DNA from: Candidatus Kirkpatrickella diaphorinae
GTDB taxonomy: Bacteria > Pseudomonadota > Alphaproteobacteria > Acetobacterales > Acetobacteraceae
NCBI RefSeq assembly: GCF_025736875.1
Contig: NZ_CP107052.1
Location: 360,001 to 424,000, forward strand
Direction of reading: 5' to 3'
DNA length: 64,000 nucleotides
In this document: positions 1 through 64,000 of the stretch, in pieces
Position numbering within the stretch: the first letter of the stretch is position 1
How the letters are laid out: every line of letters starts with the position of its first letter
Program-made: the position numbers and the translations under genes
Notes under the pieces: model-generated
Databases searched by the model: none
What the model saw: only the letters and a program-made list of their open reading frames with translations
Told to the model about the DNA's origin: nothing

Positions 1-2462
<2,462 letters not shown>

Positions 2463-2641
2463 ATTACTCACATCAACGCCGCTCTCCCTCACAGGAAAGC
2501 AGCATGCACATACATAGCAGTCATCCACGCATCCATTGCGTGTCTCTCATCTCATCCTACCCCTTCTCCTCATCCCGTCTCACTCATTAAGCGAGACAGG
2601 GCATGCACCAGCCTCTCCACCCTGAAAAGGGTGGGCCAGAT

Positions 2642-2759
2642 GACCTGGTGGCCATGGCGGGAGACTTCCACCCGATCCCTTCCCGAACTCGGCCGTGAAA
2701 CGCCCCAGCGCCTATGATACTGCAGCTTAAGCTGCGGAAAAGTCGGTCGCCGCCAGGTC
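2642..2759 (+). rRNA. rrf: 5S ribosomal RNA
   Basis: This is a typical alphaproteobacterial 5S rRNA. The ends pair (GACCTGG with CCAGGTC), and the conserved CCGAACTCGGCCGTGAAACG and CGCCCCAGCGCC blocks are present. It follows the 23S gene by about 180 nt, in normal rRNA operon order. Confidence 0.95.
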
Positions 2760-2820
2760 TCCTGACCCACCCACATCAAACATACAACAACAGGGGATTA
2801 CATCACGCATCCCCCATCAT

Positions 2821-2897
<77 letters not shown>

Positions 2898-3151
2898 TCT
2901 TAAACTACTCCCACACACCACGCTCATCACCCGCCTTAATCAGGCCGCCAACCCGCGTCCATAACTCCTGATCATCACACCCTCACAACAGGACCTGCGC
3001 TACGAAGCACGTCCACCCTCATCGTTACAAACCTCTGACAACCCGCAGCTAACTCAAAGCGTCCAGAAAACGCCGGGAGGAAGCGCACATCGCCGTCGTA
3101 TCGTCTTGAGGCATTCGTAACTATCTGCTTAAATCTCTCGATAATGAGGGG

Positions 3152-3210
3152 TGTGACCGGTGACTGAAGGGCGATCGGTCACATTTCCGGTAAGTGAGAG
3201 GTCCGGAAAT
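3152..3210 (+). promoter_or_regulatory. Two inverted repeats before the TetR gene, likely autoregulatory operators
   Basis: Two perfect 8-bp inverted repeats lie back to back. The first is TGTGACCG (3152-3159) with CGGTCACA (3176-3183). The second is ATTTCCGG (3183-3190) with CCGGAAAT (3203-3210). The second ends on the first base of the TTG start codon. Operators of this kind just before a tetR-family gene commonly serve autorepression. The rest of the 2898-3151 interval shows no gene; a possible -10 (GATAAT) lies near 3140-3145. Confidence 0.5.
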
Positions 3211-3827
3211 TGTCGCAGATCCAGGTGCGAAAACGACGCAGTCATGAAAACCGGCATGAGATCCTGACGGCAGCCGTCACGCTGTTTGAGCAATCAGGTT
3301 TTCATCAGGTCGGTGTTGAGGACGTCGTGCGGGCGGCGAACGTGACCAAAACAACGCTTTACCGCCATTTCGGCAGTAAAGACGGGCTGGTTGTGGAGGT
3401 TCTGGGTGACCGCATCGATAAGGTGGAGGAAGGTCTCATCACCGCCATCACGGCGCACAGGGCGCCGCGCGCACGTTTGAAAGCGATTTTTGATTACCAC
3501 ACAAAATGGTTTCACAAGCCCAGTTTCGCCGGGTGTCTGTTTTATCGCGCGACGGGAGAATATGCCGGCAAGAGGCGGGAAATCGCCAAACTCAGCAAAG
3601 CGCAGAAGCTCAGCCTTCGTGCCGCGATACAGTCTTTTGTTGAAGAATTGGGCGTGCATAAAAACCGTAGTGAAAACCTGGCGCGGTCTATCCTTTGTCT
3701 CCTTGACGGGGCAATCATCGCCGCTCATTCGCTGGGGGAGAAAGACGCAGCTGAAAATGCGTGGCAAATGGTTGAACTCGCCCTCAGGAGCGAACTGGAT
3801 CGAGCCGTTTCGACGCGCGCCCGTTAA
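3210..3827 (+). CDS. TetR/AcrR-family transcriptional regulator
   Basis: A 205-residue repressor-type protein. The N-terminal helix-turn-helix (residues about 12-58) has the family pattern: an R/H-rich start, ILTAAVTLFEQSGFHQVGVE, then VTKTTLYRHFGSKDGL. The rest is the variable ligand-binding domain; LFYRATGEYA and a LLDGAIIAAH-type helix resemble the YcdC/AcrR C-terminal group. The frame opens at a TTG with a purine-rich GAGAGG about 10 nt before it; a GTG 15 nt further in is an alternative. It sits alone between the rRNA operon and a convergent MucR-like gene, so its target is unknown beyond probable self-control through the inverted repeats overlapping its start. Family assignment is firm; ligand is not. 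Confidence 0.88.
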   Translation: MSQIQVRKRRSHENRHEILTAAVTLFEQSGFHQVGVEDVVRAANVTKTTLYRHFGSKDGLVVEVLGDRIDKVEEGLITAITAHRAPRARLKAIFDYHTKWFHKPSFAGCLFYRATGEYAGKRREIAKLSKAQKLSLRAAIQSFVEELGVHKNRSENLARSILCLLDGAIIAAHSLGEKDAAENAWQMVELALRSELDRAVSTRAR

Positions 3828-3861
3828 AGACTGCATGAAAATCCGCTATCGGAGTTTGGCC

Positions 3862-4527
3862 TTAACGGGACGCCATTTTATCGAGCAGGTTCGCAGTATG
3901 CCGACGCGTATTCCCTCTCAATCGGGTCGGCGCACGGCCTGAGTCGTCAAAAGCTGAAACATCCGACGCGTCACGTTCAGCAGTGCGGTAAGGGCGTTTC
4001 TCCTCAATCTTCCGCACACGTCCCCGCCGACTGGCGGAAAGATTCGGCGCGACCGTCGGATATTCAGGCGGGAGCCCCCATCTGCGTCGATAATCCTCTA
4101 CCGACATGCCGAACGTCGCGCTCAGATGTTTTTTCAGTGTTTTCAGTCGCTTCCCATCTTCCAGACAGATGATGTAATCGGGATGGACCGATTGGTGAAT
4201 AGGCACGGCAGGTATCAGCGCGGGGCTTGTCGTGTCTGGACGCGCATCGAACGTCTCCATCGGCTTCGCCCGGAGGGGGGCCGACGGGTAAATATCCGCC
4301 TTAGTGTCATCAAATGACGGGCACGATTCAGATGTTTCCAACAGCCAAAGCGGGTCCATTCGGGAAATCGTGCCGTAAATTTCCCGGACAAGCTGCGGTA
4401 ATTGGGCAGTCTCCACCCTTGTCGTCGCCAGATGGGCGGCGACGATGTCGGTCATGGCTCTCAGGCGCGCGAGATAAATATCTTCCGAGCAATCCGGGTC
4501 ATGAATATCATCGGTTATTTTCGACAT
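3862..4527 (-). CDS. MucR/Ros-family regulator, long variant with altered zinc site
   Basis: A 221-residue protein whose middle (about 112-165) is the Ros/MucR DNA-binding domain: HPDYIICLEDGKRLKTLKKH, then a GMSVEDYRRRWGLPPEYP block and VAPN. Ordinary MucR proteins are about 140 residues; this one carries a poorly conserved insertion (about 60-110) and a basic tail (170-221). In Ros the zinc ligands include the first Cys and two His. Here Cys121, Asp124 and His134 remain, but the usual second His, four to five residues after the first, is Thr/Phe (HLSATF). The fold may therefore be zinc-free, as reported for some rhizobial Ros homologues. It converges with the TetR gene and is divergent from the siderophore operon 0.6 kb away, so it could act on that promoter, though nothing proves it. 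Confidence 0.85.
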   Translation of the reverse strand: MSKITDDIHDPDCSEDIYLARLRAMTDIVAAHLATTRVETAQLPQLVREIYGTISRMDPLWLLETSESCPSFDDTKADIYPSAPLRAKPMETFDARPDTTSPALIPAVPIHQSVHPDYIICLEDGKRLKTLKKHLSATFGMSVEDYRRRWGLPPEYPTVAPNLSASRRGRVRKIEEKRPYRTAERDASDVSAFDDSGRAPTRLRGNTRRHTANLLDKMASR

Positions 4528-5112
4528 TGTGACAGAATTTCACCCCGAATTTTGGCAGGGACGACTTGCCACGTCCCCTTAAATGAGGTCATCGCTCCAA
4601 CGAGCTTAACCACAGTGGAAGTGCGTGGCAAGCCGATCCCCCTTGAAAGATGTCCACCGGCTTTTCATCAAGCCCGACCCCGACACACAGCCCTCAGAGC
4701 CACGTCGCTTGAAAAACGACCGTTGATTCCATGTGTCTCGAAGATGACTGAACGCTGCGTGACAGGCACGCCAATGCCACCACCCTTATCGAAATGATAA
4801 AGATGAAAATGCCTTGCTGGAGGAGGATGGAACGTCCGGTTTTATACTTCCAAGTCAGCGAAAAAAGAACAACCAGTATGTCATATCAAAACGGAAACCT
4901 GTCAGCGTCTTGATAAAAAGTCATAGCGCGCCCGGCCTTCATGGACATGACGCCCCGCAACACGGGAAATCAATGACTTATGAAAACCGTGTTTAATGAA
5001 AACGATTATCACTTGCATCACCGGATAATCCGTGTTTTCCAGAATGAGAGGCAGGTCCAGGACCCGCCTCGTTTTCATTCAATCTGAGTCATTTCGTCAA
5101 AACCGGCGGCCC
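4528..5112. other. Intergenic region: MucR promoter side and siderophore operon leader
   Basis: No convincing gene was found in either strand; short frames here have no recognisable domains or good starts. The right end holds a Fur-type box (4997-5011) and a -10-like GATAAT (5024-5029), which put the transcription start near 5036. That leaves an untranslated leader of roughly 75 nt before the chosen entC-like start at 5113. Confidence 0.5.
4997..5011 (+). promoter_or_regulatory. Fur box before the DHB/ABC transporter operon
   Basis: TGAAAACGATTATCA matches the 7-1-7 Fur motif (TGATAATnATTATCA) at 13 of 15 positions. It lies just upstream of the -10-like GATAAT at 5024-5029, where it would cover the -35 region and block RNA polymerase in iron-replete cells. 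Two further sites of the same type occur before the other two siderophore transcription units, which strengthens the call. Confidence 0.7.
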
Positions 5113-6330
5113 ATGATGATGAACCACGACCAATTATCACCCGGGCATATGATGCATGAGGCACCCTCATCGCCTGAATGCACCCCAGCTCTATCGCGAT
5201 CTGCTCATGCGCAGAATGCCGCGCCGACATTTTTCCTGTCCTCTTTCCGTGCGGTGAAAGCATCCCGCCTTCAGAAACGCCTCGATTTGAATCAAGCGTG
5301 CCAGCAACTTGCGGAGTGGCGGGAAAATGCCGCTTTCCATGCGGGTCACGTTGCACCGACGATCATGGGGGCGCTCCCCTTCGGCCTGTCGGCACAGGCG
5401 GAATTATTTATCCCGACGGATATCGCGCTCACGACGCGGGAGATGTTTCAGGCGGATTACGGCGCTGAAACAATTGAGGAACCTACCCTCCAATCTTATC
5501 ATTCCGATTTGTCGGAAGCCCGATATTGCGATCTTGTCATCGACGTCAAAAAGAGAATGGCGCATTCGGATCTCCGGAAACTCGTCCTGGGTCGATGTGC
5601 GCGTCTGCGTTTTTCAGGGCCTGTTCATGTGCCTTCCGTCGTGCGGCGGTTGATCACGCAAAACCAGCGAGACATGGTGTTTCAGATTCCGTTGCGGGAC
5701 GGCAGCATCCTCATTGGCGCAAGCCCGGAGCTGCTCGTCAGAAAAACCGGTGCGCAATTCTGTTGTCATCCGCTGGCCGGGTCCATCCCCCGTTCCCCGG
5801 ATCAGGCGGAGGATGCGCGCCGTGGTCAGATGCTGCTTTCATCTGCCAAGGACAGGGACGAGCACGCGATCGTCATCGCGCAATTAAGGTCTCAACTCAG
5901 CGACCTGAGTCGCGACCTGGATATCCCCGACATACCCAGCCTGACCCGGACGGCCACAATGTGGCACCTCTCAACCAAATTGCGCGGGAGCATCCGGGAC
6001 CCGAAGATGAGTGCGCTGGATCTGGCACGTCTCATCCACCCCACCGCCGCTTTGTGCGGCGCGCCGAAAGACCTTGCCTTCCGCACCATTTCGGCGCTTG
6101 AGCCTTCGGGGCGGGGCCTGTTTGCCGGACTTGTCGGGTGGAGTGATGCGCGCGGGGATGGGGAATGGGTGGTGACCATCCGTTCCGGCATCATCAAGGG
6201 AGCGGAGGCGCAGCTCTTCTCCGGCGCGGGCATCTTGCCGGGTTCCAACCCTGAAGCGGAATGGCGGGAAATCGAGGCCAAATTGGGCACGATGCGGCGC
6301 GCTCTCGGCCTTGAGCCCGACAAAATGTGA
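5113..6330 (+). CDS. Isochorismate synthase (EntC/DhbC-like)
   Basis: Converts chorismate to isochorismate, the first committed step to 2,3-dihydroxybenzoate. The C-terminal chorismate-binding domain is intact: LIGASPELLVR, the LAGSIPR loop, an active-site stretch KDRDEHAIV, HPTAALCGAPK and FAGLVGWSD. This is the EntC group rather than a salicylate synthase, which would also need a lyase activity or partner that is absent here. The frame is open from 5032, but that point lies on or before the predicted transcription start, so ATG 5113 (405 residues) is preferred; 5116 and 5119 are also possible. The N-terminal 60 residues are low in recognisable motifs. First gene of an operon with the isochorismatase 59 nt downstream; the Fur box at 4997 predicts iron repression. 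Confidence 0.9.
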   Translation: MMMNHDQLSPGHMMHEAPSSPECTPALSRSAHAQNAAPTFFLSSFRAVKASRLQKRLDLNQACQQLAEWRENAAFHAGHVAPTIMGALPFGLSAQAELFIPTDIALTTREMFQADYGAETIEEPTLQSYHSDLSEARYCDLVIDVKKRMAHSDLRKLVLGRCARLRFSGPVHVPSVVRRLITQNQRDMVFQIPLRDGSILIGASPELLVRKTGAQFCCHPLAGSIPRSPDQAEDARRGQMLLSSAKDRDEHAIVIAQLRSQLSDLSRDLDIPDIPSLTRTATMWHLSTKLRGSIRDPKMSALDLARLIHPTAALCGAPKDLAFRTISALEPSGRGLFAGLVGWSDARGDGEWVVTIRSGIIKGAEAQLFSGAGILPGSNPEAEWREIEAKLGTMRRALGLEPDKM

Positions 6331-6389
6331 CGACGTTTGACGCGAGAGGCGTGCTCAAAAAATAAAATAGCGAGAGATCAGGACATCTT

Positions 6390-7046
6390 ATGGCGATCCC
6401 GAAAATAACATCCTACCCTCTGCCGCGATGGGAGCAGACCCGCCGAGAAGAAGGCGTCAAACCGCGCGTCAATTGGGTGATTGATCCTCCACGCGCGGCG
6501 CTGCTGATCCATGACATGCAGGATTATTTTCTGTCATTTTACGACAGTGACGCGCCGCTTGTGCGCGGTATGATCGCCCACATCGAGGCGCTCCGCGCGC
6601 AATGCCGCGCCCTTCGCCTGCCAATTTTCTACACCGCCCAGCCAACGCGTCAGAGCCCGGCGGCGCGCGCGCTCCTGACCGACATGTGGGGGCCGGGCCT
6701 GACAGATAAGGCCCCTGAGGCCGCGCGCATCGTGTCAGATCTCACACCGGCCCCGGAAGAAATCGTGCTGACGAAATGGCGATATAGCGCCTTTGCAAAA
6801 ACCGACCTGAAAAAGCATCTGGAGGCAACGGGGCGCGATCAGCTTATCCTTTGCGGTGTCTATGCGTCGATTGGCTGCCTGGCCACAACTCTGGACGCCT
6901 TTATGATGGATGTGAAATCTTTCCTGATCGCGGATGCGACGGCGGATTTCAGCCTGGCGGATCATGAAATGGCGCTTCGCTACGTTGAGTCACGCTGTGG
7001 GCGGGTGCTGAACACCGCCGAAGCGTGTGAGTTTCTCGGACAATGA
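6390..7046 (+). CDS. Isochorismatase, stand-alone (EntB N-domain type)
   Basis: Hydrolyses isochorismate to 2,3-dihydro-2,3-dihydroxybenzoate and pyruvate. At 218 residues it is only the isochorismatase domain: the C-terminal aryl carrier domain of EntB/DhbB is missing, and that carrier is instead the N-terminus of the NRPS at 25125-31271. Catalytic elements are visible: Asp in LLIHDMQDYF, Lys in LTKWRYSAF and the Cys of GVYASIGCL. The usual GVYAHIGC motif has Ser for His at one position. The stop overlaps the start of the next gene by 4 nt (ATGA), a sign of translational coupling. Together with its neighbours it shows that the starter unit is DHB and not salicylate. Confidence 0.93.
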   Translation: MAIPKITSYPLPRWEQTRREEGVKPRVNWVIDPPRAALLIHDMQDYFLSFYDSDAPLVRGMIAHIEALRAQCRALRLPIFYTAQPTRQSPAARALLTDMWGPGLTDKAPEAARIVSDLTPAPEEIVLTKWRYSAFAKTDLKKHLEATGRDQLILCGVYASIGCLATTLDAFMMDVKSFLIADATADFSLADHEMALRYVESRCGRVLNTAEACEFLGQ

Positions 7047-7810
7047 CGGTTGCGCATAAGATATTGGCCGGGAAGTCAAAAATTGCCTGGGTGACCGGCG
7101 CGGCGCAAGGTATCGGCAAGGCGATCTGCACCCGTCTTCTCTCTGAAGGTGTCTATGTGATTGGCATGGATCAGAACCCGATAGAAGCTGATACGGTGTC
7201 GGAGGGCATAATCTTCGATATTTCTGATGCCGAAGCTACACGCAGAGCGGCGGATGCCCTTCTCTCACGCAACGCGGCCCCGGACTACCTCGTCCATGCA
7301 GCCGGTATATTCATGGAGGGCAGTGGCGAGACCTTGTCGCTGGAAGCATGGGACCGGCTTTTCGCCGTCAATGTGACGGGGCCATTCAACCTCATCAAAG
7401 CCGCATTGCCTGCCCTGCGCGCCGCGCAACGTGGTGCGATTGTGCTGATCGGCTCAAATGCAGCGCACATTCCTCGCCTGGGTATGTTGGGCTACGCCGC
7501 ATCGAAAGCGGCCCTTGCGGCAATGGGGCGAGGGCTGGCGCTTGAAATGGCGCCCCATCATGTCCGGTGTAACATTGTTTCGCCCGGTTCAACGGATACG
7601 GAGATGCAGAGGCGTCTCTGGAAGCCGGGCTTCGGCGCGGCGGACGTGGTGCGGGGCGCGCCGAATGCGTTCAGGCTCGGTGTTCCGCTGGGCAAAATCG
7701 CCACGGTGGAGGATATTGCCGACATCACGATGTTCCTCCTCTCCGATCGTGCCGGGCACATCACCATGCAGGATATCGTCGTGGATGGCGGGGCGAGTTT
7801 AGGGGCTTAA
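7043..7810 (+). CDS. entA: 2,3-dihydro-2,3-dihydroxybenzoate dehydrogenase (EntA-like SDR)
   Basis: A 255-residue classical short-chain dehydrogenase that would oxidise 2,3-dihydro-DHB to 2,3-dihydroxybenzoate with NAD+. It has the nucleotide motif VTGAAQGIG, the NVTG segment, a catalytic Ser in LIGSNAAHIPR, the YAASK Tyr-Lys pair and a C-terminal DGGASLGA. SDR specificity is hard to read from motifs alone; the EntA assignment rests on overall resemblance (MLGYAASKAAL, GSTDTEMQ) and on its place directly after the isochorismatase, with which it overlaps by 4 nt. It completes the chorismate-to-DHB route. Confidence 0.9.
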   Translation: MTVAHKILAGKSKIAWVTGAAQGIGKAICTRLLSEGVYVIGMDQNPIEADTVSEGIIFDISDAEATRRAADALLSRNAAPDYLVHAAGIFMEGSGETLSLEAWDRLFAVNVTGPFNLIKAALPALRAAQRGAIVLIGSNAAHIPRLGMLGYAASKAALAAMGRGLALEMAPHHVRCNIVSPGSTDTEMQRRLWKPGFGAADVVRGAPNAFRLGVPLGKIATVEDIADITMFLLSDRAGHITMQDIVVDGGASLGA

Positions 7811-7826
7811 ATCTGGGGGCTTGAAT

Positions 7827-9587
7827 ATGCGCAATGACACACTGAAATCGCTGCGCAAACCGGTCCGAACGCTGATAAGGGGCGGCATCTGGCTTGGCGC
7901 ACTGGGCGGGGTCTCGGCACTTGTGCCGCTATTCGGGTTGGCGGCGCTGGCCGATGCGCTGCAGACCGCCCCGCCCGACCTCCATCGCATTGCGATCCTG
8001 GCGGCCCTCATCGTCATTTGTGCAGTCTCGGGCTGGCTGGCCACGACTTTGGCAATGGGGCTGACCCATCTCGCGGATGAGCGCCTTCAGGCGCGCCTGC
8101 GGGGCCGGATTATCACGCATCTTGGCGTCCTCCCGCTCGGATGGTTTACCGGGACGCATTCAGGCATCGTCCGCAAGGCGGTCGAGGATGACCTGACCGA
8201 ACTTCATTATCTGACGGCGCACCATGAGGTGGAGCGCGTGCGTGCCGTGTCCCAACCTCTCATCGGTTTATTCTGCCTGTCGCTGCTCAACTGGCGCCTC
8301 GCGCTTCTCGCAGTGGCCACCTGGCCGCTTTACGGCGTGGCATATCTCTGGATGATGCGCGGATATCGTGAAAATCTGCAACATATGGACCGTGACCTCG
8401 CGGCAATCAGCGCCGCGATCGTTGAGTTGATCCGCAATATCGTCGTCATCAAATCCTATCGACAGGCGCGGCGGATCCATAATGATTATGGCCAGGCCAC
8501 ATCGCGTTTTGCCGCATTTTACGGGGGATGGGCCGGTCGCACCGCGCGGATTGAGGCGATCTCCGCCCTTCTCCTTTCTGTCCCGGTCATTATGCTGACC
8601 AGTCTCGCCGGGGGGTATCACCTTGTGACAGCCGGGCAGGTGACCCCGGTCATGCTCCTTGCTGAAATCATGGTCGCCATCACGCTGCCCCAGAGTTTCC
8701 AAACCCTGCATACGGGCAATGCCGCCTTCAAGAAGGCGCAGGCGGCGGCCGAGCGTCTCGAGCACCTTCTCTCACTCCCAATCCTGCCAGCGCCAACGCA
8801 CCCGCTCAGCCCGCGCAGCGCTGAAGTCACATTTGATCATGTCAGCTTTGCCTATGACGATGGACGTCCGGTGCTCGGTCACATTTCCTTCACTTGTGCG
8901 CCTGGGACGGTGACAGCTTTGATCGGGCCTTCCGGTGCAGGCAAATCCACTTTGGCGCGGCTTGTCCCGCGATTTTATGACGTCACGGAGGGGGCCATAC
9001 GCCTTGGCGGCGTCGATGTGCGTCAGCTTGACCGCGCAACCCTCTATAAACAGGTGGGCTTCGTCCTGCAGGAAGTGGAGTTGCTGCATGGCACTGTGCG
9101 CGACAATATCCGCCTGGGTAAAGTGGATGCGGGGGAAAGCGACATCATCGCGGCCGCACAGGCGGCACAGATTGATTCCGTCATCCAGGCCCTGCCGCAA
9201 GGCTATGACACGATCATCGGTGACAAACATCGTTTCTCAGGCGGTGAGGCGCAGCGCATCGCCCTGGCGCGGATGATCCTTGCCAACCGGCCCATCCTGA
9301 TTTTGGATGAAGCCACGTCAAGCGCCGACCCGGATCATGAAGTGCAGATACAAGCGGCGCTCTCCCATCTTGCACGCGGGCGGACGGTGATTGTCATTGC
9401 GCATCGACTAGCTTCCATCGTCCATGCTGACCAGATTCTGGTCCTTGCAGAGGGTCAGATTATCCAGAAAGGCCGTCACGAGGCGCTGATCGCGCAAGAT
9501 GGCTGTTACAAAGATCTGTGGGAGGTCGAAAACCGGGCGCAGCCTCACGCGCATCCGGCCGAAACGGAAGGTGCCCTGCCATGCTGA
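7827..9587 (+). CDS. ABC half-transporter, siderophore import type (YbtP/Irp6-like)
   Basis: A fused membrane-plus-ATPase ABC protein of 586 residues. About six membrane segments fill residues 15-300 (for example GGIWLGALGGVSALVPLFGL). The nucleotide-binding domain follows with Walker A GPSGAGKST, signature FSGGEAQRIALAR, Walker B ILILDEATSSAD and the switch His in VIAHRL. Half-transporters of this export-like fold, in pairs within yersiniabactin-type clusters (YbtP/YbtQ), are known to import the ferric siderophore across the inner membrane, so import is inferred here. The frame can also open at TTG 7821, but ATG 7827, preceded by a GGGGG run, is the better start. The 3' end overlaps the next transporter gene by 7 nt; the pair probably forms a heterodimer. 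Confidence 0.87.
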   Translation: MRNDTLKSLRKPVRTLIRGGIWLGALGGVSALVPLFGLAALADALQTAPPDLHRIAILAALIVICAVSGWLATTLAMGLTHLADERLQARLRGRIITHLGVLPLGWFTGTHSGIVRKAVEDDLTELHYLTAHHEVERVRAVSQPLIGLFCLSLLNWRLALLAVATWPLYGVAYLWMMRGYRENLQHMDRDLAAISAAIVELIRNIVVIKSYRQARRIHNDYGQATSRFAAFYGGWAGRTARIEAISALLLSVPVIMLTSLAGGYHLVTAGQVTPVMLLAEIMVAITLPQSFQTLHTGNAAFKKAQAAAERLEHLLSLPILPAPTHPLSPRSAEVTFDHVSFAYDDGRPVLGHISFTCAPGTVTALIGPSGAGKSTLARLVPRFYDVTEGAIRLGGVDVRQLDRATLYKQVGFVLQEVELLHGTVRDNIRLGKVDAGESDIIAAAQAAQIDSVIQALPQGYDTIIGDKHRFSGGEAQRIALARMILANRPILILDEATSSADPDHEVQIQAALSHLARGRTVIVIAHRLASIVHADQILVLAEGQIIQKGRHEALIAQDGCYKDLWEVENRAQPHAHPAETEGALPC

Positions 9588-11311
9588 ATTCCCTGCGCAG
9601 CCTGCTGATGCCGGATCAGATCCGGCTTATCCGTAGCTATCTCATCCTCCTCGCTGTCAGCGGGCTCAGTGAAGCGGGCACGACCCTGCTTCTGATACCG
9701 GTGACGCAATCCCTCATGACACACGCTTATGGCCGTCTTGAAAGCTGGATGATTGTCCTGACCATCGCGGTCGTGATGACCTGCCTTCTGCGTTATTGGC
9801 AGACAATGCGGGGGCTGGGGCTTTCCGTGACGGTTCTGCGCACGGTGCAATCCCGTTTGGGTCAGCATATGGTGCGCCTGCCATTGGGCTGGTTCACAAG
9901 GGAGGTCAGTGGTCAGGTCTCGCGCTGTGCGACATACGGCGCGATGGGGCTGGCCAGCGCCCTGTCACATTTGCTGCCGGCCCTTCTCTCGGATATTGCA
10001 GTGCCGCTTCTGACAAGTGGCGCGATGATGTTGCTGGACTGGCGTCTCGGCATCGTGGCCCTTGGCGGCGCAATCGGCGTCCTCGCCGCCAATTCCCGGA
10101 TCAGCAAATCGATCATAAGGGGGGAGGCGCCATCGCATGAAGCGACCGTCACCCTCAATAATCGCGTCATTGAATTCGCACGCTGTCAGGCCACCTTGCG
10201 CGCCTTCTGTCACGAGAGTGCCGCTTACAAGCCGTTGACCCAGGCGTTGGAAGCCAAAAACAAGGCGGGGCAATCTCTATTGGCAACCACATTCCCGAAA
10301 GTATTGATCAGCGGGTTGAGCGTGCAGCTCGTTTTCGCGTTGCTGGTGGGGGTCGGGCTTTATCTCACCCTGTCCGGGGGGCTCGGCGTGCCGCGACTTA
10401 TGGCTTTCCTCGTTCTTGCGACCCGGTTTTCCGGCGGGCTGGCGATGCTCGGCGCGCGCATGGGTGTGCTGGGCATGATCAGGCGGGAAATCGAACGCAT
10501 CGCCGCCATCATGAATGAACCGACCCTGCCGGAAGCCTCTCATCGCAAAAATCTCACCGCGCCGGGTGCCATCTCATTCCGATCCGTCGATTTCGGCTTT
10601 CATTATGGCGATGCCATTCTGCATGATGTGACGTTCGACGTGCCACAAGGGAGCGTAACCGGGCTGATCGGACCCTCCGGCGCGGGTAAGAGCACCCTTC
10701 TCAAATTAATGATGCGGTTTTATGACCCGGCAAAGGGGCAGATCTTGATTAACGGTGTCGACCTGCGTGAACTCCCGGCAGATCAGCTCATGGACCAGAT
10801 CGCCCTTGTCTCACAGGACGTCTTTCTGTTTGCAGGGTCGATCGAGGAGAATATCCGCATCGGTAATCCGGACGCGTCGGAAGAAACATGGCGCCATGCC
10901 GCCCGTCTCGCGCGGGTCGATGCGCTCGTTGCGCAGCGGCGTCATGGCTGGGCCACGCAGGTCGGGGAAGGGGGGTGTCAGCTCTCCGGCGGTGAGCGTC
11001 AAAGAGTTGCCCTTGCCCGCGCGCTTTTAAAAGACGCGCCGATCCTTCTGCTTGATGAAGCGAGTTCAGCGCTTGACGCTTTGAATGTGGCCGCGTTTCA
11101 GGATGTGGTGCGGCAATTGCGGGGAAAAACGACGATCGTGATGATCACCCACCAGCTTGAGACCGTCATGCACGCAGATTATCTTCTGACAATTGAGGCT
11201 GGTCGCATTGTCGAGCGTGGCACGCCCGCAGATTGCCTGACATCGCGAGGTTATTTTGACCGGTTCTGTCATGAGCGGCGCCAGGCACTGGGGTGGCGCC
11301 TGACGGGCTGA
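9581..11311 (+). CDS. ABC half-transporter, partner subunit (YbtQ/Irp7-like)
   Basis: Second half-transporter, 576 residues from ATG 9581; an in-frame start at 9518 would sit deep inside the previous gene and lacks support. Membrane segments cover about residues 15-290 and include a cluster of hydrophobic helices near the N-terminus (ILLAVSGLSEAGTTLLLI). The ATPase domain has Walker A GPSGAGKST, signature LSGGERQRVALAR, Walker B ILLLDEASSALD and ITHQL switch. It overlaps the upstream transporter gene, so the two are made together and likely form the inner-membrane complex for the ferric siderophore. It is the last gene of the plus-strand operon and converges on the phosphopantetheinyl transferase gene 36 nt away; no clear terminator is visible between them. 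Confidence 0.86.
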   Translation: MLNSLRSLLMPDQIRLIRSYLILLAVSGLSEAGTTLLLIPVTQSLMTHAYGRLESWMIVLTIAVVMTCLLRYWQTMRGLGLSVTVLRTVQSRLGQHMVRLPLGWFTREVSGQVSRCATYGAMGLASALSHLLPALLSDIAVPLLTSGAMMLLDWRLGIVALGGAIGVLAANSRISKSIIRGEAPSHEATVTLNNRVIEFARCQATLRAFCHESAAYKPLTQALEAKNKAGQSLLATTFPKVLISGLSVQLVFALLVGVGLYLTLSGGLGVPRLMAFLVLATRFSGGLAMLGARMGVLGMIRREIERIAAIMNEPTLPEASHRKNLTAPGAISFRSVDFGFHYGDAILHDVTFDVPQGSVTGLIGPSGAGKSTLLKLMMRFYDPAKGQILINGVDLRELPADQLMDQIALVSQDVFLFAGSIEENIRIGNPDASEETWRHAARLARVDALVAQRRHGWATQVGEGGCQLSGGERQRVALARALLKDAPILLLDEASSALDALNVAAFQDVVRQLRGKTTIVMITHQLETVMHADYLLTIEAGRIVERGTPADCLTSRGYFDRFCHERRQALGWRLTG

Positions 11312-11347
11312 GAGGCCCGCCCGTTGCGTCGTGCGGCATCCCTCGGG

Positions 11348-12151
11348 TCAGAAACGACACCAGGTCAAGACATGGTCTTCAAAAAAACAATATCGCACCG
11401 TGATGCGAGTACCGCGCCTCCAGCGGGAACTCCAGTCTTGCGTGAGGATAAAAACCAGCGAGGCGGGCGTGATTGAGGTGAGGGCGGCAGCGTTAAAATC
11501 TTCAAATTGAAGCGTGGCGGGGAAGAGGGCTTTAAAAAGCGCTTCCTTCGCAGAAAACATCAATGTAACGCCTGAGGAGAACTCACCGATCTCCCGCATT
11601 GATCGCCATTCAAGGGGCGACGCCACCAGACTCGCTATATTCTTCGCTGTTTCCATCCCGATGATTTGCTCAACATCGACCCCGATCTGGCCGCCCTTAT
11701 TTTCAGGCGCAACAAGACTGATCGCCCATTTCCGACTGTGACTGATGCTCCCGATCCGGCAAGCGGGCCAATCGACCAGGCCATTATGCAAACGGTGCAG
11801 TGACGCCGCGCCGTCAAACCCGCTATCCCGCAACGCCCTCAGGGCGCAGTAACGTCCCGCCAGAAAGGCGCGCCGCCGCGACGGATGCGCCTGCTTGAGG
11901 GAAAGCGGCAGCAAATCGATTATGCCTGACGTCTCACGGACTTCATGTAACGCAATCATGCGCGCGGCCACGCGATTTTCCGAGATGAGTCGGGACAGGT
12001 TCCGGCATTGAGCAGGACGCGGCACGATATACTGCCACGCCGCATTATTCAGCGGCCCGGCCGCCGCCTCCGCCCCGCCGCGCGCTTCAAGGGGCGTGAC
12101 CGCGTGACCCGTCGACTGTAAGGTCAGCATGGATCGCTTCAGATCATCCAT
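11348..12151 (-). CDS. 4'-phosphopantetheinyl transferase (EntD/Sfp type)
   Basis: Transfers phosphopantetheine from CoA to the Ser of carrier domains, here presumably the ArCP, ACP and PCP domains of the two megasynthases. The 267-residue product has the family signatures GVDVEQI (Mg-binding Asp/Glu) and FSAKEALFKALFP, plus the upstream PSRRRAFLAGRYCALRAL and SISHSRKWA motifs of the EntD group. The open frame extends further upstream to 12385, but that part overlaps the AMP ligase in another frame. The start ATG 12151 overlaps the ligase stop by 8 nt, matching the tight packing of this operon. It is the last gene of the minus-strand biosynthetic run. Confidence 0.9.
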   Translation of the reverse strand: MDDLKRSMLTLQSTGHAVTPLEARGGAEAAAGPLNNAAWQYIVPRPAQCRNLSRLISENRVAARMIALHEVRETSGIIDLLPLSLKQAHPSRRRAFLAGRYCALRALRDSGFDGAASLHRLHNGLVDWPACRIGSISHSRKWAISLVAPENKGGQIGVDVEQIIGMETAKNIASLVASPLEWRSMREIGEFSSGVTLMFSAKEALFKALFPATLQFEDFNAAALTSITPASLVFILTQDWSSRWRRGTRITVRYCFFEDHVLTWCRF

Positions 12152-13745
12152 CCCGCTTCTGCGCAAGCGCGACAAGTTTCTTGCGGTCAAGCTTCCCGAC
12201 GGCCGTTTGCGGCCAATGGGTGATCCACGCATATTGGTCCGGAATTTTATAGGCTTCCATGCCGTTTTTCCGCAGGAATTCCCGAATGGCGAGGTCGGGC
12301 AATGTACGGGACGGGCCTTTGAGGAAAGCGCAGGTGCGTTCCCCGAGATGCGGGTCAGGCGCCGCCACCACCACGGCCTCTTCAATATCGGGGTGGCGCG
12401 TCAAAGCGGCTTCCACCTCCGCCGCCGCGATTTTCTCTCCCGCGCGGTTGATCTGCTCCTTTATCCGGCCCATGACGGTGATGTTACCGTCTGCATCCTG
12501 ACATACGAGGTCACCCGTGCGGTAATAGCCCTCTGCCGTGAAGGATGCGGCATTTTGCGCGGCTGCTTTATAATAGTTGCTGATTGTGTATGGTCCGCGC
12601 GTCAGGAGTTCACCCGTCTCGCCCGGCGCCACCTCATGGCCATCCATATCGACAATCATGATGTCATCTTCCTGCGACATCGGGCGTCCTTGTGTATTGA
12701 GAATGACATGTTGCGCGTCATTGAGCCGCGTGTAGCAAATCAGCCCTTCCGCCATGCCGTAAACCTGCTGGATGGTGGTGCCAAAGACCTCTTGCGCCTG
12801 CTTCACAAGCGCTGCATCAACCCGCGCCCCGCCAATCTGAAGAAGCCTGAGGCTGGAGAGATCGCTGCTTTCCCATGTCCGCGCCTCAATCCACAGGCGG
12901 AGTAAAGGCGGCACCAGCGCGATGTGGGTGACGGACTCCCTTGCGATCAGCGGCATGATTTCATCGCATGAAGCCGCGTTTGCCAGCACCACCCGACCCC
13001 CGTGGGAAAGCACGCCCAGAATGCCGGGGCTGGAGAGGATGAAATTATGCGCACCCGGCAGGATGGCAAGATAGATGGTGATTTCATCCACTCCCGCCAT
13101 CTCGGCGGAACGTAGAAAAGTGAAAGCATAATCCGCATGGGTGCGCGGGATGAGCTTGGGCGTGCCTGTCGTCCCGCCTGAAAGGAGAAGGAGGGCGAGA
13201 TCGGTGAGGGCGGGTGGTTGGACCGGATGGAACGGCGCATCCAGTGCAGAAAGCTGCAAATAATCTTCAGGGACGTCCGTGCCATCCAACACAATCAGGC
13301 GCAGGCAGGGATGTGCCTGCTGTAGCGACCGGGCAAGAACCTCATACTGAAATCCATGAAGTTCCCGCGCGGCAAAATAGGCAACGGGCTGCGCGTTGGC
13401 GACCAGCGCGCTGAGATCATGCAATCTCTGGGCCGGCATGGCCATGATGGGCGTGACGCCGAGGCGCAGCGCGGCCAGCAGGGTCGTGACAAGGCCGATG
13501 CTGTTCGGCATCTGGATCAGGATGCGATCGCCTTCTTTCAACCCCGAATTTTGAAGGGCGCCAGCCAGGCGATCAACGCGGCGGTCCAGCGCGGCGAAAG
13601 TCATGCTGTCATCGCCATGCACCAGCGCGATGCGGCTCCCCCATTTACGCGCCCACTCTGACAGCATCCCGCCGATCGGCGCTGTAAGGGTGATGCCGTC
13701 AATTGTTAACGGCTTTGTGGAAGGGGCGAGATCGAGGTCAAGCAT
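12144..13745 (-). CDS. Aryl-AMP ligase, predicted 2,3-dihydroxybenzoate-specific (EntE/DhbE/YbtE family)
   Basis: Activates an aryl acid as its adenylate and loads it on the aryl carrier protein. The 533-residue protein has adenylation core motifs LLLLSGGTTGTPKLIPRTH, VYGMAEGL, YRTGDLV, GRIKEQINRAGEKI and the catalytic Lys near VGKLDRKKL. The aryl-pocket segment reads HNFILSSPGILG: in DhbE the Asn contacts the ring hydroxyl, and Ser at the position that is Cys in salicylate enzymes is associated with DHB. The second discriminating position, Val in DhbE and Leu in salicylate enzymes, appears to be Ile (GLICYTRL). This supports DHB, in line with the entCBA-like genes. ATG 13745 is preferred; it overlaps the thioesterase stop by 8 nt, whereas the further start at 13781 lies deep inside it. 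Confidence 0.92.
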   Translation of the reverse strand: MLDLDLAPSTKPLTIDGITLTAPIGGMLSEWARKWGSRIALVHGDDSMTFAALDRRVDRLAGALQNSGLKEGDRILIQMPNSIGLVTTLLAALRLGVTPIMAMPAQRLHDLSALVANAQPVAYFAARELHGFQYEVLARSLQQAHPCLRLIVLDGTDVPEDYLQLSALDAPFHPVQPPALTDLALLLLSGGTTGTPKLIPRTHADYAFTFLRSAEMAGVDEITIYLAILPGAHNFILSSPGILGVLSHGGRVVLANAASCDEIMPLIARESVTHIALVPPLLRLWIEARTWESSDLSSLRLLQIGGARVDAALVKQAQEVFGTTIQQVYGMAEGLICYTRLNDAQHVILNTQGRPMSQEDDIMIVDMDGHEVAPGETGELLTRGPYTISNYYKAAAQNAASFTAEGYYRTGDLVCQDADGNITVMGRIKEQINRAGEKIAAAEVEAALTRHPDIEEAVVVAAPDPHLGERTCAFLKGPSRTLPDLAIREFLRKNGMEAYKIPDQYAWITHWPQTAVGKLDRKKLVALAQKRDG

Positions 13746-14523
13746 GGTCGGCACCCTCCATCTTGGCGACATGATCCGCATGGGCCGCGACGATATGACT
13801 CAAAAAACCTTCCGGGTCGCGCATGGGATAAAAGTGATCTCCGGGAAATGTAACGGATCGGACAAGGCTGTGAAGCCACGGCGTCCAGGCCAGAACTTCC
13901 GTCACAAGGGCCTCCTGGTCATCCTCACCGGACATCAGCATTGTCGGCGTCTGGATAAGGCGCTTCATGTCATCGCGCCCATAGGATTCGGTTGCTGAAA
14001 AATCCGCGCGCAGCATCGGCATGAAAATTTCCAGGACCAGGGGATTATTTTTGACCATATCGTTGCATCCACCAATCGCAACCAGCAATTCGAGAAATTT
14101 CGCATCATCATGACCGCTCAGCTTTGTACGCGGTGCGAGATGCGGGGCATGACATCCGGACAGAACCAGCAGATCCGGTGACCTCCCTGCGGCTTCCAGC
14201 CTGAGGCATGTTTCAAAGGCGATCTGCGCGCCCATACTATGTCCGGCGAGGATGATGCGCCGGTTTTTGAAACCGGCATGAAGGAGCGCGCCCGCGACCT
14301 CATCTGCCAGAGCGGTGACGTCATAAGTCAGGGGGTCATCCATCCTGTGATCACGACCGGGATAAGTAACCATGGCGATATCAAGCGCCGGTGACGTGAC
14401 ATGCCGCCACTGCCGGAAAGCGCCGATCCCGACGCCCGCATGGGGGCACATGATGACGGTGAGATCCGCATGCGTCTCATTGAGCGGTGTCAGACAACTG
14501 GGGTGCAAGATGTTATTCATCAT
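13738..14523 (-). CDS. Type II thioesterase (YbtT/GrsT family)
   Basis: An alpha/beta hydrolase of 261 residues that clears mis-loaded acyl groups from carrier domains. It shows the early CPHAGVGIGAFRQW element, the nucleophile elbow AGHSMGAQIAFE, and C-terminal Asp (GEDDQE) and His (PGDHFYPMRD) of the triad. The start is placed at ATG 14523, which follows GGGAGA and overlaps the reductase stop by 4 nt (ATGA); the frame extends to 14553 without a good start. YbtT has the same role in the yersiniabactin cluster. Confidence 0.92.
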   Translation of the reverse strand: MMNNILHPSCLTPLNETHADLTVIMCPHAGVGIGAFRQWRHVTSPALDIAMVTYPGRDHRMDDPLTYDVTALADEVAGALLHAGFKNRRIILAGHSMGAQIAFETCLRLEAAGRSPDLLVLSGCHAPHLAPRTKLSGHDDAKFLELLVAIGGCNDMVKNNPLVLEIFMPMLRADFSATESYGRDDMKRLIQTPTMLMSGEDDQEALVTEVLAWTPWLHSLVRSVTFPGDHFYPMRDPEGFLSHIVAAHADHVAKMEGADHA

Positions 14524-15626
14524 ATTCTCTCCCATGCAGAGGACGTGGCGCATGTATTGATGTGCAGTGTTTCAGGCGGCGTGACATTGCGCTCATGCGC
14601 CGGGCCGGTGCAGTGCAGGATGGATTGCCACGCGGCGGCGACCTGATGTTGGTGTGATGCGTGCGCGTCTAAAGACGCGTCCGCGCCATCCAGAGCCGTG
14701 CAGATCGCTTCAAGCAGGCGTCGCACGCAGGTCGGGGCGTCATGCTCAAAAATCTGTTGCCATGTCTCCGGCCCCGCATGCAGGATCTGCCGCGCGGGCA
14801 GTTTGAGGCGCAGACGTGTTTCGGGCGGGCCGTCATAAAGGGTTGTGCTGGCCGCCAGATGGGCGGGGTCAAACCAGTTACCCACCCATATGACCGGGCC
14901 GTAACTTGAAGTGAGGCTGAGGTAACCCTCCGGCCAACCCAGCAATATCTGGTGCATGACCAGACTGTGCATGTCCGGGTCTTCCGGATCAATGTAGTTC
15001 TGCAGGGACAGCGAGATGTCAGTCCGGCCGCAGGTCAGACGCAATGAGTCGGCATGGAGCCCGTTCAGGATCCTTGAAGTTGTCTCCGGCAGGGTGATCG
15101 GATGAGCCATCGCCTGAAGCAGCAGGTCAAGGCCGGAATAGAGTAATTGTCGGCTCGTGGTGAGGGTGGCGATCTGCGGAGGGCCGACGCGGCTTTGAAT
15201 CTGACGCGCCGTATCGATCCAGATTTTCCCGGCTGTCGCGCTGCTGTAAAAGCTGCTGACCCAGTAAATCCGCCGCAATTCGTGTGCCAGTTTCTGCAGG
15301 CGGGCGACTTCCTCCGGGTGGACGGGATGTTCCTGCACGACATGGAGGCCCCGGCGCAGCAGGCTTTCCGCGAGGCGGGTGCCCGCACCCCCGACGATGG
15401 TGGAGCGCACAACGACGCAGGCCATGTCGATATCCCGAGGCACGTCTTCAAGGCGCGTGTAAAGCGGCACCCCGAAAGCATGGGCGAGTTTGCGCGACCG
15501 CTCACTGCCATTGGCCAGTATCCCCGCCAAAGTGACACCGGGTATATCGTCGAGGAAGGCATTGGCGTAAATCTCACCAAATTTTGCGCCGACGATCAGA
15601 ACGCGGCGCGGGCGTCTTTCCGTCAT
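14520..15626 (-). CDS. Thiazolinyl imide reductase (YbtU/PchG family)
   Basis: Reduces one assembly-line-bound thiazoline ring to thiazolidine using NADPH, the tailoring step that gives the middle thiazolidine of yersiniabactin. The 368-residue protein begins with a Rossmann segment RRVLIVGAKFGEIYANAF and has the family's VQEHPVHPEEV stretch, with the YWVSSFYSSATAGK region after it. This is the Gfo/Idh/MocA-like fold of Irp3/PchG. It starts at ATG 15626, which overlaps the end of the PKS/NRPS gene by 4 nt (ATGA), and it overlaps the thioesterase start by 4 nt. Its presence predicts a reduced middle ring in the product. Confidence 0.9.
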   Translation of the reverse strand: MTERRPRRVLIVGAKFGEIYANAFLDDIPGVTLAGILANGSERSRKLAHAFGVPLYTRLEDVPRDIDMACVVVRSTIVGGAGTRLAESLLRRGLHVVQEHPVHPEEVARLQKLAHELRRIYWVSSFYSSATAGKIWIDTARQIQSRVGPPQIATLTTSRQLLYSGLDLLLQAMAHPITLPETTSRILNGLHADSLRLTCGRTDISLSLQNYIDPEDPDMHSLVMHQILLGWPEGYLSLTSSYGPVIWVGNWFDPAHLAASTTLYDGPPETRLRLKLPARQILHAGPETWQQIFEHDAPTCVRRLLEAICTALDGADASLDAHASHQHQVAAAWQSILHCTGPAHERNVTPPETLHINTCATSSAWERI

Positions 15627-18600
15627 GATACAGCGACTCCCAGCCACTCATCAACGCGTTTCGCCACCTCAAGCGCCCATTTTTCATGAAGCAGGAGCGA
15701 CCAGTGATCTGTCGGCATAGTCTGATATTCCGCCTGCTGAAAATAAGCGGACCAGTCTTCCGCCGCATCTCCCCAATGTTGAGGCCGGGAGGCGGCGCGG
15801 ATGCATAGGCAGCGTCGCGGTGGCTCGAAATCAATCTCATGCCCCCGCAATAATTTCAGCAGACTCAATGTCTGTTGCAGCATCGCGTCGCTGATCGGAA
15901 ATTTTCCAGCCAGTGTGTCGGGTCGTGCAGCCATCATGGCGTCGAGATCCTCGCGCTGGGTCGCGCAGAAATCCGCCGCGAGAACCGGCTCAATCAGGAT
16001 AAGGTCAACGCTCTTCCCCCGTCGTGAGAGGACCCGCGCACATGATTGCGCGAGGAAAGCGCCATATGACCAGCCAAGCAAGGTAAGTGTGCCGTCAATG
16101 CCAGCGGCCAATATGGACTCGGCATAACGTATGGCGAGCCCGTCGAGGGTTTCGATCTTCTCTAACGAGGCGAGTTCCAGCCCGTAAGTCGTTGCTTCAA
16201 GATGTTGGGCGAGCGGCAGATAGGCCGCAACGCCGCCATCAGAAGCATGGAAAACGAAGATATGCATTTTCGCTTCCTTCCGCATGAGGGTAATGGGCGC
16301 GTGGCCGCGATGGGTTGCGGGCGGGACGAGGGATGCACAGAATGCGCGCAATTGCGGGCTGGCGAAAAGCCTTTGCAGGCTGACACCCTCAAACCCGGCA
16401 CGGGCAAGACGGGCCACCACGCGTGTCGCGATCAGACTGTCCCCGCCCGCATCGAAAAAGTCGCTCTCAACGGAAATCGGCCGCCCCAGAAATTCCCGCC
16501 ATATTTTGATCACGGTTTCCTCAACCTCACTCGGGAGGGTATCGGAGGGCAGTCTCGTCAGTTCGTTACGGTCACCATGTTCTGTCTCGGAAGGTTTACG
16601 GCGAGGGAAATGCAGCGTTTCTCGCTGACGCAGGGTCAAAGCGGGCAGGTCTGCGCCATGGCGCGCGCGCAAACCCTGTTCAATCGCGGCAAAATCCGGT
16701 CGGTGGATGCGCGTCGCTGTCGCGAGGATCAGATGTTGGCGTAAAGGTGACGTGGCCTCTTCTGGATAAGTAAGGGGGACGTTGAAACCATTCTGCGTCA
16801 GAAGCTCCCGCCAGCGCGGCATGGGGAGGAAGGCCTCATGGGTTTGATGACGGAAATCATGATAGCCATTGAGACCCTCCAGAAAGCCGATTGTTGCCAG
16901 TTGGAGGGCGGAATGAGGTTCCGTCGCTTCAATCATCACGAGTGCGCCGCCAGGTTTGAGCAGCCTGCCCATGCGCCGCAATGTCCGCCCGATATGCGTG
17001 GCGTCATGCAGGACATTACCCGCAATGATCACATCGTAGCCCCCCTCGATCGCGAGCCTTTCATCAAGCGGGGCATTGATGTCGAGGCGCTCAAACGCCA
17101 TGAAATCATGCGCCCCGAAAGCCCGTCGCGCTTCACTCAGGAAGAGCGCCGATATGTCAGTGAAGACATAGCGGGCAATGCGGTGTGCCATGGCGGGGAG
17201 GAGGGTGCGCGTTGCGGCCCCCGTGCCACCGCCGATTTCGAGGATGGAGACGGGGCCGTCAGATGTTTCAGCGAGATCGGTTGTGACGGTTCTGGCAATA
17301 TCATGAAGATGCTGCGAAACAGGATTTGTCGCGTAGAACACGTCCATGATCCGGTGTTGCTCATCATAAAGCAGATCCAGCGCATTCGCTTCACCGGTGA
17401 AGAGCCGACCATGATGCGCTGTGCAGCGCGCCAGATAATCGAGGAGTTTCGCCACCCATGCGGGGGCGCTCTCCGACGTCGCGCCTGTTTCGGCGTCGGC
17501 CCGCTTCTGAGTCGCAGTAAAGGACGTCCCATCCGGCGTCAGGAAGTGCGTCGCGACGAGTTTCTGTAGCCACTGCGCCAATAGCCGGTGATGCTTCGGA
17601 ATGACGTTCAGCGCTTTTCTGATGTCAGTGACAATGTGCGTCTGACTAGCCTGAGTGAAGAGACCAGCGTGACGCAAGGTGTGCATCAAAGCGGCCAGCG
17701 CATGTTTTTCGATAAGCGCCCAGGCCTGACTGACCTCATCGCACAAATCTTTTGGAAGAGCGGGAAGAAGCGTTGCAGGCGGCGTGCTGGCAGGGTGAAA
17801 AGGTGCTTCGGGAACAGCGTCGATATCGTCTGTGACGACGTCAATCACATAGTGATCCGGGTTGAAGAGATCGGCCTGTGCCCGCGCAATGCCCGGCAGG
17901 CTGCGCAGGTCGCTTTCCAGCGCCCGGCAGAGGCGGGTCGCGGTGTCTTCTCGGCTTCGCCAGCGCGCTACAGGGTCATATTTATGCCCATCAGGGTGTC
18001 GGGCGGTGAGGATTGTTTCTTCCATCAATTCCGGCTTTTCAGCCAGGCCACGCAGAAGATGGGTGTAGGTCTCGAAAGCATCGGCACAAAAATTCTCTGC
18101 AAGGACATCATCCATGCAATACCAATTGAAAATCAGCGCGCCCTCGATTTCCATCACCTGATGATCAAGCCAGACTTGCGGTGTCTGGGTAAAAACATGG
18201 GTCGGGTCACCAAGAAAACTCTGCATGGCCTGGTCGATACGCAGCCCGTCCAGCGTCATTCCCAGCATGCTGGTAAAGACGATGGGCATTTGCGGCGCAT
18301 GGGAATGGCCCTGAATTCTGGCCAGCTCGCGCAGAAGCTCCACGCCATTGACCTCTTTATGTTGCAAAGCGGCCTGAAGCGTTTCCTGCGCGCGCAGCAT
18401 ATCGCCGCGAAGGTCACGTTTTTCCCTGAGGTCGAAAGCAATGAGTAGGACTGACGTGAAATCCCCGATCACCTGATCAATCTCCTCATGCACGGCCTGA
18501 CGGTCAAACATAGTGAGGTTGAGGGTGAATTCCGGTTGTCGCGCCCAGATTTCCAGCGTGCGCGCAAATAAAGTCAGGAGACCGACGGAGGGCGTCACCC

Positions 18601-21600
18601 CCCAACTTCTCCAGCGCGCCTTGAGTCTCTGCCAGTCTTGCGCCTCAATGCGTCCTGTCCGCGTCTCAAGTCGGGGCCGGGCGGGCGGGCTTAGCGTATT
18701 GAGTGGCAAAGCGGGGGATGGGGGCAGGTCGTAAAGGCGGTCGCACCAATAAAGCCAGTCTGTCTGCCATGCGGCACTTTCCCGCCGCGCAGCCTCCGCC
18801 ATGACATAATCGCGGAAAGTAATGGAGAGCGCCGGGAGGGTCTCGCCCCGATAGGCGGCTGCGAGGTCATCCATCATGATTTTCAGGCTGCGCACATCAA
18901 ATAATAGCAGATCAAGATGCAGATGCAGCCGGTAACAATGCGCATCACATGTTGAAATTGCGATGTCGAAGAGAGGCCAGCGATCCGTCGGCAGCACGCG
19001 TGATGAAAGCGTCTCCCGGAATTTCAGAAGATCCTCCTCACGCTGTGCGGGCGTCAGTCCGGTCAGGTCACGCCGGGCAGGATTGTAATGCGGGACTGAT
19101 GCAAGGATATGTTGCTGGCCGTCAGGTGCGATGATCATGCGCAGCATGTCGTGACGTTTGATCAGGGCGTTCCATGCCGCCGTGAAGCGATCCGGGTCGA
19201 TCTGGCGGCGGTCGAGATCCCACTCGAAAAGAATGTGACAGGCGATCCCGCCATAGGCGATAAGCTCCGTTCGGCCGACCCAGTAAGCATGTTGGATCGG
19301 CGTCAGCGGAAAGGGGGAGAAGCGGTTTTCACGATCATGTTGCAGATGGATGGCGGCAGGCGTCGATAATGCCGCGTGGCTCGATGCGAAGAGAGTTTGC
19401 GCGATGGCGTTGATTGTTTTTCCCGTATCGATCATGCGCGCGTCGAGCCGTCTTGTGCTGCGCTTCTCAATAAGGCTCCGCAGCTCAAGCAGGAGGAGGG
19501 AATCCACACCTAACGCGATCAGGGTTTTATTCCGATCGATCGCTTCGATATCAGGCAGACGCAGGAGCGTCGCGATCATCTGTGCCAGCCAGTTTCCCGC
19601 CTCATCCTCCGTCTCAAAATGGCTGCGTGCATCATCCTGCTTGTCGGGCTCGGATGTCGGGAGGCCCGGAGCGGCGGCGTTTACGAGGTCACGGTGAATC
19701 GCGTTCAGGGCGTCAGGGATCAGGCGCATCGCCAGGCGGTTCCGTCGGCACCGCATCACACTCTGTTCCAGATGCCAGAGCCCTTCGCCCGGTGTGATCA
19801 GCCCCATACCCTGCGCGGCCAGACTGCTTTGGAGCCCGTCATCATCGGCCCTGCCGTGACCGCGCCAGGCACCCCATGCGATGGACATCACTTTCAGCGC
19901 CGTGTCGTTTCGGTGCGCCGCCGCCAAACCGTCGAGGAAGCCGCAGGCCGACGCATGGGCCGCCTGTCCGGCCGTGCCCATCACCGCCGCAGCGGAGGAA
20001 TAAAGGAGGAGGTAACGACCGCCATGGGTGGCGAGCCAGCTTTGCAACGCGTCAGAAGCTTCCGCTTTAACCGCCCAGACACGCTTGAAGGCCGCTTTAT
20101 CTACCAATTGGAAGAGACTGTCCTCGATCAGCCCGGCCGCGTGGATGACGCCGGCAACACCACCCGCCGCCGCGAGTTCTTCAAGCGCATCTGTGAGTTG
20201 GCGGTGATCCGCCACATCGCAGGGCAGCCAACGCAATGTCACGCCATGGGCCATGCGCATCTTCTCCGCAAAATCCCGCCAATCTTCGGGAGCACGCGGC
20301 GCCAGGATCGCAATTTGCGCAGCATGATGCGCGGCCAGCCAGGCGATCGTCAGCCGGCCCAGACCGCCAAAGCCACCGGTGACAACATGCCATCCCGGCA
20401 TGTCAAAAGCGGATAAAGGCAGGGGTTGGGCGTTGGCGGTAAGCGGCACGATGCATTGCCGCCTCGCGATGCCATCTCTCACCATCACAAAGCGTGCTCC
20501 CGCTTCAACGCCGCGCAAACCAGAGAGGAGATCCGCCGCTTCTGACGCGTGATCAAGGTCGATGATCGCAATTTTCTGCTGAGGATATTCCTGCACCGCG
20601 ACTTTAATCAGCCCCCACACGGCGCGGTGCGTCGGTTGCAAGGGGGCGTCCTGTCCATGCGGCCAGCCATTTCGGGTGATGATCACGAGCGGGGTGGCGG
20701 CCTTCTCTGTGAGATGGTGCCTCACCGTCTGCAACAATGCGAGAGGATCCGTTTTTCCGACGCGCAGAAGATGGAGTGTCATGCGCGACTGAAAATCCAC
20801 TGTGCCTTCGCCCTGCGCCATTAATGCCGTCAATGATGGGATGTCGGCGTCGGCATTGGGGAATATCTCAGCACGGGGCGTCATATCTTCCCAACCCACT
20901 TCATATTGCGTTGACAAGGATGGCGTCGGTGCGGGCAGATCGGCGGCCTCATGGCCGGGGTGGATCACATGCCAGGCACCGTAAGGATCTTCCGCTTCTA
21001 ATGAAAGCCGTCCCCGTCCGAAGGGCGTCGCGCACCAGGCCAGCCTGACACGGCCGACAGGGTGGGAGGGGGTCGGGTAACGGATGATTTCCGGTTCATT
21101 TTCCTCACCGCCATGAAGTCGCTTCAAGGTGCGGGCCGCTTCAATGAGATATTGATTCCAGAGCGATGGATCGGCATTACATTTTGACCAATCCGCCAGG
21201 TAAAAACCGTCTGACGTCAAGGGAGTACCAAGCACAGGATGTTGGTTCTCCGCTGGTGCAGGCAAGTCCGGCAATGCCGCAATCGGGCATGTGGCGAGGA
21301 TGATATGCTCGCCCATTTCCGCCGTTTGCGTGCCATCATCGGGCAGCCAGTCAATCCGGGCAAATCCGGCTGCGCGGCAATGTTTCCGCCATAGCGCTTT
21401 CGTCAGGAAAAGTTGGCCCGCGCGCTCCTCCAGGTCAAGAAGGGGAGAGACCAGCGGCCCGAACACGAAATCGAACAATCGCATGGGCTGAGTGATTTCC
21501 CGCAGGAGGAGGTGGCCGCCCGGTTTCAGGAGGGACCGAAGTCGCGTCAGCGTGTGCCCGACATGATCCGTCGCATGCACGACATTGGCGGCGATGATCA

Positions 21601-24600
21601 GGTCATAAGTCCCGCATGTGAAGCCCTGCTTCTCGGGTTCTTTCTGCAAATCGAGCAGGTCATAACGCATAAAAGGATAAGCGGCGAATTTCTCCGCCGC
21701 GCGCCGGGTGAAAACCGGCGATATGTCCGTAAAATGGTAAAGGACCTGATCCGCCGCGCTGATCGCCGTAACCATGGCGCTGGTTGTGCCGCCCGTCCCG
21801 CCGCCGACTTCCAATATGCGGAAAGGCTTGTGACGCGCACTTTCCTCCCGCAACATGCCTGCCAGAATCCCGGCGGCAATTTCATTGAAATAACGCCCGA
21901 AGCTGAACTCCTGATAAAGAACTTCCACGCCGCGTGACTCCCCCTCGGGGAAGATGATCTCGACCGGCGCGACCTGCCCGCGCAGCATGTCGAATAACTG
22001 CGCGCCCGCGCGTTCGACGGTCGCGGGGATGGCGTGCAGGCCCTCACAGCATGAGGCCAGTTTGTCAAGCAGCTCAGGGCAGGAGGCATGCGGAATGATG
22101 TCGGGTCGGGCGGGCCGATAACGCTCACCTATCCGCACATAATAACCATCCTCAACGCACGCCTCGACCATGCGGCCCAGTAATTGCCGGTATCTTGGCA
22201 AAAGCCGCCCGCCACGCAGGATTTCGGAAAGTGTGACGCCGTCCTCCCGCCATGCACCGATGCAGCAAAGAATGAGTCGATCCAGATAAATGGCGTGAAG
22301 GGTGCGCGCGCAATCGTAAAGCTTTTCGAGGCGGGGGAGGTTAAGCATGGCGGCTTGCGTCAGCGCCGTATGACGCCCGTGATCAAGCCCGACGCGCAGG
22401 CGCGGATGCTCAGCCTGCATGTCCTGCGCCATATCCCTTTCATCCCGCCAGTGACGTGACCGGTCGAAAGCATAAAGCGGGGCATGAATGCGACGTCCTG
22501 AAATGGCGAAAATCTGCCGCCAATCCAGATCAATCGCAGCGGTAAAGAGGGCGCATTGCGCCTCTTCAAGCTTCTCCGCGGCGGGGATGTGGCGCTGCGC
22601 GGAGGCGATCCAACGATGGGAGGTGGGATGGTCACTCTGCGCGATACGGGTCAGGATCGCATCGGGACCGATTTCGAGAAATATATCTGCGCCCGCCTGA
22701 ATGGCTTTATCGATCCCATCTTTGAAACGGACGGGCGTCCGCAGATGCTGTCCCCAGAAGCCGGGCCTGTTAAGGTCGTCACCTGATGCAAAATCACCAT
22801 GACAGGTTGAAATCAGCCTGACTTCGCCATCCCGCGCCTTCAATTTCCCGGCTTCCACATCGAACCGGTCCGAAATCGTGTCCATAAGCCGGGAATGCGC
22901 GGCCCCGGCAACGGGCAGATGGTTGAAGGGGGTGCCGTCCTGCTCAAGGGCGGAGGCCAGTTTCTCGATCGCGTCGACTGACCCTGAAAGCACAATCTGC
23001 GCCGCACCATTAATGGCGGCAATGTCGAGCCCGAACCGCTCTGCCCAGTCGCGTGCCGCGTCTTCCCCCATATGCAGGCTGATCATCCCGCCTTTTTGCG
23101 CTGCGTCCATCAGGGCGCCGCGAAGGCAGAGAAGCGGCATGACGGCTTCCAGATCCAACATGCCTGCAATGACGGCGGACGCATATTCCCCGACCGAATG
23201 GCCGATGACGATGTCCGGGCGTAAACCGCGCGCGCGCCAAAGGGCGGCCATGGCGATTTCAAACGCAATAATGGCTGGCTGCGCGTAACGCATCTCGGAA
23301 AGAAGTGCGCCCGCATCCCCTAAAAGCACCTCACGTAAAGAAACGGGCAGGACCGCGTCGCAGGCGGCGATGCAGCGCGCCAGCATGGCCGCGAAATCGG
23401 GTGATACTTCGATATAGCTGCGCGCCATCGCCGGCCAATGCGCGCCCTGACCGGTGCAGAGAAAAGCGATTTTACCGCGCGCTGTGCCATCATAATGCAG
23501 CCCGACGGGATGGACCCCTTCCGAGAAGGCTCTCAGTAAAGTGCGGCTTCCGTCATCCAGGCGCAGGGCCAGGCGATGACGCAAATCAAGCTGCCGCGCC
23601 ATCAGCGCTGTGTGCGCGAGATCTTGCGGGTTTTCACGTTCAAGCGCCTCGGCATATCGGCCAGCGAGGCGTCGCAATGCGGGTTCGGATGCCGCGCTCA
23701 GCAGCAGAACGGGTTGTCGCGCAGGGGAGACGCCTGGCGGTGCCCCTTTTTGATGCTGCGGCGTGACATGCCTCAATTTATCGGGCAGGGAGCCGATAAT
23801 GACGTGGCAATTCGTCCCCCCGATCCCGAAAGATGAGACCCCGGCATGACGCGGCGTGGACGACCAGGGCAAACCCGCCGTCGGGATGTGGAAGGGAGAT
23901 TCATCAAGCCGCAAAGCCGGGTTGGGATGCTTGAAATGGGCGCATCGCGGGATCACACCACGCGCGACGCACATGACGGCTTTCAGGAAGCTGACAATCC
24001 CGGCAGCCGTGTCGAGATGTCCGAGATCACCTTTGACGGAGCCCAACGCGCATCGCGACCCGTCCTGACGGGCATCGAAAACCTCCCGAAGCGCCTGAAC
24101 CTCAATCGGATCACCCAGAGGGGTGGCGGTGCCATGTGCTTCGATCAAGCCGATCTCATTCGGTGAAAGCCCGGCGACCGCCATGGCCTCCCTGATGACA
24201 CGTTTCTGACCGGAGACGGAGGGTGCGGTGAATCCGGCTTTGCTGGCACCATCATTATTGACGGCATTTCCGCGAATAACAGCAATGACCGGGTCTCCGT
24301 CCCGCAGGGCGTCGCTGAGGCGGCGTAATGTGACGCTGGCCACGCCATGCCCCGGGAAGGTGCCATTCGCATCCATGTCAAAGGGGCGGCACTTCCCGTC
24401 CGGCGAGAAGATCATCCCGGGCTGATGCAGGTAGCCCCCAGGCTGGGGGAAGGAAATCGCGACACCGCCCGCCACCGCCATGTCGCATTCGCCAGCACGT
24501 AAGCTTTCACAAGCTAGATGCACCGCGACGAGGGAGCTGGAACAGGCCGTCTGCACCGTCAGGACGGGGCCGGAGAGATTGAGCTTATAGGCGACGCGCG

Positions 24601-25141
24601 TGGCCAGATAGTCTTTATCATTCCCCATGAGTGATTGCAGGCTCTTCACCTGCCCGGCCTCTGCCGGGTCAATGCGTCGCTGACCGGGATAGGTACTGAC
24701 GCGCGTCGCCCCATAAATGCCGGTCCGGAAAGAGACTTCGCGCGGCGCGTAACCGCCATGCTCAATGGCGTGCCAGACGGTTTCAAGAAACAGCCTTTGC
24801 TGCGGGTCGATAAGTTCAGCCTCCTGCGGCGAATAGCCGAAAAACGCCGCATCGAACGCATCGACATCCTTGATACAGCCATGCAGCTCCACGTAATTCG
24901 GGGCCTGCATGGCAGCACGCCGCTCACCTGAAATGGCCTCTTCAGGCTTGCATGGCGGCGTGGTCTTCTTTTCGCCCGCAAACATTAAATCCCAGAAGGC
25001 TTCACTATCAGGCGCATCAGCCAGGCGGCACGCATAGCCGATGACCGCGATCGGGTCACAATCGCCGTAATGTTCCTGAATCATGTCCTCAAGGGTTTGG
25101 GGGGCGGATTGATTGATGGAGGGCTTATTCATGGTGGTCAT
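15623..25141 (-). CDS. Hybrid PKS/NRPS megasynthase (HMWP1/Irp1-like)
   Basis: A 3172-residue protein with the HMWP1 layout, nearly the same length. Domains read in order: ketosynthase (about 25-450; active Cys200 in TACSSS, EAHGTAT, GSVKGDLGH); acyltransferase (about 560-860; Ser649 in GHSVGEY, GAAHS consistent with malonyl); C-methyltransferase (about 1020-1290; LEVGGGTGGTTS); ketoreductase (about 1580-1780; VTGGFGGLG); ACP (Ser1881 in LGVDSLL); cyclization domain (about 1935-2380; DLLLFD); second methyltransferase (about 2540-2800; LEIGGGTGAATRT); PCP (GGDSLIATR, Ser near 2901); thioesterase (GWSYGA, Ser near 3025). There is no adenylation domain, so the HMWP2-like partner must load cysteine on this PCP as in yersiniabactin. 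The ketoreductase carries His1729 and Cys1733 where Tyr and Asn are usual (see findings). Its start overlaps the previous gene by 17 nt. Confidence 0.95.
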   Translation of the reverse strand: MTTMNKPSINQSAPQTLEDMIQEHYGDCDPIAVIGYACRLADAPDSEAFWDLMFAGEKKTTPPCKPEEAISGERRAAMQAPNYVELHGCIKDVDAFDAAFFGYSPQEAELIDPQQRLFLETVWHAIEHGGYAPREVSFRTGIYGATRVSTYPGQRRIDPAEAGQVKSLQSLMGNDKDYLATRVAYKLNLSGPVLTVQTACSSSLVAVHLACESLRAGECDMAVAGGVAISFPQPGGYLHQPGMIFSPDGKCRPFDMDANGTFPGHGVASVTLRRLSDALRDGDPVIAVIRGNAVNNDGASKAGFTAPSVSGQKRVIREAMAVAGLSPNEIGLIEAHGTATPLGDPIEVQALREVFDARQDGSRCALGSVKGDLGHLDTAAGIVSFLKAVMCVARGVIPRCAHFKHPNPALRLDESPFHIPTAGLPWSSTPRHAGVSSFGIGGTNCHVIIGSLPDKLRHVTPQHQKGAPPGVSPARQPVLLLSAASEPALRRLAGRYAEALERENPQDLAHTALMARQLDLRHRLALRLDDGSRTLLRAFSEGVHPVGLHYDGTARGKIAFLCTGQGAHWPAMARSYIEVSPDFAAMLARCIAACDAVLPVSLREVLLGDAGALLSEMRYAQPAIIAFEIAMAALWRARGLRPDIVIGHSVGEYASAVIAGMLDLEAVMPLLCLRGALMDAAQKGGMISLHMGEDAARDWAERFGLDIAAINGAAQIVLSGSVDAIEKLASALEQDGTPFNHLPVAGAAHSRLMDTISDRFDVEAGKLKARDGEVRLISTCHGDFASGDDLNRPGFWGQHLRTPVRFKDGIDKAIQAGADIFLEIGPDAILTRIAQSDHPTSHRWIASAQRHIPAAEKLEEAQCALFTAAIDLDWRQIFAISGRRIHAPLYAFDRSRHWRDERDMAQDMQAEHPRLRVGLDHGRHTALTQAAMLNLPRLEKLYDCARTLHAIYLDRLILCCIGAWREDGVTLSEILRGGRLLPRYRQLLGRMVEACVEDGYYVRIGERYRPARPDIIPHASCPELLDKLASCCEGLHAIPATVERAGAQLFDMLRGQVAPVEIIFPEGESRGVEVLYQEFSFGRYFNEIAAGILAGMLREESARHKPFRILEVGGGTGGTTSAMVTAISAADQVLYHFTDISPVFTRRAAEKFAAYPFMRYDLLDLQKEPEKQGFTCGTYDLIIAANVVHATDHVGHTLTRLRSLLKPGGHLLLREITQPMRLFDFVFGPLVSPLLDLEERAGQLFLTKALWRKHCRAAGFARIDWLPDDGTQTAEMGEHIILATCPIAALPDLPAPAENQHPVLGTPLTSDGFYLADWSKCNADPSLWNQYLIEAARTLKRLHGGEENEPEIIRYPTPSHPVGRVRLAWCATPFGRGRLSLEAEDPYGAWHVIHPGHEAADLPAPTPSLSTQYEVGWEDMTPRAEIFPNADADIPSLTALMAQGEGTVDFQSRMTLHLLRVGKTDPLALLQTVRHHLTEKAATPLVIITRNGWPHGQDAPLQPTHRAVWGLIKVAVQEYPQQKIAIIDLDHASEAADLLSGLRGVEAGARFVMVRDGIARRQCIVPLTANAQPLPLSAFDMPGWHVVTGGFGGLGRLTIAWLAAHHAAQIAILAPRAPEDWRDFAEKMRMAHGVTLRWLPCDVADHRQLTDALEELAAAGGVAGVIHAAGLIEDSLFQLVDKAAFKRVWAVKAEASDALQSWLATHGGRYLLLYSSAAAVMGTAGQAAHASACGFLDGLAAAHRNDTALKVMSIAWGAWRGHGRADDDGLQSSLAAQGMGLITPGEGLWHLEQSVMRCRRNRLAMRLIPDALNAIHRDLVNAAAPGLPTSEPDKQDDARSHFETEDEAGNWLAQMIATLLRLPDIEAIDRNKTLIALGVDSLLLLELRSLIEKRSTRRLDARMIDTGKTINAIAQTLFASSHAALSTPAAIHLQHDRENRFSPFPLTPIQHAYWVGRTELIAYGGIACHILFEWDLDRRQIDPDRFTAAWNALIKRHDMLRMIIAPDGQQHILASVPHYNPARRDLTGLTPAQREEDLLKFRETLSSRVLPTDRWPLFDIAISTCDAHCYRLHLHLDLLLFDVRSLKIMMDDLAAAYRGETLPALSITFRDYVMAEAARRESAAWQTDWLYWCDRLYDLPPSPALPLNTLSPPARPRLETRTGRIEAQDWQRLKARWRSWGVTPSVGLLTLFARTLEIWARQPEFTLNLTMFDRQAVHEEIDQVIGDFTSVLLIAFDLREKRDLRGDMLRAQETLQAALQHKEVNGVELLRELARIQGHSHAPQMPIVFTSMLGMTLDGLRIDQAMQSFLGDPTHVFTQTPQVWLDHQVMEIEGALIFNWYCMDDVLAENFCADAFETYTHLLRGLAEKPELMEETILTARHPDGHKYDPVARWRSREDTATRLCRALESDLRSLPGIARAQADLFNPDHYVIDVVTDDIDAVPEAPFHPASTPPATLLPALPKDLCDEVSQAWALIEKHALAALMHTLRHAGLFTQASQTHIVTDIRKALNVIPKHHRLLAQWLQKLVATHFLTPDGTSFTATQKRADAETGATSESAPAWVAKLLDYLARCTAHHGRLFTGEANALDLLYDEQHRIMDVFYATNPVSQHLHDIARTVTTDLAETSDGPVSILEIGGGTGAATRTLLPAMAHRIARYVFTDISALFLSEARRAFGAHDFMAFERLDINAPLDERLAIEGGYDVIIAGNVLHDATHIGRTLRRMGRLLKPGGALVMIEATEPHSALQLATIGFLEGLNGYHDFRHQTHEAFLPMPRWRELLTQNGFNVPLTYPEEATSPLRQHLILATATRIHRPDFAAIEQGLRARHGADLPALTLRQRETLHFPRRKPSETEHGDRNELTRLPSDTLPSEVEETVIKIWREFLGRPISVESDFFDAGGDSLIATRVVARLARAGFEGVSLQRLFASPQLRAFCASLVPPATHRGHAPITLMRKEAKMHIFVFHASDGGVAAYLPLAQHLEATTYGLELASLEKIETLDGLAIRYAESILAAGIDGTLTLLGWSYGAFLAQSCARVLSRRGKSVDLILIEPVLAADFCATQREDLDAMMAARPDTLAGKFPISDAMLQQTLSLLKLLRGHEIDFEPPRRCLCIRAASRPQHWGDAAEDWSAYFQQAEYQTMPTDHWSLLLHEKWALEVAKRVDEWLGVAVS

Positions 25142-28100
25142 CCCGATCCGCTGACGTCAAGCTGCCTGTGCGGCGCTGCATGTTTATTTTTCGACGGTTG
25201 CGCATAAGGCGACCTGCATCGGCGGGAGGGGGCGCGGCGGCCTGCATCTTTTTGAGGTGAAGGGCGAGTTCCTGAGGTGACGCGTGGCTGAAGAGATCCG
25301 TCACTGTCAGGTCCGAATACCCGGCATCCCGCAATAATTTATGGAATTGCACGAGATGAAGCGACGTGCCGCCACGATCGAAAAAATTCTGACGCGGCGC
25401 CATGGCGTAACCAGTCACCTCCTCAAATGCCTGACAGAGCCATGCGAGAAAGGCGGGGTCCGGGCGCTCATGACGTTCCTCACTTTGCCGAGTGGACGTG
25501 GCCGGACGCTTGGGTGCGCTTTCAGGCCGTGTCGCGTCCTGAGATGGGGCGCCGATCAGCAGGGACATGGGCGCTTCCCAGATCGCGTCCTCATGCACGA
25601 GTTGCGTCAGGAGGTGGCAGTACGCGCCAAACTGGGCTTTGAGCATAGCCGGGTCAAAAAGCGCTTCAGCGACGTCCCAGTTGAAGTGCAGTCTGCCATC
25701 CGCCTCATAAACCTGATGATCAAGCCAGACTTGCGGCGTCTGGGAAATACCGTCGCGCGGTTTCAGGAAAGCGCTTTCAGACAGGAAGCGTCCGTCGGAG
25801 ACGCCGATGGCGCTTGTAAAGATAACGGGCATGGATGCGGATGCCTGGCCCAGAGACGCGGCAAGCTGGCGCATCACCCAGATCGCCGACACATCGCGAT
25901 GGGCAAGATCCTGTCCCAGCCGTTGCTGTAAGGCGATCAATGTCGTGCGCCAATCCGCCTCCGGCGACCATTCAAGAAGCAGGAGGGACGTGAAATCCCC
26001 TAAAATGCGGTCAATCTGCGGGTGGATCGGCGTCCGATCAAATAATGTCAGGTTCAGCGTGTGCTTCCGCGTTTGACTCCATCGTGAGAGGGACGTGCAG
26101 AAAGCGGCAAGCAGCACAGTTGAGGGCGTAACACCGCTCCCGGCGGCGCGGCTTTTCAGTTGGGACCAGACCTGAGGGGTGAGGCTGGATGATAGCCGCT
26201 TGAAGACCGGGCGATATAACTGCGCCGGGTCGCTTTTGAGCGGCAAAGGCGGGGCCGGGGGGAGCAGAGGCAGGCGCGCCCGCCAATAATCGCGTGACTG
26301 TGGGGCGGGTTTCTGCAATGCCTGATGGACCTGATAGTCCCGGAAGGTGATGCCAGGATCTTCAGCGTGGGTCGCGCGACCTGTATAGAGATCATCCAGT
26401 TCAGCCAGAAAAATCTGCATACTCATGCCATCCAGCATGAGATTATCAAGTGTCATGAAAATGCGGGTGATATTGCCCCCGTCTGAAGCTGCCTGAATGT
26501 CGAAAACCGGCCAGCTTTCAGGATTCAGAAGCTGATGGGAAAGGGCATCCCGCCAGATTTCTAAATCATGTGAGTCGAGGCTGGGGAAAATCCGGCGATT
26601 GAGCCTGTAAACCGGGACATGTTCAAGAACCTGCTGCTGCGTGCCCCGCACCACGCAGCGCAGCATGTCGTGCCGTCTGATCAGGTGGTTCAACGCATGC
26701 TCAAATTTCTTAACATCCAGGTCGGTGACGTCGAAGGTGATGAAAAATTGCGACCCGACACCGCCGAGCGCGAAATCGGGTTGTCGCCCGACGAGATAAG
26801 CCTGCTGCACATCGGAGAGGGGGAAGGGCGCGTAACGATTGGCGATATCATGCGTCAGCGTCACGCCATCTGTCGCGGCACGCGTCAAAGTCGCGGCAAA
26901 TTCGGACAGGACAGGGCGCGCAAACAGCATATTGAGCTGCGCTTCATAGCCCTCACTGGCCAGGGCGCCGATCAGGCGCGTTGCAAGTAGACTATCGCCC
27001 CCGATGGCAAAAAAGTGACTGTCCCGCGTGACGTCCGTCAATTTGAGGAGGCGCTTCCAGATCGCGGCGACGCAGGCTTCCGCCGCGTTGCGCGTCTGTG
27101 GGGCAGGCGTTAACGGACTGGCGGGCGCGTCATCCGCATGGGTCTTCTTCAGTAATGCGGCGTGATCGATTTTCCCATTCGGGGTGAGTGGCCATGCGTC
27201 AAGGAAACGGATCTGGCGCGGGATCATATATTCCGGCAGTTTCCGGGCAGCGAGGGCACGCAGCGTCTCGATATCCGGCCTTTGATCGGCGGCAGCACGG
27301 TGGAGGATCAGGCAATTCTGATCACCCATTCGCACTGCATCCTCGCAGATCAAGCCGCGCGCTGCCAGCCGGTCCCGCCATCCCTCGGCACTGATGATCC
27401 GATCGGCCAGGCTGTGGCCGCCATTCAGCAAATCCGCACTCACGCAGGCGAGAGGCGGCAGAACGGCAAGCTCCATCACGAAAATCAGGGCACCGGGCCG
27501 CGCCACATGCATTACCGCGTCCAGACCGGCTGCATCCAGGCGATGAAGGGCGTTATTGGCGAGGACAATATCCGCCTGGCCAGCAAGCGCCGCGCGGGTC
27601 TCGCCATGCCAGTGCGTAAATGTCAGGCCCGGGTCCCGCGCATCTCGCGCCTCCGCCCGGCAGATCATCTCCGCTGATTCATCGGTCGCAATATATTGCG
27701 CGCTTCCCGACGGCAGGGCGCGCATGAGGTAACGGGCCGTCAGGCCGCTGCGTGCCCCGATTTCGACGATGAGCGGACGGTGATGGATGCAGCGGGTGAT
27801 CGCTGGCACGGCGTCCGCAAGCCAGTGCAGGGCTTCTTTTGTTCCCGGCAGCGTCAGCATTTGCGTTTCCGGCGCCCAGTTTTCATCGTCGAGGAGGGTG
27901 TTCGGCGGGGCCGCGCCGGTTAATATCGCGTGCACCGGATGATGCAATGTTTCAAAATCCTGCAAAGGCGCTGCAACAGGTGAAGTCACTTCAGCGCAAA
28001 TGGCGGCCCATTGCTCAAAGACCGGTAGAAAATGCGGGGTGGCACCGTACTTCGCGCAAGCTTCTGTCGGATCCGATAGATCCTCCAGAGATAAACCTTT

Positions 28101-31100
28101 CATATCGAGATGCGCCGCGATGAAATCCCGGACGGCTGCACATGATTGTGCCCTGTCCGTGGCGGGTAAGGATGTTTCAATTGTCCTGAAGCAGCTTTTA
28201 TAAATCTCGTTCGCAGGTGCGGCTTCGTCAGATACTGGAGACATCTCATCCGAGGCTGGAATGAGGAACGTGATCAACGACCTGTCTCGCCCCTCCGTCG
28301 CCAAAGTCAGGCTTTGCCTGATGCCGGGCAGGGATGAGAAGGCGACATCAATCTCGGCCAGTTCGATCCGATAGCCGCCGATCTTGACCTGCCTGTCCCG
28401 CCTCCCGAGAAATTCCAGCGTCCCATCGGGCCAGTAGCGGCCCATATCGCCGGTTTCATACCATCTCTCGCCCTGATACCGGACAAATTGCGCCGCCGTC
28501 CGGGTGGGGTCGTTGAGATAGCCCATCGCCACACCCGCCCCGCCAATCCAGAGTTCTCCCGATATCCAGTCAGGGCAATCGCGCCCGTTATGATCGACGA
28601 CACGGAATTTCTGATTTGTCAGCGGGTGGCCATACGGGATGGAGCGCCATGATGGATCAATGTCGCCAACTTCAAAGTGGTTGGACCAGATCGCCGCTTC
28701 CGTTGCCCCGCCCAGCGCAAGGAGACGCCCCTGCGTGTTGAAGGCATGGAAACGCCCCGCGAGATCAAGCCCGATCCAGTCGCCGGACAGCAGGGCGACG
28801 CGCAATATCGCCGGGGCGCGCGTTTCAAATCCCTCGGCATATGTGATCAGCATATCGAAAAGTGATGGGACTGAATTCCACACCGTGATATTGTGGCGGG
28901 CGATCAATGTGCACCAAGTGCCGGGGTCTCGGCGCTCGGCCTCATCAAGCATGACGATGGCAGCGCCTGCGGAAAGCGCGCCGAAAATATCGTAAACGGA
29001 AAGATCAAAATAAAGCGCGGCGAGGGCCAAAATCCTGTCCGAAGGGGTCAGGGCGATCCGGCGATTAATATCCGCGCAACTATTGAGCGCCGCGCGGTGG
29101 GAGATCATCACCCCTTTCGGCACACCTGTTGAGCCGGAGGTGTAAATCACATAGGCCAGCGCATCATTGGAGATATGGACGATCTCATCAAGCGGTGCGC
29201 AATCCTGCATCGTCTCCCAAGGCACAATCCGGCATCCCAGGTTGCCCCACGCATCGTGCGCGGAGGATGTCAGCAGGATGTTGATTCCGGCCTGATTCAG
29301 AATGATGTTCAGACGATCTTCCGGTTGATCATAAGCGAGGGGGACGTAGGCCGCCCCGACCGACAGGATGGCCAGAACCGACACGACGTGACCCACGCCG
29401 CGCGCCATGCAGATGGCGACCCTGTCTCCCGGTTTGACGCCTGCTTCCAGCAAAGAGCGCGCGCAGCGGCGGGCCATAAGGTCAAGCTCGCCATATCGCG
29501 TCTCCCGTCCGCGATGAATAATGGCGATGGCTTCCGGCTGCGTGACCGCCTTGTGGAAGAAACCGTCATGAAGCGTGTTCTGCGGCAGGGGGCCGCGAAC
29601 GTCATTCACCTCAGCCCGTATGCGGCGCTGCCCCTCCGGGAGCAGGTCGGGCAGGGGGTGTTCCCATAAGGCAGTGTCAGCGGCCAGGGCATCGATAAGC
29701 GCCACATAGGCCCCGAACATGGCGTCAACCATTCCCGCGGGAAAAATCGGGTCCGCACTGTCCCATTGCAGGCAGACGGAGTCAGAGAGTCGGTAGGCAA
29801 GGTGGTCGATTGAAACCTGGGGGGTTTGCGACACGCCCCAGCCCGGGCTTCCGATCGTGCTGGCAGGATCCGCGCCGAAGAGGGGGTCGCCCAGCGCGCC
29901 GGTAAACACAATCGGGGCACCTTGCGGATGTTGCCCGCGCTTGCGCAGATCCCGCAGGATCTCGATGCCGGAATAATCCCTATACTCCCAGCATGTCGTG
30001 AAACCATCGATATTCTGCCGGACCAGATCCGAAAAACTTTCACCTTCGGCCGCCATATCGACCAGAATGATTTTCGTGAAATCGCCGATCATGGATGTGA
30101 CATCCGGATGAAAAGGCTGCCGATCAAAAATCGGGACGTTGAGAAGCAGGCGGGGCTGATTGCTCCATCGTGCCATGACCATGGCAAACGCGGTCGCGAG
30201 CGCCATTGTCGGCGTATGTCCCCGGCGCGTGGCTTCCTCGGAAAATCGGGCCCAGACCTGTGCGTCCAGCACATGACGCCGCCGATGACGCGTCACGGCT
30301 TCGGAACTGACGGCTGTTTCCATCATCGGCAATGCCGGGGCGGGAGGCAGATTTTCAAGCCGGGCCTGCCAGTAAGTGCGGGCGCGCGTCCTTAATGCTG
30401 CATCATGGGAGGCGGCTTCGGCCAGATAGGCGCGGAAGTCATATTTCCGGTCAAGGGGTGGGAGGGTGTGGCCCGCGAGCAGAGCGGCCAACTCGCTGAA
30501 GAGGATACTGAAACTCGCCGCGTCAAGAATGAGAAGGTCGAGATTAACGTGCAAGCGATGGCGGTCCCCTGGCAGAAGCGTCAATCGGAAGTCAAAGCAG
30601 GCGCCATTTTGAACGTCGAGCAGGCGATGGCCATAAGTGGCGCGCATCGTCTCGGCATGGGTGGTAAGCTGCTGGGGCGATGCATCACGAAGGTCGTAAA
30701 TGTGCGCGCCGGTCCAGCGAGGCGGTCCGATCCATCTTTGCGCACCATCCGCGCGGATCGCGACATTCAGCATCGGGTGGCGATAAATCAGCGTTAATAT
30801 GGCGTGATTGAGCGTTTCAAGTGTGAGGCCGTTACCGTCAAATTCCTGATAAAGATGACACCCGACGCCGCCAAGCGGCTGGGCCGGTCCCCGCCCGACG
30901 AGATAAGCGTGCTGAATATCCGTCAGGGGGAAGGCCGCACCATCCAGCATGGTCGGCCATGGCTTTGGCGTGCTATCCGGCGCGCGCGGTTGGGCGTCGT
31001 CAAGCTCCCTGATCAGGCAGGACCAGTCTTTGAGGGATGGTTTTGCGAGAAGCTGTTTCAGCGTCACACCATGCCCCGCCACGCGAAGCCGATTGACGCA

Positions 31101-31271
31101 TGCCATGGTGCGGAGGGAATCAAGCCCGAGCATGAGCAGATTATCCGCGGCAATGATGTCAGCGGACGGGATACGCAATTCAGTCGCAAGCCAGTTGGCG
31201 AGGTCATCGAGGGCGGGCGGGCAGGGTACATCGCCTTCCGGCAGTAACGCAATATTCGACATATTCCGCAA
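25125..31271 (-). CDS. Nonribosomal peptide synthetase (HMWP2/Irp2-like)
   Basis: A 2048-residue NRPS matching HMWP2 in size and order. An N-terminal aryl carrier domain (Ser52 in LGLDSLRTM) receives the aryl starter. Then comes cyclization domain 1 (about 115-540; DLLILD), an adenylation domain (about 575-1000; YTSGSTGVPKG) whose visible pocket residues (FDLSVYD, VWNS, an IW pair) fit cysteine, and a methyltransferase-like insertion (about 1030-1320; IVEIGARSG) of the kind that acts as epimerase in HMWP2 and PchE. PCP1 follows (IGGDSLLATR, Ser near 1427), then cyclization domain 2 (about 1480-1900; DNLMLD) and PCP2 (RGGTSLHLV, Ser near 1970). It would make aryl-thiazoline-thiazoline and pass it to the HMWP1-like enzyme. 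The Fur box at 31293 lies 22 nt upstream. ATG 31262 is an alternative start. Confidence 0.95.
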   Translation of the reverse strand: MRNMSNIALLPEGDVPCPPALDDLANWLATELRIPSADIIAADNLLMLGLDSLRTMACVNRLRVAGHGVTLKQLLAKPSLKDWSCLIRELDDAQPRAPDSTPKPWPTMLDGAAFPLTDIQHAYLVGRGPAQPLGGVGCHLYQEFDGNGLTLETLNHAILTLIYRHPMLNVAIRADGAQRWIGPPRWTGAHIYDLRDASPQQLTTHAETMRATYGHRLLDVQNGACFDFRLTLLPGDRHRLHVNLDLLILDAASFSILFSELAALLAGHTLPPLDRKYDFRAYLAEAASHDAALRTRARTYWQARLENLPPAPALPMMETAVSSEAVTRHRRRHVLDAQVWARFSEEATRRGHTPTMALATAFAMVMARWSNQPRLLLNVPIFDRQPFHPDVTSMIGDFTKIILVDMAAEGESFSDLVRQNIDGFTTCWEYRDYSGIEILRDLRKRGQHPQGAPIVFTGALGDPLFGADPASTIGSPGWGVSQTPQVSIDHLAYRLSDSVCLQWDSADPIFPAGMVDAMFGAYVALIDALAADTALWEHPLPDLLPEGQRRIRAEVNDVRGPLPQNTLHDGFFHKAVTQPEAIAIIHRGRETRYGELDLMARRCARSLLEAGVKPGDRVAICMARGVGHVVSVLAILSVGAAYVPLAYDQPEDRLNIILNQAGINILLTSSAHDAWGNLGCRIVPWETMQDCAPLDEIVHISNDALAYVIYTSGSTGVPKGVMISHRAALNSCADINRRIALTPSDRILALAALYFDLSVYDIFGALSAGAAIVMLDEAERRDPGTWCTLIARHNITVWNSVPSLFDMLITYAEGFETRAPAILRVALLSGDWIGLDLAGRFHAFNTQGRLLALGGATEAAIWSNHFEVGDIDPSWRSIPYGHPLTNQKFRVVDHNGRDCPDWISGELWIGGAGVAMGYLNDPTRTAAQFVRYQGERWYETGDMGRYWPDGTLEFLGRRDRQVKIGGYRIELAEIDVAFSSLPGIRQSLTLATEGRDRSLITFLIPASDEMSPVSDEAAPANEIYKSCFRTIETSLPATDRAQSCAAVRDFIAAHLDMKGLSLEDLSDPTEACAKYGATPHFLPVFEQWAAICAEVTSPVAAPLQDFETLHHPVHAILTGAAPPNTLLDDENWAPETQMLTLPGTKEALHWLADAVPAITRCIHHRPLIVEIGARSGLTARYLMRALPSGSAQYIATDESAEMICRAEARDARDPGLTFTHWHGETRAALAGQADIVLANNALHRLDAAGLDAVMHVARPGALIFVMELAVLPPLACVSADLLNGGHSLADRIISAEGWRDRLAARGLICEDAVRMGDQNCLILHRAAADQRPDIETLRALAARKLPEYMIPRQIRFLDAWPLTPNGKIDHAALLKKTHADDAPASPLTPAPQTRNAAEACVAAIWKRLLKLTDVTRDSHFFAIGGDSLLATRLIGALASEGYEAQLNMLFARPVLSEFAATLTRAATDGVTLTHDIANRYAPFPLSDVQQAYLVGRQPDFALGGVGSQFFITFDVTDLDVKKFEHALNHLIRRHDMLRCVVRGTQQQVLEHVPVYRLNRRIFPSLDSHDLEIWRDALSHQLLNPESWPVFDIQAASDGGNITRIFMTLDNLMLDGMSMQIFLAELDDLYTGRATHAEDPGITFRDYQVHQALQKPAPQSRDYWRARLPLLPPAPPLPLKSDPAQLYRPVFKRLSSSLTPQVWSQLKSRAAGSGVTPSTVLLAAFCTSLSRWSQTRKHTLNLTLFDRTPIHPQIDRILGDFTSLLLLEWSPEADWRTTLIALQQRLGQDLAHRDVSAIWVMRQLAASLGQASASMPVIFTSAIGVSDGRFLSESAFLKPRDGISQTPQVWLDHQVYEADGRLHFNWDVAEALFDPAMLKAQFGAYCHLLTQLVHEDAIWEAPMSLLIGAPSQDATRPESAPKRPATSTRQSEERHERPDPAFLAWLCQAFEEVTGYAMAPRQNFFDRGGTSLHLVQFHKLLRDAGYSDLTVTDLFSHASPQELALHLKKMQAAAPPPADAGRLMRNRRKINMQRRTGSLTSADRDDHHE

Positions 31272-31292
31272 ATCCCCTTCTTTTTATAATAA

Positions 31293-31307
31293 TGATAATT
31301 ATTCGCA
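31293..31307 (-). promoter_or_regulatory. Fur box before the NRPS operon
   Basis: TGATAATTATTCGCA matches the 7-1-7 Fur motif at 13 of 15 positions, and 31288-31306 matches the classical 19-bp box at 15 of 19. It lies directly before the NRPS start at 31271 in a strongly AT-rich patch. Confidence 0.75.
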
Positions 31308-31320
31308 ATTTAAAAGCAGC

Positions 31321-31353
31321 ATCGTGCAGCTTGAGGCGGTATCGCCGCACGAT
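31321..31353 (-). terminator. Possible terminator after the receptor-MFS unit
   Basis: A two-level hairpin: ATCGTGC (31321-31327) pairs with GCACGAT (31347-31353), with an inner GGCG-GTAT-CGCC stem. On the minus strand it is followed within five bases by TTTT. A second hairpin with an 8-bp stem and TCAG/CTGA loop (31368-31387) overlaps the MFS stop codon. Together they would reduce read-through from the receptor and MFS genes into the NRPS promoter; efficiency is uncertain. Confidence 0.4.
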
Positions 31354-31375
31354 CGGGATTTTCTTTGGAAGGGGG

Positions 31376-32635
31376 TCAGCCCCCTTCGAAAGGTTTTTGA
31401 AGCAATTTCAGTATGGGTATGGAGGCAAGGGCGATGCAGGTGGCACAGGCAAAACTGGCTTCATAACCGGCCTTCCCTGCGAGACTCGTCCCCGCAAACC
31501 CTGCCATCGCCGCGACGACGGCGCTGACGCTCTGGAACACCGCGTAATCGAGCCCCGGCTGGCGCGGCGATGTCAGCCCCATCACCCGTGAGAAAAGCAC
31601 CACAAAACCCGCCGCCATCACGAGCGACTCAAGGAAGAGAAGCGCGATGAATAAGGGCAGGCCGCGATGGCCGAGCAATATCGTGAAACTTGCGAGGCTC
31701 AAAATGACCGAAGTCACGATGGCGATGGCGGTCAATGAAGTGGAAGACCCTGATTTCCGCACGCAGAAATTGCCGAGAACCGTGCCCATTAAACCGGCGC
31801 CGATGCCGACAATGCCATTAAAGGCACCGATGAAAGTGAGGGAGACGCCGCCATCCAACAGATAAAGGGCGCCCAATCCTTGCGTCATACGCCTTGCTGC
31901 ATCGAAAATGATGATCATGGCGATGCCAGCTTGAATTTCCCGACGTTTCAGCGCCCAGAGGAGGTTGGGCCGCCATCCGTGCGCAAGTCGGGTGCTGGCG
32001 TGCATCAGGCTGGATGGGACGGTGTGCGGGAGTGTCAGAAGAGGGGCACTGAGCAGGATGGTCACGCCACCCGCCACAAGGCAGCTGACGGGCCAGCCGG
32101 CGCTTTCATAAAGTGCGGGCAGAAAACTGCCGCCCAATGCGAAACCAAGATAACCGCCGCCCACCTGCGCCGTTGCGCCGAGACGGCGGAGGTTGGGGGG
32201 GAAATGCGCGATCAGATAGCCGTCCGTGGCAATGTCAATGATGCTGGCCAGAAACGCCGCGCCGGAGAAAATCGCGAGAAATGGCAGGACGCTGTTGAAG
32301 GAGATGAGGGCGGACCCGACGATCAATCCGGCAATCATGAGTTCCGCCAGAAAAATCGCACGTCCAAGGCCGAAACTGCCCATCATTTGCTGGCGCAGTC
32401 GCTCAACCCTGGCGGCCCATAAGAATTTGAGAGCCCAGACGAGGATGATGGCAGAGAAGACGGCAATCTGCTCCATCTGGACATGTTTCGACCGCAAGAT
32501 GGCGGGAAGGGCGACGAAGGTCAGCCCGCCCAACTGCCCCTGGATTGTGTAGACACCCCAGATTGCGATGAGAGCGCTGCGTTCACTTCTCTGCGGGCTG
32601 ACGAAACGCGCAAATCCTGCCGTGAGGGTAATCAT
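31376..32635 (-). CDS. MFS transporter of the YbtX/RhtX/FptX siderophore group
   Basis: A 419-residue, very hydrophobic protein with about 12 predicted membrane segments and the AmpG-like MFS pattern, including an SIIDIATDGYLIAHFP motif between segments 4 and 5. Single-subunit transporters of this group import ferric siderophores (RhtX for rhizobactin, FptX for pyochelin), and YbtX sits in yersiniabactin clusters. Here the start overlaps the stop of the TonB receptor gene by 4 nt (ATGA), so receptor and permease are made together. With the ABC pair also present, the cluster has two candidate inner-membrane routes; which one carries the ferric complex cannot be read from sequence. Confidence 0.87.
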   Translation of the reverse strand: MITLTAGFARFVSPQRSERSALIAIWGVYTIQGQLGGLTFVALPAILRSKHVQMEQIAVFSAIILVWALKFLWAARVERLRQQMMGSFGLGRAIFLAELMIAGLIVGSALISFNSVLPFLAIFSGAAFLASIIDIATDGYLIAHFPPNLRRLGATAQVGGGYLGFALGGSFLPALYESAGWPVSCLVAGGVTILLSAPLLTLPHTVPSSLMHASTRLAHGWRPNLLWALKRREIQAGIAMIIIFDAARRMTQGLGALYLLDGGVSLTFIGAFNGIVGIGAGLMGTVLGNFCVRKSGSSTSLTAIAIVTSVILSLASFTILLGHRGLPLFIALLFLESLVMAAGFVVLFSRVMGLTSPRQPGLDYAVFQSVSAVVAAMAGFAGTSLAGKAGYEASFACATCIALASIPILKLLQKPFEGG

Positions 32636-34854
32636 CTTTCCGCCGATGCGATGCGAAGGTTGAACCCGACCGTGCGACCAAAACTGATTTGCGCGCTGCC
32701 CCCGCTGCCGCTCATAAACCCGTAAGTGCGATAGAGCTTATCGGTGACATTATTGGCGTAAACCGTAAATTCGTAGCGGGAGCCGAACAGCCACGTGGCC
32801 CGTAAATCAAGCTGCGCGAAAGTCGGCTGCTGAAGCTTGTTTTCAATGTCAAAATATTGAGGCCCGGTGACGCGCAGATCAATCGCCGGTTTGATGATGC
32901 CGTGGCCCGTATCCAGGCTTGTCGTCAAATGGGCCGCGGCCGCGAAAGCCGGGACGAAGGGCAGGAGATTACCGTTATTATTCGTCCCGTCACTATTCTG
33001 AAAATCATCGAATTTCGAGACGGTGCGATTGCCATCGAAACCGATGGTCCATTTCCGCCAGAAATTCCAGCTCATTTCACCTTCCACGCCGCTGGCATGG
33101 GCATGGCCTGCGCTTGAGATGATCTGGCTTCCGATGGGCCCCACATAAATCTGCGCATCCTGCAGACGATTGTAAAAATAGCCGACCCGCGCGAGAAATC
33201 CCTGCTTGTGATAAAGAGTGCCCATCTCATAACTCAGCTCACGCTCCGGATTATAGGGCATCGCATCCTGAAGCGTGTGGGGCGCGTAATTGAAGCCAGC
33301 GGGCTTGTAACCCTGACTGACACGTCCATGCAGATGCCAGCCCGGAAGAGCCTCGTAATCGAGAGAGACATTGCCCAGACTCATATTCTGATTTTTGTGG
33401 TTCTGTCTGGAAAACTGGGTCACGCCGCGGGACGTGGAGGAAAACGCGATATCCGACATGTCGCGCGACAGGCGTCCACCCAGCCCGAGGCTGAGTTTCT
33501 CCAGCAAATGCCAGTAAATATTGCCATAAAGCGCGACGGTTTCGGCTCGGTTGGAGGAGCGTTTGAAGGGGTAGGCATTTGTCGAAGACAGGGTTGTCGT
33601 CTGCCGATGCTGATAAGTCGTCTGATGGAAAAAGCCGGTGACGAGATCATAGCGTTTATGCTGCCCTTCCGTCCCGAGGCGTAGTTCCTGCGTATTGGCG
33701 GCCCATTGTTCAGGCTGAAGTGACGTGTAGCGCCCATAGGGAAACACGCGGGAGAAGGACCGGTCCTGCAGGGAAGTAATGGCGCTGATTTTCCAGCCGG
33801 GGAGATGGTAAATGCCGCGCAGGGATTCGTCATGGCCGCAACGTTTCAGCCGTGGGTCCGGCGTGCCCGGTGCCGTGCTGGTGACGCGGCGGGAGGCGAT
33901 ATGATCAAAATCGATGTAGACATCCTGGCTGCCATAACTGCATGACCCATCGACGGAGAAGCCGATTTCCCAGGGTTGATCATCCGGTGCCAGCCGCAGA
34001 ACGGCACGGCCCCCCCGCGTTTCATAGCCGCCAAGATGGGTGGAGCCGGTATTTGGATTGGTGATATTGCCGGGATAATCCTGACTTGTCAGAAACATCG
34101 CGCCATAGAGCCAGTGCTGCACAATTGCACCGCTGGCATTGGCATTGACATGATAGCCATAACGGCTTTCAGCACCGTCATCGAACGCTGCTTTTGTCCT
34201 CGGACCGGGTTGGCGCGTGGCGATATCGATCACGCCGCCTTCAGCACTCTGGCCGTAAAGGGCGACTTGCGGCCCGCGGAGGAAATTGACGCTTTCAACA
34301 TCCATCAGTGCCTGCATCGCATTGATGGGCAGGACGGGGACATCGTCAACATAGAATGTCGTCGCCGGGTGATAGAAATCCTGCGCGGAGGTGATGCCGC
34401 GCACTGTGATGGATGGATAGAGGAAATTGCCGCTATTCGAGATTTGTAACCCGGGCAGAACCCGGCCCAGATCATTCGTGTCACGCACCTGCGCCTGCCG
34501 GAGCTGCGTGGCGGATACGAAGGACCCGCTCGTCCCCATTTCATCAAGGCGGCGCGGCTGGCGCACCCCGACGACGAGGATCTTCTCCCCCTGAGGCTGC
34601 GTGACCGTGTGGGAAGATCGTGGTGCGTCTTTTGTCAGTGGGGCGGCTCTCGCGCCCGGTGTCAGAAAAATCAGGCCAAGCGGCCCGACACGTTTTACGA
34701 AAAACCGCAGGGACCGCGCCTTAATGGCCTGGTCGGGAACGGAAATAGTGACCGCGCGCGGCGCTGACTTGGTGCTTCTGACGAACCTGCCGGACTGGGC
34801 GAGGGAGAGAGTTCGTCTTTTTTGTTCATCTTCCCGCATTGGTAAGTTCCCCAT
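32632..34854 (-). CDS. TonB-dependent siderophore receptor (FyuA/FptA-like)
   Basis: Outer-membrane receptor, 740 residues as opened at 34854. A signal-like segment with a GLIFLTPGARA|A cleavage pattern lies unusually far in (about 46-72), so either the leader is long or the true start is downstream; ATG 34839 is one option, but no good ATG lies just before the signal. The TonB box is probably EKILVVG. The plug domain follows (DLGRVLPGLQISNSG, SITVRGI, VESVNFLRGPQVALYGQSAEGG is recognisable in parts), then a long beta-barrel ending in a C-terminal aromatic strand (VGFNLRIASAER). It is translationally coupled to the MFS gene, and a perfect Fur palindrome sits 45 nt upstream. It is presumed to bind the ferric form of the locally made siderophore. 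Confidence 0.9.
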   Translation of the reverse strand: MGNLPMREDEQKRRTLSLAQSGRFVRSTKSAPRAVTISVPDQAIKARSLRFFVKRVGPLGLIFLTPGARAAPLTKDAPRSSHTVTQPQGEKILVVGVRQPRRLDEMGTSGSFVSATQLRQAQVRDTNDLGRVLPGLQISNSGNFLYPSITVRGITSAQDFYHPATTFYVDDVPVLPINAMQALMDVESVNFLRGPQVALYGQSAEGGVIDIATRQPGPRTKAAFDDGAESRYGYHVNANASGAIVQHWLYGAMFLTSQDYPGNITNPNTGSTHLGGYETRGGRAVLRLAPDDQPWEIGFSVDGSCSYGSQDVYIDFDHIASRRVTSTAPGTPDPRLKRCGHDESLRGIYHLPGWKISAITSLQDRSFSRVFPYGRYTSLQPEQWAANTQELRLGTEGQHKRYDLVTGFFHQTTYQHRQTTTLSSTNAYPFKRSSNRAETVALYGNIYWHLLEKLSLGLGGRLSRDMSDIAFSSTSRGVTQFSRQNHKNQNMSLGNVSLDYEALPGWHLHGRVSQGYKPAGFNYAPHTLQDAMPYNPERELSYEMGTLYHKQGFLARVGYFYNRLQDAQIYVGPIGSQIISSAGHAHASGVEGEMSWNFWRKWTIGFDGNRTVSKFDDFQNSDGTNNNGNLLPFVPAFAAAAHLTTSLDTGHGIIKPAIDLRVTGPQYFDIENKLQQPTFAQLDLRATWLFGSRYEFTVYANNVTDKLYRTYGFMSGSGGSAQISFGRTVGFNLRIASAER

Positions 34855-35345
34855 AAGCGAAATGTTGTTGACGTGTGGGTGTCAAGGGTTGATGACAGTG
34901 AGAATCATTCTCATGAAGATTTGTCGGGAAGATCAGATGGATGTCAAGATGGTCGGGCCCGTTGCAGCCTGCAGTCGCGTCTCAACCAACCCGCTTATCG
35001 AACTCGGAGCGGGGTGCAGGCCGAGAGCGACGCGCCAGTTATTCTCGCGCCGGGCGAACGTCCATCTTCTGACGGCGATGGGAGAAACTGGCGGAATTCT
35101 AACGAAACTCAGTCCTGTTTCTGACAAAGTTTCATCGCATGGGACGCTTTTGGAAGCACCTCGATGACCTGATGAGAGAGCTTCTCACTTCCCGATCGTG
35201 CCGGGGACAAAAATATCTTTTAGGAAAAGTCAAAGCTCAAAGGTCGCTGACGCACGTGACCTTTATTCCGTCTGTGAGACGGTAAGAACATCCTGGCGAA
35301 GGCCGGTGACGGGGAGGCGAAGCGGGCTTTGCCACGCCAAATCCT
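34855..35345. other. Intergenic region between receptor and nsrR-like gene
   Basis: This 491-nt stretch holds the receptor's promoter side, including the Fur box at 34899-34913. No credible gene was found; open frames here are antisense extensions of the receptor frame or lack motifs. Confidence 0.45.
34899..34913 (-). promoter_or_regulatory. Fur box before the TonB receptor gene
   Basis: TGAGAATCATTCTCA is a perfect 7-1-7 inverted repeat and matches the Fur consensus at 13 of 15 positions. It lies 45 nt before the receptor start and predicts iron repression. Confidence 0.8.
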
Positions 35346-35759
35346 TTATTTAATGAGATCCTGCAAGCTGTACCGATCAAGAACCGACATGAAGTCACTC
35401 AGCGCTTCCGCCAGAACACCGCGTAAACGACAATTTCTACCGAGAATGCAGACCGGGCCATCGTCCGATATCCGGGCTTCCTGCGTGCAGGGGACCAGGG
35501 CCATGTTTTCTTCCGTAAAGCGGACGACATCTCCGATACGAATTTCCGAAGCGGGTCGCGCCAAGCGAAGGCCGCCATTTCGCCCCCGAAGCGTCTCGAT
35601 AAATCCGCCAATGCCCAAGCGGTGAATAATTTTCACGAGATGATTTTCGGAGACATCATAGGTCTCAACAACCTCCCGGATGGAAACCAGTCGATCCGTG
35701 TGGGTGCCGAGATAAATCAATGTCCGGAGGGCGCAATCAGTGTGAAGGGTGAGACGCAT
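35346..35759 (-). CDS. nsrR: Rrf2-family repressor, NsrR type (nitric oxide sensing)
   Basis: A 137-residue Rrf2 protein. The N-terminal winged helix begins MRLTLHTDCALRTLIYLG, as in NsrR and other Rrf2 regulators. Three cysteines for an Fe-S cluster are present at about 91, 104 and 110 (VPC ... VCILGRNCRL); the gap between the first two is wider than in E. coli NsrR, while the last pair keeps the usual CxxxxxC spacing. It is divergent from a flavohemoglobin gene with a palindromic NsrR-like operator between them, so it very likely represses that gene and releases it when NO damages the cluster. Other Rrf2 members (IscR, RirA) differ in Cys spacing and context. Confidence 0.87.
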   Translation of the reverse strand: MRLTLHTDCALRTLIYLGTHTDRLVSIREVVETYDVSENHLVKIIHRLGIGGFIETLRGRNGGLRLARPASEIRIGDVVRFTEENMALVPCTQEARISDDGPVCILGRNCRLRGVLAEALSDFMSVLDRYSLQDLIK

Positions 35760-35804
35760 CGGTTAACATATATATAATTTACACCTTTTTTTCAAAGGCG
35801 ATAA

Positions 35805-35827
35805 AAGATGTGCATTAAATACATCTT
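35805..35827. promoter_or_regulatory. NsrR operator between nsrR and hmp
   Basis: The 23-bp site begins AAGATGTGCAT and ends AAATACATCTT, an imperfect palindrome of the NsrR type (AAGATGyATTT-like arms). Its end is 13 nt before the flavohemoglobin ATG. AT-rich sequence on its left (ATATATATAA near 35768) is a plausible promoter for the divergent nsrR gene. Confidence 0.8.
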
Positions 35828-35840
35828 ATGAGGCCTTATC

Positions 35841-37046
35841 ATGAACGCTTCCCTCGACGAAAAGACCCGCGCAATCCTCACAGCGTGCCTGCCCGTATTG
35901 GAGGCAGATGGGATGCGTATCATCAAGGAAATGTATGCGCGTCTTCTCGTTAAACAGGAAATACGAGACCTCTTCAATATGTCTCATCAGGAGGATGGTC
36001 GGCAGATCGAAGCGTTAGCCTACGCTTTGAAGGCATTCACGCGCCATATTGACGATCTTTCGGAACTGAAAAATATGGTGGAGCGGATCGCTGAGAAACA
36101 TGTCGGTTTAAATATCCGCCCGCGCCATTATCCTTTCGTTGCGGATGCTTTGCTTGGTGCGCTAGCCGATATACTGGGTGACAGGGCGACATCCGAGATC
36201 ATGGAGGCGTGGGGCAAGGCTTATTGGTTTCTCGCGCATATTCTCATGGATCGCGAAGCACAGATATATCACGCAAAGGAGGTGGCTCCGGGCAGTTGGA
36301 CGGGATGGCGGTCCTTCACGGTGCGTGCGTGCGTCAAAGAGAGTGATCTCGTCATGTCCCTGATTCTGGCGCCAAGCGATGGGCGTCCGATTATGCGACA
36401 TCAGCCCGGCCAATATTTGAGCATCCATCTCGATATACCCAGCCACGGTGTCGCGCTGCGTCATTACAGCATTTCCTCAGACCCCGGTCATGAGACTTAC
36501 CGGATCAGCGTGCGGCGTGCCTATAAGGGCCTGGCTTCATCATGGCTGCATGAAAAAGCGCGTCCGGGCATGCTGTTACAAGTGTCGGCGCCGTCGGGCG
36601 ATTTCACTTTAGTCGAACCCATGCCGAAATCCATCATCCTGCTGAGTGCCGGGATCGGGCTGACCCCGATGATGTCAATGCTGGGCGCACTTTCTGACGC
36701 GCAGACGCGGCGTCCCGTCCATTATATCCACGTCACCCGGTCTCCCGAAACTGAAGTGTTCGCTGAGGATATTCCGAGACATGCGCAAAGCGGGAAAATA
36801 CGTGCCGATATATTTTACAGCCGGTCGAAGCCCAACCGCATTGATGGTGCTGTCAGACGTCATGCCGGGCGTCTTTCACCAGACTGGCTGAAGGACCAGA
36901 TTGACCCCGAGGCCACCTGTTATATTTGTGGCCCTGATAAGTTCGTGCACGACATGGTCTGTATCCTGCGTGCGTGCGGCCTGCCGAAAAGTCGGATCCG
37001 GTATGAATTTTTCGGGTTAGCGAGCGTCGAGGATCTCGTTGCCTGA
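35841..37046 (+). CDS. hmp: Flavohemoglobin, nitric oxide dioxygenase
   Basis: Converts NO to nitrate using O2 and NAD(P)H. The 401-residue protein has the full layout: a globin domain (1-140; FNMSHQ, proximal His87 in EKHVGLN, a Tyr near position 32 as the distal residue), an FAD domain (about 150-255; PGQYLSIHL, RHYSISS) and an NAD-binding domain (about 260-401; ILLSAGIGLTPMMSML, CYICGPDKFVHDM, YEFFG). GAGG stands before the ATG. The NsrR-type operator just upstream and the divergent NsrR gene indicate NO-inducible detoxification. Confidence 0.95.
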   Translation: MNASLDEKTRAILTACLPVLEADGMRIIKEMYARLLVKQEIRDLFNMSHQEDGRQIEALAYALKAFTRHIDDLSELKNMVERIAEKHVGLNIRPRHYPFVADALLGALADILGDRATSEIMEAWGKAYWFLAHILMDREAQIYHAKEVAPGSWTGWRSFTVRACVKESDLVMSLILAPSDGRPIMRHQPGQYLSIHLDIPSHGVALRHYSISSDPGHETYRISVRRAYKGLASSWLHEKARPGMLLQVSAPSGDFTLVEPMPKSIILLSAGIGLTPMMSMLGALSDAQTRRPVHYIHVTRSPETEVFAEDIPRHAQSGKIRADIFYSRSKPNRIDGAVRRHAGRLSPDWLKDQIDPEATCYICGPDKFVHDMVCILRACGLPKSRIRYEFFGLASVEDLVA

Positions 37047-37533
37047 AATTTGGTCATAAAGCGAGCCGGGCGGCCAACTGAGCGTTTCGCCGCAAGCCTC
37101 ATGCGCGCTGCGAGAAAAAGCGGGCCGCATGGGCACGGCGTTTCACTTAACAGATCTCAAGAGGTTGCGGCGCCAGGTCTTCACGAGCAGGTCGTGGCGA
37201 ACAGGGCTTGATCATCCGATATTCCCACAATCCTGTGAGGAGAAATACGCAGGAAAGTCACCTTTGTGCTGGCATAAAATCGGACGTTCCTAAGGATCAT
37301 GATGCAATGTGACGGATATGTGGAAGTAAATGAGCTAACAAAACACAAATATATTTGCATAATGAAAATAAAGTTTAATTATAAATAATAAGAAGTATTT
37401 ATCTTGCTGAAAATCTTTTTATAAATTGTTCATTTACTATTAACAATTCCTTACCCCATTTTCGCCGGGATTTCGTGCCGCGTCTACGTACCGGTCACAT
37501 TTATTTTATGACGAATGGGAGCATCAGGAATTC
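37047..37533. other. Intergenic region, AT-rich on its right
   Basis: 487 nt without a supported gene. From about 37300 to 37450 the sequence is far richer in A and T than its surroundings. It then leads into the autotransporter's ribosome-binding site (CAGGA, 8 nt before ATG). A promoter is likely within it, but no specific -35/-10 pair stands out. Confidence 0.4.
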
Positions 37534-39375
37534 ATGCGGGTCAGGGTCAATTTAAGCGCGGGGCTGCTATCAACGATGATCGTCAGTGCAGCAACGGCTG
37601 CACCGCAATTTGATCGCGTTGTCGCGTTTGGCGATAGTTACGCCGATAGTGGCAATGCGCGCACCTTCTTCATTGACCGGGGGCTCGGCAGATTATTCAG
37701 CTCCACCATCTATCCGACAGGACGTTTCTCAGGCGGCACAAACTTCGTCGATACGATGGCCAGGGATTATAATGCGACGGAAGTCAATTACGCCGTCGGT
37801 GGTGCCCGGGCCGATGCAGGCAATGTCGCCGCGAATGGCGTGCTGTCAGGCTTCAAGCAGCAATGGCAGGGTTTCACACGCGGGGGTGCAATGTATGCGG
37901 CCGGTCAGGCTGTCGTGATCCCGTCCGGTGGGGCGCAATTCTCACCCGATGACCTCGTACTTCTCTCCGTCGGGGGAAATGACGCACGTGGTTACCGCAT
38001 TTCAGCGGGTGCCAGTAATATCGGCGCCATCGCCGCGGCCCGCCAATCGGCAATGGCCGCAAATGCCGGGCTTGATGCGCTTGTTTCACGCGGACTCAAG
38101 CATCTCGTCTGGGTATCCGGGGATGTCGGGCAACTGCCTGAAGTCATGGGCAATAAGCAGGGTGCTTCCATCGGCACGGCTTTCAGCACCACTTATAACG
38201 CGCAGATGCAGGGCGCCCTTGCGGGCGTTGCACGCAATGGTGTGCAGGTCGCCTATGTCGACATTACCTCGGTCGCGATGACCATCCGCAACCGCCCTGG
38301 ATTGTTCGGCATCACGAACACGACGGCGCCCTGCCCGATCAGTTGTATCGGGAACAGCGCCGAGCAGGCGAAATATCTGTTTTACGTTGACGGCCTCCAC
38401 ATGACCTCTGCCGGTTTTGCGGCCGTCGCGCGTTATGCTGAAAACCAGCTCGCGGCCCCTTACGCCATGCGCGCCATCGGGGACGCGCCCCGTCTCGCGG
38501 CTGAGCAATTCGGCCAATCCCTCAATAACCGCGCCGATCTGCAACGTAACGGAAACCGCAAGCATGGCGTGTCCGTATTCGGCAACTTCACGGCGGGGCA
38601 TCAGTCTTTTCATGAGACGGGCGATTCCAATGGCTATGCCGATAATCAGCATGGCGGGATTGGCGGCGTGGAATATGGCGCCAAATTTGGTACGTTGGGC
38701 GCGGCCTTTGCTTACACGGATAGCCGCGTCACCGGCGACAATGCTGATCGCACACTGGCAAGAAGTTACCAGTTCGGCGGTTATGGCACGTATGAGCGCA
38801 GCGCCTTTTTCGCGCAGGGTTATGCCGGTTATGGATGGCATCACCTTGATATGCGGCGCACCGGTGTCGCCGCGCCGTTGACCGCCACCCCGAATGCGCA
38901 GAGTGTTATTGCCGGTGGGCGCGTCGGCTATCTGTCGTCGCTGGCTCTGGTCAAACTCGGCCCGGTTGCCGGGCTTGACTATGCTTTTTCAAGCCTGAGC
39001 AGTTATCGAGAAACGGGCGATACAGCCGCGGCCCTGAATATTCGCAATCAGAATTCAGAGACACTGGTCGGTTCGGCAGGGCTTGAAATGCGCGGCCAGA
39101 TTTTCAACCGCTTTGTGCCGTGGCTCCGGGCAACGGCGCGGAAAGACTTTATGAGTGGCGGCCGCACCCTTTCCTACGCGCCCGCCGTTGCGCCGGGCAT
39201 CGTCAATGACTTTGCGCTGGCGGGGCAGTCACACCGCGTTTACGGCGCCGTTGAAGGCGGATTATCGACGGAATTGGTGCATGGATTTGCCGTGCAATTC
39301 TCGGGGCGGACGACATTCGGACGGGAAAACGGTAATAACACCACGGGCCTCGTCGGCGTGCAGCTCGTTTTCTAA
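37534..39375 (+). CDS. GDSL-family esterase autotransporter
   Basis: A 613-residue secreted esterase or lipase with its own outer-membrane anchor. A signal peptide (about 1-23) ends in SAATAA. The passenger (about 25-320) is a GDSL/SGNH hydrolase with catalytic Ser35 in FGDSYADSG, a GGND block and the DGLHMTSAG Asp-His pair. The C-terminal part (about 340-613) is an autotransporter beta-barrel, rich in alternating aromatic strands and ending GVQLVF with a terminal Phe. Relatives such as EstA act on surface lipids or esters; the substrate here is unknown. It stands alone, with a terminator hairpin just after it. Confidence 0.92.
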   Translation: MRVRVNLSAGLLSTMIVSAATAAPQFDRVVAFGDSYADSGNARTFFIDRGLGRLFSSTIYPTGRFSGGTNFVDTMARDYNATEVNYAVGGARADAGNVAANGVLSGFKQQWQGFTRGGAMYAAGQAVVIPSGGAQFSPDDLVLLSVGGNDARGYRISAGASNIGAIAAARQSAMAANAGLDALVSRGLKHLVWVSGDVGQLPEVMGNKQGASIGTAFSTTYNAQMQGALAGVARNGVQVAYVDITSVAMTIRNRPGLFGITNTTAPCPISCIGNSAEQAKYLFYVDGLHMTSAGFAAVARYAENQLAAPYAMRAIGDAPRLAAEQFGQSLNNRADLQRNGNRKHGVSVFGNFTAGHQSFHETGDSNGYADNQHGGIGGVEYGAKFGTLGAAFAYTDSRVTGDNADRTLARSYQFGGYGTYERSAFFAQGYAGYGWHHLDMRRTGVAAPLTATPNAQSVIAGGRVGYLSSLALVKLGPVAGLDYAFSSLSSYRETGDTAAALNIRNQNSETLVGSAGLEMRGQIFNRFVPWLRATARKDFMSGGRTLSYAPAVAPGIVNDFALAGQSHRVYGAVEGGLSTELVHGFAVQFSGRTTFGRENGNNTTGLVGVQLVF

Positions 39376-39397
39376 GCCGCCTAACTTTTACATTTGG

Positions 39398-39433
39398 CAG
39401 CGCGTGGTCATCCCGATGGCTCGCGCTGTTTTT
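39398..39433 (+). terminator. Rho-independent terminator after the autotransporter
   Basis: CAGCGCG (39398-39404) pairs with CGCGCTG (39422-39428), with a loop of 17 nt, followed at once by TTTTTATTTT. It lies 22 nt after the stop codon. Confidence 0.7.
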
Positions 39434-39933
39434 ATTTTCAGGATCACAAATTAAGCCAGTCGGGTGGATCGGCACCCTATCCCAGCAATGCCCGGGAAAA
39501 TTGACATCCGTCGGTTTCCGACTTCAACCGCCATCTCCGACGCGAACATGACCCGTGACCCCGGAACGTCCTGTCACGCGTCACAAAACTTCCCCCGAAA
39601 GCGGGGCGCCGGGTTCTACCCAGCGATGTGGCAGAGCATCGTTTGTCGGCCAAAAAATACCGTCTCTTAAAGTCTCGAAATGACGTGATGTCACCGCGAC
39701 GGACGTTCCTCCGCTGCGCCTGATTGCCGCATGAAGAGATTCGTAAATATTACGAAATATATTGTAATAAAAAGCCATATAATAAACTATGTTTCACAAT
39801 GACTTGTAAAAAAAATGAAATTAAAAAAAGAAATATTTGACAGACCCCATTGCGCCCATTCTAGAAGCCTCGCTATAGCGGAAGAGGTCATCACCTATTT
39901 TTAAGCTATAGATTTAATTTCTGGAGTGGTTAT
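39434..39933. other. Intergenic region before the aminotransferase
   Basis: About 500 nt without a supported gene. The last 190 nt are AT-rich and include the short palindrome CGCTATAGCG (near 39870). A ribosome-binding site (CTGGAGTGG) stands before the ATG at 39934. The change in base use marks the start of a block with somewhat different composition. Confidence 0.4.
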
Positions 39934-41157
39934 ATGGATCATGACTTGGATTATATTTTAAGAAGATTTCGAGGAGATGGATCTTATCTTTACATAGATG
40001 GAAAAAAGTTTATAGATGCTGCATCCGGGACGTTTAATCTCCCTCTCGGATACACAAATGAGGCGATCGGGACGCGCCTCAAAGCGCAGATTGATCGGGG
40101 ATGTCATCTCAGTTCGACCTACACGCTTGAGATGTCGAAAGTCATTCTCCAACGTTTACGCAAATATCTTCCGGAATACCTGTCCCGGATCTGGCTGCGC
40201 GATGTTTCCGGCTCAAGCGCGGTGGAATGTGCGATCCGGATGGCACAGAAGTGCACCGGTCGGTCCGGGGTGATATCGCTTTATCTGGCGCATCATGGCC
40301 AGTCTCTCGCGACCGCGCAGATCTCCGGCAATGCGTTTCGCATCAGGGATTTCAAGGTTGACGTCCCCGGCTCTGTCAAAATCCCGATACCGCCCAGTGT
40401 GCTCGCCGGTGATACGTCATCATGCAGCGCGCGTGACTTCACCGACCTTGATCAGTTGCTTGAAATGGGGACGAGTAACAATGTCGCCTGCATGATCGTC
40501 GAGCCGATACTCGGAAATGGCGGAAATATCGTCTTGTCGCAGGCTTTTTACGAACATATTCGCGCCTTCTGCCGTCGCCACGATGTTATTCTGATTGCCG
40601 ATGAAGTGCAGACCTGTTTCGGGCGGACCGGGTCTTTCTTCGCCTCATCAGGATACGCGCGTGCGCTGGACCCGGACATACTTGTTTTCGCAAAAGGGGC
40701 GACCGGGATCGGGATACCGATTGGTGGTGTCTGCATGCGGCCCGAGCTGGATGTGCTGGCTTTTTATGAGCATTCCAGCACGTGCGGCGCCAACCCCCTC
40801 TCCCTCATCGCGATGGATGAGACAATCAGTGTTATCGAGGATCAGAAAATACTGGAAAATGTAAGGGAAAATGAGCCCTTCATCCGCAATGCGCTCCTGG
40901 ACCTTCAATCCCGATATCATTGCGTCTCCGACGTGCGCGGGCTGGGCTACATGTATGGTTTCGACACGCCCTCCATCGAATTCGCTGCGGAACTCATCAA
41001 AATTGCGGACCGGAATGGACTGATCATTCGCGGCGCGCGTTACGGCCGCAGCACGGCCATCAAGATAAGACCACCTTTGATCTGTAAAAAGGAAGAATTA
41101 GAAGAGATCATCGATAAGCTTGAAAAATCTCTTCATGAAATTTGTTGCGTTCAATAA
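39934..41157 (+). CDS. Class III PLP-dependent aminotransferase, substrate unknown
   Basis: A 407-residue member of the ornithine/GABA/glutamate-semialdehyde aminotransferase group. Visible elements are an N-terminal YLYIDGKKFIDAASG, SGSSAVECAIRMA (phosphate-binding region), the acidic IADEVQTCFGRTG motif and the PLP Lys in LVFAKGATGIGIPIGG. It is followed after 26 nt by a zinc-dependent dehydrogenase gene, and the two probably form an operon. No pathway neighbours identify the substrate. A similar gene pair plus a phosphatase makes 1-deoxynojirimycin in Bacillus (gabT1-yktc1-gutB1), but the phosphatase is missing here, so that link is speculative. Confidence 0.85.
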   Translation: MDHDLDYILRRFRGDGSYLYIDGKKFIDAASGTFNLPLGYTNEAIGTRLKAQIDRGCHLSSTYTLEMSKVILQRLRKYLPEYLSRIWLRDVSGSSAVECAIRMAQKCTGRSGVISLYLAHHGQSLATAQISGNAFRIRDFKVDVPGSVKIPIPPSVLAGDTSSCSARDFTDLDQLLEMGTSNNVACMIVEPILGNGGNIVLSQAFYEHIRAFCRRHDVILIADEVQTCFGRTGSFFASSGYARALDPDILVFAKGATGIGIPIGGVCMRPELDVLAFYEHSSTCGANPLSLIAMDETISVIEDQKILENVRENEPFIRNALLDLQSRYHCVSDVRGLGYMYGFDTPSIEFAAELIKIADRNGLIIRGARYGRSTAIKIRPPLICKKEELEEIIDKLEKSLHEICCVQ

Positions 41158-41183
41158 CAAAAGAAAAATCGGAAAATAATATT

Positions 41184-42236
41184 ATGCAGGCTCTCAAATA
41201 TCATGGCCCGTGGACGGCCTCTATCGATACCACCCCGGACCTTCACTGCATGGAAGCGGATGACATCATCGTCAGCATCAAATTCTGCGGCATATGCGGG
41301 ACGGATATCGGCATACTCACCGGTGAGTACGCCGTTGCGCGGCGGGGCGTCACATTGGGGCATGAAGCCTCCGGCATCATTGAAAGCATCGGGCCGTCAG
41401 TGCGAAATTTTTCGGTGGGTGACCGTGTTGTCATCAACCCCACATATGCATGCCGACAATGCCGCCCCTGCTATACGGGCAACGAAAATCATTGCTCGCA
41501 AAAGGAGGGCACGGAGGCCGGCGTTTCCTATGATGGCGCTTTTGCCACAAAATATCGCGCGAAAGGGCAGTTTCTACGGAAGTTGGATGCGCATGTTTCG
41601 TTTGAGGAAGCGGCACTGACGGAGCCTCTGAGTTGCACCATTACAGGCGTGGATAAGCTCAATATTCGCAATAACGCCATTCGGGCCGTCGTCATCGGGG
41701 CAGGGCCGATGGGCATTCTTTATAGCTGGTCACTCTACAATATCGGGGTGAGTGTGGTGATGATCGAGAATAATGCCCACCGTCATCAATATGCCAGGAA
41801 GATCCTCCCCGGCTCTGCACACTTATTTTTCGATTTTCGTGAGGCGATGAAAAATCTCTACGGAAAAGACGATCAGAAAGTGGATGTCGTCGTCGACACG
41901 TCAGGGGCTCTGACTGAAATTGTCCTGCCTTACCTCAGTGCAGGGGGTAAAATCCTGACGGTCGCACTTAAAAATTACCACGCCAACATCCCGACGATGG
42001 AAATCGCTGATAAAAGCCTTTCCATCATCGGCTCGATCGACTCTCTCAATAATAGTTTTGAACGCGCTCATTGCGCAATTCGTGACCGGCGCATCCCGGC
42101 GGACAAGATGATCAGTCATATTTTTCCGCTGAAGGATTTCAAGTCCGCTTTTGCCGTGCTCGGCTGTGATCTCGAACAAGGTGAGCTCACCCCGCCTTCT
42201 GAACCGAACTGTAAGATCCTGCTGAAGATTGCCTGA
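41184..42236 (+). CDS. Zinc-dependent medium-chain dehydrogenase (sorbitol/threonine dehydrogenase group)
   Basis: A 350-residue MDR dehydrogenase. The catalytic zinc site is visible (FCGICGTDIG; GHEASGIIE) and the structural zinc lobe has four Cys (YACRQCRPCYTGNENHCSQ). A Rossmann segment follows (AVVIGAGPMGILYSW). The substrate is probably a sugar alcohol, amino alcohol or threonine-like compound. ATG 41184 is chosen; the frame opens at 41142 inside the preceding aminotransferase gene. Coupling to an aminotransferase suggests oxidation of a hydroxyl next to a newly placed amino group, or the reverse order. That is inference only. Confidence 0.85.
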   Translation: MQALKYHGPWTASIDTTPDLHCMEADDIIVSIKFCGICGTDIGILTGEYAVARRGVTLGHEASGIIESIGPSVRNFSVGDRVVINPTYACRQCRPCYTGNENHCSQKEGTEAGVSYDGAFATKYRAKGQFLRKLDAHVSFEEAALTEPLSCTITGVDKLNIRNNAIRAVVIGAGPMGILYSWSLYNIGVSVVMIENNAHRHQYARKILPGSAHLFFDFREAMKNLYGKDDQKVDVVVDTSGALTEIVLPYLSAGGKILTVALKNYHANIPTMEIADKSLSIIGSIDSLNNSFERAHCAIRDRRIPADKMISHIFPLKDFKSAFAVLGCDLEQGELTPPSEPNCKILLKIA

Positions 42237-42425
42237 TCGCGCGGGCCAAGATGGGTGATGAGACATGCGACAGCGTGTTTGGCATTCGGCCACGGGCTTT
42301 GTCGCGTGTCTCTCGGGACGGGATGCATCAGGATCCCGCCCCGGAATCGTGTCGCGGCGCAATGCGCAAATTTATGGACGATATGGGCTAACCCTGATGA
42401 AATTAGGATGACGTGAGATTAATGC

Positions 42426-42818
42426 TCAGGGAAATCTGCCATAATCGCCTTTGAGACATTTGACTTTCTGACCCGTGATATTCTGAATTCTATATTTAAC
42501 ATCTCCGAAAAATCCTAATTCAAGTCGCTTTGCTTTATGGAAAAGCCACTGCCTTTTATTGGACAGGTGATTATCGACGCTTATGACTCCCCATTTTTTC
42601 GCCGGGCTCTCCAGGACGTATACTGTGATAGTAACATTTTCCGGGCTGAATTTTTAGCAGACGAAGTCGAAGCCCCAGTGTGGATTCCAAGATGTGTCGA
42701 CGATCTGAACTTCGTCTTTTTCAAACTCTTATTTCCCCTCGTGGATGTAGGCGTAAGAGGGGCTCGCGGAGAGGAGGGAGATAACTGTCGCCGCAACGAC
42801 ATTATTGATTTTGAGCAT
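42426..42818 (-). pseudogene. Small secreted protein gene with two in-frame stops
   Basis: On the minus strand from ATG 42818, one reading frame gives a clear signal peptide (MLKINNVVAATVISLLSASP then SYA) ending near residue 23. After residue 29 (IHEGK) there is a TAA. The same frame continues with protein-like sequence (FEKDEVQIVDTSWNPHWGFD) to a second TAA, then runs open for about 75 codons (FSPENVTITVYV; a W- and K-rich tail) to a TGA at 42428-42426. A ribosome-binding site (AAGGA) sits 8 nt before the ATG. Repairing the two stops would give a protein of about 130 residues of unknown family. This is read from sequence; a sequencing error or programmed readthrough cannot be excluded, but decay is simplest. 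Confidence 0.55.
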
Positions 42819-43258
42819 CTTAAATCCTTACGATTATTTATTTTTCTTCGATTTTTGTATTTGAAATAAACGAATATGTGAGCTTGCTTCAGGGTTCTCT
42901 AACGTCTCGCGCTCTCGAACGTCCAATTCGTCCGATCTGACGCGTCGCCAGGACAAGTCGTCTCGGGATGAGCCGGATTTCAGGACAAATTGGCAGGTGA
43001 GGCGTTTTGATTCGGGAAGATTTTTCTCAATGCGTTTGGGATGGTTCGAGAAGAAGGTCAATTTTGCAATAATCTGCTTGAACCCACCTTTTCATGCTTA
43101 AGAATACAGGGATTCTACCCGTGGATACGGGGTAATTCAATATTATATTTATTTTTACAGCATGTACAGTTCTTGAAATTTACTTTTGATCACCTTTTTC
43201 TTTGCGTCGGTCCAATAGTGTAAGGCGCTGAAATGCTGAGCATCGGATGAGCAAGCGT
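42819..43258. other. Intergenic region before the CRISPR array
   Basis: 440 nt of mixed, partly AT-rich sequence with no supported gene. It would contain any external promoter for array transcription on the plus strand; no strong one is evident. Confidence 0.35.
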
Positions 43259-45010
43259 CGAAGCTGGCGCGGATTGATTTGCCCGTGGTAGGCTTCCGTC
43301 CTCAATATGGGCGTGATGTGGACGGCCGTGGTTTCCCTGCCGATTTGCCCGTGGTAGGCTTTCCCCCCCGCGTGGGACACCTGCGCGGTTGCCGTGGTTT
43401 CCCTGCCGATTTGCCCGTGGTAGGCTCGAAAAGCCCTGTACTGTGCGTTCAATTCTGCCGTGGTTTCCCTGCCGATTTGCCCGTGGTAGGCTTAATGTGA
43501 CCTCATTATCTGAGAAAGTCAGGCCGTGGTTTCCCTGCCGATTTGCCCGTGGTAGGCTAGTGCCACAAGACCGCTTGTGAACAGCTTAGCCGTGGTTTCC
43601 CTGCCGATTTGCCCGTGGTAGGCTGTCCACCGCACCAGATCAGTGGACTCCCAAGCCGTGGTTTCCCTGCCGATTTGCCCGTGGTAGGCTTGATTACCTG
43701 ACATTCACGGATGATAATAAGCCGTGGTTTCCCTGCCGATTTGCCCGTGGTAGGCTTGAGGTCCTTGGGGTCCAGTGTCACCCTTGGCCGTGGTTTCCCT
43801 GCCGATTTGCCCGTGGTAGGCTTTATCACCACGGGTAATCGTAATGCCTCCAGCCGTGGTTTCCCTGCCGATTTGCCCGTGGTAGGCTTGCAGGTGGGTG
43901 CAGGCGGTGCGCCGGATCGCCGTGGTTTCCCTGCCGATTTGCCCGTGGTAGGCTTGGCACGCGTTTGAAATGACATGACGGAGTGCCGTGGTTTCCCTGC
44001 CGATTTGCCCGTGGTAGGCTTCGACATGATGTTTACTTACACGGAATAGGGCCGTGGTTTCCCTGCCGATTTGCCCGTGGTAGGCTTCAACCTCACTGCG
44101 AATAATGCGACTTGAAGCCGTGGTTTCCCTGCCGATTTGCCCGTGGTAGGCTTCGCCCACCCAACTATTCAGATCTGGAATGGCCGTGGTTTCCCTGCCG
44201 ATTTGCCCGTGGTAGGCTGAGACGGTGATCCCGTTCCAGATAAAGTGGGCCGTGGTTTCCCTGCCGATTTGCCCGTGGTAGGCTACGCAGTATGGTGCGT
44301 TCATTGACGGAAAAGCCGTGGTTTCCCTGCCGATTTGCCCGTGGTAGGCTCAGACGCATAGGTAATGTCGTCATGATGCCGCCGTGGTTTCCCTGCCGAT
44401 TTGCCCGTGGTAGGCTGTGAGGTCAGTTGAGGATTTCTATATCGGAGCCGTGGTTTCCCTGCCGATTTGCCCGTGGTAGGCTAGTCACTCATCTCTGTCA
44501 TATCCAGAATGGGCCGTGGTTTCCCTGCCGATTTGCCCGTGGTAGGCTTGCTTTTCTGAGTTAGCTCGGACAGCCCCCGCCGTGGTTTCCCTGCCGATTT
44601 GCCCGTGGTAGGCTGTCCATTCATCCTCATCAGCGTCTTTACATGCCGTGGTTTCCCTGCCGATTTGCCCGTGGTAGGCTGAAACAGTTATTCCGTTCCA
44701 GACAAAATGAGCCGTGGTTTCCCTGCCGATTTGCCCGTGGTAGGCTACGGCTTGAAGAACACCCGGATCACCCTTAGCCGTGGTTTCCCTGCCGATTTGC
44801 CCGTGGTAGGCTGTCAGGACGTGGAAATACGTCCCGAAGATGGCCGTGGTTTCCCTGCCGATTTGCCCGTGGTAGGCTTTTCTCCATCAATGACATTCAT
44901 CATGAGGAGCCGTGGTTTCCCTGCCGATTTGCCCGTGGTAGGCTTCTGCACTGTTAATTTTACTGATAACAATCGCCGTGGTTTCCCTGCCGATTTGCCC
45001 GTGGTAGGCT
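43259..45010 (+). CRISPR. Type II-C CRISPR array, 27 repeats and 26 spacers
   Basis: There are 26 intact 36-bp repeats, starting at 43325 and then every 66 bp to 44975-45010. All looked identical; each begins GCCGTGGTTTCCC and ends CCCGTGGTAGGCT. A 27th, degenerate repeat lies at 43259-43294, where only the last 19 bases are conserved. All 26 spacers are exactly 30 nt. The plus strand is the crRNA strand: it aligns with Neisseria and Campylobacter II-C repeats (TCCCT...ATTTGC core), and the tracrRNA anti-repeat at 49467-49490 is its complement. The array thus runs toward cas2, opposite to the cas operon. Each repeat ends TGGTAGGCT, a weak extended -10 at the place where Neisseria repeats carry a promoter. 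Confidence 0.98.
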
Positions 45011-45033
45011 ACCTTGGCTATAAGTCTTTGAAA

Positions 45034-45077
45034 TTGCTGTGATTTCCGCGCTTTTAACCGCGCGGAAATCACAGCAA
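45034..45077. repeat. 18-bp perfect inverted repeat at the cas2/array junction
   Basis: The left arm 45034-45051 (TTGCTGTGATTTCCGCGC) and right arm 45060-45077 are exact reverse complements with an 8-nt loop. The right arm includes the last codons and TGA stop of cas2. There is no strong T run on either side, so it is a weak terminator candidate for the convergent cas and array transcripts. It also fills most of the 58 nt where a leader would be expected. Confidence 0.75.
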
Positions 45078-45398
45078 AACCATCTGAGAGGCGCCGACTC
45101 GTTCAGTTTTTGGCGCAAGGCCAAGCATGAGTTCCATGCGTCCATATTGCTTGTCCGTTATCTGAAGCGTCCGCACGCTCCCTTCCTTGGGCAATTGAAG
45201 GCGGACTCGCTTCGTGTGTTTCTCAACAGCATCCTGCCCGCGACAGATGCGCGCATAAACGGAATATTGCAGCATCATAAAACCGTCATCTCTGAGGAAA
45301 TTCCGGAAACGCGTTGCGCCTCTTCGTTGCTCCTTGGATTTGACGGGCAAGTCGAAAAACACCATCAGCCACATAAAGCGGATATCCTCGGCCTTCAT
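45069..45398 (-). CDS. cas2: CRISPR-associated endoribonuclease-fold protein Cas2
   Basis: A 109-residue Cas2 of the type II kind. It has the N-terminal MWLMVFFDLPV strand with its conserved Asp, followed by the FRNFLRDDGFMMLQYSVYAR ferredoxin-fold helix and strand. With Cas1 it forms the spacer-integration complex. It starts 6 nt after cas1 ends and stops within the inverted repeat beside the array. Confidence 0.95.
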   Translation of the reverse strand: MKAEDIRFMWLMVFFDLPVKSKEQRRGATRFRNFLRDDGFMMLQYSVYARICRGQDAVEKHTKRVRLQLPKEGSVRTLQITDKQYGRMELMLGLAPKTERVGASQMVLL

Positions 45399-45404
45399 CG
45401 CGCG

Positions 45405-46301
45405 TCAGCGGGCCTTCATGGCCCATTGCGGCACTTGCAGGAGGGCCGCGCTGTTGAATTCCATGGCGCGGACCATCGCCATGGCGACATGTTCCGTCGC
45501 GGCGAGGATCGTCATTTTCTCCTTGCCGATCACGGCCGTTTTGGTAAGGACGCCACTCATGAAGCGTCGGTCTTCGACAGTCATCTCATCACGGTCTCCC
45601 TCCGGCACACGCTCACGCGCCATTTTGTCCACGAAGGGGCGGAAAGGTTCGATCAAATCATCAATGAGGTTAAAGGCATTTGTTCGGGACGCGTGATGCA
45701 CGCCAAATGCGGGCAGAAGCCCGGAGGCGACGCAGGCACGCGCGATGGCCGCGCGCACAACGGCATAACCGTAATTTAAAAGCGCATTGCGTCGGTCCGT
45801 CTCATTCCCCCGTGTAAAATCCGTAAACAGGTCAGACCAGTAAATGCGCGCCGCCTGCGCTTCCAGATTATCAGGATCACCGGAATGAACACGTTCCGCC
45901 ATGGAAAATAGAGCTTCCGCATAGCGTCCTTCAAGCTGTGAGAGGAGGCCCGCCTGATTGCGGATTTTCGCGACGACGAGATTTTGCCAGAGACGCTTTT
46001 TGAGAGGCTGGCTGATGTTGATCTGCGTCTGGGCAATATGGGCCTGGGCATGGTGCTGATGGAAGGAGAGGAGGACGCCAGCCGGGTGGTGCCGCCCATC
46101 CGGCACAATCATCGCGACGCCAGCCTCTGCAAGGGCGGAAAGGAGGGTGCCTGTCACGCTGACTTGCGGGGTATCGAGGATGAGCCAGGCAACATCCTCG
46201 ATGGCCAGAGACACCTCACCATCATCCTGTGCGACGATGAGTTGATTGTCCCGAAAATTCAGTCGAGCGGGTTGCGAGATGTGCACGCCTCTCCATGCCA
46301 T
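45405..46301 (-). CDS. cas1: CRISPR integrase Cas1 (type II)
   Basis: A 298-residue type II Cas1 that integrates new spacers. The beta-sheet N-domain (MAWRGVHISQ start) is followed by the helical catalytic domain with Glu147 (LEAQAARIYW), His202-His203 (FGVHHASRTNAFNL) and Asp214/Glu218 (DDLIEPFRPF). It begins inside the 3' end of cas9 (43-nt overlap) and is followed 6 nt later by cas2. No csn2 or cas4 is present, which places the locus in subtype II-C. Confidence 0.96.
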   Translation of the reverse strand: MAWRGVHISQPARLNFRDNQLIVAQDDGEVSLAIEDVAWLILDTPQVSVTGTLLSALAEAGVAMIVPDGRHHPAGVLLSFHQHHAQAHIAQTQINISQPLKKRLWQNLVVAKIRNQAGLLSQLEGRYAEALFSMAERVHSGDPDNLEAQAARIYWSDLFTDFTRGNETDRRNALLNYGYAVVRAAIARACVASGLLPAFGVHHASRTNAFNLIDDLIEPFRPFVDKMARERVPEGDRDEMTVEDRRFMSGVLTKTAVIGKEKMTILAATEHVAMAMVRAMEFNSAALLQVPQWAMKAR

Positions 46302-49300
46302 GTACGGACCTCTTTTTTAACTTCTGCGCAAGTTCCGTAACGGTCTACACTATATTTAGTAAAGTTAGCGAGGGTCTTCACGCCAATTCCTCTATTTATT
46401 TCTGTAGGATCCCGGTTTGAAATGAGAGCTATAGCGCCTACGGCTCTATCGAGTCCCGCGAAATAACCTTCGATCACCGTTCCATTTGCTTTAACGGCTT
46501 TAACATAGCTTCGAGGGTATAGACTGAAGCGAAAACAATGCTCTGATCCCATCTCCGTCCATTCCGACTCATCCTTAGCTTGGATAACAGCCCGCATGGG
46601 CGGCTGGGGCCAGGCTTTCTTATTCATCACCTGATGGGGGTAGATGGGCACCAGGAACCATTCGACTTTGCCTTTTTTATTGGGTTTGCTGAAGACGTCC
46701 ACGCGCACCATCTCGCCGCGATCCGCCGAGCCACCCCGAACCGGCACGGCAGGTTTGTTCCGCGAGGCAAGACGCACCTTATTGACGACATACCCATTCG
46801 GCATACGCGGCATGCGATCAGGTTCCGTCGGTTTGCCGGCGGCGATCCATTCTCTCAGCACTTCAATGAGGCGTGCGTTTTTCTCGGGGTCCTTGATCAT
46901 AGCCAGATCGGCTTCTTTGAGAGCGGTGACCGCTTTCCGTTCATAGACGATTTGTTTTTCGTCACGTGTTTTGACTTGTCGGATTGTCGCGGCATGACCT
47001 TCACCACGCGCGCGGCGACGCTCAGGACGTGCGACGAAGAGTTCGTCATAGGCCTCTAAAACGTGCCTGCGAAAATTCCCCCAAGGTAATTCAACGTTGC
47101 GAAGAGGGCGGCCCCAGCCTTGTTGTTCCCATTCCTGGTAAGATTGTGTCAGACTTTGCACTTGCGCTTCATTGACGGCCGCAACGACCAACGCGTCAAG
47201 CGCGTGGTGGCGGTCGTCGCTCACCCGTTTTCCATCGATCTTTTTGAGCGCCTCAAGTCCCCAGGCATGTCGAAGCGCGGATGTCAGCGCGCCGGGGCGT
47301 GTATAGACGCGCCGGATGCCACCTTTTTCCTTCCGCTGACCTTGGGGGTAAAAATATTCAACGGCGCCCGCCAAAGCGCGCGCTGCGTAACGCGTATCAT
47401 TGAGATTTCTCTCTCTAAACTTTTTCTGGGCCTCTTCAGCGTTTTTCAACAGGTAGTTACGCTTTTTGAAGCCTCGAAGCTCTTTATTCGTCTCGATCCT
47501 CTGCTGAAACGTTTTCCACCTCTCCGACTCATTCTCCCCTCCCAGCCACTCATAGGGCGTTTTATTTTTTTTCTCCTGATTAGCGCTGGCGTAGCACAGG
47601 GTCTTATTTTTATAGCTGTCATCACCAAAGCGCGACCAGGGAAGGATGTGGTCTACCTGCACGGTTTTATTGTCGGGCCTGACGAGGATGATGGGTATCT
47701 CCTTGCCCGAATAAAGGCATCTCCCACCCTGTTCCTTCCAAAGCCGATATCTAAGAAGGGTGTCGCCATTGACGTCGGATAAACCGAGTGAGGTGCGCGC
47801 CTCATTGCGTTCCCTCTCACGCTGGGCCGTGGTGTCTTTGACCCCTTTTTCCAATTCTCGCCTTTTTTCGAGACTATTCCCCACATCCCGGGCCAGTTCG
47901 ATATTGATCGAACCGGGAAGGCCCCAGCGATTGCGCATGGCCCATAATTGCTTCATCCCCTCCGTCAGCGCTTTGCGCGCGATCGGGTTGGCGATGCTAC
48001 CCCCGACTTCCGCAACCAGCTCATTGAACTGGGCTTTAGACGCGACAGCGTCACGGTCAGAAAAAAGGCGCGAAGCCGCGTGGTCATATCCGGCCATTTT
48101 GCAGGCCGCGTCATAACGAAGGCCCTTCGCAAGATGCGGTATTAAATGACGACACGCTTTGGCGGATATATGCCCGACCCCTCTAAATTTGGCGAAGAGA
48201 CCTTCATCCAGAGCCGTCTGGAGCTTGTCGAAGACGGGTTGGCTCAAATTGAGTTTCTCAAGCTCCGCGATAATATTCTTGCGTGTCTCGTAAAAGGTTA
48301 AAATTTGAGCGATGGCATCAAGCTGCTCAGGGTGCGCCTGCATCACGCCCCATAGTTCCGCGCCCAATGCCTTGCGCAGGGTGGCTGTGCCCGGCAGTGC
48401 ATCGCCCGTGCGCACAGCAATATCCTGCCCTTCATCTTCAGCTTTGATGTTCGCAAAAAACTCGTCGGGTGAGAGGCCGATAAGGCTCCGTACCTTTTTA
48501 ACCGACAATTTTGCGGTTTTGCCGAGATCGGCCGTTACACGCTGTAATTCCTCAACCGTGAAAGGGCGCTCTTCTTTCAACCGCACGATGCGAAGATTGA
48601 CCAGCCGTGTCAGCAGGCGAAATTTTTCGAAAGAGGGGGCGAGCTTGGAGGTGCGTTTTTTAGATGGCTCGAAATGGCACATCCCCACTAATCTTTCGCT
48701 GTCCTGCAGCGGAAGTTGAAAGAAGGCGATGTCCGTGAAGGCTTTTTGCAATTCCGGTGTCGCGTGTTTCTGTCCTAAGCGTCGTTGAGCTTTAAATAAT
48801 GCGTCAACTTCAAACTCCAGATCATCGCGTCCCACGGTGCGATCATAAACGCCGTCCCGATTTCGGCGGCGCTCCTTATATTCAGGGTCGACAAAGAACA
48901 TTTTGCCGACCGTCTGGTATTTCGCCAGTTTTCCTCTGGTTGTCTCCAGCTCCTTGAGCATCTTCTGGTCGTCACCAACAGCGTTTGCCGATTTATTTTT
49001 GGCGGCGGATTTAAAGCCTCGTCGTTTAGCGATGTGGGAGAGCGCTGCGGCAAATTCGAAAGGGCTGAGAAGCTGATCCAAACCATTTGCCCTGGCCGCC
49101 CACGGGTCAAATTTAGGGCGTCTCAGCGCATCGCTGTCAGAGGAGGGGAGGAGGCCCTTCGCATGGAATAAGCGACGGATTTCCGCCATGCGGTTGCGTC
49201 GACGTCGGATCACTCTCCTCAAAAGGCGATTGGCACGACGAATCTGGTTGGTCGGCCTGCGCTCCTTATCCGTTTCCGGCACGTCAAAGCACCAGCTGCC

Positions 49301-49426
49301 CCAACCTTCAATGACGCCATCGTCAAGCTTGCCCTTCGGACGCCGAAGTACTGCCCAGCCGCAAGACCCTATCCCGAGATCGATCCCAAAGGACAATTCT
49401 TCATCAATCGCATTTTTTTCTGACAT
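46259..49426 (-). CDS. cas9: Cas9 endonuclease, compact type II-C
   Basis: A 1055-residue RNA-guided nuclease, in the usual II-C size range. All catalytic parts appear intact: RuvC-I Asp16 (FGIDLGIGSCGWAVL), an Arg-rich bridge helix (about 62-82; RRANRLLRRVIRRRRNRM), RuvC-II Glu510 (INIELARDVG), HNH His593 (VDHILPWSRF) with the NKTLCYASAN helix after it, and RuvC-III His741/Asp744 (DDRHHALDALVVAA). The C-terminal 300 residues hold the wedge and PAM-interacting region (WFLVPIYPHQV; FRFSLYPRSYVK), which sets a PAM that cannot be read here. ATG 49426 follows AAAGGTC. The cas9 promoter must lie in or near the tracrRNA gene that starts about 40 nt away on the other strand. Confidence 0.97.
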   Translation of the reverse strand: MSEKNAIDEELSFGIDLGIGSCGWAVLRRPKGKLDDGVIEGWGSWCFDVPETDKERRPTNQIRRANRLLRRVIRRRRNRMAEIRRLFHAKGLLPSSDSDALRRPKFDPWAARANGLDQLLSPFEFAAALSHIAKRRGFKSAAKNKSANAVGDDQKMLKELETTRGKLAKYQTVGKMFFVDPEYKERRRNRDGVYDRTVGRDDLEFEVDALFKAQRRLGQKHATPELQKAFTDIAFFQLPLQDSERLVGMCHFEPSKKRTSKLAPSFEKFRLLTRLVNLRIVRLKEERPFTVEELQRVTADLGKTAKLSVKKVRSLIGLSPDEFFANIKAEDEGQDIAVRTGDALPGTATLRKALGAELWGVMQAHPEQLDAIAQILTFYETRKNIIAELEKLNLSQPVFDKLQTALDEGLFAKFRGVGHISAKACRHLIPHLAKGLRYDAACKMAGYDHAASRLFSDRDAVASKAQFNELVAEVGGSIANPIARKALTEGMKQLWAMRNRWGLPGSINIELARDVGNSLEKRRELEKGVKDTTAQRERERNEARTSLGLSDVNGDTLLRYRLWKEQGGRCLYSGKEIPIILVRPDNKTVQVDHILPWSRFGDDSYKNKTLCYASANQEKKNKTPYEWLGGENESERWKTFQQRIETNKELRGFKKRNYLLKNAEEAQKKFRERNLNDTRYAARALAGAVEYFYPQGQRKEKGGIRRVYTRPGALTSALRHAWGLEALKKIDGKRVSDDRHHALDALVVAAVNEAQVQSLTQSYQEWEQQGWGRPLRNVELPWGNFRRHVLEAYDELFVARPERRRARGEGHAATIRQVKTRDEKQIVYERKAVTALKEADLAMIKDPEKNARLIEVLREWIAAGKPTEPDRMPRMPNGYVVNKVRLASRNKPAVPVRGGSADRGEMVRVDVFSKPNKKGKVEWFLVPIYPHQVMNKKAWPQPPMRAVIQAKDESEWTEMGSEHCFRFSLYPRSYVKAVKANGTVIEGYFAGLDRAVGAIALISNRDPTEINRGIGVKTLANFTKYSVDRYGTCAEVKKEVRTWHGEACTSRNPLD

Positions 49427-49431
49427 ATTGC

Positions 49432-49462
49432 TTGACCTTTATTCGTCGTTGTGGCCTAATAC
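49432..49462 (+). promoter_or_regulatory. Predicted tracrRNA promoter
   Basis: The -35 candidate is TTGACC (49432-49437). The -10 is either CCTAAT (49455-49460, 17-bp spacer) or TAATAC (49457-49462, 19-bp spacer). Either puts the start at about 49467, the first paired base of the anti-repeat. The box overlaps the cas9 ribosome-binding region on the other strand. Confidence 0.55.
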
Positions 49463-49466
49463 ACTT

Positions 49467-49563
49467 GGCAAATCGGCAGGGAATCCACGGTAACAGAGTT
49501 ACCTAAATTTCTCTGTGAAGGATTATCCCTCGTTGGGCAACCAACGGGGGAGATTCCTTTTTT
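49467..49563 (+). ncRNA. tracrRNA, transcribed away from cas9
   Basis: The anti-repeat at 49467-49490 (GGCAAATCGGCAGGGA then TCCACGG) is complementary to the first 24 bases of the crRNA repeat except one internal mismatch and the end. It is followed by a perfect 6-bp hairpin GGTAAC-AGA-GTTACC (49489-49503), or the alternative ACAGAG/CTCTGT (49493-49516). A strong terminator stem of 10 bp comes next (49527-49536 with 49541-49550, GCAA loop), an outer AAGGA/TCCTT pairing, and six T (49558-49563). The expected length is about 97 nt. Strand and ends are inferred from these elements; no expression data are available. Confidence 0.88.
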
Positions 49564-49850
49564 AAGCATCCAAAAAAACCAATAATCATGATGTCTTTAT
49601 GCCTTGAGTGTATCTTCACTTCTATTTTTCTTACCTCAGTTTTGCCCCGCGTCAAAGGGCCTCAGCCTGAACGAATATTGTTGAAATCCGCGTTCGATTT
49701 GTCGTCGCCAAATCTCATCAGACTTCTGCGCAGCGTTCATGTCAGAGGGATTGATGCGAGCGCGTGTTGCCAAAACGCAAAATGCCCCGGTCAAATGTCA
49801 GGCAGCGACGTGACGCCGCTGCCGTTGAACTGCCTTATCCGTCGCAATTT
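49564..49850. other. Intergenic region after tracrRNA
   Basis: 287 nt with no supported gene. It separates the CRISPR locus from the ureide genes, whose last stop is at 49851. Confidence 0.4.
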
Positions 49851-51032
49851 TTACTTGAGACATGTCTCCAGGGCGGCGAGCACCCGGCGCACATTGGATA
49901 AATGGGCGTTATGACCCATGGCCCCGATGCGCCAGATTTTACCGGCCAGCGGGCCGAAAGCCGTGCCAATTTCAATGCCATGCTCATCACGCATGCGTGT
50001 GCGCACCGTCTCATCATCAAGGTGCGCCGGCACGTAAATCCCCGTCACGTTCGTCATGCGCGTCGCCGAATGTCCGTATAATTTAAGGCCGAGCGCTTCG
50101 ACACCGCGCACCATTTCGGCCTTGCATTCACGATGTCGGGCAAAACGTGCTTCCAGCCCTTCCTTTAGCGCCACGCGTGCGCACTCCCGTGAGGCATAAA
50201 GCATCGAAGTGGCTTCCGTATGGTGGTTGAGCCGCCGGTCTGACCAATATTGCATGATCATCGCAAGGTCGAAATAATTTGACCGGATAAAGGGACGGGC
50301 GCCCGCAGCTGAGTCCTTGGTTTTGAGGCCCAATTCCACCTTCCTGCGTGAAAAGATGAACTCCGCCGCACGGTCGGAAATCGTGATCGGGGCGCTGCCG
50401 GGCGGGCCGCCCATACATTTCTGCAGTCCGGATGAAACGACGTCGATTTCCCATCCATCTGTTTCAACGGCCATACCGCCCAACGTGGCGGTCGCGTCGA
50501 CATAGGAAATCACCCCATATTTTTTGCAGAGGGCGCCCACCCCTTCAAGAGGTTGTGCGGTTGTCGTGGAAGTATCGCCATGGATACAGGCGAAAACGGC
50601 GGGTTTGACGGCTTTGATGGCCTCTTCAATTTGGGCGAGCGTCGCGACCTCACCCCATGGCAGGTCGATCAAATGGATCTCAGCATCAATCCGCTCACAA
50701 ATCTCCGAAAGCAGCAGCCCGAAACGCCCGGCCTGCAGGATGAGAACGCGCGCGCCCGGCTCAAGGAGGGAGGTAAGGGCGGCCTCAATCCCGGCGCGGG
50801 CGGAGCCATTCACGAGAAACGTCCATTTATTTTTAGTTCTGAAGACCTCGCGATAGAGCGCCATCGTCTCATTCATATATTGCGTCATTTCCGGGTCGAA
50901 CTGGCCCAGCACATCGGCGCTCATGGCGCGAAGAACACGCGGGTGAACATTCGCCGGGCCCGGCCCCATTAAAAGCCGCGTCGGGGGGTCAATATCACTG
51001 AAATAAGGCTGATTTGAACGCGAATTAACCAT
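49851..51032 (-). CDS. pucG: (S)-ureidoglycine-glyoxylate aminotransferase (PucG-like)
   Basis: A 393-residue class V aminotransferase. It opens with LLMGPGPANVHPRVLRAM, typical of alanine/serine-glyoxylate aminotransferases. It has the PLP Lys in GLQKCMGGPPGSAP, the HGDTSTTTAQPL loop and the SNYFDL ... RRLNHHTEATSMLYA region that closely resembles Bacillus PucG. PucG moves the amino group of ureidoglycine to glyoxylate, giving oxalurate-type product and glycine. The gene directly after allantoate amidohydrolase, whose product is ureidoglycine, supports this over plain AGXT activity. ATG 51032 is preferred; it overlaps the upstream stop by 8 nt. The frame itself stays open to 51182. Confidence 0.85.
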   Translation of the reverse strand: MVNSRSNQPYFSDIDPPTRLLMGPGPANVHPRVLRAMSADVLGQFDPEMTQYMNETMALYREVFRTKNKWTFLVNGSARAGIEAALTSLLEPGARVLILQAGRFGLLLSEICERIDAEIHLIDLPWGEVATLAQIEEAIKAVKPAVFACIHGDTSTTTAQPLEGVGALCKKYGVISYVDATATLGGMAVETDGWEIDVVSSGLQKCMGGPPGSAPITISDRAAEFIFSRRKVELGLKTKDSAAGARPFIRSNYFDLAMIMQYWSDRRLNHHTEATSMLYASRECARVALKEGLEARFARHRECKAEMVRGVEALGLKLYGHSATRMTNVTGIYVPAHLDDETVRTRMRDEHGIEIGTAFGPLAGKIWRIGAMGHNAHLSNVRRVLAALETCLK

Positions 51033-52314
51033 TGTTAAAAAGCTCCAGTCTCTCAATAAAGCGTCGCATCGTCTCAAGCGCGAGGGCGACGTCCCCTGCC
51101 CGAACGGCTTCCGCCGGGTTATGGCTAATTCCTTTTTCGCAACGGATGAAAACCATGGAAATGGGGGCGATGGCGGCCACATTCATGCCGTCATGCCCTG
51201 CCTGGCTTACAAGGAAGGGTAGGGGGGCACCCGTGACGTCCTGCCCTGATTCAGCAAGGATATTGGATAATGTCGGGTCACATGTGGCGCCGGGCAGATT
51301 GTGACGTTCTTCAAATTTCATGGTGATGTGGCGACGTTCAGCAATGGCTTGCAGCGTCTCCAGCAGCGTTGCCGCGACGCTGTCGCGGGTTTCACGGTGG
51401 GCCGCGCGCAGATCAATACTGAACGTAACTTCCCCCGCGACGATATTGGTGGCCGGGCCTGTATCCGTCGTGAAAGCGCCACATGTCGCGACGAGGTCAT
51501 CCGGGCCGCCCTGCGCAATCTTTTCAATGGCCAGCATCATTTCCGCCGCGGCTGACAGGGCGTCACGCCGCGTCTTCATGGATGAGCCGGCATGGGCGGC
51601 CTGGCCGGTCAGCGTGACGTAAAAGCGGGACTGCGCCGCAATTGAACTGACGACAGCGAGGGGAAGATCCTGCTCATATAAATAAGGTGCCTGCTCAATA
51701 TGTGGTTCAAGATAACCGATCAGCGTCTTTGGCGCGCGCCGCGCCGATGCAAAATGATTGGGCTCGATATCCCATTCAGCGAGGGCCTCCGCGATGGACA
51801 TGCCATCCGGGTCTCGCGCATCCAGGGCGCGGGGTGGCAGTAAACCGGCAAGAGCGCGTGAGCCCAGCATATAAGTGGGAAAGCGTGACCCTTCCTCATC
51901 TCCGAAACCCATCACCTCCAGCGCAAAGGGGAAGCGCCGTCCCTCTTTGTGAAATGAGTCGACAAGTTCGATCCCGAGCATGACGCCGAGCATTCCGTCA
52001 TAATGGCCTGCATCCCGCACGCTATCGATATGGGAGCCGATCATGAAAGCGGGCGCATGGGGCGTGAGGCCCTCATAGCGGCCTAAGATGTTACAGGCTG
52101 GGTCAAAAGCCGCATCCATTCCCGCTTCGCGCATCCATTCCAGGATGCGTGTGGCGCTGGCCTCGAAGCCCTGGCCGAGAAACGGGCGGAACAGCCCTGT
52201 TTTATGGTCACTATAGGGCCAGCGCCCCAGAAAGTCGCATCGGGCAATCGCGCGCGCGCCGCCCGACGTTGAGAGGAGCAGGTCAATACCATCTGGCGCT
52301 TGATGATCCGTCAT
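51025..52314 (-). CDS. allC: Allantoate amidohydrolase (M20 family, AllC-like)
   Basis: A 429-residue zinc or manganese amidohydrolase. Metal ligands are visible in IGSHIDSVRDAGHYDGMLGV, GFGDEEGSRF and the late GISHNPAE His; the dimerisation segment reads LTGQAAHAG. The family also contains N-carbamoyl-amino acid hydrolases and beta-ureidopropionase; AllC is preferred because the next gene encodes a ureidoglycine-using aminotransferase and overlaps it by 8 nt. It would turn allantoate into ureidoglycine, ammonia and CO2. No allantoinase or urate-oxidising enzyme lies in the window. Confidence 0.82.
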   Translation of the reverse strand: MTDHQAPDGIDLLLSTSGGARAIARCDFLGRWPYSDHKTGLFRPFLGQGFEASATRILEWMREAGMDAAFDPACNILGRYEGLTPHAPAFMIGSHIDSVRDAGHYDGMLGVMLGIELVDSFHKEGRRFPFALEVMGFGDEEGSRFPTYMLGSRALAGLLPPRALDARDPDGMSIAEALAEWDIEPNHFASARRAPKTLIGYLEPHIEQAPYLYEQDLPLAVVSSIAAQSRFYVTLTGQAAHAGSSMKTRRDALSAAAEMMLAIEKIAQGGPDDLVATCGAFTTDTGPATNIVAGEVTFSIDLRAAHRETRDSVAATLLETLQAIAERRHITMKFEERHNLPGATCDPTLSNILAESGQDVTGAPLPFLVSQAGHDGMNVAAIAPISMVFIRCEKGISHNPAEAVRAGDVALALETMRRFIERLELFNNG

Positions 52315-52389
52315 TATCGGGCCCGTTCTTCCTTCATGCCCATTATAGGCAGAGACGCGGATAAGAGAAGATTAAACCTTTCGAAAGGC

Positions 52390-53664
52390 TTATTTTCCTG
52401 AGGTCAGGCGGTGCTGCGCGGTGGGAACATCCAATTCACCCTCCCATGACGCGACAATGATCGTGGCGACGCAATTGCCAATCACATTGCCCATGGCGCG
52501 ACAAATGCCGAGATACCAGTCGACAGACAGGATCAGCACAAGCCCGATGGCAGGGATGACGGGGACGGCGGCCAATGTCGCGGCGAGAATGACAATCGCC
52601 GTGCCGGGGACACCATGCGCGCCTTTCGATGTGATCAGCGCCGTGAACATGATCAGCGCCATTTGCCCGATGCTTAGAGATGTCCCCGTGACCTGCGCCA
52701 GAAACAACACCGCCATGCCGATATAAATCGATAACGCATCCAAATTGAACGAATACCCAGCCGGGATCACCAGCCCCACCACGTCACGCCGGATGCCCAA
52801 CGCTTCCAATTTCTGCATGACCTGCGGCAGAACCGCATCGGAGGAAGCCGTTGCCATGACGATCAGAAGCTCCTCCCTGAAATATTTTATGAGGGGGAAG
52901 AGGCGCAGGCCGCACAAGCGCAGCACGGTGCCGAGGCACAAAATGATGAAGAGGATCACCGTCACAAAATAAGCCATGACGAGCGCAACCAGGCGCCCCA
53001 GCACATGCAGGTCGTAATGCCCAACCGTATAAGCGATGGCGCCAAACACACCGAGTGGCGCGACGCGCACGATCAGACGCATGATCTGAAAGAAGATTTT
53101 CGTCAGCGCATCAATCAGGCGTGACACGGGTCGTCCTTCCTCCCCGATGAGGGAGAGGGCCACGCCGAAAATCACCGCAAAAAAGAGAATTTCGATCATT
53201 TGGTTGGCGGCAAAAGCCGCGACAGGGCTGCGCGGAATGATGCCGAGCAGAAAAGGCGTGATCCCGCCCTGAATCAACGATTCTGCGCGGTCGGCATAGA
53301 GGCGCATATCCGCGCCTGCGAGCGCGTCCGGGTTGATATGCATCCCGCGCCCCGGCCCCAGCAGCCAGGCGGCAAACAGCCCGAAAATCAACGCGAAACT
53401 CGTCATGACCTCGAAATAAATCAGCGCTTTGAGTCCGATCCGTCCGACAGACCGCAGATTATCGACGCTCGCGATCCCCTGCACCACGACGCAGAATATG
53501 AGGGGCGCGACGATCATAGAAATCAGTTTGATGAAACCATCACTCAATGGTTTGAAAGCCATCGCTGTTTCCGGTGCGGCGCAACCGAGCAGAATGCCCA
53601 GTAAGGTAGCCAGAACAATCTGGCCGAAAAGGGCGCGGCAGCAGATTCTGATCAGCTTCATCAT
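52390..53664 (-). CDS. DAACS-family dicarboxylate/cation symporter (DctA/GltP-like)
   Basis: A 424-residue inner-membrane carrier with eight main membrane helices and two re-entrant hairpins. The signature elements are ATASSDAVLPQVMQKLE (Ser-rich hairpin), IPAGYSFNLDALSIYIG, SKGAHGVPGTAIVILAATL and VDWYLGICRAMGNVIGNCVAT. These proteins import C4-dicarboxylates or acidic amino acids with protons or sodium. It starts 23 nt after the stop of an OprB porin gene and ends 75 nt before allC, so porin, carrier and ureide enzymes may be one transcription unit. In that case an acidic ureide such as allantoate could be the cargo. Confidence 0.9.
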   Translation of the reverse strand: MMKLIRICCRALFGQIVLATLLGILLGCAAPETAMAFKPLSDGFIKLISMIVAPLIFCVVVQGIASVDNLRSVGRIGLKALIYFEVMTSFALIFGLFAAWLLGPGRGMHINPDALAGADMRLYADRAESLIQGGITPFLLGIIPRSPVAAFAANQMIEILFFAVIFGVALSLIGEEGRPVSRLIDALTKIFFQIMRLIVRVAPLGVFGAIAYTVGHYDLHVLGRLVALVMAYFVTVILFIILCLGTVLRLCGLRLFPLIKYFREELLIVMATASSDAVLPQVMQKLEALGIRRDVVGLVIPAGYSFNLDALSIYIGMAVLFLAQVTGTSLSIGQMALIMFTALITSKGAHGVPGTAIVILAATLAAVPVIPAIGLVLILSVDWYLGICRAMGNVIGNCVATIIVASWEGELDVPTAQHRLTSGK

Positions 53665-53687
53665 TGCAGGAACTCCAGAGCCATGGG

Positions 53688-55067
53688 CTAAAAATTGACG
53701 CGCGCGCGGCCACCAATCACGGTGGCATTCCGGATGCCTTTCTGGGAATTGGGGTGCACGATATATTGAAAATCAGGCTGAAGATCGACGGCGCGATAAA
53801 GGTGATAACTATATTGCGCCTCAATAATCATTTCGTAGGATTGGGCACTATAGAGCCCTCCCGGGTAACGGCCATATTGTCCGTAATGAAGCTTCTGACC
53901 TGACCGCATCGCATGACTGGCCCACGCATAAGTCACCTGCACGCCGAAACCATCCTTCGGCCGCGCGCGGATTTCACCGACATCTTCAAAGCCGATCGTG
54001 GCCTGTTGTTTGAAAATTGAAATATTCGGGTCGGTCCGGGTAAAATTGGCGAAGATAATCAACCCCCCGACATTGGAGGCCGTATTGCGTTTGATCAATT
54101 GATCAAATTGCGCCCAGAAGGCGGTGTGACTATGAGACCGCCGTCCGGGAAGCCCGGAAAGGATACGGGCATTGCCAAAATCATCCCAGTAAACATCACG
54201 GACCGGTGCATGATCATAATAACCGCCGAGCGCAAAGTGGCTGGGCTTCTCCCCGGCGGCGCCGCCCGGCTGCCATCCGATTTCGAAGGGGAAATTAACG
54301 CCATTTGTCCCATGAGTGGACCAATTAAATCCGGAAGCGCCACCATGAGAGCGCGATACTTCAAACGCGCCGACTTGCATGTAAAAAACGGTGACGGGGC
54401 GATATCGCACATATCCGCCCCAGTTCGTCTTGCTGCCGGAGTAAAATCCATCCGGGTTGGCGCCGGTCAGCGCGCGCGGCACCCTGCAAATGGCGAGGGA
54501 AAGAAACATACAGTAAAGGGGCGATGAATCGAAGAACAGAGATTGATTAGCACGCCCGGCCCCGATCTGCAGGTGATCATTTGCCAGATCCTGCGTGACA
54601 TAGGCGAATTGCAGCCGCACAAAAGTGCCAATGCGGCCATAAAGCTCCATAATTGAATAAGGGTCTTTATTGAGGCGATCCGCCGAGAGGTCCCGGCCCG
54701 AATTGGACACAAAAAGTGTGTGTGATTTCAATCCTTTGAGACCGGCGAGCCTGGCCCAGTCGATTTCGAGATCAATCCCGAAACGTCCTGTATAGGCAGC
54801 GCCCTGGGAAAGGCCGCCCGAGACATTGCCGGCAGCTTCCAGCATATAAGCGGGGATGACGTCGATCCCGTGCTTCATCAACCAGTTCCGCCCACCCCAC
54901 CAGCTTGCTAACAGATGTTCGTGATCGTCCGTAATTTGGGGTGGCCGGTCCTGAACCGGAGGTTGTGCGAGGTCGGACCTTTGTCGGGCACCAAAATCAT
55001 TGATCTGGGCTTTGGCGCTTTGCGAGACCGTGCTCATCGCAAAAATGCCGATAGAGAAAAACTTCAT
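53688..55067 (-). CDS. OprB-family carbohydrate porin, copy 1
   Basis: Outer-membrane porin of 459 residues from ATG 55067; the longer frame to 55178 puts 37 unlikely residues before the signal peptide. The signal peptide MKFFSIGIFAMSTVSQSAKA is followed by the mature N-terminus (QINDFGARQRSDLAQPP). OprB features are the DDHEHLLASWWGGRNWL region, a beta-barrel with GRFGIDLEIDWARL, FGVQVTYAW near the end, and a terminal Phe (GGRARVNF). OprB porins admit sugars and polyols and are often multiplied in acetic acid bacteria. dctA follows after 23 nt. This copy and the next two share most of their sequence pattern. Confidence 0.92.
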   Translation of the reverse strand: MKFFSIGIFAMSTVSQSAKAQINDFGARQRSDLAQPPVQDRPPQITDDHEHLLASWWGGRNWLMKHGIDVIPAYMLEAAGNVSGGLSQGAAYTGRFGIDLEIDWARLAGLKGLKSHTLFVSNSGRDLSADRLNKDPYSIMELYGRIGTFVRLQFAYVTQDLANDHLQIGAGRANQSLFFDSSPLYCMFLSLAICRVPRALTGANPDGFYSGSKTNWGGYVRYRPVTVFYMQVGAFEVSRSHGGASGFNWSTHGTNGVNFPFEIGWQPGGAAGEKPSHFALGGYYDHAPVRDVYWDDFGNARILSGLPGRRSHSHTAFWAQFDQLIKRNTASNVGGLIIFANFTRTDPNISIFKQQATIGFEDVGEIRARPKDGFGVQVTYAWASHAMRSGQKLHYGQYGRYPGGLYSAQSYEMIIEAQYSYHLYRAVDLQPDFQYIVHPNSQKGIRNATVIGGRARVNF

Positions 55068-55408
55068 GCACGGATATTTTCTCAAATCCGGTTTCCCTTT
55101 CCCGAAATGATTTGTTATTAAGCTGGATTCTGACAATAAAACTTTTATTTCGTCCAGACTGATCCCCCATATATACATTTACATTAAAGCGAATACGGAA
55201 AATTGAAGTTATCTTTCAAATAATATGGTTCGTGCACGTCGGAAGCACCCCGATCATTGGCGCGAAACGCAACGATCCGGTGGCAGAAACGCCTTAAAAT
55301 AAATATAAAATCATTACTTGTCCAGAACAAGATTTTCAGCCGGGAGGAGATGGCAGATGGCGTCAGGAGATTGCGGCACGCAGCTTCCGGGCCGTCACGG
55401 ATGTGCAA
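55068..55408. promoter_or_regulatory. OprB copy 1 upstream region, similar to that of copy 2
   Basis: The leader at 55081-55160 contains CAAATCCGGTTTCC, TTCCCGAAATGA and TTCGTCCAGA. The region before copy 2 (56804-56880) has CAAATTCGGTTACC, TTCCCGAAATGA and TTCGTCCAGA in the same order. The shared segment shows the duplication took the promoter with it. About 14 nt beside the ATG are present only in copy 1. No gene lies in the rest of this gap. Confidence 0.55.
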
Positions 55409-56803
55409 CTAGAAATTGACGCGTGCCCGCCCGCCGATCACGGTGGCATTTTTGATCCCGGCCTGGGAATTCGGGCGCACGATATATTGAAAATCGGGCT
55501 GAAGATCGACGGCATGATGCACGTGGTAACTATATTGTGCCTCAAAAATAATCTCATGAGACTGGATGCTGTAAAGACCCGACGGGTAACGACCGAATCG
55601 CGTATGTAGAAGCTTCTGCCCCGAGCGCGTTTCATCACTGACCCACGCATATGTGATCTGCACGCCGAAACCGTCTCTCGGTCGGCCATGAATCTCGCCA
55701 ACATCCTCAAACCCGATTGTGGCCTGCTGTTTGAAAGCTGAAATATGCGGATCCGTCCGCGTGAAATTGCCAAATATGATCAGCCCGCCGACATTGGACG
55801 GGGTGTTGCGTTTGATCATATGATCAAATTGTGCCCACATGGCGGTATGGCTGTGCGATTGCCGCCCGGGAAGCCCCGACAGCACGCGCGCCGTGCCGAG
55901 ATCATCCCAGTAAACGTCATTGACGGGCGCGTTGTCATAATACCCGCCAAGCGCAAAATGGCTTGAGCGTTCACCCACGCTGCCGCCGGGCTGCCACCCG
56001 ATTTCAAAGGGGAGATTGACGCCGTCCGTCTGACGAAAAGACCAGTTAAACCCGGATGCGCCGCCATGGAGCGGCGTTGATTCAAACGCACCGACCTGCA
56101 TGTAAAATGGCGTCACGGGGCGGTAACGGATGTAGATCCCCCAATTCGACCGGCCTGTGGAATGAAACCCGTTAGGGTTCGACCCGGTCAAAGTACGCGG
56201 CACTCTGCAAATAGCTTTGGAGAGAAACATGCAATACAGCGGGGACGAGTCAAAAAAAAGCGCCTGGTTGGTGCGACCGGCCCCGATTTGCAGGTGACCT
56301 TTCATCAGATCCTGCGTGACATAAGCAAATTGCAACTTCACGAAAGTGCCGAGGCGTCCGTAAAGATGCAGGACGGCGTAGGGGTCGTTATTGAGACGAT
56401 CCTTGGAGAGGTTGCGGCCGGAATTGGACACAAAAAGTGTGTGCGATTTCAGACCCCTGATACCGGCGAGTTTACTCCAATCGATCTCCACATCGACCCA
56501 GAACCGACCTGTATAAGCGGAACCATGAGAGAGGCCGCCAGAGACATTGCCAGCAGCTTCGGCCATGTAAACCGGCACAATGTCGATGCCGTGCTTCGTC
56601 AGCCATACCCGCCCGCCCCACCAGCTTCTCAGGAGGTGCTCATGGTCATCCGTCGTCAGGGGAGGGCGGTGGCGGACGGGCGGTTGCGCCAGGACAGAAC
56701 GTTGTCGGGCCTCTATGTCATTGATCTGGGCTTCGGCGCGTTGTGATACCGTGCTTATCGGAAGAAGGCCGAGGAAAATAATGATAATGCACAGAAATTT
56801 CAT
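55409..56803 (-). CDS. OprB-family carbohydrate porin, copy 2
   Basis: A 464-residue paralogue of its two neighbours. The signal peptide (MKFLCIIIIFLGLLPISTVS then QRAEA) precedes mature QINDIEARQRSVLAQPP. Barrel landmarks match copy 1: WWGGRVWLTKHGIDIVPVYM, GRFWVDVEIDWSKL, FGVQITYAW and terminal VNF. The start is ATG 56803; a TTG directly before it keeps the frame open. It has its own 5' region, so it may be a separate transcript. It probably arose by tandem duplication with copy 1 or 3; which sugar it prefers cannot be told. Confidence 0.92.
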   Translation of the reverse strand: MKFLCIIIIFLGLLPISTVSQRAEAQINDIEARQRSVLAQPPVRHRPPLTTDDHEHLLRSWWGGRVWLTKHGIDIVPVYMAEAAGNVSGGLSHGSAYTGRFWVDVEIDWSKLAGIRGLKSHTLFVSNSGRNLSKDRLNNDPYAVLHLYGRLGTFVKLQFAYVTQDLMKGHLQIGAGRTNQALFFDSSPLYCMFLSKAICRVPRTLTGSNPNGFHSTGRSNWGIYIRYRPVTPFYMQVGAFESTPLHGGASGFNWSFRQTDGVNLPFEIGWQPGGSVGERSSHFALGGYYDNAPVNDVYWDDLGTARVLSGLPGRQSHSHTAMWAQFDHMIKRNTPSNVGGLIIFGNFTRTDPHISAFKQQATIGFEDVGEIHGRPRDGFGVQITYAWVSDETRSGQKLLHTRFGRYPSGLYSIQSHEIIFEAQYSYHVHHAVDLQPDFQYIVRPNSQAGIKNATVIGGRARVNF

Positions 56804-57148
56804 CAAATTCGGTTACCGTTCCCGAAATGACTTATTAATTGATTTTGAGTTTATCCGTAAATATTCTGCTTCGTCCAGAAGGGTCGGACATTTGTATAAT
56901 TACGTTTCTGTGATTTCATGTAAGTAATTGTGTCACTTGTCATTTTTATTCGTAAATGACGCGGAAAGCTTGTTTGACCTCCATATAAGACTGTTCATCG
57001 GGCAGAAAAGCCGATCAAAGCCTCATTCGTCATCATTATCTTTCTGCATGGAAGAGGGGCCCTTGGCGCGCGCCATTGGTCACCTCGCGCGACGCGCATC
57101 ATCGTCGGCGGGGTCCGGCCTTACCCTTGAGGCACGTGTCGGCGAACG
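56804..57148. other. OprB copy 2 upstream region
   Basis: 345 nt, AT-rich on the side next to copy 2. Its first 80 nt resemble the copy 1 leader. No gene is visible in the remainder, which runs to the stop of copy 3. Confidence 0.45.
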
Positions 57149-58546
57149 TCAGAAATTCACGCGCGCCCGTCCACCGAAAATGACAGCATTCTTCAACCCG
57201 GCTTGTGAATTCGGGTGCACGATATATTGAAAATCAGGTTGAAGATCCACGGCGCGGTAGAGATGGTAACTATATTGCGCCTCAATGATCATTTCATAGG
57301 ATTGGGCGCTGTATAAACCGGGCGGATAGCGGCCTTTATGGGCGAAATATAATGCCTGGCGCGCGCGCATGGCGTTGCTGACCCATGCATAAGTCACCTG
57401 CACCCCAAACCCGTCTCTCGGTCGGCTGCGGATCTCGCCAACATCTTCAAACCCGATGGTCGCCTGTTGTTTGAAAGCGGAGAGGCTGGGGTCCGAGCGT
57501 GTAAAATTTCCGAAAACGATGAGACCGCCAATATTTGAGCGCGTATTGCGTTTGATCATATGGTCGATCTGCGCCCAGAAGGCAGTGTGGCCGCGTGAGG
57601 TGAGGCCGGGTTGGCCGGTCAGGGCGCGGGGTTGGTTGTTACGGTCCCAGTAGACATCTCCCACCGGCGCCGTATCGTAATAGCCGCCCAGCGCGACATG
57701 GCTGGAACGCTCGCCCAGGCCACCACCTGGCTGCCAGCCAATTTCAAACGGAAAATTCACGCCGTTCGTCGCATGGCTCGACCAGTCGAACCCGGAAATG
57801 CCGCCATGATTGGGCGAAACTTCGAAAGCGCCGATCTGCACATAAACCGGGCTGACCGGTCTGTAACGCACATAGCCGCCCCAATTCGTCCGAGACTTTG
57901 TATAGAACCCGGCCGGGTTGGCGCCCGGCAGAACACGCGGAACAGGACAGATGGAGAGAGACAGAAACATACAGTAGACGGGCGACGTATCGAAGAAAAA
58001 CCCTTGATTCATCCGCCCTGCTGCGAGTTGCAGATGGCCGCTCATGAGGTCTTCCGTCAGATAGGCGAATTGCAGTTTCACCAATGTGCCGATACGGCCA
58101 TAAAGCTCCGTGGCGGAATAAGGGTCATGCCCGAGACGGTCAGCAGAAAGGTCGCGGCCCGATTTCGACATGATCAGCGTGTGGGATTTGAGCCCGCGAA
58201 TACCGCCAAGTTTGCCCCAATCAACTTCAAAATCAATACCGAACCGTCCCGTAAAGGCGGAACCCTGAGAGACGCCCCCGGACGTATTGCCGGCAGCTTC
58301 CATCATATAAGCGGGGATGATATCGACCCCGCGATCCAGAAGCCATGTTCGAGCGCCGCCCCAATCTCCGAAAAGGTGACGATGGTCATCGGTGCGCTGC
58401 GGCGGGCGGTGTTTAACGGGGGGCTGCGCAAGGTCCGCCCGCTGTCGGGTACCGAAGTCATTGAGCTGCGCGAAAGCGGGGCGCGGCGCCACGCATGTCA
58501 TTGACAGCCCGATGAGGAAAATCTTTGCACGCGGGAAGTCTGCCAA
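57149..58546 (-). CDS. OprB-family carbohydrate porin, copy 3
   Basis: A 465-residue OprB paralogue, the first of the three in transcription order. The leader MADFPRAKIFLIGLSMTCVA ends in PRPAFA, followed by QLNDFGTRQRADLAQPPVKH. Shared barrel features are the DDHRHLFGDWGGARTWL segment, GRFGIDFEVDWGKL, FGVQVTYAW and terminal VNF. The first codon is TTG; no ATG lies before the signal peptide, so the start is the least certain of the three. Its upstream region does not resemble those of copies 1 and 2. Confidence 0.9.
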   Translation of the reverse strand: MADFPRAKIFLIGLSMTCVAPRPAFAQLNDFGTRQRADLAQPPVKHRPPQRTDDHRHLFGDWGGARTWLLDRGVDIIPAYMMEAAGNTSGGVSQGSAFTGRFGIDFEVDWGKLGGIRGLKSHTLIMSKSGRDLSADRLGHDPYSATELYGRIGTLVKLQFAYLTEDLMSGHLQLAAGRMNQGFFFDTSPVYCMFLSLSICPVPRVLPGANPAGFYTKSRTNWGGYVRYRPVSPVYVQIGAFEVSPNHGGISGFDWSSHATNGVNFPFEIGWQPGGGLGERSSHVALGGYYDTAPVGDVYWDRNNQPRALTGQPGLTSRGHTAFWAQIDHMIKRNTRSNIGGLIVFGNFTRSDPSLSAFKQQATIGFEDVGEIRSRPRDGFGVQVTYAWVSNAMRARQALYFAHKGRYPPGLYSAQSYEMIIEAQYSYHLYRAVDLQPDFQYIVHPNSQAGLKNAVIFGGRARVNF

Positions 58547-58663
58547 GAGGGGGCCTTTTCTACAAAGATTCTTGTATGATTAATTAATTCTACGTCGAAT
58601 CTAAGTTAAAGTCCAGCCAAGCCCATGGCTTTCAGTGAAATATCCGATCACGCTGCACGGCAC

Positions 58664-58700
58664 AAAATAAAAACCGCGCCGAGTTGAAGCCCGACGCGGT
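58664..58700 (-). terminator. Rho-independent terminator after the TIM-barrel gene
   Basis: On the minus strand ACCGCGTCGGG (58700-58690) pairs with CTCGGCGCGGT (58683-58673), allowing two G-T pairs. It is followed by TTTTTATTTT (58672-58663). It lies 33 nt after the stop at 58733. Confidence 0.75.
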
Positions 58701-58732
58701 GCCAGATAGGCGCTTTGATGACGTTCGAAACG

Positions 58733-59665
58733 TTATTTCGGCAGGATGCGCCGTAAATATTCACGATTACGCGCGGAAACGCTCAGCCCATCACCTCCAT
58801 AATGCTCGCACAGGAAAGCACTTTGATAACCCTGCGCGATGGCCATGCGGATGGCCTCCCGATAGCTGATGACGCCGGTTTCCATCGGGGCAGGGGCGGT
58901 GACGACAAGCCCGCTATCCTCATCTTCCGTGCGCAGATAGTTTTTAACGTGCCAATAACGCGCATAGGGTGCGAGTTTAACCATCATGTCACGCCAATGC
59001 GCCATGGGACGATGAAGGCGGACAAGATTACCGATATCGGCATTGATGCCGACATTGGGCAGGTCAACCTCCTGCGTGAAGCGCACGGCGCTCTCGGCTG
59101 AGCCGAGATAGGTATCCTCATAGATTTCCAGGGAAATCCCGATTTTGAGCGCCGCCGCCTGTTTGCCAAGCTCCCTGATGCGGTCGACTGCTTTTTTCCA
59201 CACGGCAGGATCATCCGGGTCTTTCGGCCCCTGTGTTGTCCAGAACCACAGGGCTTTCTTCTGCTGATCGTTAAATGGGCGTGAAAAACCGATTGACACC
59301 TCTGCCGCGCCGATTTCAGCCGCGACGTCAATGACGCGGCGCATATAGGCGAAATGTTCATCACCATGCTCAGGGTCGATGATCGAACGCCGCGCTGTCG
59401 TGATGGCCGGGATGGTCAAGCCCTCTCTTTTAACGACATCCAGAAATTCCCGCCGCCGGGAAGGTTCGAGATCCGCAAGTCGGATCCACGAATCTGTCGG
59501 GTCGATCTCGGTAAAACCGGCATCCGCGACATCCTGAACGGCAAGGGCCCATTCTTCAGGCCGTTGATCCTGCACGGAGCTTCCGTCCGCCAGAATGTTG
59601 GGATATTGATTCATGCCCGCGGCGATCGGCCAGTTATGTCGGTTATAAGGGGGCTTCAGTCCCAT
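58733..59665 (-). CDS. Sugar phosphate isomerase/epimerase-like TIM-barrel protein
   Basis: A 310-residue xylose-isomerase-like TIM-barrel protein (AP-endonuclease 2 fold family). Metal-site elements are visible: EVSIGFSRPF, ISLEIYEDTYLG, VGINADIGNLVR, RYWHVKNYLR and a late FLCEHYGGDG. Relatives include hydroxypyruvate, tagatose/erythrulose and inosose enzymes; the exact substrate is not recognisable. ATG 59665 is preferred, since the frame before it (to 59734) has no good start. It is followed by its own terminator and preceded by a LysR gene on the same strand, a possible regulator. Confidence 0.75.
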   Translation of the reverse strand: MGLKPPYNRHNWPIAAGMNQYPNILADGSSVQDQRPEEWALAVQDVADAGFTEIDPTDSWIRLADLEPSRRREFLDVVKREGLTIPAITTARRSIIDPEHGDEHFAYMRRVIDVAAEIGAAEVSIGFSRPFNDQQKKALWFWTTQGPKDPDDPAVWKKAVDRIRELGKQAAALKIGISLEIYEDTYLGSAESAVRFTQEVDLPNVGINADIGNLVRLHRPMAHWRDMMVKLAPYARYWHVKNYLRTEDEDSGLVVTAPAPMETGVISYREAIRMAIAQGYQSAFLCEHYGGDGLSVSARNREYLRRILPK

Positions 59666-59809
59666 CGCGTTTTTCCTCTTCTTCAGATTGCCGCATGATC
59701 CCGACCCGATGGATTTTGACTCGGATCGCGGCATTCCACGCCGTCAATGACGTGGGGAGGTCACCAGTTTAAACGCATCCGGCCCGGCTGAAACAGCGTT
59801 GGCGGCAGA

Positions 59810-60760
59810 TCAAGAAGTTAAGGTTTGATCAGAATTCCTGATCAAACCAGCTTCGATGGCGTCAGAGAGAAAAGCCGCCGCGGCTGAAAGCGGGCGATCC
59901 TTCAAGGTAATCAGAGAGTAGCATCCGAGATGGTCGTCGAGCTGGACGTTCAGGCGGCGAAGCATCTGCGCCTGTTCAAACATCTGTGCGATGCTCGTCG
60001 GCATGAAGGCGAGCATCGAACTATGCTGAAGAAGGTCAAGCGACGCAATCATGGATGAGGCCTCAATCGCCTGGCGGGGTGGGGGCAACTGGGCGAGGGC
60101 GAAGGTCGCATCAATGGCGCGCCGCAAGGGGCTGTGCGCCTCAGGCAAAATCCATCGTGCGTCCCCTAATGCGGCAAGCTGCAATAATGGCGCGCTGGCG
60201 AGGGGATGACGCGGCGCGGCGACGATGCTCAAAGGCTCCTGCGACAGGATGTGGGCCTCAATCTGCGCAGATATGCGCGTGGAGGAGGGGCGGGCCACGA
60301 TGAAATCAACGCGCCCCGCTTCAAGCGCCTGAAGGAGCGTATCGCTTGACCCGACGGTGAGGGAAACGCTCAATTGTGGGTGCGTGTCGAGCGCCCGCGC
60401 AATGACGGGTGAGACATGCTCAGGCAAAGCGGCGACGATGGCGCCGATTCTGACCATCCCCGCCGACCCTGACCGCATGGCGTCCACATCTCGCTGGAGG
60501 CGAATAACGTCATTGATCATCAATTGCGCGTGACGAGCGACCATTTCACCCAGCGCTGTCGGCAGGGCGCCCTGAGATGTCCGGCGGAAAAGTGGCGCTT
60601 TCAAAGCGTACTCAATCTCCTGAAGGAGTTTTGTCACGGAGGGTTGGGACAAGTTCATGCGCTCTGCCGTGCGGTGCAGATTATGCGTGGCTTCAAGCTC
60701 AATGATCAGGCGGAGATGCCGTAATTTAAGGCGGTTCAGCAAGGGATATTGTTCGCGCAT
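59810..60760 (-). CDS. LysR-family transcriptional regulator
   Basis: A 316-residue LysR protein. The N-terminal helix-turn-helix reads LKLRHLRLIIELEATHNLHR then AERMNLSQPSVTKLLQEIE, close to the GbpR/galactose-binding-regulator group (RLKLRHLRLI). The effector domain spans about 95-305 (VRIGAIVAALPEHVSPVIAR). It lies 145 nt before the TIM-barrel gene in the same direction and could control it or the porin genes; the inducer is unknown. Confidence 0.88.
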   Translation of the reverse strand: MREQYPLLNRLKLRHLRLIIELEATHNLHRTAERMNLSQPSVTKLLQEIEYALKAPLFRRTSQGALPTALGEMVARHAQLMINDVIRLQRDVDAMRSGSAGMVRIGAIVAALPEHVSPVIARALDTHPQLSVSLTVGSSDTLLQALEAGRVDFIVARPSSTRISAQIEAHILSQEPLSIVAAPRHPLASAPLLQLAALGDARWILPEAHSPLRRAIDATFALAQLPPPRQAIEASSMIASLDLLQHSSMLAFMPTSIAQMFEQAQMLRRLNVQLDDHLGCYSLITLKDRPLSAAAAFLSDAIEAGLIRNSDQTLTS

Positions 60761-61117
60761 GGGTCTCGCTTCGGCGCCGCTTCCGGAAGCGGTCTTCGTT
60801 AAATTGTTGCAGGCGCCGACCAGTTGGGGGCGCCATTAATTTGATGGTCACTGCGTTTCTTACTGCCAAGCGTTATATCGCCTCCCTGTGAAAGGTCACG
60901 AAAAACCCGTGATCTCACAGCGGCCCGGAGACGTTTTATTTTAACGCTATTCATGTAACGATGCGGGCAGGGCGTAAGAACGTTTTTGCCATCGGGATGA
61001 TGAACCTGATGATGCGTGGCGATGAAGTCGCCCGAGTTGTCTGCCTGCAACTTGACGTCCATCTTTCAAAATCAGTCGGCCATACAGGCGACCGGCTTTC
61101 TCAAAGGGAAATGTCTG
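60761..61117. other. Intergenic region between LysR and the Spy-like gene
   Basis: 357 nt without a supported gene. It holds the divergent promoters of the LysR gene and the periplasmic protein gene. A possible upstream start for the latter at 61016 is not favoured because the signal peptide begins at 61118. Confidence 0.4.
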
Positions 61118-61612
61118 ATGCCATTCCGTAAAATTTTCTCCAGCCTTGCCGTGGCGACGGTGGCCTGCACCGCCATGCCGGCGATGGCGGTATCGCCTTT
61201 ACCCCCGCCGCACATGATGCATGCGCCGCCTCTGCCCGCCCTTATCCAGAATCAGGCGCATTTGACGCCTGAGCAGAATGACAGGATCCGTAAGATCATG
61301 GACGCCAATCGCGACAAGGTCATGGCCCGTCACGATGATGACCGCGCCCTGGATGACAAGATTTCAGCCGCCTTACTGGTGAAGGGCGATGTCGATAAAA
61401 AAGCCGTCGACGACCTTGTGAAGCAGAAAATCGCGCTGCATGAGCAGGCGGAGCAACAGCGCGTGGCGGAGCTGATCGCCATCCATGATGTGCTGACCCC
61501 CGACCAGCGTGAAGCCGTGAAAGACGCTTATGATGAGGTCGGTAAATTAACCGCGCGGCTGCGCGACATCATGCCCCCACCTCCACCCCCGCCTCCGCCT
61601 CCGGCGCCATAA
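61118..61612 (+). CDS. Periplasmic Spy/CpxP-like LTxxQ protein with polyproline tail
   Basis: A 164-residue exported protein. The signal peptide MPFRKIFSSLAVATVACTAM ends in PAMA. The mature part has two LTxxQ-type motifs, HLTPEQNDRIRKIM and VLTPDQREAV, joined by charged helices rich in Asp and Lys, as in Spy/CpxP/ZraP-type periplasmic chaperones or metal-stress proteins. The C-terminus is ten consecutive Pro plus AP. Start 61118 is chosen because it places the signal peptide at the N-terminus. Function is inferred only from the motif pattern; ligand and partner are unknown. Confidence 0.7.
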   Translation: MPFRKIFSSLAVATVACTAMPAMAVSPLPPPHMMHAPPLPALIQNQAHLTPEQNDRIRKIMDANRDKVMARHDDDRALDDKISAALLVKGDVDKKAVDDLVKQKIALHEQAEQQRVAELIAIHDVLTPDQREAVKDAYDEVGKLTARLRDIMPPPPPPPPPPAP

Positions 61613-61623
61613 GGTTTTTTCAT

Positions 61624-61661
61624 CCCGGCTGTCGCATTAGGCTTGACTTGTGACAGCCGGG
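61624..61661 (+). terminator. 10-bp inverted repeat after the Spy-like gene, possible terminator
   Basis: CCCGGCTGTC (61624-61633) pairs perfectly with GACAGCCGGG (61652-61661) around an 18-nt loop. Only CTTT follows, so it is a weak terminator; it might instead influence ffh expression 85 nt downstream. Confidence 0.45.
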
Positions 61662-61746
61662 GCTTTAGGCACCGATCAAATTCTGAAACGTCACTCCGCG
61701 AGGGTTCGCGCAGTGGCGCAAAGTCATTTGCAGCCAAAGGGCACAC

Positions 61747-63144
61747 GTGTTCGACTCACTCTCCAGCAAGCTTTCCGGCGTATTTTCGGGCCTTTCCCGG
61801 CGTGGTCGTCTCTCTGAAGGCGATGTCGCTGAGGCGATGCGTGAAGTACGTATGGCGATGCTGGAGGCGGATGTCGCGCTCCCCGTCGTGCGTGACTTCG
61901 TTGATAAAGTCCGTGAGCGCGCTGTCGGGCAGGAAATCCTTGAAAGTATTTCGCCGGGCCAGGCTGTCGCGAAAATCGTCAATGACGCCCTGATTGAGGC
62001 TTTGGGCGGTGCTGGCGCCGCCACGCTGAACCTCTCTGCGGCCCCGCCTGTCGCCATATTGATGGTCGGCCTGCAAGGGTCAGGCAAGACGACGACCACC
62101 GGCAAGCTGGGTTTGCGCCTCTCATCGCGGGAGCGGAAACGCGTCCTCCTCGCGTCCCTGGATGTGCAGCGCCCGGCTGCGCAGCTACAGCTCCAGCAAC
62201 TGGCTGAGCGGGTTGGCGTCACCTCATTGCCGATCCTGGCCGGGCAGTCCCCACAGGAAATCACCCGCCGCGCGATGAAAACCGCGCGTCAGGAAGGGTA
62301 TGATATTGTCGTGCTGGATACGGCAGGCCGCCTTTCCATCGATGAAGCCCTGATGCAGGAAGTCCGCGAAATTCGTGAAATCGCGGGCCCGGCCGAGACA
62401 TTGCTGGTTGTCGATGCCATGACCGGGCAGGATGCGGTCAATACGGCGCAGCATTTCAATGAGGCTGTCGGTGTCACGGGTGTCGTGATGTCGCGCATGG
62501 ATGGCGACGCGCGTGGCGGCGCCGCGCTTTCCATGAAGGCCATGACCGGCGCGCCCATCAAATTTGTCGGGATGGGTGAGAAACCCGAAGCGCTGGAAGA
62601 ATTCTACCCGGAACGCGTCGCGGGGCGCATCCTTGGCCTCGGCGATATTGCCGGGCTCGTCGAGAAAGCCTCCGAAACGCTGGATCAGGAGGAAAGCGAG
62701 CGCGTCGCCAAGAAGATGCTCGCGGGTAAGTTCGACCTCGATGATTACGCTTCCCAGATCCGCCAGATCGGCAAGCTTGGCTCCGTCTCGAATATTCTCG
62801 GCATGTTGCCGGGGGCCGGTAAACTCAAGGAAAAACTGGGTGATCGGGATCTCGACACCACGATTTTCAAGCGGCACCAGGCCATGATCTCCTCCATGAC
62901 GAAGGCGGAGCGCAGGACGCCCGCCATCATTAAAGCGTCACGGAAAAAGAGGATCGCGGCCGGCTCCGGCACCACGGTGCAGGAGATCAATAAAATGCTC
63001 AAACAGTTTGATGACATGTCCACCATGATGAAGCGCCTTAATAAAATGGGCCTCGCGGGCATGAAGCAGATGCTGTCAGGGATGATGTCGGGCAAGGGAA
63101 ATCCCAATATGCCCGGTGGTTTCGGCGGTTTGCCACGCCGGTAA
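61747..63144 (+). CDS. ffh: Signal recognition particle protein Ffh
   Basis: The SRP GTPase that binds signal sequences with 4.5S RNA and docks with FtsY. It has 465 residues and starts with GTG. The N domain covers about 1-85. The G domain follows (G1 GLQGSGKTTTTGKL, DTAGR, the TGQDA motif and the SRMDGDARGGAALS region). The Met-rich M domain (about 300-465; MLPGAGK, MMKRLNKMGLAGMKQMLSGM) ends in PNMPGGFGGLPRR. It is followed after 35 nt by rpsP, the usual ffh-rpsP-rimM order. Confidence 0.98.
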   Translation: MFDSLSSKLSGVFSGLSRRGRLSEGDVAEAMREVRMAMLEADVALPVVRDFVDKVRERAVGQEILESISPGQAVAKIVNDALIEALGGAGAATLNLSAAPPVAILMVGLQGSGKTTTTGKLGLRLSSRERKRVLLASLDVQRPAAQLQLQQLAERVGVTSLPILAGQSPQEITRRAMKTARQEGYDIVVLDTAGRLSIDEALMQEVREIREIAGPAETLLVVDAMTGQDAVNTAQHFNEAVGVTGVVMSRMDGDARGGAALSMKAMTGAPIKFVGMGEKPEALEEFYPERVAGRILGLGDIAGLVEKASETLDQEESERVAKKMLAGKFDLDDYASQIRQIGKLGSVSNILGMLPGAGKLKEKLGDRDLDTTIFKRHQAMISSMTKAERRTPAIIKASRKKRIAAGSGTTVQEINKMLKQFDDMSTMMKRLNKMGLAGMKQMLSGMMSGKGNPNMPGGFGGLPRR

Positions 63145-63179
63145 CGTCAAAATTTCACACTTCAGGAGTTGATTGAAGC

Positions 63180-63521
63180 ATGAGTCTTAAAATTCGTCTT
63201 GCACGCGCTGGCGCCAAAAAGCGCCCTTATTACCATATTGTCGTGGCTGACAGCCGCAGCCCGCGTGATGGCCGCTTCATTGAAAAAGTGGGCGCCTATA
63301 ACCCGATGCTGCCGTCAGACCATGCTGAGCGCGTGCGTCTTGATGATGCGCGTATCCGTCACTGGCTTTCAAACGGGGCGCAGGCGACGGATCGCGTGGC
63401 GCGTTTCCTCGGCCGTGCCGGGATCATCGACATGCCGAGCTGGAATGAGCAGCCCAAGAAATCCGCCCCGAAAAAGCGTGCGCAGGAGCGTGCAGCCGCC
63501 AAGTCTGAGGCCGCGGCCTGA
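63180..63521 (+). CDS. rpsP: 30S ribosomal protein S16
   Basis: A 113-residue S16 with the typical start [20 protein letters not shown], then [20 protein letters not shown] and an Ala/Lys-rich tail as in alphaproteobacteria. AGGAG stands before the ATG. It is part of the ffh-rpsP-rimM operon. Confidence 0.98.
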
Positions 63522-63546
63522 GCCTTAAGCCCGATAGCGACTGACG

Positions 63547-64000
63547 ATGACACGTGCACCGCAAGCTGAGAGAGAGATACATGTTGCCACCGTGGGGAGA
63601 CCACACGGCGTGCACGGACGTGTCCATCTTTTAGCATTGACGGAAGACCCGGCTACGCTGGAGGCGCTCTCACCCCTCAGGGATGAGGCGGGCCGACTGT
63701 GGCAGGTGCGCTGGGTGAGCCATCACATTGCTGAACTCGGCGACCCGGTTGAAGGGCCGCTGCAAAGCCGGGAGGATGCAGCGCGCTGCGTTAATCTCAA
63801 ACTTTACGCGCTGCGGACGCAGTTTCCCCAGGCGGATGAGGATGAGTTCTACCACGCGGATCTTATCGGCATGGACGCTTTTTCACCATCAGGTGAGGCT
63901 TTGGGGACGGTGGTGACGGTCCATGATTACGGCGCGGGCGTCAGCCTCGAAATCGTGCAGGGGCGTCAATCACATGTGGTGCCCTTCACGCGGGCCTGCG
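63547..64000 (+). CDS. rimM: Ribosome maturation factor RimM, 5' part
   Basis: The frame opens at ATG 63547 after GATAGCG and runs off the window, giving 151 residues. RimM motifs are VATVGRPHGVHGRVHLLALT, then the PRC-barrel part DEDEFYHADLIGM, GEALGTVVTVHDYGAG and LEIVQGR. RimM helps 30S assembly, and its position after rpsP is the normal one. The C-terminus lies beyond 64000. Confidence 0.95.
   Translation, partial: MTRAPQAEREIHVATVGRPHGVHGRVHLLALTEDPATLEALSPLRDEAGRLWQVRWVSHHIAELGDPVEGPLQSREDAARCVNLKLYALRTQFPQADEDEFYHADLIGMDAFSPSGEALGTVVTVHDYGAGVSLEIVQGRQSHVVPFTRAC

Follow-up and report, generated by a model that had tools for sequence, protein, structure and literature searches.

Two similar spacers in a type II-C CRISPR array of Candidatus Kirkpatrickella diaphorinae probably stem from diverged versions of one gene

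Introduction

The closest described counterparts of the locus reported here are the type II-C CRISPR-Cas9 systems of the Neisseria/Campylobacter kind. According to the excerpted text of PMC12080349, new spacers are inserted at the last repeat in II-C systems, and the first repeat is the oldest one and is often mutated. With these systems our locus shares the cas9-cas1-cas2 set, a divergent predicted tracrRNA, a degenerate first repeat, a 36-nt repeat and 30-nt spacers; nothing essential was seen to differ, and the array has a repeat sequence of its own. Closely related repeats occur in the II-C array of Bombella apis (PMC12282179, available in part) and in II-C arrays of further relatives (G374, G169, G210, G101 and G030), mostly with a 66-nt period, and no spacer is common to the relatives' arrays and the present one among the 75 compared. 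As to what spacers target, a marine survey (PMC6401485, in its excerpted text) matched spacers and viral genes many-to-many, with several spacers on one gene, and found methyltransferases 4.7-fold over-represented among the targets and tail fibre genes hit less than expected (0.7-fold).

A first-pass annotation of the present array had drawn attention to spacers 15 and 22 as separate acquisitions from the same site of homologous protein-coding genes. Here we describe the locus, the similarity of the two spacers, the search for their donors and the explanations that have to be weighed.

Results

A type II-C locus with 26 spacers

The locus sits in the window, that is, the whole stretch of 64,000 nucleotides that was analysed (bases 360001-424000 of a 2.18-Mb genome that forms one contig); its features are collected in Table 1. 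The spacer numbering of the first-pass annotation is correct for a 26-spacer array. After the degenerate first repeat all 26 full 36-nt repeats are identical. The effector scored 606 bits with the Cas9 model TIGR01865 against a cutoff of 100, Cas1 scored 292 bits with TIGR03639 and Cas2 73.8 bits with TIGR01573, and the best PADLOC models of the latter two were Cas1_II and Cas2_II. In a check for csn2 and cas4, the three neighbouring ORFs scanned were an aminotransferase, an alcohol dehydrogenase and a 110-aa ORF without assignment. The locus is a type II-C CRISPR-Cas9 system.

A structured RNA was predicted at 49466-49580 (z -4.85); an anti-repeat adjoins the cas9 start and opens the predicted tracrRNA on the plus strand. 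In the predicted duplexes with this RNA the plus strand of the repeat reached -49.2 kcal/mol against -11.7 kcal/mol for the opposite strand. Because the predicted pairing of the plus strand is far stronger, the crRNAs would be the plus-strand spacers, and any 3' PAM would therefore come 3' of the plus-strand spacers; orientation and tracrRNA are thus both predicted features of the locus. At the 5' end of the transcript stands the degenerate first repeat, a trait of type II-C; its predicted pairing gave -20.5 kcal/mol, against -49.2 kcal/mol for the array repeat, and this weak pairing is in line with the II-C rule set out in the excerpted text of PMC12080349. As new spacers enter at the last repeat by the same rule, spacer 15 should be older than spacer 22.

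Past the last CRISPR repeat, a long inverted repeat (45036-45075) extends to the end of cas2 and overlaps the cas2 stop; by eye it has no clear T run on either side.

Table 1. Features of the CRISPR-Cas locus in the window and of one related array
Feature	Position	Strand	Remarks
CRISPR array (36-nt repeats, 26 spacers each 30 nt long)	43259..45010	+ (crRNA sense)	sense taken from the predicted tracrRNA duplex
Degenerate first ('extra') repeat, oldest end of array	43259..43294	+	16 of 36 positions differ from array repeat; weak tracrRNA pairing; PMC12080349 (excerpted text)
Spacer 2	43361..43390	+	resembles RVG.LRGYGNA(I/V) site of C5 DNA methyltransferase gene; 24-27/30 in 44 IMG/VR contigs, all picked by degenerate pattern
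Spacer 8	43757..43786	+	minus reading KGDTGPQGP (collagen-like)
Spacer 15, older pair member by the II-C rule	44219..44248	+	minus reading HFIWNGITV
Spacer 22, younger pair member by the II-C rule	44681..44710	+	minus reading HFVWNGITV
Spacer 23	44747..44776	+	minus reading KGDPGVLQA, register as spacer 8; 14/30 to spacer 8
cas2	45069..45398	-	PF09827, TIGR01573
cas1 (NMENI type)	45405..46301	-	PF01867, TIGR03639
cas9, 1055 aa	46259..49426	-	TIGR01865 606 bits; PF13395
Predicted tracrRNA with anti-repeat, hairpins and U run, running divergently from cas9	49466..49564	+	approximate ends
G374 array, near-identical repeat, 37 spacers	L144 3770-6248

Similarity and codon pattern of spacers 15 and 22

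The coordinates of both spacers, their alignment over 30 nt and the seven differences that the first-pass annotation had given were all borne out: aligned in the same register, the spacers are identical at 23 of 30 positions and differ at positions 3, 6, 9, 12, 23, 27 and 30. The 26 spacers form 325 pairs, and the runner-up among them in same-register agreement reached 16/30. The chance of at least 23/30 is about 4e-9 per pair, which gives 1.4e-6 expected over 325 pairs. The pair was likewise an outlier among 75 spacers of six related arrays (26 here and 49 from five other genomes), with 23/30 in DNA and a peptide BLOSUM62 score of 53, the next best being 30.

Six of the seven differences occupy the same codon phase (p 0.0064 by a hypergeometric test over three phases), and when seven substitutions were placed at random in 100,000 trials, 1.5% left some open frame with no more than one amino-acid change. 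These phase statistics (p 0.006-0.015) are modest, because seven differences hold little information. The minus reading HF(I/V)WNGITV proposed earlier, with mostly silent changes and one Ile/Val change, held up, and its frame is open in both spacers. That proposal had named a single frame and left unmentioned the plus frame, which shows the same wobble phase and reads ETVIPFQIKW in spacer 15 and ETVIPFQTK* in spacer 22, with Ile/Thr and Trp/stop differences. Since it carries a stop codon in spacer 22 as well as the Ile/Thr change, the plus frame is the weaker reading. The letters of the two spacers thus favour the minus strand as the coding strand, which is not proven.

Search for donors of the pair

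When 2.9 million IMG/VR contigs were searched with the full degenerate peptide patterns of both readings, no exact match was obtained. With BLASTN against 50,697 phage records, spacer 15 hit 59 and spacer 22 hit 19, none of which covers 80% of the spacer. With the whole array, 64 phage records were matched, and none of the 40 listed falls on the pair; among plasmids, a Tistrella record resembling a related array and one short match were seen, and no donor of the pair. In the genome itself, spacers 15 and 22 are absent outside the array. Apart from the own array, two pattern searches of 397 family genomes hit one and three loci, which were judged unrelated; L098-L100, from the plus reading in these genomes, were so judged from their ORFs. 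BLAST of all 26 spacers against the same 397 genomes (E 0.05) gave no match to the pair among the first-look candidates that were scored. The genome collection, searched with the minus reading only, gave one locus, L012 (its contig is shared with L003), where that reading falls in a 33-codon frame; it was taken as chance. The donor search that the first-pass annotation had called for thus yielded neither a shared gene family with a common PAM nor exact matches to unrelated loci. The lack of a donor in viral contigs, phage records, plasmids, 397 family genomes, the genome collection and the own genome does not by itself exclude donors. Because these searches found none, we infer rather than observe the phage origin of the pair, the identity of the gene and the PAM used.

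Looser patterns gave 8, 14 and 9 loci in the viral contigs, which make 28 distinct look-alikes with 16-24/30 identity to one or other spacer. In five of the 28 (L163, L165, L166, L206 and L207) an ORF of at least 100 aa contains the minus reading, and in nine (L013, L014, L016, L154, L155, L158, L162, L164 and L202) such an ORF contains the plus reading, several of these loci being mutual copies and having 18-24/30 and 19-23/30 to the two spacers; TVIPFQIK is found in the plus reading at L013, L014, L016 and L202. The look-alikes do not favour the minus strand. As all of them were selected by pattern, they neither name the gene nor settle the strand, and none is taken as a donor.

One of these look-alikes gives a lead. 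At L163/L165, HFVWNGITA occurs in a 515-codon frame adjoining head-tail genes, and a 61%-identical viral relative has TQMFIWNG at the same place. The tail-fibre-like family sought from L163/L165 gave 11 matching phage records, only at E 0.05-0.1, and matches in 31 of 200 family genomes, only at E 0.001-0.1, with the motif absent among the alignments listed. A tail-associated structural gene as the target of the pair is a lead only; by analogy, the tail-fibre figure in the excerpted text of PMC6401485 would speak mildly against a tail fibre.

Other spacers of the array

The site resembled by spacer 2 was also found in three family genomes (25-26/30). One look-alike gene that was scanned matched PF00145; it lies on a 37.8-kb contig with terminase-like, portal-like and helicase-like genes, as read from their translations. 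The spacer 2 look-alikes have A at 3' position 7 in all 43 readable flanks, where the conserved protein motif also fixes that codon.

Spacers 8 and 23 have TCACCCTT in common in the same register. They are possibly another pair, from collagen-like tail genes, and their DNA match alone could be due to chance. Matches of spacer 8 in mycobacteriophage tail genes were attributed to Gly-X-Y repeats. Spacer 10 matches GC-rich genes in many family genomes and spacer 24 matches G371 at 27/30; both may be chance matches.

A candidate PAM from a related array

The Cas9 that accompanies the G374 array is 60% identical to the Cas9 here. Five of the 37 spacers of that array match plasmids of acetic acid bacteria at 28-30/30 (eight records read), with Komagataeibacter, Novacetimonas, Acetobacter and Kozakia as hosts; spacer 25 alone matches three plasmids, at 30, 29 and 28 of 30. 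Judging from these plasmids, the bacterium that carries the present array is probably an acetic acid bacterium too. At 3' positions 5-7 the eight sites read CCA, CCA, CGA, TGG, ACA, CCA, TCA and CCA, that is, A at position 7 in 7/8, C or G at position 6 in 8/8 and C or T at position 5 in 7/8. These eight come from 225 matched records, 30 of which were listed. The other matches include two further Komagataeibacter records and about 200 records of small enterobacterial plasmids, from E. coli, Shigella and Klebsiella; those listed among the latter are matched by another G374 spacer, at 90.6% over 32 bases.

The flanks suggest a 3' PAM near N4(C/T)SA for the G374 array; by analogy it may also hold for the Cas9 here and for the pair. 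The array's own repeat reads TGG at 3' positions 5-7, so A at position 7 would tell target from self. One plasmid site, with TGG at these positions, is an exception for which we have no explanation.

Lone repeats elsewhere

A lone CRISPR-repeat-like element lies outside the window (L005 1499-1538; G000:C1:1506344-1506383). Over 25 nt (L005 1504-1528) it is predicted to pair with the tracrRNA anti-repeat free of mismatches, at -53.9 kcal/mol against -49.2 kcal/mol for the array repeat. A small ORF, lipoprotein-like by eye and without a Pfam match, follows some 75 nt downstream of it. The sister genome G001 carries the 40-nt block unchanged between diverged flanks, and the would-be guide bases are not fully conserved. 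In G001 no match to the Cas9 here was found, and array and repeat searches gave only the lone-repeat match. The element loosely recalls ectopic repeats that have reportedly been published. It also loosely recalls the scaRNAs in the excerpted text of PMC13431127, and it is stranger than the pair of spacers 15 and 22. Single repeat-like copies, GCCGTGGCTTCCCTGCCGATTTGC, were found at L142 and L143 (G272 and G295, of one genus), with identical flanks and about 65 nt from contig ends; they are either broken arrays or further lone repeats.

Discussion

We consider it very probable that spacers 15 and 22 go back to two uptake events, separated in time, at one and the same site of a protein-coding gene that invading DNA, most likely that of tailed phages, carried in two diverged versions. 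Spacer 15 would be the earlier uptake, and spacer 22 would have followed seven spacers later. The simplest account of the common register would be that the acquisition machinery picked the same PAM beside a constrained stretch of protein, and the seven differences would reflect silent divergence between these versions of the gene, together with a single Ile/Val change. In Cas9 systems, mismatches in the PAM-proximal third of the guide make it unlikely that a target is covered. Since differences 23, 27 and 30 fall in that third, neither guide is likely to cover the target of the other, and each crRNA would probably be effective on its own variant only. A PAM with about two fixed bases leaves, by estimate, some thousands of sites in a 40-kb phage. 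With that number of sites, one coincidence in 325 pairs is unremarkable when donors share genes, and still less so if sites differ in ease of uptake. There is a slight chance that the second acquisition was helped by a partial match of crRNA 15 to the diverged invader, in which case the array would have come to contain paired alleles of one guide that jointly cover the silent variation at a constrained protein site.

Other origins of the similarity have to be weighed. A single element with two diverged copies of a gene, such as paralogues or repeated domains as in tail fibre modules, might have given both spacers; the similarity at the same site and the synonymous pattern fit this equally well, and no donor was found that would separate one element from two. 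The seven spacers between 15 and 22 point to an interval between the acquisitions, if the II-C rule in the excerpted text of PMC12080349 applies, and the simple account with two donors needs no paralogue, so that we regard a single donor as unlikely. That pure chance made the spacers alike hardly deserves belief: no point in support was found, and the expectation of 1.4e-6 over all pairs stands against it. Spacer duplications do occur in CRISPR arrays, which would speak for one spacer being a decayed copy of the other, but seven of 30 positions have changed here while the 26 full repeats are without any change, and six of the seven differences share one codon phase. A decayed duplicate is thus very unlikely indeed, as the first-pass annotation had held. 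Since duplication is so unlikely and the divergence of the spacers is of the coding type, with similarity beyond chance, its reading of separate acquisitions from homologous coding sequences is well supported.

The strand of the gene is a matter apart. If the gene lay on the plus strand, its coding sequence would end within the site in one variant, and the story of acquisition would be the same. The wobble phase is identical for this reading, and the plus frame lies in long ORFs in more of the look-alikes than the minus frame (9/28 vs 5/28); against it are the stop in spacer 22 and the Ile/Thr change, as the minus frame has no stop and an Ile/Val change only. We hold a plus-strand gene to be improbable.

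The pair agrees with the excerpted text of PMC6401485 in that several spacers fall on one gene, and spacer 2 resembles a site in a methyltransferase gene as do targets of that survey. The survey deals with metagenomes, whereas here two variants of one site stand in one array. The pair is real, had been read correctly in outline and is an ordinary outcome of CRISPR memory, which leaves the understanding of CRISPR immunity unchanged. The pair can be read as a fossil trace of two meetings with related forms of one invader, and it gives a peptide handle, HF[IV]WNGITV, together with a possible PAM, by which invaders of this bacterium that have yet to be sequenced may be traced.
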